From an uncultured Oscillospiraceae bacterium (GTDB lineage: Bacteria; Bacillota; Clostridia; Oscillospirales; Acutalibacteraceae), in NCBI GenBank assembly GCA_900546785.1, contig URED01000032.1, positions 1-29,090 of the forward strand: 29,090 bases of DNA. Direction: 5' to 3'. Below are positions 1 to 29,090 of this stretch, piece after piece (position 1 is the stretch's first letter; each line of letters starts with the position of its first letter). Made by a program: the position numbers and the translations under genes. The notes under the pieces were generated by a model, which saw only the letters and a program-made list of their open reading frames with translations, was not told the origin of the DNA and did not search any database.

Positions 1-55
1 AAAGTCGCCGCGACGGCACATTTTCAGCATATTGTATTCGGCTCTCGTCAGCTTA
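1..55. repeat. Partial copy of dispersed repeat module B
   Basis: This stretch, read on the minus strand, aligns without gaps to the plus strand of the last 53 bases of the window (29038-29090), with about 43 of 53 positions identical by eye. Shared cores include ATGCTGAAAATG and GCGGCG. The two copies are therefore in inverted orientation at the two ends of the window. Both can be read as open frames, but neither has a start codon with a ribosome site in view. Its nature (decayed gene fragment or part of a mobile repeat) is not resolved. Confidence 0.5.
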
Positions 56-230
56 CTGCCCCCGAGCGAAAGGCGGAAAGCGCAAATGCCGCATGAAACA
101 AGTGTTCATGCGGCATTTAACTTTTTTCACGTACTCTTTGATTTAAAGTTGCTTTTAATTTAATTAATTCCCTTTTTTAAATTAGTAAAGATATATTGCG
201 CGGTTCAGCCGACTTTATCGACAGTCTGAA
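52..230 (+). repeat. Dispersed structured element, copy 1 (possible ncRNA)
   Basis: This is the same element as the minus-strand copy at 25107-25295. In order it has: a block TACTGCCCCCGAGC; a 14-bp hairpin (84-97 pairing with 105-118) followed by a T-run at 122-127; a variable AT-rich stretch; and a highly conserved block at about 188-230 ending in GACAGTCTGAA. That last block can fold, with TTCAG pairing with CTGAA and ACT pairing with AGT inside. A strong terminator follows directly. The hairpin differs from copy 2 by a C-G to G-C swap on both arms, a compensatory change that supports selection on RNA structure. Function is unknown; a 3'UTR-derived small RNA or a mobile terminator cassette are the main options. 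Confidence 0.6.
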
Positions 231-261
231 GCGGAAAGGTAACACCTTTCCGCTTCTTTTT
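228..261 (+). terminator. Rho-independent terminator
   Basis: A perfect 13-bp stem (228-240 with 244-256), 3-nt loop and T5 tail at 257-261 on the plus strand. It ends a plus-strand transcript entering from the left and converges with the end of the DUF4430 gene, whose stop codon overlaps the T tail. The minus-strand continuation is not T-rich, so it is less likely to serve that gene. Confidence 0.85.
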
Positions 262-901
262 ATCGGTCGCTTGCGCTTGTAACGTAATACCACTCCACAA
301 CATCGCCGTCTTGAAGCGTGTATTTAGACGCGCCTTTCATGGGGTTTTCGCCGTTTACACGGTACATCCACCCGCTTGCGCCGCCGCAATCCTTTTCGTT
401 CAGTCCGCCGATACCTGTTATATAGCTTTTACTTTGGTAACGCAGGGAAACGCCGTTTTTTTCGCACGCCGCCTCCAGCGCGTCAAAGACTGTCTGCCCC
501 TGCTTTAAAGTCAGCCGCGTTTGCCCGATGATATAGCCGCTCTGCGGCACATCGGCACCGTAAGAAAGCGCGTTTTTGCAGCTTACGGAAAAGGTTACGG
601 TGACCGTCTGCTTTTCTTTGGATGTGGTTTCAGTACGCCCCGCCGTTGTTTGCGGCGCCACCTGCGTTGTTGCTTTTGTCGAAGTTTCGCGCCGTGTTTC
701 AGTCTCTGTATTCTTTTCGTCCGGCTCGGTGGTGCTTTCCTGCTCCGTTGCGCCGTTATTTTCCGTTTGCTCCGAAACGCTTTGCGGTTCAGCGGCAGTC
801 TGCTCTCTGCCGGGCTTTCCGCTTACGGCGGATACAATAAAAAGGATGACAAGCACGCAAAGCGCCGCCGCGCAGATCATGATCAACTGTTTCTTTTTCA
901 T
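260..901 (-). CDS. Membrane-anchored DUF4430 (transcobalamin C-domain-like) protein
   Basis: The 213-aa protein has a basic N-terminus and a hydrophobic segment (about residues 6-28) that could be a signal peptide or signal anchor; no lipobox is seen. A Ser/Thr/Glu-rich linker (about 30-98) leads to a C-terminal beta domain (about 100-210). That domain carries the hallmark GWMYRVNG and the GDVVEWYYV end typical of DUF4430, the family related to the C-terminal cobalamin-binding domain of animal transcobalamin and intrinsic factor. The divergent neighbour is preceded by a cobalamin riboswitch and has the alpha/alpha-toroid fold type of the other transcobalamin domain, so extracellular corrinoid binding is the inferred job. 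No Shine-Dalgarno site lies at a useful distance, and a promoter -10 ends only 6 nt before the ATG, so the mRNA may be leaderless. B12 binding is inferred, not shown. Confidence 0.85.
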   Translation of the reverse strand: MKKKQLIMICAAALCVLVILFIVSAVSGKPGREQTAAEPQSVSEQTENNGATEQESTTEPDEKNTETETRRETSTKATTQVAPQTTAGRTETTSKEKQTVTVTFSVSCKNALSYGADVPQSGYIIGQTRLTLKQGQTVFDALEAACEKNGVSLRYQSKSYITGIGGLNEKDCGGASGWMYRVNGENPMKGASKYTLQDGDVVEWYYVTSASDR

Positions 902-907
902 ACCTGT

Positions 908-936
908 ATTTTAGCAGAATAAACGGGATTTGACAA
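908..936 (-). promoter_or_regulatory. Promoter of the DUF4430 gene, possibly leaderless
   Basis: On the minus strand, TTGTCA (936-931), a 17-bp spacer and TAAAAT (913-908) form a good sigma-A promoter. Transcription would begin about 7 nt after the -10, at or next to the ATG at 901. Its -35 overlaps the -35 of the opposite promoter (930-935). Confidence 0.6.
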
Positions 937-958
937 TATTTCGTTTTCAGGTTATACT
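930..958 (+). promoter_or_regulatory. Promoter of the riboswitch-controlled gene
   Basis: TTGACA (930-935), 17-bp spacer, TATACT (953-958): near-consensus sigma-A promoter. It drives the leader with the cobalamin riboswitch. The -35 hexamer shares five bases with the -35 of the divergent promoter, so both cannot be occupied together. Confidence 0.75.
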
Positions 959-1155
959 TTTACTGCGCCGAGAGAAAGAGCCGTTTTTCTCACGGGGAAC
1001 GCGGTGAAAAGCCGCGGCAGCTCACTCTACCGTAAGCGCTACGAAATCCAATAGCCACTGTCTTGATTTACCGCTATTTTGAGGTGTTAATTTAGATGGG
1101 AAGGCGGAAAGTAGGTTGATGCGCGAGCCGGGATATCCGTTTGAGGCGTAAAAAA
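958..1155 (+). promoter_or_regulatory. Cobalamin riboswitch
   Basis: The leader contains the conserved B12-box landmarks in the right order: GGGAA followed by GCGGTGAAAAGCCGC (about 997-1018), CTCTACCGTAAGC, AGCCACTG (1053-1060), GGGAAGGCGGAAAGTAGG (1098-1115), GATG and AGCCGGGATATCC near 1126-1139. A closing P1 can form between CGCC/TTTTA (958-969) and GGCGTAAAA (1145-1153). No terminator hairpin with a T-run follows, and the ribosome site GGTGAGG (1163-1169) lies just beyond P1, so translational control is more likely than attenuation. It regulates the plus-strand gene starting at 1177. Confidence 0.9.
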
Positions 1156-1176
1156 ATATGACGGTGAGGTTATAAA

Positions 1177-2223
1177 ATGAAAAAAATTACGGCAGCGCTT
1201 TTATGTGTAATGCTTGTTATCAGCACATCGGTAACGGCATTCGGCGCAACAAAAAACGATGTGAAAGAAAAAATAGACACGGCGGTTGCCTTTGCGTTTG
1301 ACGGCAATTACAGCAAAAACGGCTATACCGTTTCCGACTCCAAGAATCTTTACATTCTTGCGCGCTCCGGTGCGGATATAAGCGGCTTTACGCAAGCGTA
1401 TTTCTCCTGTGTTGCAGACGCGGCGGCAAACGGCACGCTTACAGACCCCGGCACCATCGGAATGGCGGTATCCATAGCGGAGGCCGCGGGGCTCGATCCG
1501 GAAAATATCAACGGTTTAGACCTTGCGGGCGCGCTTGAAGCGGCGGCGCAGAACGCCGTTTCTTCCCCCTACAACTATTTTTATGCCGTTGAAGCCGCAG
1601 TCTCTTTAGGGCTTGAAGATACGGTGACGGTACTCTGCGACGCGCTTGCAAACTATTACATACCCGGCACGGGCACGGATTTCTGGAGCGGATACGGTAC
1701 TTCGCCGGACGATCTTTCCATGTTTATCCTTGCGATGAACACGGCGGGTAAATACAGCGAGCTTACTGCCGACGCATTTGAACTGCTGGAAACGTATTAC
1801 ACCGAAGAGGGCTACACCAATTACGGCGCGAACGTGGATTCCACCGCGCTTGCCCTTGCCGCTTACTGCTCTGACGGCAACGCACAAAAGGCAGACGAGA
1901 TATACGATATTCTGATTCAGAATTATTATGACAGCGAGACCGGCGGATTTAAAGCCGATTATGACGAGTATTACGCCACGGCGGACGCGGTCTTTGCGCT
2001 CAGCTTTTACCTGCCGCTTGCGGACGATCCTGCACCGCAGGAAAGCACGACCGTGGTGAACAACGAAGCAACCGCTTCAACCACGGAGAGCACAACCGCG
2101 CAGCAAAACAAAGACGCAGAAAAAGCTTCGCCCAAAACCGGCGTTCAGACCGTGCCCGCAATTTGCGCCGCAGCTTGTGCTTTGATGCTTGGCGCCGTTG
2201 CAGTTAAAAAGAAAAATAAATAA
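1177..2223 (+). CDS. Cell-wall-anchored alpha/alpha-toroid protein under B12 control
   Basis: The 348-aa surface protein has an N-terminal signal peptide with a likely AFGA cut near residue 24. A helical repeat body (about 30-285) contains repeated helix signatures such as DDLSMFILAM, NVDSTALALAAY and ATADAVFALSFY, typical of prenyltransferase/terpene-cyclase-like alpha/alpha toroids. A Thr/Ser-rich spacer is followed by a sortase-type sorting signal: SPKTG at about 318, a hydrophobic stretch and a KKKNK tail. The N-domain of animal intrinsic factor and transcobalamin is also an alpha6-alpha6 barrel. Together with the cobalamin riboswitch in the leader and the DUF4430 neighbour, this points to extracellular corrinoid capture. 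The start is supported by GGTGAGG at 1163-1169. No catalytic DxDD-type motif of real cyclases is seen. B12 binding is inferred. Confidence 0.85.
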   Translation: MKKITAALLCVMLVISTSVTAFGATKNDVKEKIDTAVAFAFDGNYSKNGYTVSDSKNLYILARSGADISGFTQAYFSCVADAAANGTLTDPGTIGMAVSIAEAAGLDPENINGLDLAGALEAAAQNAVSSPYNYFYAVEAAVSLGLEDTVTVLCDALANYYIPGTGTDFWSGYGTSPDDLSMFILAMNTAGKYSELTADAFELLETYYTEEGYTNYGANVDSTALALAAYCSDGNAQKADEIYDILIQNYYDSETGGFKADYDEYYATADAVFALSFYLPLADDPAPQESTTVVNNEATASTTESTTAQQNKDAEKASPKTGVQTVPAICAAACALMLGAVAVKKKNK

Positions 2224-2234
2224 GATTTGAATTT

Positions 2235-2272
2235 AAAAAGCGGGAACCTGCTGACCGGGTTCTCGCTTTTCT
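2235..2272 (+). terminator. Rho-independent terminator
   Basis: Stem AGCGGGAACC (2239-2248) pairs with GGGTTCTCGCT (2257-2267) with one mismatch, followed by a T-rich tail. The A-run on the left arm gives a weaker tail for dinB coming from the other side. Confidence 0.75.
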
Positions 2273-2323
2273 TATGGACGGAGGATTGTTGTGATTACCT
2301 AAACGCATTTTTACGGCGCGCGG

Positions 2324-3538
2324 TTATTTCTTTTTCGGCCTTTTGGTGCCCATTGTGGAGCCGAGCAGTATTTTTGAATCGCCGTACTTATTTCTGATCG
2401 CGTCCACGGCGGCGTCCACTTTTTTCAGCTTTTCGCTGCCGACGGGATTGGCAGAGCCGAAAAGGCTGATCTGCTCGCCGTCCCCGTCCGTAAGGTCGCT
2501 CAGCGAAACACCCAGCAGCCTGAGCGGCTCGCCGCGCCACAATTCGGAAAACAGCTGCTTTACGACTTCATAAATATCAAGCGTAACGTCTGTGGGAGAG
2601 TTCAGTTCACGCTGGTGGGATCTGTTTTTGAAAGCGCTGTCCCGGATATTGACGGAAATATTATACGCCTTTTTGCCGCCCGCGCGCATACGTGACGCGG
2701 CTGCGTCCGTGAGCGACAGCAGCAGGCTCTGCGCCGTTTTCAGATCCGTTACGTTTTCCTCCACGGTAATGGAGTGGCCGTAGCTTTTGACCTCGCGCGG
2801 CGTATCTCTTACCGGCGAATCGTCTATCCCGTTTGCATAATTATGCAGCTGCTCGCCCGCCTTATTTCCTACCAGAGCTTTCAGCGTGCCGGTATCGGCG
2901 GCGGCAAGCTGCCCTATTGTTTTTATTCCGATAGCATTCAACTTTGACGCTGTTGCCCTGCCTAAAAACAGCAGATCGCTTACGGGCAGCGGCCACATTT
3001 TTTGCTCTATCTCATTTGCAAAAAGCGTATGCACCTTATCCGGCTTTTCAAAATCGCTTGCCGTTTTTGCAAGCAGCTTGTTTGAGCCTATGCCAACGTT
3101 TACGGTAAATCCGAGTTCGTTTTTTATGCGGTCTTTTATCTCATGCGCCGCAGCGATAATATCCGGGTAAACGTTTTTCATGCCCGTCATATCCAAAAAG
3201 CACTCGTCTATTGAAAATTTCTCAAGGCAGGGCGTGTACCGGGCGCAGATCTCCATAAAGTCGGCGGAGTATTTGGAATAAAGCTTAAAATCCGGCGGCG
3301 CCGTCTGAAGCGACGGGCATTTGCGCAGCGCCATGGAAACGGGCTCGCCCGTTTTTATGCCGTATGCCTTTGCCGCCTGCGATTTTGCAAGCACAACGCT
3401 TGTGCGTTTATCGGGATCGCCGCAGATAACGGCGGGCACGGTGCGCAGATCGCTCTCTCCCTGCGCCGCGCGGCGCACAGAGGTCCAGGAAAGAAACGCG
3501 CTGTTCACGTCTATATGAAATATGATTCTTTCCGTCAT
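2324..3538 (-). CDS. dinB: DNA polymerase IV (Y-family translesion polymerase)
   Basis: The 404-aa ImpB/MucB/SamB family protein is a translesion DNA polymerase that copies past lesions with low fidelity. Visible motifs are the first metal-binding aspartate in FHIDVNSAFLSW, the SIDE-type active-site motif in FSIDECFLDMTG (about residue 108), helix-hairpin-helix-like thumb sequence (FLGRATASKLNAIGIKTIGQL) and a little-finger domain from about 240. The tail has QISLF, a beta-clamp-binding pentapeptide, and its partner clamp gene dnaN is in the same window. An upstream ATG at 3559 is in frame, but ATG 3538 is chosen because AAGGGGG stands 8 nt before it and the protein family begins here. It is monocistronic, divergent from glyS. 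No LexA-type inverted repeat was recognised at its promoter. Confidence 0.95.
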   Translation of the reverse strand: MTERIIFHIDVNSAFLSWTSVRRAAQGESDLRTVPAVICGDPDKRTSVVLAKSQAAKAYGIKTGEPVSMALRKCPSLQTAPPDFKLYSKYSADFMEICARYTPCLEKFSIDECFLDMTGMKNVYPDIIAAAHEIKDRIKNELGFTVNVGIGSNKLLAKTASDFEKPDKVHTLFANEIEQKMWPLPVSDLLFLGRATASKLNAIGIKTIGQLAAADTGTLKALVGNKAGEQLHNYANGIDDSPVRDTPREVKSYGHSITVEENVTDLKTAQSLLLSLTDAAASRMRAGGKKAYNISVNIRDSAFKNRSHQRELNSPTDVTLDIYEVVKQLFSELWRGEPLRLLGVSLSDLTDGDGEQISLFGSANPVGSEKLKKVDAAVDAIRNKYGDSKILLGSTMGTKRPKKK

Positions 3539-3570
3539 TCCCGGCGCCCCCTTCAACATGGTATATCTTA

Positions 3571-3599
3571 ATTATAGCGCCGAATCGGCTTTTTGGCAA
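3571..3599 (-). promoter_or_regulatory. Promoter of dinB
   Basis: On the minus strand TTGCCA (3599-3594), 17-bp spacer, TATAAT (3576-3571), about 33 bp before the dinB start. This is a strong sigma-A promoter without an evident SOS operator. Confidence 0.65.
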
Positions 3600-3701
3600 C
3601 GCAAAACCGGTGAAAGACGCGGCGGAAAAATTTTATTGTATATTTTTGCCGACTATGATATTATAATACTGTATTACTATATTACTTAAGGAGAACAGAT
3701 A

Positions 3702-5084
3702 ATGAAGAACACAGAAAAATCGCTTGAAGCACTGGTTGCGCTGTGCAAAGGCAGGGGCTTCGTTTACCCCGGCTCCGAGATCTACGGCGGCCTTGCCAAC
3801 ACATGGGATTTCGGCCCGCTCGGCGTGGAGCTTAAAAATAATATCAAAAACGCCTGGCGTAAAAAATTTATTCAGGAAAACAAATATAACGTGGGCCTGG
3901 ATTCCGCCATTCTCATGAACCCGCAGACATGGGTTGCAAGCGGCCATCTGGGCGGTTTTTCGGACCCGCTTATGGACTGCTGCGAATGTAAAACGCGCCA
4001 CAGGGCGGACGATCTGATTGAAAATTTTGACGGCACCAACGTTGCCGGCTGGAGCAACGAGGAGATGAGCGCCTATATCAAGGAGCACAACATTCCATGC
4101 CCCAACTGCGGCGCGCACAATTTTACGGATATACGCCAGTTCAACCTGATGTTCAAAACGTTTCAGGGCGTAACGGAGGACACGAAGGACGAGATCTACC
4201 TCCGCCCCGAAACGGCGCAGGGCATATTCGTAAACTTTGCAAATATTCAGAGAACGACCAGAAAAAAGGTGCCCTTCGGCGTTGCGCAGGTGGGCAAATC
4301 CTTCAGAAATGAGATCACGCCCGGCAAATTCATTTTCCGAGTAAGGGAATTTGAGCAGATGGAGCTTGAATTCTTCTGCAAGCCCGGCACAGACCTTGAA
4401 TGGTTTGATTACTGGCGCTCCTACTGCCGCGATTTCCTGTATTCGCTCAACATCAGCAAGGAAAACCTGCGCCTGAGGGATCATGAGAAAGAGGAGCTTT
4501 CGTTCTATTCAAAAGCCACTACGGACTTTGAATACCTGTTCCCGTTCGGCTGGGGCGAGCTTTGGGGCATAGCGGACAGAACCGATTACGACCTGACCCA
4601 GCACATCAAAACGAGCGGAAAAAACCTTGAGTATTTTGACCAGGAAGCAAACGAAAAATACGTGCCCTACGTTATTGAGCCGTCACTCGGCGTAGAAAGG
4701 CTGTTCCTTGCCGTTATAACGGAGGCGTATGACGAAGAGATCGTGGACGAGGCGAAGAACGACAAGCGCGTAGTCATGCGCTTTCACCCGGCGCTTGCGC
4801 CGTTCAAGTGCGCCGTTCTGCCGCTTTCCAAAAAGCTCAGCGAGCAGGCGGGCGCGGTATTTGACGCCCTTTCCAAAAAATTCAGCGTGGATTATGACGA
4901 CGCAGGCTCCATCGGCAAGCGCTACCGCAGGCAGGACGAGATCGGCACGCCGCTTTGCGTTACCTATGACTTTGATTCCGAAGAGGACGGCTGCGTGACC
5001 GTTCGTGACAGAGATACAATGCAGCAGGTAAGGATACCCGTTGCCGAGCTTGAAAAATATATTGAAGAAAAGATACAGTTTTGA
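3702..5084 (+). CDS. glyS: Glycyl-tRNA synthetase, homodimeric type
   Basis: The 460-aa class II enzyme charges tRNA-Gly in the cytoplasm. The alpha2-type (GRS1/GlyQS) signature is clear: the N-terminal [20 protein letters not shown], a zinc-ribbon-like pair CCECK (about 93) and CPNCG (about 132), motif 2 with [21 protein letters not shown], motif 3 around [10 protein letters not shown], and the anticodon-binding domain from about 355. Length fits the family. The start has AAGGAG (3688-3693) 8 nt upstream. The leader is only a few dozen bases, so there is no room for a T-box, although many Firmicutes synthetase genes have one. Confidence 0.97.
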
Positions 5085-5148
5085 CTCCCTTTTTACGGGC
5101 GGGCGGCGGCTTTAAATGCCGCTGCCAAAAGAAAGTTGACGTGATTTT

Positions 5149-6708
5149 ATGTGGTTAGACAGAAAACTTATCAAAAGCCAGGCAAGAAACGTTATTGACG
5201 GCAAGTGCCTGCGTCTTTTCGGCGTGATACTGTCCTCTGCGATCCTGTTTATTATGCTGTTTGCGCTCCTTTACGGCGCATTTTTCGGCACTGTTTTTAT
5301 TGCATTTCCAACCGAAGACGGCAGCGGCTACGTGAATAATTACGAGGAGTATTTTAACGAGAATTTCGGCGCCGACAGCTCTGACGCGGAGGACGACTTC
5401 AACAGCTTTGACGGCTCCGGCAGCACAAGCGCCGAGGACGACTTCAACAGCTTTGACGGCTCCGGCGGTTCGGAGGATACCACGCTTTCTCCCGAGGAGA
5501 ATTTTAACAGCTTCAACGGCACCGGGCATATCACCCTTGCTATGGATCCTGTGCTGGCAGGCTCAATCATAATCCTTGTGCTCTGCTGGTTCGTGATCAT
5601 TGCGGAATATCTGCTTATCCCGCTGCCCGTTTCGCTCAGGTATTATTTTGTTGAGCTGGTAAACGGAAAATACAGCGGCTGCCGTGCAGGAGCGCGCAGC
5701 GTTTACCGCAACGCATTCAAGGTAAAATACGGCAAAAAGTTAGGCTGCGCCCTGCTGGTAAATATCATTACGGGGCTGCTTTCCTACCTGCTTTACATAC
5801 CCGCGTTCATCTTTGCTTACAGCTCCTATTTTACTTTTGAGATCCTTTGCGAATACCCGGAGCTTTCCCCGGTAGACGCGATTAAGCTGAGCAGAAAAAT
5901 GGTGCGCGGCAACAGAACGGAGCTTTTTGTGCTTGACCTCAGCTTTATTCCTTGGATGCTGCTTTGCGCATTTGTATTTCCCTGCATATATGTTCTGCCC
6001 TATATGATGACGACCCGCGCGCTCTACTATGAAAACTTCAAAAGAAGAGCGCTTGCGCTGGGCAGGATCACGCAGGACGATTTCCTTTCCGAAAAGCAGA
6101 AGATGGAAAAGATGATGAACGGCGGCTACGGCGGTTATTACGGTCCGCAGCCGGGCGCGTACACGCAGCCTGCCCAATGGCCGGTCAATCAACAGCAATA
6201 TCAGCCCGGCGGGGCACAGCAGGCACCGAATTACCCGCCGCAGGGCGGAGCTTCTGGACAGCAGGCGCATTGCACCGCGTATCAGCCGCAGCAGGCGCCG
6301 AATTACCCGCCGCAGGGGCAGTATCATCAGCAGCCGCAGGGCGCGCCGTACCCACCGCCGCCGCAGGGCTATATGAATGCCGTGCCCTATGAAACGGTAA
6401 TGAAAACCGTTTTCTTTGAGCCGGTTATTGTAAGCGAGCCGCCCGCACCCGTGCAGGCACCGCCCGTGCAGAACACGGCGCAGGATCCTCAGCCACAACA
6501 GGCACCGCCCGTGCAGTTTACCGAAGCAGAGCCGCAGGAGCCGGTTGAGCCGGAATTTACGGAACCGCAGGAGCCGGAAAGCGAAATGACCGAGCCTGTT
6601 GCGCCGGTTGACCCGCAGGAGCCTGCCGAATCCGCAGAACCTGCAGAAACGCAGACGGAGGAACCCGGGACCGCCCAAAATGACGAACCCGAAACAGACG
6701 GGCAGTAA
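5149..6708 (+). CDS. DUF975 family membrane protein with repeats and a Pro/Gln/Glu-rich tail
   Basis: This 519-aa protein begins with the DUF975-type amphipathic lead (RKLIKSQARNVIDGK) and has several membrane segments (about 25-48, 140-165, 195-225, 265-290). Between the first two lies an acidic loop with three copies of a unit of the type (D/E)FNSF(D/N)G(S/T)G (about residues 81-125). After about residue 320 the protein is a long low-complexity tail: first Gln/Pro/Tyr-rich with repeated APNYPPQG, then Glu/Pro-rich to the end. The function of DUF975 proteins is not established. The tail is presumably cytoplasmic or disordered. No strong Shine-Dalgarno site precedes the ATG. It follows glyS by 64 bp and may be co-transcribed. 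Repeat content makes this region prone to length change. Confidence 0.8.
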   Translation: MWLDRKLIKSQARNVIDGKCLRLFGVILSSAILFIMLFALLYGAFFGTVFIAFPTEDGSGYVNNYEEYFNENFGADSSDAEDDFNSFDGSGSTSAEDDFNSFDGSGGSEDTTLSPEENFNSFNGTGHITLAMDPVLAGSIIILVLCWFVIIAEYLLIPLPVSLRYYFVELVNGKYSGCRAGARSVYRNAFKVKYGKKLGCALLVNIITGLLSYLLYIPAFIFAYSSYFTFEILCEYPELSPVDAIKLSRKMVRGNRTELFVLDLSFIPWMLLCAFVFPCIYVLPYMMTTRALYYENFKRRALALGRITQDDFLSEKQKMEKMMNGGYGGYYGPQPGAYTQPAQWPVNQQQYQPGGAQQAPNYPPQGGASGQQAHCTAYQPQQAPNYPPQGQYHQQPQGAPYPPPPQGYMNAVPYETVMKTVFFEPVIVSEPPAPVQAPPVQNTAQDPQPQQAPPVQFTEAEPQEPVEPEFTEPQEPESEMTEPVAPVDPQEPAESAEPAETQTEEPGTAQNDEPETDGQ

Positions 6709-6725
6709 CAAATTCCAAACAACTG

Positions 6726-6754
6726 TTGACAAATCCTGCAACACGGCATATAAT
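6726..6754 (+). promoter_or_regulatory. Consensus promoter of ribU
   Basis: TTGACA (6726-6731), 17-bp spacer, TATAAT (6749-6754): a perfect sigma-A consensus, beginning 18 bp after the previous stop codon. Transcription would start near 6761, just before the FMN riboswitch. Confidence 0.85.
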
Positions 6755-6765
6755 ACAGATACAAA

Positions 6766-6883
6766 ATATTTTCAGGGCGGGGTGAAATTCCCCACCGGCA
6801 GTAAAGTCTGCGAACCGCGAAAGCGGCCGAATCGGTGAGATTCCGATACCGACGGTTAAAGTCCGGATGAGAGAAAATGTTTC
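6766..6883 (+). promoter_or_regulatory. FMN riboswitch (RFN element)
   Basis: Conserved RFN landmarks are present in order: TTCAGGGCGGGGTGAAATTC at 6771, CCCACCGGCAGTAAAGTC, CGAACCGC, CGGTGAGATTCCGATACCG and ACGGTTAAAGTCCGGATGAG ending near 6872. P1 can close between the ATATTTTC at 6767-6774 and GAGAAAATGT at 6872-6881. It senses flavin mononucleotide and represses the downstream riboflavin transporter gene when flavin is abundant. Confidence 0.96.
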
Positions 6884-6921
6884 GTCATATATAACTCATA
6901 TTATATAATGCACAACATTGC

Positions 6922-6954
6922 GCCCCGGTATATCCATATCGGGGCTTCTCTTTT
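6922..6954 (+). terminator. Intrinsic terminator of the FMN riboswitch expression platform
   Basis: GCCCCG (6922-6927) and CGGGGC (6940-6945) with flanking GTAT/ATAT pairs make a strong stem, followed by TTCTCTTTT. It lies between the aptamer and ribU, as expected for flavin-triggered premature termination. Confidence 0.75.
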
Positions 6955-6975
6955 GCCCGAATGCAAAAAGGAGAA
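6946..6975 (+). promoter_or_regulatory. Hairpin masking the ribU ribosome site
   Basis: TTTTGC (6951-6956) can pair with GCAAAA (6963-6968) and TTCTC (6946-6950) with GAGAA (6971-6975), with a 6-nt loop and a 2-nt bulge. The right arm contains the AAGGAG (6968-6973) that serves the ATG at 6982. The left arm is the T tail of the preceding terminator. A second, translational layer of control is inferred. Confidence 0.45.
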
Positions 6976-6981
6976 TGCAAT

Positions 6982-7578
6982 ATGAAAACAGCAACCAAAA
7001 CCGTAACAAGAAAGATAGCCATTTCCGCCATGCTGGCGGCGGTAGGCGTGATCCTGCAGCTTTTTGAGATCCCGCTGCCGTTTATCCCAAGCTTTATCAA
7101 GCTTGATTTTTCAGATCTGCCCGGCTTTATAGGCGCAATCGTATGCGGCCCGTGGGCGGGCGTGCTGATCACGCTGATCCGAAACGTTATCCATATCTTT
7201 ACAGGCTCCAGCGCGGGGATCGGCGAGCTTTCCAACTTCCTGCTGAGTTCGTCATTCGTGCTTTCCGCCGGGCTGATCTATAAAAAAATGCCGAATATCA
7301 AGGGCGTGCTTATAGGCGGCGTATGCGGCGCCGTTATCATGGGCATCGTTTCTTTCCCGGTAAACAATTTCATCATCTATCCGCTTTATTATTCCGTTAT
7401 GGGGCTGCCGCAGGAGGCGATTTTGGAGATGTATCAGCTCATACGCCCCTCCACAGGCTCCATAGCCGAAGCGCTGGTCGTATTCAACGTGCCGTTTACG
7501 ATCGCAAAAGGGCTGATCTCCGTCATACTTTTCTCCGTGGTCTATAAACCGCTTGAAAAGCTGATCAAAAAAATGTAG
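6982..7578 (+). CDS. ribU: Riboflavin ECF transporter substrate-binding subunit RibU
   Basis: The 198-aa integral membrane S-component binds riboflavin and works with a shared ECF module (EcfA, EcfA', EcfT) not encoded in this window. Six hydrophobic segments fit the ECF S-component fold. Family-like sequence is seen in FIPSFIKLDFSDLPGFIGA and GPWAGVLITLIRNVIHIFTG near the N-terminus and PVNNFIIYPLYY later. The FMN riboswitch directly upstream supports the substrate. An in-frame ATG at 6961 exists, but ATG 6982 is chosen because AAGGAG (6968-6973) sits 8 nt before it and would be inside the longer reading. No terminator is obvious before the MITE that follows. Confidence 0.93.
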   Translation: MKTATKTVTRKIAISAMLAAVGVILQLFEIPLPFIPSFIKLDFSDLPGFIGAIVCGPWAGVLITLIRNVIHIFTGSSAGIGELSNFLLSSSFVLSAGLIYKKMPNIKGVLIGGVCGAVIMGIVSFPVNNFIIYPLYYSVMGLPQEAILEMYQLIRPSTGSIAEALVVFNVPFTIAKGLISVILFSVVYKPLEKLIKKM

Positions 7579-7593
7579 AAAAAACGCCGTTTT

Positions 7594-7728
7594 ACAACCC
7601 CTCAGTCAACTATGTTGACAGCTCCCCTTACACAGGGGAGCCGGTTAAAGCGACAGCGTTATTGCTACAAGTAAGCCTCCCTCGTGCAGAGGGAGGTGGC
7701 ATTGCGTAAGCAATGACGGAGGGATTGT
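7594..7728. mobile_element. MITE-like element, copy 1
   Basis: A 135-bp non-coding element with imperfect 15-bp terminal inverted repeats, ACAACCCCTCAGTCA (7594-7608) and TGACGGAGGGATTGT (7714-7728), 13 of 15 matching. It has internal hairpins such as GCTCCCCT/AGGGGAGC and CCTCCCTC/GAGGGAGG. A 10-bp direct repeat ACGCCGTTTT occurs immediately left (7584-7593) and 7 bp right (7736-7745), possibly a target duplication. Related copies lie at 9336 and 19678. It carries no transposase and would have to be moved in trans. Confidence 0.75.
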
Positions 7729-7792
7729 TGCAGGTACGCCGTTTTCGTCAACACGTTTATAAAATAATTCAAAAAATTATTTACATTAAGAA

Positions 7793-7821
7793 TTGCTATT
7801 TTTTTAACATTGCAGTATAAT
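7793..7821 (+). promoter_or_regulatory. Promoter of fba
   Basis: TTGCTA (7793-7798), 17-bp spacer and TATAAT (7816-7821), 53 bp before the chosen start codon. Confidence 0.65.
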
Positions 7822-7874
7822 ATGACTGTATGGGTTTCAGACGAAATTCAAATAAAATACAGGAGATAATAAAT

Positions 7875-8810
7875 ATGCCACTTGTAACAACAAAAGAAAT
7901 GTTTAAAAAAGCATACGAGGGCGGCTACGCGATAGGCGCTTTCAATGTAAACAATATGGAGATCGTGCAGGGTATCACACGCGCGGCGAAAAAGCTGAAC
8001 GCGCCCGTTATTCTGCAGTGCTCCGCCGGCGCGCGCAAGTATGCTTCCCATGACTATCTTGTTGCCATGGTAAAAGCCGCTGCGGAGGAAACCGGTCTTC
8101 CGATCGCGCTTCATCTTGACCACGGCCCGGATTTTGAAACCTGCAAGGACTGTATTGACGGCGGTTTCACCTCCGTTATGATAGACGGCTCTTCCCTGCC
8201 TTATGAAGAGAATGTTGCCCTTACCAAAAAGGTTGTTGAATATGCGCACGCGCACGGCGTTGTTGTTGAGGGCGAACTCGGCACGCTTGCCGGCGTTGAG
8301 GACGATGTGCAGGTAGACGCGGAAGACGCTTCCTACACCAAACCCTCAGAGGTTTATGATTTCGTTACAAGAACGGGCGTTGATTCGCTTGCGATCGCGA
8401 TCGGCACCAGCCACGGCGCCTATAAATTCAAGCCCGGCCAAAAGCCCCAGCTCAGATTCGATATTCTGAAAGAAGTAGGCGAAAAGCTGCCCGGCTTCCC
8501 GATCGTTCTGCACGGCGCTTCCTCCGTTAATCAGGAGCATATCAAGATGATCAACCAGTACGGCGGCGAGATGCCGGACGCGATCGGCATTCCGGAGGAT
8601 ATGCTCAGAGAGGCTGCTTCCATGGCGGTCTGCAAGATCAATGTGGATTCCGATATCAGAATCGCCATGACGGCTGCGATCAGAAAGCATTTTGCAGAGA
8701 ATCCCACGCACTTTGACCCGCGCCAGTACCTCACCCCCGCAAGAGATCTGATTGAAGAGGTCGTTGCCCACAAGATTGAGGTTGTTTTCGGTTCAAACGG
8801 CAAGGCATAA
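7875..8810 (+). CDS. fba: Class II fructose-1,6-bisphosphate aldolase
   Basis: The 311-aa zinc-dependent aldolase cleaves fructose 1,6-bisphosphate to dihydroxyacetone phosphate and glyceraldehyde 3-phosphate in glycolysis and catalyses the reverse in gluconeogenesis. Class II landmarks are the zinc and catalytic HLDHGPDFE (about residue 80), EGELGTLAGVED, AIGTSHGAYKF, the zinc ligand in HGASSV and INVDSDIR for phosphate binding. An upstream in-frame ATG at 7830 is rejected: AGGAG (7861-7865) stands 9 nt before ATG 7875, and MPLVTTKEM is the normal family N-terminus. It is monocistronic, with its own promoter and terminator. Confidence 0.97.
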   Translation: MPLVTTKEMFKKAYEGGYAIGAFNVNNMEIVQGITRAAKKLNAPVILQCSAGARKYASHDYLVAMVKAAAEETGLPIALHLDHGPDFETCKDCIDGGFTSVMIDGSSLPYEENVALTKKVVEYAHAHGVVVEGELGTLAGVEDDVQVDAEDASYTKPSEVYDFVTRTGVDSLAIAIGTSHGAYKFKPGQKPQLRFDILKEVGEKLPGFPIVLHGASSVNQEHIKMINQYGGEMPDAIGIPEDMLREAASMAVCKINVDSDIRIAMTAAIRKHFAENPTHFDPRQYLTPARDLIEEVVAHKIEVVFGSNGKA

Positions 8811-8849
8811 ATCCAAACTGCATTTTACAAAATCAAAACACATACGAAG

Positions 8850-8886
8850 CCGCCGCATAAGTTTGTGCTTATGCGGCGGTTTTTTA
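8850..8886 (+). terminator. Terminator of fba
   Basis: A 12-bp perfect stem, CCGCCGCATAAG (8850-8861) with CTTATGCGGCGG (8868-8879), 6-nt loop and T6 tail. Confidence 0.95.
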
Positions 8887-8982
8887 TGCGCGGCCATACT
8901 GCCTTTTTCATGCTGCGCCGCCCTTTTCCTGATCCGCATTAAAAAACAAATTAGATTCATGCATGATTTTTGTATATTTTTA

Positions 8983-9002
8983 GAAAATTTTTAAAAATTT
9001 TC
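8983..9002. repeat. 20-bp perfect AT palindrome
   Basis: GAAAATTTTT followed by AAAAATTTTC is an exact palindrome in the gap between fba and the small gene, followed by further T-runs. It could be a protein-binding site or a weak terminator; no function is assigned. Apart from this and the hairpin at 9069, the gap 8887-9122 shows only AT-rich sequence. Confidence 0.5.
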
Positions 9003-9068
9003 TTTTTTGTTTTTTTGCGGCACTGCGTGAATTAACAGATTTTTTTATCCATAGTTGCTTTGCTTTTG

Positions 9069-9106
9069 CAAAAAATAAGAATGCGCCCAAAGCGCAAAAT
9101 TTTTTG
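9069..9106 (+). promoter_or_regulatory. Leader hairpin before the small gene
   Basis: CAAAAAAT (9069-9076) pairs with ATTTTTTG (9099-9106), enclosing TGCGC (9082-9086) paired with GCGCA (9092-9096). It ends at the first base before the GAGGAG region at 9108-9113. It could stabilise the mRNA, or its T-rich right arm could make it an attenuator. Confidence 0.45.
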
Positions 9107-9122
9107 TGAGGAGATCAATATT

Positions 9123-9299
9123 ATGAAAAAGAAAACACAAAACATCATGAAAGGCCTTGGCGTTGCAATGGCAGTCGGTTCCGTAATTGCAGGCGCAACG
9201 GCAAGCATGGGTTCAAACAGCAAAAAAACGAAAAAAACGATGCAGAAAGCCGTTAATTCCGTTTCGCATTTCGTGGACACCGTTTCAGGCATGATGTAA
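9123..9299 (+). CDS. 58-aa basic small protein with a hydrophobic segment
   Basis: Not recognised. The protein starts with basic residues, has a Gly/Ala-rich hydrophobic stretch (about 9-28, GLGVAMAVGSVIAGATASM), then a Lys-rich region and a mildly amphipathic C-terminus (SVSHFVDTVSGMM). The start ATG 9123 is supported by GAGGAG (9108-9113) 9 nt upstream; an in-frame start at 9060 lacks a ribosome site and would run through the leader hairpin. It resembles the many small membrane-associated proteins of Firmicutes that carry a single glycine-rich segment, but no function can be given. Confidence 0.65.
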   Translation: MKKKTQNIMKGLGVAMAVGSVIAGATASMGSNSKKTKKTMQKAVNSVSHFVDTVSGMM

Positions 9300-9335
9300 C
9301 AAAAAAAGCGGCGGTAAACATTCGGCGCCGGTTTC

Positions 9336-9416
9336 ACAACCCCTCAGGCAGCATAGCTGCCAGCTCCCCTTACACAGGGGAGCCTGTACTTAAACAACAG
9401 CATTGTTGCTACACGG
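9336..9416. mobile_element. MITE-like element, truncated copy 2
   Basis: It starts with the same ACAACCCCTCAG end as the copy at 7594 and shares the CAGCTCCCCTTACACAGGGGAGCC-type hairpin region, but the right inverted repeat is missing. The remnant merges into unrelated sequence before 9437. Confidence 0.65.
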
Positions 9417-9436
9417 TATGTGGAGCCTTGGTCATG

Positions 9437-9474
9437 AAAAAACGGCGGAAATTACATTCCGCCGCTGTGTTTTT
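9437..9474 (-). terminator. Terminator of the folate gene cluster, probably bidirectional
   Basis: CGGCGGAA (9443-9450) and TTCCGCCG (9457-9464) form an 8-bp stem with 6-nt loop. On the minus strand it is followed by T6 (9442-9437), just after folK. On the plus strand a weaker tail (CTGTGTTTTT) follows and may end the 58-aa gene transcript. Confidence 0.85.
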
Positions 9475-9482
9475 ACATATGA

Positions 9483-9968
9483 TCATGAAAGGGTAAATTT
9501 TGTTTTTGTGATCTGCTGATCCGTGATCTTGCCAATCTCCGCGGCAAAATCGAATCCGAAAGCAACGCCGCTGTCAAAAAGATCCAGCATCGGCAGCAGC
9601 ACGAACAGCCGCTCTCTGATATGCGGGTGCGGCACGATCAGATTTGGGGTTTTGATGATCTTTTCCTCTGCTAAAAGCAGGTCTATATCTATAATCCTGG
9701 GGCCGTTTTTAAAATTGCGCACTCTGCCCAATCCGCTCTCTATGCCAAGGCAGACGCCAAGCATCTCATGCGGCTCAAGCGCGCTTTCGCAAAGCACGGC
9801 GCAGTTATAGAAATCCTGCTGGCGGGCGTATCCCACGGGGGAAGTTTCATAGACCGCGGATAGCCTTTGCACCGCCGTCTGCGGAATATGATTCAGCGCA
9901 TCAACGGCGTTTTTTAAATTTTCAATACGCTCGCCCATATTTGTGCCGAGCCCCAAAACATATTTCAT
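9483..9968 (-). CDS. folK: 2-amino-4-hydroxy-6-hydroxymethyldihydropteridine pyrophosphokinase
   Basis: The 161-aa enzyme transfers pyrophosphate from ATP to 6-hydroxymethyl-dihydropterin, the step before FolP in folate synthesis. The start GLGTNMGER, the ETSPVG segment, the signature GRVRNFKNGPRIIDIDLLL (about 90-108) and the HPHIRERLFVLLPM block are typical of HPPK. It is the last gene of the cluster and starts 3 nt after the folB stop, which suggests translational coupling; its own ribosome site is weak. Confidence 0.95.
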   Translation of the reverse strand: MKYVLGLGTNMGERIENLKNAVDALNHIPQTAVQRLSAVYETSPVGYARQQDFYNCAVLCESALEPHEMLGVCLGIESGLGRVRNFKNGPRIIDIDLLLAEEKIIKTPNLIVPHPHIRERLFVLLPMLDLFDSGVAFGFDFAAEIGKITDQQITKTKFTLS

Positions 9969-9971
9969 AAT

Positions 9972-10334
9972 CTAATCCCTGTTTCTTGTGATCTGCACCG
10001 CCATATAATCAAAATCCGCATTTACGGGCGCCTGCGGCTTTTTAAGCGTTAGATCAACGGCAAACACAGCCGGATATTCCTCCAATATGGCTTTTGCCGT
10101 AACATCCGCGCATTTTTCTATAAGATCATATTTTTGCGCAGTAAAAACACGGCGCACCGTTTTCACGACCTTTGCATAGGAAACCGTGTCGTTCACATCA
10201 TCGCTGCTGCACGCCCTGTTCATATTGACGCTCAGCTCAATATCCAAAATAAAATCCTGCCCCTGCTCCTTTTCCTCGGGATTTACCCCATGGTGCGCAA
10301 AAAGGCGCAGCCCTTTTATGATGATTTTATCCAT
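9972..10334 (-). CDS. folB: Dihydroneopterin aldolase
   Basis: The 120-aa enzyme converts dihydroneopterin to 6-hydroxymethyl-dihydropterin and glycolaldehyde. The family start DKIIIKGLRLFAHHGVNPEE with the conserved HHG and following glutamate, the SYAKV segment, and the KKPQAP region with the catalytic lysine are all present. No Shine-Dalgarno site precedes the ATG (the region is AT-only), so expression probably depends on upstream translation; the gap to the ybjQ-like gene is 10 nt. Confidence 0.94.
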   Translation of the reverse strand: MDKIIIKGLRLFAHHGVNPEEKEQGQDFILDIELSVNMNRACSSDDVNDTVSYAKVVKTVRRVFTAQKYDLIEKCADVTAKAILEEYPAVFAVDLTLKKPQAPVNADFDYMAVQITRNRD

Positions 10335-10344
10335 AATTTAAAAA

Positions 10345-10671
10345 TTAATTCTTGTCTGTAACCACTACGGCTGTGCCCGTGGCGGAAACCATAAGCATAT
10401 TGCCCTGCCCAAGTACCTCATAGTCTATATCCACGCCGACAACGGCATTTGCGCCCATCTGCTGCGCGCGCATCTCCATCTCTTTCACGGCTTCGTTTCT
10501 TGCCTTGATAAGCTCGTCTTCATATCCCTCACTTCTGCCGCCTACGATATTTCTGATCGACGCGCCGAAATCCTTAAGGAAATTGACGCCGGCAACCACT
10601 TCGCCGGTAACGATTCCCTTATATTCAACGATCTTTCCGTTTTCAAGGCTTTGTGTGGTAACGCTGATCAT
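10345..10671 (-). CDS. YbjQ/UPF0145 family protein inside the folate cluster
   Basis: A 108-aa protein of the YbjQ/UPF0145 (DUF74, heavy-metal-binding-domain-like) family. Matching sequence includes the VTTQSLEN start, [39 protein letters not shown] and [16 protein letters not shown] with the TGTAVVV end. Members form pentameric rings; the biochemical role is not settled. It is well translated (AAGGAG before the start) and lies between folP and folB with short gaps, so it is co-transcribed with folate genes. Whether this reflects function is unknown. Confidence 0.9.
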
Positions 10672-10683
10672 AATACATTCTCC

Positions 10684-11499
10684 TTAATTCATTTTATTTA
10701 CATGGCTTTTTAAGGCGTCCGCCGTTAAAATGCCCTGTTTTTCGTTTATAACATCATGCAGCCTGATTATATTTGCGCCGGCAAAAACAGCCGCCGTATC
10801 GGCCGCTATATTGCCGTAAACACGCTTTTCCGGGTCCGGCTGACCGCTTGCAAGCCCAATCACCCTTTTGCGGCTCGTACCCAGCAGAAACGGATAATCC
10901 GGCAATCTGTATTCCTTTATATTTGCCAAAAGCGCCAGATCCTGCTCCCGCGTTTTTGAGAAACCTATGCCGGGATCAAAACAGATGCTTTCTTTTTTTA
11001 CGCCCATTTCCTGCGCGCGCCTTGCGCTTGTGTTAAAAAATTCCGCCGCCTCCCGCTGCGCGCCCTCTGCGTTAAAAGTGATCACCCAGCCGCAGCCCGT
11101 GCTCTTGACCACATGCGCCATCGTTCTTCTGATCACGCCGGAAACATCGTTTATGATATCTGCGCCGTATTCGGCTGCCATCTGCGCCACAAAAGGATAG
11201 AATGTATCTACAGAGAGCGGAATGCTGATTTTACCTTTTAAGCCGCTTAAGACCGGCTCCAGCCTTTTCCATTCCTCTTTATCGCTGATCGGCGTATGAC
11301 CCGGTCGGGTGGACTGCGCGCCGATATCTATAATATCCGCGCCGTTTTCCTGCGCTTCAAGCGCGCTTTTGACCGCCTGCTCCGGCGCAAAATTTTTGCC
11401 GCCGTCCGAAAAAGAATCCGGCGTTACGTTTATGATCGCCATAATGAGCGTTTTTTTTGAGCAATCTATCTTTTTATCCCTGCACTGCCAGATCATCAT
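10684..11499 (-). CDS. folP: Dihydropteroate synthase
   Basis: The 271-aa TIM-barrel enzyme joins hydroxymethyl-dihydropterin pyrophosphate with p-aminobenzoate and is the target of sulfonamides. Signatures are MAIINVTPDSFSDGG (about 20-34), the second block GADIIDIGAQSTRPGH, where the common IGGEST is replaced by IGAQST, FDPGIGFSKT, and FLLGTSRKRVIG with the pterin/sulfate-binding SRK. Two adjacent ATG codons (11499 and 11496) follow AAGGTG; the second has the better spacing, so the true start may be one codon in. The gap to folE is 6 nt. Confidence 0.96.
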   Translation of the reverse strand: MMIWQCRDKKIDCSKKTLIMAIINVTPDSFSDGGKNFAPEQAVKSALEAQENGADIIDIGAQSTRPGHTPISDKEEWKRLEPVLSGLKGKISIPLSVDTFYPFVAQMAAEYGADIINDVSGVIRRTMAHVVKSTGCGWVITFNAEGAQREAAEFFNTSARRAQEMGVKKESICFDPGIGFSKTREQDLALLANIKEYRLPDYPFLLGTSRKRVIGLASGQPDPEKRVYGNIAADTAAVFAGANIIRLHDVINEKQGILTADALKSHVNKMN

Positions 11500-11505
11500 A
11501 ACACC

Positions 11506-12063
11506 TTATTTATCAAGCAGGGCAAGCGCTTCCGCCCTTGTGCGCGCGTCAGACCTTATCACGCCGCGCAGTGCAGAGGTCTGCGTAATGCTGCCGGAGG
11601 CCTTTGCGCCTCTGATGGACATGCACATATGCTCTGCCTCCATAATGACGGCAACGCCCCTTGCGTTCATTTTTTTATAAAGAAAATCCGCAATATCATG
11701 CGTAAGCCTTTCCTGCACCTGCGGCCGTTTTGCAAAATTATCAACGATCCTTGCTATTTTGGAAAGGCCGATGATCTTGTTTTCGCTCGGGATATACGCA
11801 ATATGCGCTTTCCCTACAAACGGCAGCAGATGATGCTCGCACATGGAGGCAAACGGAATATCGCGCACAATCACCATTTCATCGTTTGATTTTTCATCAA
11901 AAAATTTAAGATGCTGCTCCGGATCCTGAGAAAGACCGCAAAACATCTCCTCATACATATTTGCAACACGCCGCGGCGTTTCAAGCAGACCCGGTCTGTT
12001 CGGATCCTCGCCCACCGCCTCAAGGATATCCCTTACGGCGTTTTCAATTTTTTTCTTATCCAT
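11506..12063 (-). CDS. folE: GTP cyclohydrolase I, zinc type
   Basis: The 185-aa enzyme converts GTP to dihydroneopterin triphosphate, the first committed step of folate synthesis. Zinc ligands are visible in [14 protein letters not shown] (Cys and His) and in [11 protein letters not shown] (second Cys). The pocket sequences [23 protein letters not shown] and [12 protein letters not shown] are standard. It is the first folate gene of the cluster and begins 17 nt after the LCP-like gene. The Shine-Dalgarno site (AAGAGAAGAA) is weak. Confidence 0.97.
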
Positions 12064-12080
12064 TTTCTTCTCTTTTCGCT

Positions 12081-12998
12081 TTATTTTGAAAAATAGCCCA
12101 GCACATCGGTAACACTTTCAGAAATCACGTTCGCGCCGTCATAAACAACCGGCACACTGTAAACGTTGACCCCCGTTGTATCGCTTGAAAGCACTGCCAG
12201 ATTATCCTGCTGCGCAGTAAAATCGCGAACGGTTATATTTGTGGAAGTATATTCGATAATCCTGCTGAAAGCCCTTTCCCTTTTTTCATAGTTCTGTGCA
12301 TTTATATGCTGTGATACCGCAGAAAGAACAATATCGTTCACGGCGGAATAATTATTTTCCTGAGAAACGTAATAACGCATGAGCTTGACGGCCGTATCGC
12401 CGTCAATACTTTGATTGCCCTCGCTGACTCTTATGTTGTAGCCGTAGCGGGAGGTGTCTTTATATCTTACGTCGCTCAACACGGTATAATTCACACTGCC
12501 GAGGTAATCAAAAAAACTTTCATAATCCGTATAATTGAAATCGGCATAATAATCTATCTCAATCCCGAAAAGATGAGAAAGACTGTTTGAAACGCCCGCA
12601 GCGCCCATTGAGATATAAGTATCCGCCAGTGAAACGCCGTTTTCCGCCGTTTCGGGATCAAGCGTGCACGCTTTATAGGAAACCGTATCCATATCCACCT
12701 GCAAGAGCGTACATACATAAAGCTCCTGCGTGTTTTCATTGCTCATCAGCAGCAGATAATTTGTTTTGCCCTGCACCTCGGGAAGCTGCTCCATGATCTC
12801 ATTATTTTCATCTATAAGATCCTCCGGCGTGATAAATGCTTTAAAGGAAAAATCATACCTTACGCCGAAAATAATAAGAAAAACAGCGGTAAAAACAACG
12901 ATAAATGCAAGCGCGGCAAGCAAGATCTTTTGCTCCAGATCCGATTTTACGCGGGAAGTGGAAACATATATATCGCCGCGGTGTTTAAAGATCCTCAT
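12081..12998 (-). CDS. Membrane protein with a degenerate LCP-like extracellular domain
   Basis: A 305-aa protein with a short basic cytoplasmic start, one membrane segment (about residues 28-50) and an extracellular domain. Its order recalls LytR-CpsA-Psr (LCP) proteins: a YLLLMSNEN strand where LCPs have LLIG, a [19 protein letters not shown] region, and [17 protein letters not shown] like the LCP GxQALxYxR block. The catalytic and lipid-pyrophosphate-binding Arg/Asp residues (SIPRD-type, RADRQ-type) are missing, so it is probably not a phosphotransferase. The start ATG 12998 is fixed by AGGAGG 6 nt upstream; a longer frame to 13037 has no ribosome site. Divergent from dnaA, it heads the transcription unit leading into folE-folP-ybjQ-folB-folK. 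Confidence 0.7.
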
Positions 12999-13028
12999 TT
13001 TTACCCTCCTTTTCTTCAAATCAGTTAT

Positions 13029-13057
13029 ATTATACATTAAGTAAATATATAAAACAA
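13029..13057 (-). promoter_or_regulatory. Promoter of the LCP-like/folate unit
   Basis: On the minus strand TTGTTT (13057-13052), 17-bp spacer, TATAAT (13034-13029), about 30 bp before the start at 12998. Confidence 0.65.
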
Positions 13058-13176
13058 GTTTAAATCATGAATAAATATCGCCGTAAAGCGATTTTTTCTT
13101 TTGCTCAAAAGAAAGATATATAGTAGTCTATATATTTAAATATTATATTATTATAGATATATAATAATTTTAAGTA

Positions 13177-13205
13177 TTGTATATTATTAAATAAAGTGTT
13201 ATAAT
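13177..13205 (+). promoter_or_regulatory. Promoter of dnaA
   Basis: TTGTAT (13177-13182), 17-bp spacer, TATAAT (13200-13205), in a very AT-rich stretch. Transcription would start near 13212, just before a putative DnaA box (13220-13228). The rest of 13058-13176 holds only AT-rich sequence. Confidence 0.6.
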
Positions 13206-13219
13206 AATCTATATTTGAG

Positions 13220-13228
13220 TTTTCAACA
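13220..13228 (+). promoter_or_regulatory. Putative DnaA box (TTTTCAACA) in the dnaA leader
   Basis: An exact copy of the 9-mer repeated in the dnaA-dnaN spacer, right after the predicted dnaA transcription start. In many bacteria DnaA represses its own gene through such a site. The sequence differs from TTATCCACA at positions 3 and 6. Confidence 0.5.
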
Positions 13229-13266
13229 TTTCTTTAAATATATATTGAACTACCGAGGAGAAGCTG

Positions 13267-14652
13267 ATGAACACCTATAACGATATTTGGCAGGAGATAT
13301 TGGAGACCGTCCGCCCACACGTTTCGCAGACGGGCTTTTCCGCATGGCTCAGCGGTGAAAAAAACGGCTATCTTAATTTTACGGAATTTGAAAACAACAC
13401 CGCCTATCTGCACTGCCCGAACGATATGAAGATCAACATTATAAAAAGCCAGTACATAGAGCTTCTGAAAAAAGCTTTTGAGCAGGTTATGGGCTTTCCG
13501 GTTGAAGTGGAGCTTGTGCTGGACACGCCCTCCCCGCTTGACGCAGCCGCAGAAGGGGCGGAGGAAAAAGACGCGCAGGAAGACAAATTCCCCGTTTCGG
13601 AAGAAAAACAGGATCAGTTTACGTTTGAAACTTTTGTTGAAGGCCCTTCAAACAAATTTGCATACAGGGCGGCGCTTGCCGTTGCAAAAGACCCGGGCGG
13701 CCATTTAAGGCAGGATCATTCTTATGGCAATTACAATCCGCTTTTCATATACGGCAAATCCGGGCTTGGAAAAACGCACATCTTAAACGCCATCTGCTGC
13801 GAGATAAGAAAAAATTTTCCCGATATGCATATTGTTTATCTGCGTTCCGAAGATTTTTTAAACGAATTCATGAACGCGCTGGACAGAAAAGTGATGGACG
13901 ATTTCCGCCTGAAATTCCGCAATATAGACGTGCTTCTTATAGACGATATTCAGTTTATTGCCGGCAAGATACAGACGGAGGAGGAATTTTTCCACACCTT
14001 TAATTCCCTGATTGAAAACGGCAAGCAGATCGTTCTGACCTCGGACAGGCCTCCGAAAGAGATACAGAGCCTTACGGAAAGGCTTGTTACAAGATTTGAA
14101 ATGGGTATTCTTGCGGATATCCAAAGCCCGGAATATGAAACGCGCTGCCTGATCATTAAAAACAAGGCCATGCTTTTGGGTCTCAATCTTTCAAACGATG
14201 TTGTGGAATACATAGCGGGCAAGATAAAAACGAATATCCGCCAGCTGGAGGGCACCGTTAAAAGACTCTGTGCACTGAAAGAGCTGACGAACCGCGAACC
14301 CACCGTGGCGCTTGCGCAAAAGGTAATAAAAGACGTAATTGACGACGATATTCCCCCGATACCGATAACCGTTGAAAAGATCATTGAAGAGGTTTCGAGA
14401 ATGCAGGGCGTGCCGCCTGAGGAGATCAAATCCACCCGCCAAAAGGCAAATATATCCCTTGCGCGCAAAATGTGCATGTATATCATGCGCGAAGTTACCA
14501 CCCTTACGCTTGAGCAGATAGGAGAAGAATTCGGCAAAAATTATTCTACCGTTATATACAGTATCAAAGAGATACAGAAAAAAATGGAAGAAGATTCCAA
14601 GATAGAAAGAAAAATCAACGATATCATAAATAACGTAAAAACGGCGTCTTAA
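13267..14652 (+). CDS. dnaA: Chromosomal replication initiator DnaA
   Basis: The 461-aa initiator ATPase binds origin boxes and opens the duplex. Domain I (1-80) includes FSAWLSG. Domain II (about 85-115) is acidic. The AAA+ domain III has Walker A GKSGLGKTH (about 165), Walker B VLLIDDIQFI and an ERLVTRFEMG arginine-finger region. Domain IV (about 365-461) is the DNA-binding helix-turn-helix. Its key motif is altered: where most DnaA proteins read GGRDHTTV, this one reads GKNYSTV (Asn425-Tyr426-Ser427-Thr428), one residue shorter with D-H-T replaced by N-Y-S. This fits the unusual origin 9-mers. The start is supported by GAGGAG (13255-13260). Confidence 0.98.
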   Translation: MNTYNDIWQEILETVRPHVSQTGFSAWLSGEKNGYLNFTEFENNTAYLHCPNDMKINIIKSQYIELLKKAFEQVMGFPVEVELVLDTPSPLDAAAEGAEEKDAQEDKFPVSEEKQDQFTFETFVEGPSNKFAYRAALAVAKDPGGHLRQDHSYGNYNPLFIYGKSGLGKTHILNAICCEIRKNFPDMHIVYLRSEDFLNEFMNALDRKVMDDFRLKFRNIDVLLIDDIQFIAGKIQTEEEFFHTFNSLIENGKQIVLTSDRPPKEIQSLTERLVTRFEMGILADIQSPEYETRCLIIKNKAMLLGLNLSNDVVEYIAGKIKTNIRQLEGTVKRLCALKELTNREPTVALAQKVIKDVIDDDIPPIPITVEKIIEEVSRMQGVPPEEIKSTRQKANISLARKMCMYIMREVTTLTLEQIGEEFGKNYSTVIYSIKEIQKKMEEDSKIERKINDIINNVKTAS

Positions 14653-14950
14653 TTTTCAACAAGTTTTTCATTTTTTAACAAAGAATTTTTTAACACCGCT
14701 GTTGAAAATAAAAAACTTCAACAACGGCAACATTTTTTCAATATTTTTTGAACAGCGGAAATTTTGATTTTTTTCGCTTTAAAAAGGGAATTTTTAACTT
14801 TTTAAACATTTTAACATTCCCTACTTCTACTACTCAAATCATCTTTATGTAAATAAAGAGATTTTGATTTTTTTCTCAAATTTTCAATACAGGCATACCA
14901 ATGCAACAAAAGGCTGTTGAAAAACGATTTTACAGGAACGGAGGTAAAAT
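14653..14950. other. Replication origin oriC (dnaA-dnaN spacer)
   Basis: AT-rich 298-bp spacer with clustered 9-mers of one type: exact TTTTCAACA at 14653-14661 (+), 14700-14708 (-) and 14915-14923 (-); TTTTTAACA at 14672-14680 and 14687-14695; relatives at 14715, 14746, 14800 and 14808. No TTATCCACA is present. At 14808-14834 the order box-like 9-mer, short CCC cluster, then TAC TTC TAC TAC matches the basal unwinding layout (DnaA-trios) described for Bacillus subtilis. A 15-bp repeat ATTTTGATTTTTTTC occurs at 14761-14775 and exactly 100 bp later at 14861-14875. Gene order and strand switch at dnaA support the origin call. Confidence 0.85.
14817..14834 (+). promoter_or_regulatory. DnaA-trio unwinding element
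   Basis: After a box-like 9-mer ending at 14816 comes TTCCC and then TAC-TTC-TAC-TAC (14822-14833). The complementary strand, read 3' to 5', gives GAT-GAA-GAT-GAT, four consecutive trios fitting the (G/A)A(T/A) pattern to which DnaA filaments bind in Bacillus subtilis. AT-rich sequence for strand opening follows. Confidence 0.6.
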
Positions 14951-16069
14951 ATGAAATTTTCCTGCAACACAAAAAGCTTTAACGATGCGTGCAACAACGT
15001 TATGCGGGCTGTAAGCACAAAGGTAACGATCCCAACGATAGAGGGTATCCTTGTTGAATGCGGCTCCGACACCCTGAGTCTTACGGGCTATGATTTTGAA
15101 TTCGGCATTAATACGATCATGCAGGCAACGGTAAACGAGCCGGGCGCTATTGTAATCAACGCAAAAGTGCTGTGCGATATTATAAGAAAGGCCTCCAGCG
15201 AGACTGTGACCGTTGAGACGAACGGCACCTCCGTTTCCATTATTGCAGGCGCCGCGCAGTATAATATTATGGGTATAGAGGCAGACGAGTATCCCGAGCT
15301 TCCCAGCGTATCCGGCGGCGTTCCGCTTTTCATAAACCAGCATATCCTGCAAAATATGGTTATGCAGACGCTTTTTGCGGTGGCGGATAATGAAAATTCA
15401 AAGCAGGTGCATACCGGCCTTAAATTTGAAATGGGACTCAATCAGCTGCGGCTTGTAGGCGTAGACGGATACAGGCTTGCCATAAGAACGGAAACGATAA
15501 AATATGACGGCGAGGATATCAGCTTTATCGTGCCCAAAAAAACGATAAGAGAGCTTATCAAGATCATCGGCGCGGATAACGATAAGGATATCCAGATCAG
15601 CGTTGGCAAGCGCCATATTATTTTTGAAGTTGAAAATTACAGCATCATAAGCAGACTTCTTGAAGGCGATTTTCTTGATTATGAGGCGGCGCTGCCGAAA
15701 TCCTCTACTACGACCGTGCTGATCAATACGAACGACGCGATAGACTGTATAGAAAGAACGATACCGGTTATTGAAAACAACGCCAAAAACCCGATCAGAT
15801 GCCTGTTTGACAATGATGAGATGCGCGTTTCCACGGTTTCCTCTCTCGGCAGAGTTGTGGATTATACGCATGCGAATATCAGCGGCGCAAGGGTGGAGAT
15901 CGGTTTTAATTCCAAATATCTGCTTGACGCGCTTTCCGCGGCGGATACGGACCAGGTAAAAATAGAACTCGGCGGGCCGGTAAGCCCTGTCAAGGTACTT
16001 CCAGTTCATGACGAGCATTTTCTTTTCCTCGTTCTGCCGATGCGTTTAAAGGGCGCGGATAATCAGTAA
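14951..16069 (+). CDS. dnaN: DNA polymerase III sliding clamp (beta subunit)
   Basis: The 372-aa ring-forming processivity factor encircles DNA and tethers polymerases. The start [22 protein letters not shown], the three similar clamp subdomains and the C-terminal [18 protein letters not shown] pocket end are typical. Length fits the family. GGAGG lies 7-8 nt before the ATG. It is the second gene of the origin cluster and its product should bind the QISLF tail of the DinB encoded at 2324. Confidence 0.98.
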
Positions 16070-16089
16070 CGTATGTATTAACAGAAAAT

Positions 16090-16341
16090 ATGAAAAAGAT
16101 AAAAGCAAAAATAGCCGAAAGGCAAAAAGAAAAAATAGAGATAGCAACGCCGTTTATAAAGCTGGACAGCTTTCTTAAATTTGCCGGCGCGGCGGAAACG
16201 GGCGCGTTTGCAAAGCAGCTTGTACAGGACGGGCGCGTTAAAGTAAACGGCGAGATCTGCACCGCGCGCGGAAAAAAGCTGAAGGCGGGAGACGTTGTTT
16301 CCTTTTTAAAAACGGATTATGAGATCATAAATGAAGATTAA
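16090..16341 (+). CDS. S4-domain RNA-binding protein (YaaA/RlbA type)
   Basis: The 83-aa protein has an S4 RNA-binding fold: [34 protein letters not shown], then [11 protein letters not shown]. It matches the small S4 protein regularly found between dnaN and recF in Firmicutes, proposed to act in ribosome assembly. The first about 17 residues (Lys/Glu-rich) are longer than in most homologues and no Shine-Dalgarno site precedes the ATG, so the start is uncertain or the gene is coupled to dnaN (20-nt gap). The 3' end overlaps recF by 11 nt. Confidence 0.88.
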
Positions 16342-17425
16342 GACTCTAAAGGCTGAAAATTTTAGAAATCTGAAAGATATCTATACCGAATTTGAAGACG
16401 TAAATATTATTTACGGCAAAAATGCGCAGGGCAAAACGAATCTGCTTGAGGCAATCTATCTTTTTACCGGGGCGCGTTCTTTCAGAGGGGCGCGGGATTC
16501 AGAGCTGGTCTCTTTCGGTAAAGAAAAAGCGTCTCTTGAAATAGAATTTGAGGGAAACGGCAGGATCCAGAGCGCAGGTATAGAGATAGATTCAAAAAGA
16601 CATGCAAAGCTGAACGGCATTGCCAAAAAATCGGCGGCGGCGCTGGGAGATGAGATAAAGGCAGTTATCTTTTCACCTTCTCATTTAATGCTTGTAAAAG
16701 GAGGCCCGGCGGAAAGACGGCGGTTTGTTGACGACGCTTTGTGCCAGATCAAAAGCAATTATGCTTCCGTTTTAAAGTCATACAGCCGTTCGCTGATGCA
16801 AAGAAATATCGTTTTAAAGGATATTTCAATCAGCGCCGATCTGCGCAGCATGCTTTATGTGTGGGACGCTTCCCTTGCAAAAGAGGGCGCAAAGATCATT
16901 TTTCAGCGCCAAAAATATTTGGAGGCATTAACGCCGTATATAAAAGAAATATTCAGCGGTATCTCCGGCGGCAGTGAAGATATTGAATTAAAGCTTGCCG
17001 GTGATTTTGAATATGCAGGGCCGGAACAGACAGAGATAGAAAAAAAATTAAGGCAGACGCTTGGTGAAAATCAGAATGCGGATATTCTGAATAAGATCAC
17101 AAAAACAGGCCCGCACAGAGACGATATAGAGATACTGATAAACGGCAGATCCGCAAGGCTTTACGGCAGCCAGGGGCAGCAGAGGAGCTGTGTGCTTGCA
17201 CTGAAGCTGGCGGAGGCAAGCCTTTTATATGAAAAAACGGGGATAAAGCCAGCCGCACTGCTGGATGATGTTATGAGCGAGCTGGATGAGATAAGGCAGG
17301 ATTATATATTGAACCATCTTAAAGACTGGCAGGTGTTCATAACCTGTTGTGACGCCGAAAGCGTGCTGCGTCTTAAAGAGGGAAAGACCATCAAAATAGA
17401 AAACGGCGCAATTTCGGAGGCATGA
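16331..17425 (+). CDS. recF: Recombination protein RecF
   Basis: The 364-aa SMC-like ATPase loads RecA at gaps together with RecO and RecR. It has Walker [11 protein letters not shown] (about 29-38), the [15 protein letters not shown] segment, the RecF block [27 protein letters not shown], the ABC signature YGSQGQQRS and Walker [11 protein letters not shown]. The start overlaps the end of the S4 gene (ATGAAGATTAA shared), indicating translational coupling. It is followed after one base by remB. Confidence 0.97.
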
Positions 17426-17426
17426 A

Positions 17427-19639
<2,213 letters not shown>

Positions 19640-19677
19640 AAAACGGTGCTGAACTTTTAAATATAACGATTTTTATC

Positions 19678-19861
19678 ACAATCCCTCCGGATTGGCTACG
19701 CCAACCCACCGGCTGCGCAACCCTTTTGTCGCTGCGCGACATTTCCCCCGGTAGGGGAATCTTCTTTACACAAGGGAGGCGAAGTTGTAGCCATAGTGCT
19801 GTTGTTTAAATCGGCTCCCCTGTGTAAGGGGAGCTGTCAACAGAGTTGACTGAGGGGTTGT
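19678..19861. mobile_element. MITE-like element, copy 3, between gyrB and gyrA
   Basis: A 184-bp non-coding element in opposite orientation to the copy at 7594. Ends are ACAATCCCTCCG (19678) and TGACTGAGGGGTTGT (19847-19861), which match the inverted repeats of copy 1; the GCTCCCCT/AGGGGAGC hairpin is shared too (19814-19834). Its middle differs from copy 1 and holds extra hairpins. It ends 35 bp before gyrA, leaving little room for a native gyrA promoter. Confidence 0.8.
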
Positions 19862-19896
19862 AATCATAAAACAAATACGTATTTTCGGAGGTTAAA

Positions 19897-22398
19897 ATGG
19901 CAGACGATATAGTGCGTTATGACAACCAAAAGATCTTAGATGTTGAAATAAACAAGGAAGTGCGCAAGGCTTTTCTTGATTATTCCATGAGCGTTATCGT
20001 TCAGCGTGCGCTGCCCGATGTAAGGGACGGCTTAAAACCCGTGCACAGGCGTATTCTTTACACGATGTTTGAGAATAACCTTTACCCGGACAGGCCTTAC
20101 AGAAAGTGCGCGGATACCGTCGGTTCCGTTCTGGGCCGCTATCATCCGCACGGCGACGCATCAGTTTATGACGCTATGGTAAGGCTTGCGCAAAGCTTTT
20201 CCATGAGATATATGCTTGTTGACGGCCACGGCAACTTCGGTACGGTTGACGGCGACCCGCCGGCGGCATACAGGTATACGGAATCCCGCATGAGCAAGAT
20301 CAGTATGCGCATGCTGCAGGATATTGACAAGGATACCGTTGATTTTCAGCCGAACTATGACGACCGTTTAAAGGAACCCACCGTTTTACCCACAAGATTT
20401 CCAAATCTGCTTGTAAACGGCACATCGGGTATCGCCGTAGGTATGGCAACGAACATTCCGCCGCACAACATGAAAGAAGTGGTGGACGGCGTAAATTATC
20501 TGATAGATCACCCGGACTGCGACACGGCGGAGCTGATGCAGTTTATAAAAGGCCCCGATTTTCCCACGGCGGGAATCATCATGGGCACCAAAGGTATAAA
20601 GGAAGCCTATTCCACCGGCAGGGGCAAGATCTATATCCGCGCGCGTGCAGAGATCGTTGAGGACAAGGCGGATCATTACAAGATCATCATCACCGAGCTT
20701 CCCTATCAGGTAAAAAAAGCGGAGCTGATCACAAAGATCGCAGAGCTTGCAAAAGAAAAACGCCTGGAAGGCATCTCCGGCATCAAAGACCTTACAAACA
20801 GAAAGGGCATGCACGTTGAGATCAGCTTAAAAAGAGACGCAAACGCGCAGGTCGTGCTCAACAATCTTTATAAAATGACGCAGATGCAGATCACTTTCGG
20901 TGTGATCATGCTTGCGCTTGTTGACGGCGTTCCGAGAATTCTGACCTTAAAGCAGATGCTTCAGAACTATATAAAGTTCAGGGAAGAAGTCATCACCCGC
21001 CGCGTTACCTACGATCTTAAAAAGGCGCAGGCAAGGGCGCATATTTTAGAGGGCCTGAAAAAAGCCATAGATATTGTGGATGATATCATTGCCACGATCC
21101 GTTCCTGCAAGGGCGGCAAGGCAGAGGCAAAGCAGGCAATCATGGAAAAGTTTGAGTTTGACGATCCGCAGGCGACCGCGATAGTCAATTTCCAGCTTGG
21201 ACAGCTTGCCGGGCTGGAGATAGAAAAGATCGTGAACGAACTTGAAGAACTTGAAAACAGGATAGCCGATTACACGGATATTCTTCAGCACGAGGAAAGA
21301 GTTTTCAACATCATCAAAGAGGAATCCGCAGAGATCGTGGATAAATTCGGAGACGACAGAAAAACGGAGATCAGCGCCGTTATCGGCTCTGTTGACGATG
21401 AGGATCTTATCCCCGTGGAAGAGAGCATTCTTACCCTTACGAATATGGGTTATATGAAGCGCATGACGGTGGATACCTACAGGGCGCAGAACAGGGGCGG
21501 CAGAGGCATCATGGGCATGAGCCGCCGCGAAGAGGACGTTGCCAAAACGATGTTCACCTGCTCTTCGCACGATGTTGTGTTCCTTTTCACCAACACGGGC
21601 AAGGTATTCCGCAAAAAGGCGTATGAGATACCCGCTTCCTCAAGGACGGGCAAGGGCATGAATGTTGTGAACCTTCTGCCGCTTGAAAAGGGAGAGACCG
21701 TCTCCGCCATGGTCAAGATACCGCAGGAGGAGAGCCGCCGTTACCTTTGCATGGTCACGAAGAAGGGAATCATCAAAAGAACGGATATTGACGAATATAA
21801 ACATATCCGCCAGAGCGGCATCATTGCGATCAATCTTGACGAGGGCGACGAGCTTGCCTATGTTGAGATAACGGACGGCACAAGAAAGCTTGTTGTGGCA
21901 ACGCACGGCGGCATGTGCATCTGCTTTGATGAAAACGACGCCCGCCTGATCGGCAGAACGGCAAGGGGCGTGCGCGCCATAAGCCTTGACGAGGACGATT
22001 ATGTGGTTGGCTTTGCCGCGTCGCTTGACGGCTATACGCTGCTGACCGTTTCTGAAACGGGCTTCGGCAGACGAAGTGATTTTGAAGATTACCGCGTGCA
22101 GAACCGCGGCGGCAAGGGGCTTATCAATTACCGCACGGATCAGTTCGGCAAGGTTGCCATGATCGCACCCGTAAAGGACGATGACGATGTTATCATGATA
22201 ACGAGCGACGGTATCGTGATCCGCACGCACGCGGATCAGATATCCACCTTTAAGCGGCCGAGCAAGGGCGTTAAGGTAATGCGCGTAAACGAGGGAGAGA
22301 AGATCGCCACGATCTCCGTTGTGGACAGGCTTGATGAGGAGCCTGAAGGCGAACCGCAGGAAACCGAAACGGAGACCGCCGGTGCGGAAAACGAATGA
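19897..22398 (+). CDS. gyrA: DNA gyrase subunit A
   Basis: The 833-aa breakage-reunion subunit has the catalytic tyrosine in [11 protein letters not shown] (about residue 127), and the C-terminal DNA-wrapping domain has GyrA-box-like QNRGGRG and a second QNRGGKG. An acidic tail ends the protein. In the quinolone-binding helix, [12 protein letters not shown] has Ala at residue 88, the position equal to Ser83 of Escherichia coli, while the acidic partner (Asp) is kept. CGGAGG (19885-19890) precedes the ATG. Transcription probably comes partly from gyrB read-through across the MITE. Confidence 0.98.
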
Positions 22399-22438
22399 TC
22401 ACAGTTTATAAAGAATACGATCATGAATAACTACAGAC

Positions 22439-22469
22439 AAAGAGGGCTGCACACGCAGCCCTCTTTTTT
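22439..22469 (+). terminator. Terminator of gyrA
   Basis: AGAGGGCTGC (22441-22450) pairs perfectly with GCAGCCCTCT (22455-22464), 4-nt loop, T-tail. It closes the dnaA-gyrA block. Between here and 22609 the sequence is mostly AT-rich and no gene is seen. Confidence 0.95.
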
Positions 22470-22609
22470 CCCCAACTTAGACTCACCTATATAGTTGTAA
22501 AAAGCGCACGGTTTGCAGAAACGAAGCCTTTAGCCGCGGCAGGCAAAAAAATAATATTAAAGCAAAATCTGCCTATCATATTAATAATATATTAAATAAA
22601 TATTTTTTG

Positions 22610-22638
22610 TTGAAATCAGGCGTTAAATGTTATATAAT
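22610..22638 (+). promoter_or_regulatory. Promoter of the LCP gene
   Basis: TTGAAA (22610-22615), 17-bp spacer, TATAAT (22633-22638), 58 bp before the start codon. Confidence 0.7.
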
Positions 22639-22696
22639 GTTTCCGTGTTATATCAAAACAGGGCGGCGCGGCAACGTGTCAAAGAGGTGAATAGTG

Positions 22697-24340
22697 ATGA
22701 ACGATTCTTCTTTTGATGTTGACGAGATACTTAAGCAGGTTAGGAAAAGAAGAGAAGAAAACGAGGCGCAGATAAAAGCGCAGAGCGCGGGCATACGGGA
22801 AAGCCAAAAGCCTGCGGATAAAAAGGCAGATACACCGAAAAAAGAAGCGGCTGTAAATACAAAAGCCGAAAACCCAAAAAAACCGGCGGCAGAGCCTCCG
22901 CACATGGTAAAACAACAGGAAAAGCCGCCTGTTAAAAAAGAAAGACCGGCTCAAAGCGCAGCGCGCGCCGAAAGCGTTGCAGGCAGCGCACCCAATCAGG
23001 CGCCTGCAGCGGAAAAGGCTGCTGCACCGCAGAGAAAAAACACGGAAAACATCGGAAAAGAGCAGCCGCAGGTTTCGGCAAATCCTGCGCCTGCGGTGCA
23101 TTATGATACGGATGAAAACGGCAACGTAAACATTATGAATTATGCCGAAATCCCGCAGACCGCGCAGAAAAAAACAAAAAAAGCAAAGAAAAAGGCTTCA
23201 AAGCTTACAAAAATATTAAGAGCGGTAATCGCAATTTTGCTTGTTTTGATCATAGCGGGCGGCGCCGGCATATATATTTATATGAACAACATTCTCAACA
23301 GCGCAACCGAAAACCCGGAGCAGACGCAGACGCTTGATGAATGGACCGGCATGGATGTGCTTGTTGAAAATTTTGATCCCATTAACGAGGACGAATATGC
23401 GGCTTCATACCGCGATATGATAAGAAAATGGTATTATAACGGCTCCCCGGCGTCCTCCACCCACGTGCTCAACGTGCTGCTGATCGGCGAGGATACAAGG
23501 GACGAGGAGATAACAGACCGGGATACAAGAGCCGATTCGGCTATCATCGCAAGCGTGAATATCGATACCCAGCAGATCACGCTGACCTCCATACTGCGCG
23601 ATTCCTACATTTATTATGAGGTCACGGAGGGCGACGAGGACAGCGGCCGCTACGGCAAGATAAACGAGGCGATGTACTACGGCGGTATAGATTGCTATAT
23701 CAGAGCCGTGGAAAACAATTTTAAAATCAACATCGATAATTACGTTATTGTTAATTTTGACAGCTTTGAAAGCATCATAGATACACTGGGCGGCATAACC
23801 GTTGAAATGACCGCCGCGGAGATCAGAGAGATAAACAACCATCCTTCGCGCTACGGAAACGTAAGCATAGACGCCGAGGAGGGACTGGTTGACCTCAGCG
23901 GTGAACAGGCGCTTGCCTATTGCAGGATCCGCTATATCGATTCGGATAACGCAAGGGCGGACCGCCAGAAAACGGTGCTGCTGAAAATATTTGAAAAGAT
24001 GAAGAACGCATCAACCGTTAAGTCGCTTGAAGTGGCAAACAATCTTTTGCCGTATGTTAAAATGGGCTTTTCCAAATCCGAGCTGCTTGACATCGGTTCC
24101 TATGCGCTCGGCCACGGCTGGCTGAGCTTCCAGACGAATACGCAGACCGTGCCGGAAAACACGACCGATGAGAACGGAGAGGTGATCACCACCTGCCGCG
24201 GCGGCAACTATTACGGCGCTTGGTGCTGGAAAGTGGATCTGCCGCTCTCGGCGCAGCTTATACAGCAAAGCATCTACGGCAAAACAAATATTACCCTTGC
24301 GCAGAACAGGGTTGATTTTGACGATCTTCCTCTTTACTGA
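22697..24340 (+). CDS. LytR-CpsA-Psr (LCP) family wall glycopolymer transferase
   Basis: The 547-aa protein has an unusually long cytoplasmic part of about 170 residues, rich in Lys, Ala, Pro and Glu and probably disordered, then one membrane segment (about 173-195) and an extracellular LCP domain (about 255-440). Active-site landmarks are LLIGEDTRDEE, DTRADSAIIASVN, LTSILRDSYI, LGGITVEM and ALAYCRIRYIDSDNARADRQ, with the Arg and Asp residues that bind the polyprenyl-phosphate head group. LCP enzymes move teichoic acid or capsule precursors from lipid carrier to peptidoglycan. ATG 22697 is chosen over the adjacent GTG because AGAGGTG has 7-nt spacing to it. MgtC-family gene follows after 27 nt. 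Confidence 0.92.
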   Translation: MNDSSFDVDEILKQVRKRREENEAQIKAQSAGIRESQKPADKKADTPKKEAAVNTKAENPKKPAAEPPHMVKQQEKPPVKKERPAQSAARAESVAGSAPNQAPAAEKAAAPQRKNTENIGKEQPQVSANPAPAVHYDTDENGNVNIMNYAEIPQTAQKKTKKAKKKASKLTKILRAVIAILLVLIIAGGAGIYIYMNNILNSATENPEQTQTLDEWTGMDVLVENFDPINEDEYAASYRDMIRKWYYNGSPASSTHVLNVLLIGEDTRDEEITDRDTRADSAIIASVNIDTQQITLTSILRDSYIYYEVTEGDEDSGRYGKINEAMYYGGIDCYIRAVENNFKINIDNYVIVNFDSFESIIDTLGGITVEMTAAEIREINNHPSRYGNVSIDAEEGLVDLSGEQALAYCRIRYIDSDNARADRQKTVLLKIFEKMKNASTVKSLEVANNLLPYVKMGFSKSELLDIGSYALGHGWLSFQTNTQTVPENTTDENGEVITTCRGGNYYGAWCWKVDLPLSAQLIQQSIYGKTNITLAQNRVDFDDLPLY

Positions 24341-24367
24341 TGATCTTATAAAAGGAGTTAAGTTAAA

Positions 24368-25078
24368 ATGCCAGAAATAACCACGGTTTTGGGATTCTCA
24401 ATCAGGCTTCTCATAGCAGTGGGGCTCGGAATACTCATAGGCGCCGAGCGCCAGCTTACCAAGCACAGAACGGGTATTCTTACAAATGTTATCGTGTGCG
24501 TGGGTTCCTTTGCGTTTACTGCGTTTTCCTATCTTGCTCAGGATTCGAATGCAGACGTTACCCGTATCGCCGCGCAGATTGTTTCCGGCATAGGTTTTCT
24601 CGGCGCCGGCGTTATTATAAGCGACGGCACAAAGATAAAAGGAATCAACACGGCGGCGTCGATTTGGGCGTCCGCATCCGTGGGCATTCTCTGCTGCCTG
24701 GATAAATGGTGGTTTGCCGCGCTGGTTGCCGGCACGATCGTGCTTTCTCATCTTGTGATCCACCCCATAACGGAATTTATTTCAAAAAAGCAGAAATATA
24801 ATAAGGAAAAATCAGATAAGCAGGAAACCTTTTACCGCATTACGATCGTCAGCACAGAGGAAAATGCCGTTGAGATAAAAAAGAACATCATAGAATATTT
24901 CCGAGAGCTGGACGACGTTTTGCTCAGAAACCTCGAGATGATAGATCTTGACGGCGGCAGCGTAAAAGTTCACGCGGATTTTTCAACCAAGCGCAAAAAC
25001 AACGAGCTTGTGGAACACATCATAACCCATGTGGGCAAGCATGAGGATATTATCTCCACCGGCTGGAAGCATATGTGA
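24368..25078 (+). CDS. MgtC/SapB family membrane protein
   Basis: The 236-aa protein has four to five N-terminal membrane helices (about 8-140) with family motifs LGILIGAERQ, RTGILTNVIVCVGS, AAQIVSGIGFLGAGVII, IKGINTAASIWASASVGI, and a C-terminal soluble ACT-like regulatory domain (about 150-236). MgtC proteins in pathogens help growth under low Mg2+ and acid stress; the role in commensals is not known. AAAGGAG lies upstream of the start. It probably shares the LCP gene's transcript. Confidence 0.93.
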   Translation: MPEITTVLGFSIRLLIAVGLGILIGAERQLTKHRTGILTNVIVCVGSFAFTAFSYLAQDSNADVTRIAAQIVSGIGFLGAGVIISDGTKIKGINTAASIWASASVGILCCLDKWWFAALVAGTIVLSHLVIHPITEFISKKQKYNKEKSDKQETFYRITIVSTEENAVEIKKNIIEYFRELDDVLLRNLEMIDLDGGSVKVHADFSTKRKNNELVEHIITHVGKHEDIISTGWKHM

Positions 25079-25083
25079 TACAT

Positions 25084-25109
25084 AAAAAAGCAGCTCACAG
25101 GAGCTGCTT
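25084..25109. terminator. Hairpin terminator between converging units
   Basis: AGCAGCTC (25089-25096) pairs with GAGCTGCT (25101-25108). On the minus strand a T6 tail follows (25089-25084), closing the structured element that follows oadG. On the plus strand the tail is only TTTC, so it is weaker for the MgtC gene. Confidence 0.75.
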
Positions 25110-25295
25110 TCAGACTGTCGATAAAGTCGGCTGAATCGCGCGATATATGCTTTACATATTCAAAGCAAAGAAAAGCAGCAAAACATAGAATAGCAATTTA
25201 ATCGTAAAGAAATAAATGTTAAAAAACAGTTAAATGGCGCATGAACCAAGTGTTCATGCGCCATTTGCGCTTTCCGTTTTTTGCTCGGGGGCAGT
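25107..25295 (-). repeat. Dispersed structured element, copy 2 (possible ncRNA)
   Basis: Read on the minus strand it repeats the layout of 52-230: TACTGCCCCCGAGC block near 25282-25295, a perfect 15-bp hairpin (25232-25246 with 25252-25266) followed by CTGTTTTTT, a variable AT-rich part, and the conserved block that ends GACAGTCTGAA at about 25110, directly joined to a terminator. The hairpin shows a G-C pair where copy 1 has C-G. The copies are inverted relative to each other and about 25 kb apart with oriC between them. Confidence 0.65.
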
Positions 25296-25470
25296 ACCGT
25301 TGTACGGCACCCGCTCGCAAGAAAACGAAATTCAGCTCGATTTCTCGAAGTCTCCTCAGCGTGTAGGATTGCCCACTCTTCTAAATTTACACCTTTTTTT
25401 CTACACGCTGAGACCGCTCTTCCAAAAGGAAGAGCGGTCCGGGTATCAATGCCGTTCATACAAGGCATTG
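25296..25470. other. Hairpin-rich non-coding stretch after oadG
   Basis: Three further stems stand between the repeat and oadG: a perfect 12-bp stem CTCAGCGTGTAG (25355-25366) with CTACACGCTGAG (25401-25412), 34-nt loop; an 11-bp stem ACCGCTCTTCC (25413-25423) with GGAAGAGCGGT (25428-25438), loop AAAA; and AATGCC (25448-25453) with GGCATT (25464-25469). None has a proper T tail. Open frames cross it on both strands, but their peptides look like shadows of repetitive sequence. Confidence 0.55.
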
Positions 25471-25476
25471 GGGATA

Positions 25477-25683
25477 TTACTTATCCTGATCTTTTTTCTT
25501 ATCTTTCTTTTTGCCCGCCTGAGAGGCTTTATTAAGGCCGTAAGTGATCAGAATGATAACGCCGATAACAAGGAAGATGCCTACCATGCCGATAGCCATT
25601 ATGGGAAGCGTTTCTTTCCAGGAATCGGGGTGAAGCTCAAGCGCCATTGCCAAAGCGCCTATTTTTGCGATCAAATTATACAT
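25477..25683 (-). CDS. Na+-pump decarboxylase gamma subunit (OadG-like)
   Basis: The 68-aa protein has one membrane helix (about 27-48, MAIGMVGIFLVIGVIILITYG) and a strongly basic/acidic Lys-rich tail, the layout of OadG/MmdD gamma chains that assemble the Na+-translocating decarboxylase. GGAGGTG precedes the start. It lies 13 nt after oadB. The hydrophilic tail lacks an evident zinc-binding His cluster. The identity of the decarboxylase substrate cannot be told. Confidence 0.82.
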   Translation of the reverse strand: MYNLIAKIGALAMALELHPDSWKETLPIMAIGMVGIFLVIGVIILITYGLNKASQAGKKKDKKKDQDK

Positions 25684-25696
25684 ACAGGCACCTCCG

Positions 25697-26851
25697 TCAG
25701 ATTATTTCTTCAACAAGGGTGAGGATAAGGCCGCCGGCGATAACCGAAGCGATCTGACCGGAAACGTTTACGCTTATGGACTGCATAAGCAGGAAGTTTT
25801 GGTTATCCTCTTTCAGACCCATCTGGTTTACAACACGTCCGCTCATCGGGAATGCGGAAATACCGGCAGCACCGATCATCGGATTGATCTTCTTGCCCTT
25901 CGGCAGGAAGATGTTGAGTATTTTTGCAAAGAATACGCCGCCTGCCGTATCAAATACGAAAGCAACAAGGCCGAGCGCAAGGATAAGGATCGTCTGCCAC
26001 TGCAAAAAGTCCTCATAATGCATTCTGGAAGCAACGGTAAGGCCAAGCAGGATCGTGATGATATTTGCAAGGGAGTTCTGCGCCGTTTCCGAAAGCGCGT
26101 TGAGCACGCCGCATTCACGGATCAGGTTACCGAACATCAGGAAGCCTACGAGCGCAACGGATTTGGGAGCTACCAGACCCGCAACGATCGTAATGATGAT
26201 CGGGAACAGGATCTTTGTAAGCTTGGAAACCTCGCCCGGCTGATATTTCATTCGGATCAGGCGCTCTTTTTTGGTTGTGCAGAGCTTGATTACCGGCGGC
26301 TGGATAATGGGAACGAGCGCCATATAAGAATATGCCGCAACCATGATCGGGCCGAGATATGCGGAGTTGAGCTCCTGCGCAACGAAGATGGATGTGGGGC
26401 CGTCCGCCGCGCCGATGATGGCAATGGAAGCCGCATCCCTGAAATCAAAGAAGAACGACGCGATAAAGAATGTAAAGAAGATACCGAACTGCGCCGCCGC
26501 GCCGAAGAGCATCAGCCACGGATTTTTGAGCAGCGGGCCGAAATCGATCATGGCGCCGATGCCGATAAACAACAGAAGCGGAAACAGCTCATTTGAGATA
26601 CCCGCATTAAACAAAACGGTGATCGGCCCCTCTTCCGTTGAGCCTGCCTGCGTGATCGCGCCCGAAAGCGGCAGGTTTACAAGAATGGTGCCGAAGCCCA
26701 TTGGCAAAAGGAGCGTCGGCTCCATTTCTTTTTTGATCGCAAGGAAAACGAGAAGCCCGCCGATAGCGATCATTACGACTTGCTGCCAAACAATATTTCC
26801 GAAATTGGAAAAGAGATTGGCAAACGTGTCCAAAACGCTTAGATTAATCAT
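25697..26851 (-). CDS. Na+-translocating decarboxylase beta subunit (OadB/GcdB/MmdB family)
   Basis: The 384-aa integral membrane subunit decarboxylates the carboxybiotin carrier and exports Na+. Conserved elements are GIGAMIDFGPLL, AIIGAADGPTSIF with the essential aspartate, the GVLNALSETAQNSLANI segment, and the SVNVSGQIAS block with Asn and Ser of the ion path. GGAGG sits between the purB stop and this ATG (12-nt gap), so it is in the purC-purB transcript. No carboxyltransferase (alpha) or biotin-carrier gene is adjacent; these must be encoded elsewhere. Substrate (oxaloacetate, methylmalonyl-CoA, glutaconyl-CoA or malonate) is undetermined. Confidence 0.94.
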   Translation of the reverse strand: MINLSVLDTFANLFSNFGNIVWQQVVMIAIGGLLVFLAIKKEMEPTLLLPMGFGTILVNLPLSGAITQAGSTEEGPITVLFNAGISNELFPLLLFIGIGAMIDFGPLLKNPWLMLFGAAAQFGIFFTFFIASFFFDFRDAASIAIIGAADGPTSIFVAQELNSAYLGPIMVAAYSYMALVPIIQPPVIKLCTTKKERLIRMKYQPGEVSKLTKILFPIIITIVAGLVAPKSVALVGFLMFGNLIRECGVLNALSETAQNSLANIITILLGLTVASRMHYEDFLQWQTILILALGLVAFVFDTAGGVFFAKILNIFLPKGKKINPMIGAAGISAFPMSGRVVNQMGLKEDNQNFLLMQSISVNVSGQIASVIAGGLILTLVEEII

Positions 26852-26863
26852 TTTTACCTCCGG

Positions 26864-28296
26864 TTATACATTTATTTCCACATTGATCCCAAGCAGATCT
26901 TTATTGGAATCAAGTATCGGTTTAATGACCTCGCTCAGGAAATCCGCCGTTTGCTGCGGCGCCCTGCCGACGAAGTTTTCCGGTTTCATCGTGGCAAGGA
27001 TCTCTTCCTTGCTCATCTTAAATTCCGGATCTGCGGCAATGCGGTCTATCAGGTCATTTTTTCCGCCCTGCATTTTAACCACCTCTGCCGCCGCCATGGA
27101 ATGAACGCGAATCCGCTCATGCAGCTTTTGGCGGTCGCCGCCTTTCTTTACCGCGTCCATCAGAATATTTTCCGTTGCCATAAACGGAAGCTCGCTCATA
27201 AGCCTTGCATGTATTACCTTGGGGTAAACAACAAGCCCGCTTGTAACATTTATGTAAAGATCCAGGATACCGTCCGTTGCAAGGAACGCCTCGGCAACAG
27301 ACACACGCTTGTTGGCGCTGTCGTCCAGCGTTCTTTCAAACCACTGGGCGGACGCTGTCCACGCCGGGTTGAGCGCGTCTATCATAACATAGCGCGAAAG
27401 CGACGCGATCCTTTCACTCCTCATGGGATTCCTTTTATACGCCATTGCGGAAGAGCCGATCTGATGCTTTTCAAACGGTTCCTCTATCTCTTTCAGATTC
27501 TGAAGCAGCCTCAGATCGTTTGAAAACTTGCAGCAGGACTGCGCAATGAGCGCAAGGCAGTTGCAAACGATCGTATCCAGCTTTCTTGCGTAAGTCTGGC
27601 CGCTTACCGGGAAGCAGGCTTTAAAGCCCATTTTTTCGGCGATCTTTCTGTCCAGCGCCTTGCATTTTTCGTGGTCACCGCCAAAGAGCTCAAGGAAGGA
27701 CGCCTGCGTGCCCGTTGTGCCCTTGGAGCCGAGCAGCATCAGCGTATCCAGCACATGCTCCACCTCGTTATAATCCATAACAAGATCCATGAGCCAGAGC
27801 GTTGCTCTCTTGCCTACGGTTGTGGGCTGCGCCGGCTGAAAATGGGTAAAGCCGAGGCAGGGCATATCCTTATACTTGTCCGCAAATGCAGCCACGCCGG
27901 CTATTGCGTTTACAAGCTTTTTCCGAATGAGCAAAAGCGCCTCGCGCATCGTGATGACATCCGTATTATCGCCAACATAGCAGCTTGTTGCGCCAAGATG
28001 GATAATGGGCTTTGCCTTGGGGCACTGATCGCCGTATGCGTGCACGTGCGCCATAACATCATGGCGGAACTCCTTTTCATAAGCCGCAGCCGCTTCATAA
28101 TCAATATCTGCGGCATGTGCCTTTAATTCATCTATCTGTTCCTCGGTGATATTCAGACCAAGCTCGCGCTCCGCTTCCGCAAGGGCGATCCACAGCTTGC
28201 GCCACGTTTTGAATTTGAAATCCGGCGAATAGATATACTGCATCTCCTTGCTTGCATAGCGCGCATTGAACGGAGAATTATATGTGTTGTTCGGCA

Positions 28297-28297
<1 letters not shown>
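26864..28297 (-). CDS. purB: Adenylosuccinate lyase, long form
   Basis: The 477-aa fumarase-superfamily enzyme acts twice in purine synthesis, cleaving SAICAR and adenylosuccinate with release of fumarate. Motifs are HLGATSCYVGDNTD, THFQPAQPTTVGKRA with the catalytic His, and the signature GSSAMAYKRNPMRSER (about 290-305). The length and the KRNPMRSER form resemble the roughly 480-aa type known from animals rather than the roughly 430-aa Bacillus type. The ATG shares its A with the purC stop (TGATG), so the two are translationally coupled. Confidence 0.97.
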
Positions 28298-29007
<710 letters not shown>

Positions 29008-29036
29008 TTATATATCCTCCAAACTTCTAAAATGAT

Positions 29037-29090
29037 TAAGCTGCCGGGAGTCGAACCCGATATGCTGAAAATGCGCCGGTGCGGCGTCTT
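29037..29090. repeat. Partial copy of dispersed repeat module B at the window end
   Basis: It aligns with the reverse complement of about 2-54 (about 43 of 53 identical). On the minus strand it contains a tRNA T-arm-like stretch (GGGTTCGACTCCCGG), but the related copy at the window start does not keep that stem. The element continues beyond the window, so its nature is open. Confidence 0.5.

Follow-up and report, generated by a model that had tools for sequence, protein, structure and literature searches.

A residue of DnaA domain IV tracks the version of the DnaA box at a putative origin of an uncultured Oscillospiraceae bacterium and in its relatives

DnaA and its box are usually regarded as near-invariant, and the default search of the origin finder Ori-Finder 2022 is TTATCCACA (PMC10225481). 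The window analyzed here, a stretch of 29,090 nucleotides from an uncultured Oscillospiraceae bacterium, contains no exact TTATCCACA at any place; one-mismatch relatives of TTATCCACA number 16 over the whole window. A sequence-only reading had noted that the usual box is lacking around dnaA and had proposed that the origin uses TTTTCAACA, a non-canonical box differing at positions 3 and 6. The four exact TTTTCAACA sites that it named, its two TTTTTAACA sites and, as close relatives of the box, one TTTTGAACA and one TTTTAAACA were all recovered (Table 1). Both differences hold against TTATCCACA, whereas against the relaxed E. coli consensus TTWTNCACA, in which T is permitted at position 3 and A at position 6 is not (PMC5043019, PMC7561715), only position 6 departs. 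In the following, C6 and A6 denote boxes of the pattern TTWTNxACA with C or A at position 6, and DnaA residues are numbered by the E. coli positions to which they align.

Table 1. Features of the dnaA locus and their positions in the window.
Feature	Positions	Strand	Remark
Two non-coding stretches around dnaA	13038-13266 and 14653-14950		527 bases in all
Box TTTTCAACA	13220..13228	+	47 bases 5' of dnaA start codon
dnaA, 461 aa	13267..14652	+	PF00308, PF08299 and PF11638 all present
Codon for Gln392	14440..14442	+	aligned to E. coli Arg399
Codon for Asn425	14539..14541	+	aligned to E. coli Asp433; next codon Tyr, aligned to His434
Predicted DnaA box TTTTCAACA	14653..14661	+	
Predicted DnaA box TTTTTAACA	14672..14680	+	
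Predicted DnaA box TTTTTAACA	14687..14695	+	reads TTTTAAACA in L001-L004
Predicted DnaA box TTTTCAACA	14700..14708	-	
Box-like TTTTGAACA	14746..14754	+	
Predicted DnaA box TTTTAAACA	14800..14808	+	12 bases ahead of DnaA-trio
Weaker box-like ATTTTAACA	14808-14816		overlaps TTTTAAACA box by one base
DnaA-trio run	14821..14832	-	CTACTTCTACTA on +, TAGTAGAAGTAG on -
Predicted DnaA box TTTTCAACA	14915..14923	-	
dnaN (DNA polymerase III beta clamp)	14951..16069	+	

The locus has the layout of a dnaA-dnaN type oriC, with non-coding stretches on both sides of dnaA and dnaN downstream. The encoded protein matches the DnaA-initiator profiles PF00308 (AAA+, 3e-63) and PF08299 (DNA-binding, 4.4e-22), the dnaA-dnaN spacer is AT-rich (27% GC), and the cumulative GC-skew minimum, computed within the 29-kb window only, lies at 13082. 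A cluster of DnaA boxes is present as well, in the A6 form. The gene divergent from dnaA (12081-13037) encodes a LytR-CpsA-Psr protein and is not rpmH, which is a neighbour at many Firmicute origins. By sequence only, the spacer also holds a basal unwinding system, described as at least three DnaA-trios with a box no more than 16 bases away (PMC8287927): the TTTTAAACA box and the trio run stand that close together. The B. subtilis dnaA-dnaN origin and its basal unwinding system have the same order of boxes and then DnaA-trios in the spacer, with boxes upstream of dnaA (PMC8287927), and positions 13038-14950 with their boxes look like a dnaA-dnaN origin carrying such a Bacillus-like box and DnaA-trio module. 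The B. subtilis consensus is TTATNCACA (PMC4447404); the window is instead without TTWTNCACA, and its DnaA has Asn for Asp433.

The sequence-only reading had also held that TTTTCAACA clusters as a true box would, and both the shuffle and the close relatives bear this out. Within the 527 non-coding bases the four copies compare with a mean of 0.10 in 2000 dinucleotide-preserving shuffles of these two stretches only, none of which reached four, and the other 28,563 bases of the window hold two (21302+, 23362-). The A6 pattern TTWTNAACA occurs there eight times (shuffle mean 0.55, at least eight in 0/2000), and TTWTNCACA was found 0 times in the same bases (shuffle mean 0.22). The sites are close to the window's skew minimum and are conserved one by one in close relatives. 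When the spacer was aligned with those of L001-L004, of which L001, Clostridium sp. CAG:678, has the closest dnaA in the genome collection (87% identity), the boxes were co-located, and the TTTTAAACA box was followed by a second, looser box and then by CTA trios. Our trio script matched in the window, in L001-L004 and in L027, and gave no match in L005-L007. Among eight close relatives, six carry TTTTCAACA at -45 to -52 upstream of dnaA and L003 carries TTTTAAACA at -42; no box was found there in L027. Across the genomes of three close relatives, same-strand TTWTNAACA pairs at most 30 bases apart number 42 versus 9 for the reversed-pattern control, and TTWTNCACA pairs 2 versus 5.

L003 also provides a natural exchange. 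Its DnaA, 75% identical to that of the window, has Thr in place of Asn at position 433, and three aligned boxes that are TTTTCAACA, TTTTTAACA and TTTTCAACA in the window, L001 and L002 are TTTTAAACA, TTTTGAACA and TTTTAAACA, respectively, in L003. The same TTTTAAACA/TTTTGAACA pair is found in a separate clade with Thr or Gln at 433 (L025, L036-L038, L040, L053, L075).

Compared with chain 1j1v, which we take to be E. coli DnaA domain IV, the window's DnaA carries Arg399 to Gln, Pro423 to Glu, Asp433 to Asn, His434 to Tyr, Thr435 to Ser and His439 to Tyr, and thus differs at all six published base-contact residues, the contact assignments being second-hand. Its alignment at residue 433 is without gaps against chain 3pvp, presumably from M. 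tuberculosis. Membership of the DnaA family is defined by PF00308 and PF08299, not by the base-contact residues. Several of the six changes are frequent in relatives with Asp433, Asn433 being the less common one, and the DnaA of Eubacterium coprostanoligenes has Asp433. All six residues are conserved among E. coli and the Firmicutes that were compared with Clostridioides difficile, a member of a related group with a bipartite dnaA-dnaN origin (PMC7561715), and all six are changed here.

We gathered dnaA-dnaN spacers of relatives in three steps (111, 227 and 268), the later survey being enriched by genomes picked for the box arrays described below. The named survey genomes are mostly Clostridia and many are MAGs; the Asp433 set includes two Bdellovibrionota (L047, L052). 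The threshold for a DnaA match was 120 bits (47/373 sequences fell below), identical DnaA sequences were left out (13 in the earlier step, 27 in the later), as were incomplete dnaA genes (L086, later also L365 and L367), and 28/296 DnaA came without an adjacent dnaN spacer. In L029-L031, L033 and L046 no dnaN could be placed after dnaA and the next long ORF lies ~1.4-1.5 kb further on, so the usual dnaA-dnaN spacer seems to be broken up there.

Across these genomes, the box version is associated with residue 433. Counted over the 268 spacers, the C6:A6 ratio was 302:317 with Asp433 (191 spacers) and 44:44 with His433 (25 spacers); it was 7:119 with Asn433 (35 spacers, the seven C6 boxes falling in six of them) and 0:46 with Thr, Gln and Ser together (Thr 0:27 in seven spacers, Gln 0:9 in two, Ser 0:10 in three). 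Lys433 gave 3:15, with C6 boxes in two of its five spacers, and is a weak class: in L239, A at position 6 is outnumbered by G or T, and the five spacers have no leading box 9-mer. Position 5 differs as well, with a purine in 60 of the 61 A6 boxes of Thr/Gln/Ser/Lys433 genomes and in 65 of the 317 of Asp433 genomes. Upstream of dnaA, the corresponding C6:A6 counts were 155:137 for Asp, 6:9 for His, 1:15 for Asn and 0:17 for Thr/Gln/Ser. At box position 3, Asp433-His434 genomes have T56:A0 with Gln399 and T283:A166 with Arg399, which may be kinship; a role of the Arg399-to-Gln change at this position is not claimed, because 399 does not rank in the top eight columns for it.

A free EM motif search returned purine-rich low-complexity motifs (Asp433-His434), DnaA-trio-like motifs (Asn433, His433) and loose AT-rich ones (Thr/Gln433), with no clear boxes, and an exact 9-mer ranking took its place. 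Without any fixed pattern, this ranking was led by TTTTCAACA and TTTTCCACA in Asp433-His434 genomes, by TTTTCAACA in Asn433-Tyr434 genomes and by TTTTAAACA and TTTTGAACA in Thr/Gln433 genomes, and trio 9-mers rank among the most enriched in the relatives' spacers. The 71 Asp433-His434 spacers contain 68 copies of TTTTCAACA (in 39 spacers) and 69 of TTTTCCACA (in 44), these being the two most enriched box-type 9-mers. The proposal of a non-canonical box is therefore upheld in part: TTTTCAACA appears to act as the true box of this origin but is not peculiar to it, because relatives with ordinary DnaA (Asp433) use TTTTCAACA beside TTTTCCACA. The lineage is distinguished by lacking C6 boxes and at the same time having a DnaA with Asn instead of Asp433, a link that the sequence-only reading had missed.

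Boxes outside oriC came to light when the L001, L002 and L005 genomes were searched for paired boxes. A strictly phased 30-base array of three boxes (box-0-box-3-box, with C or A at position 6) occurs 70 times in 54/200 family genomes, and the reversed control pattern gave 0 arrays in the same 200; in the window no such array was found, allowing up to 3 mismatches. We examined 36 array loci, and 31 of them are not within a predicted ORF of at least 100 codons; the neighbours include an OGG_N glycosylase (12 loci), FtsZ (3), ParA/ParB (2) and a Dus enzyme, among others (records L294, L313-L318 and L283-L312, with the array at 1501-1530 in most). These arrays may be promoters under the control of DnaA or sites for its titration. 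At least one C6 in array boxes 2/3 was present in 25/33 Asp/His genomes versus 1/20 others (p 4e-7, kinship ignored), a count that left out G100, in which no DnaA was found, and three arrays of G023 and G148, which have no complete dnaA. For 11 of the ogg arrays the DnaA could be read: a C6 box is found in 4/5 Asp genomes and 0/6 non-acid ones, and the ogg array of the Thr433 genome G102 has TTTTGAACA twice. In Lys433 arrays, 11/12 boxes 2/3 have G5.

Before any dnaA was retrieved for them, we wrote down the prediction that genomes whose arrays have TTTTGAACA or TTATGAACA and are without C6 would not have Asp/His433. All seven genomes predicted to be non-Asp/His were right (Ser, Ser, Lys, Lys, Lys, Lys, Asn). 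Among 20 genomes predicted to have Asp/His, 19 were readable and 16/19 were right, with Asn in G181, G175 and G056 (Fisher 7/7 versus 3/19, p 0.0002, kinship ignored). Another ten genomes, filed as ambiguous, had six Asn and four Asp. The sorting was uneven, in that three of the seven non-acid calls have TTTTCAACA as box 2 and G191 (one TTTTGAACA, no C6), which has Asn, was filed as ambiguous. For comparison, a family sample of 64 DnaA, chosen for their resemblance to that of the window at a time when the arrays had not yet been discovered, contained two without Asp/His. As to the exceptions, G181 (L320) combines an Asn433-His434 DnaA with TTTTGCACA, TTTTCCACA and TTTTACACA in its arrays, and G175 and G056 have Asn433 and a C6 in the first array box.

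Could the association arise without any role of residue 433? If C6 decayed to A6 in AT-rich spacers with the protein being irrelevant, base composition would account for it, and the C6 share of Asp433 spacers does climb with spacer GC, from 0.29 below 20% (5:12) to 0.83 above 40% (54:11), with a smaller gap at 30-40% GC (Asp433 91:76, Asn433 3:9). We consider this account very unlikely, as the gap persists at matched GC, both at 20-25% (Asp433 69:80, Asn433 1:39, Thr/Gln/Ser 0:14) and at 25-30% (62:93 versus 1:33). A logistic fit that includes spacer GC (227 spacers, boxes treated as independent) keeps a non-acid coefficient of -2.93 (LR chi2 84), and the G5 boxes (TTTTGAACA) used by Thr/Gln/Ser/Lys lineages are not a product of AT drift. 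Kinship alone, with a few clades sharing DnaA residue and box type by chance, is a highly unlikely explanation. It draws on the several non-acid genomes that are close kin (L005-L007 and L036-L040, for example) and on shuffle and Fisher p values that ignore kinship; against it, a tree built without domain IV (FastTree, long-branch placement being unsure per its own warning) has 18 changes between Asp and non-acid residues (His left out), and Asn433 is scattered over several separate clades, where A6 boxes mostly go with it. In 15 independent pairs drawn after array-guided sampling, on average 10.0 differed in the predicted way, 0.6 in the opposite way and 4.4 not at all (median p 0.006, range 0.0002-0.15 over random pairings), and another scoring gave 9.4, 0.0 and 5.6 (median p 0.004). 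Ten pairs from before that sampling, with a stricter box count and Lys left out, gave 6.0 versus 0.3, with 3.7 showing no difference (median p 0.03, range 0.008-0.6). The kinship-aware p values are modest, reaching 0.15 with 15 pairs and 0.6 with ten over random pairings. Tested as full explanations by GC-matched counts, logistic fit and independent pairs, base composition and kinship proved insufficient.

It is also conceivable that position 6 is set by another domain IV residue (399, 423, 434), or by several jointly, with 433 as a passenger. Residues 399, 423, 434, 435 and 439 vary as well, the window's DnaA departs at six published base-contact positions, residue 423 ranks second in predicting position 6 (gain 31.5), and Asn433 lacks C6 altogether with Tyr434 (0:52) and has some with His434 (5:36). 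Nevertheless, 433 is the best domain IV column, by a wide margin, for position 6 (gain 72.5, next 31.5), and it is the best for position 5 (gain 94.9, next 65.0). C6 is retained where Asp433 occurs with Gln399 (28:28) and where Tyr434 occurs with Asp433 (3:4) or His433 (12:17), and is lost where Asn433 occurs with Arg399 (3:42), which leaves the passenger reading unlikely. Finally, the repeats could be sites of another protein or AT-rich unwinding repeats, as the AT-richness of the spacer might suggest, rather than DnaA boxes. This is extremely improbable, given that spacers of Asp433 relatives carry TTTTCCACA beside TTTTCAACA, together with DnaA-trios, that the sites adjoin trios in the window's kin, and that the site sequence tracks a DnaA residue.

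Our preferred reading, in which we have considerable confidence, is that 13038-14950 is the chromosomal origin and TTWTNAACA (TTTTCAACA) its working DnaA box, with residue 433 of the recognition helix setting the favoured bases 5-6. Asp433 would accommodate either C or A at position 6; with Asn (as in the window), Thr, Gln, Ser or Lys in its place, C6 boxes would become rare or absent, and Thr, Gln, Ser and Lys would additionally bring a purine at position 5 (TTTTAAACA, TTTTGAACA). A change in the DnaA protein would be accompanied by changes in its boxes, whether these lie at oriC, 5' of dnaA or in arrays elsewhere, and the origin boxes would load the initiator onto the DnaA-trio in the way described for basal unwinding in Bacillus. 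DnaA binding and initiation at this locus, as well as a direct contact, are what we infer. Asp can act as a hydrogen-bond acceptor for the amino groups of both C and A, and Asn pairs well with adenine. In the putative contact, the carboxylate would accept the amino group of C or A, and Asp433 lineages would use both C6 and A6 boxes for this reason; the amide would pair with A. A lysine-guanine contact would agree with G5 in the boxes of the Lys433 arrays. The published assignment of D433, in the cited source, is to box position 7, not 6 (PMC8235120), whereas the covariation points to positions 6 and 5. As many as three mismatches in a box are tolerated by the DnaA of B. subtilis (PMC4447404), and A6 boxes may thus also be within reach of ordinary DnaA.

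These data suggest that a single DnaA amino acid may largely decide which box version a bacterium uses. Residue 433 probably acts as a simple code (Asp/His, C6 or A6; Asn, A6; Thr/Gln/Ser/Lys, purine 5 and A6) that has changed many times, each change bringing new boxes to oriC, to the dnaA upstream region and to the ogg, ftsZ and parAB arrays; the entire target-site set of an initiator would therefore be replaceable in evolution. Asp433 lineages with both C6 and A6 boxes may represent a permissive intermediate state. If the one-residue rule is true, the box of a genome could be read from its DnaA sequence, which would improve origin prediction in gut Clostridia, and the family would offer a natural system for studying how the specificity of an essential protein can shift together with that of several unlinked sites without cell death.

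Species-specific DnaA boxes are already known, and a tie to helix 5 has been proposed for epsilonproteobacteria. Those bacteria likewise have a lineage-specific box, with the core TTCAC, which the authors connect to changes in domain IV helix 5, and a rare C-to-A exchange at position 6 is called tolerated (PMC5043019). Their T5 is fixed and their 433-434 dyad highly conserved (PMC5043019), whereas the window has A6 and a change of residue 433 itself. The cyanobacterial box TTTTCCACA and the Thermotoga box AAACCTACCACC are species-specific too and have T at position 3 as in the window; unlike the window, cyanobacteria keep C6, and the Thermotoga box is a 12-mer (PMC6323995, PMC10225481). Among the literature matches listed, which covered few subscription journals, we found neither a link of residue 433 to box positions 5/6 nor TTTTCAACA named as a DnaA box, and those among them that contain the string TTTTCAACA did not concern DnaA. 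In chain 2z4r, which we take to be from T. maritima, the position aligned to 433 is occupied by Ser.
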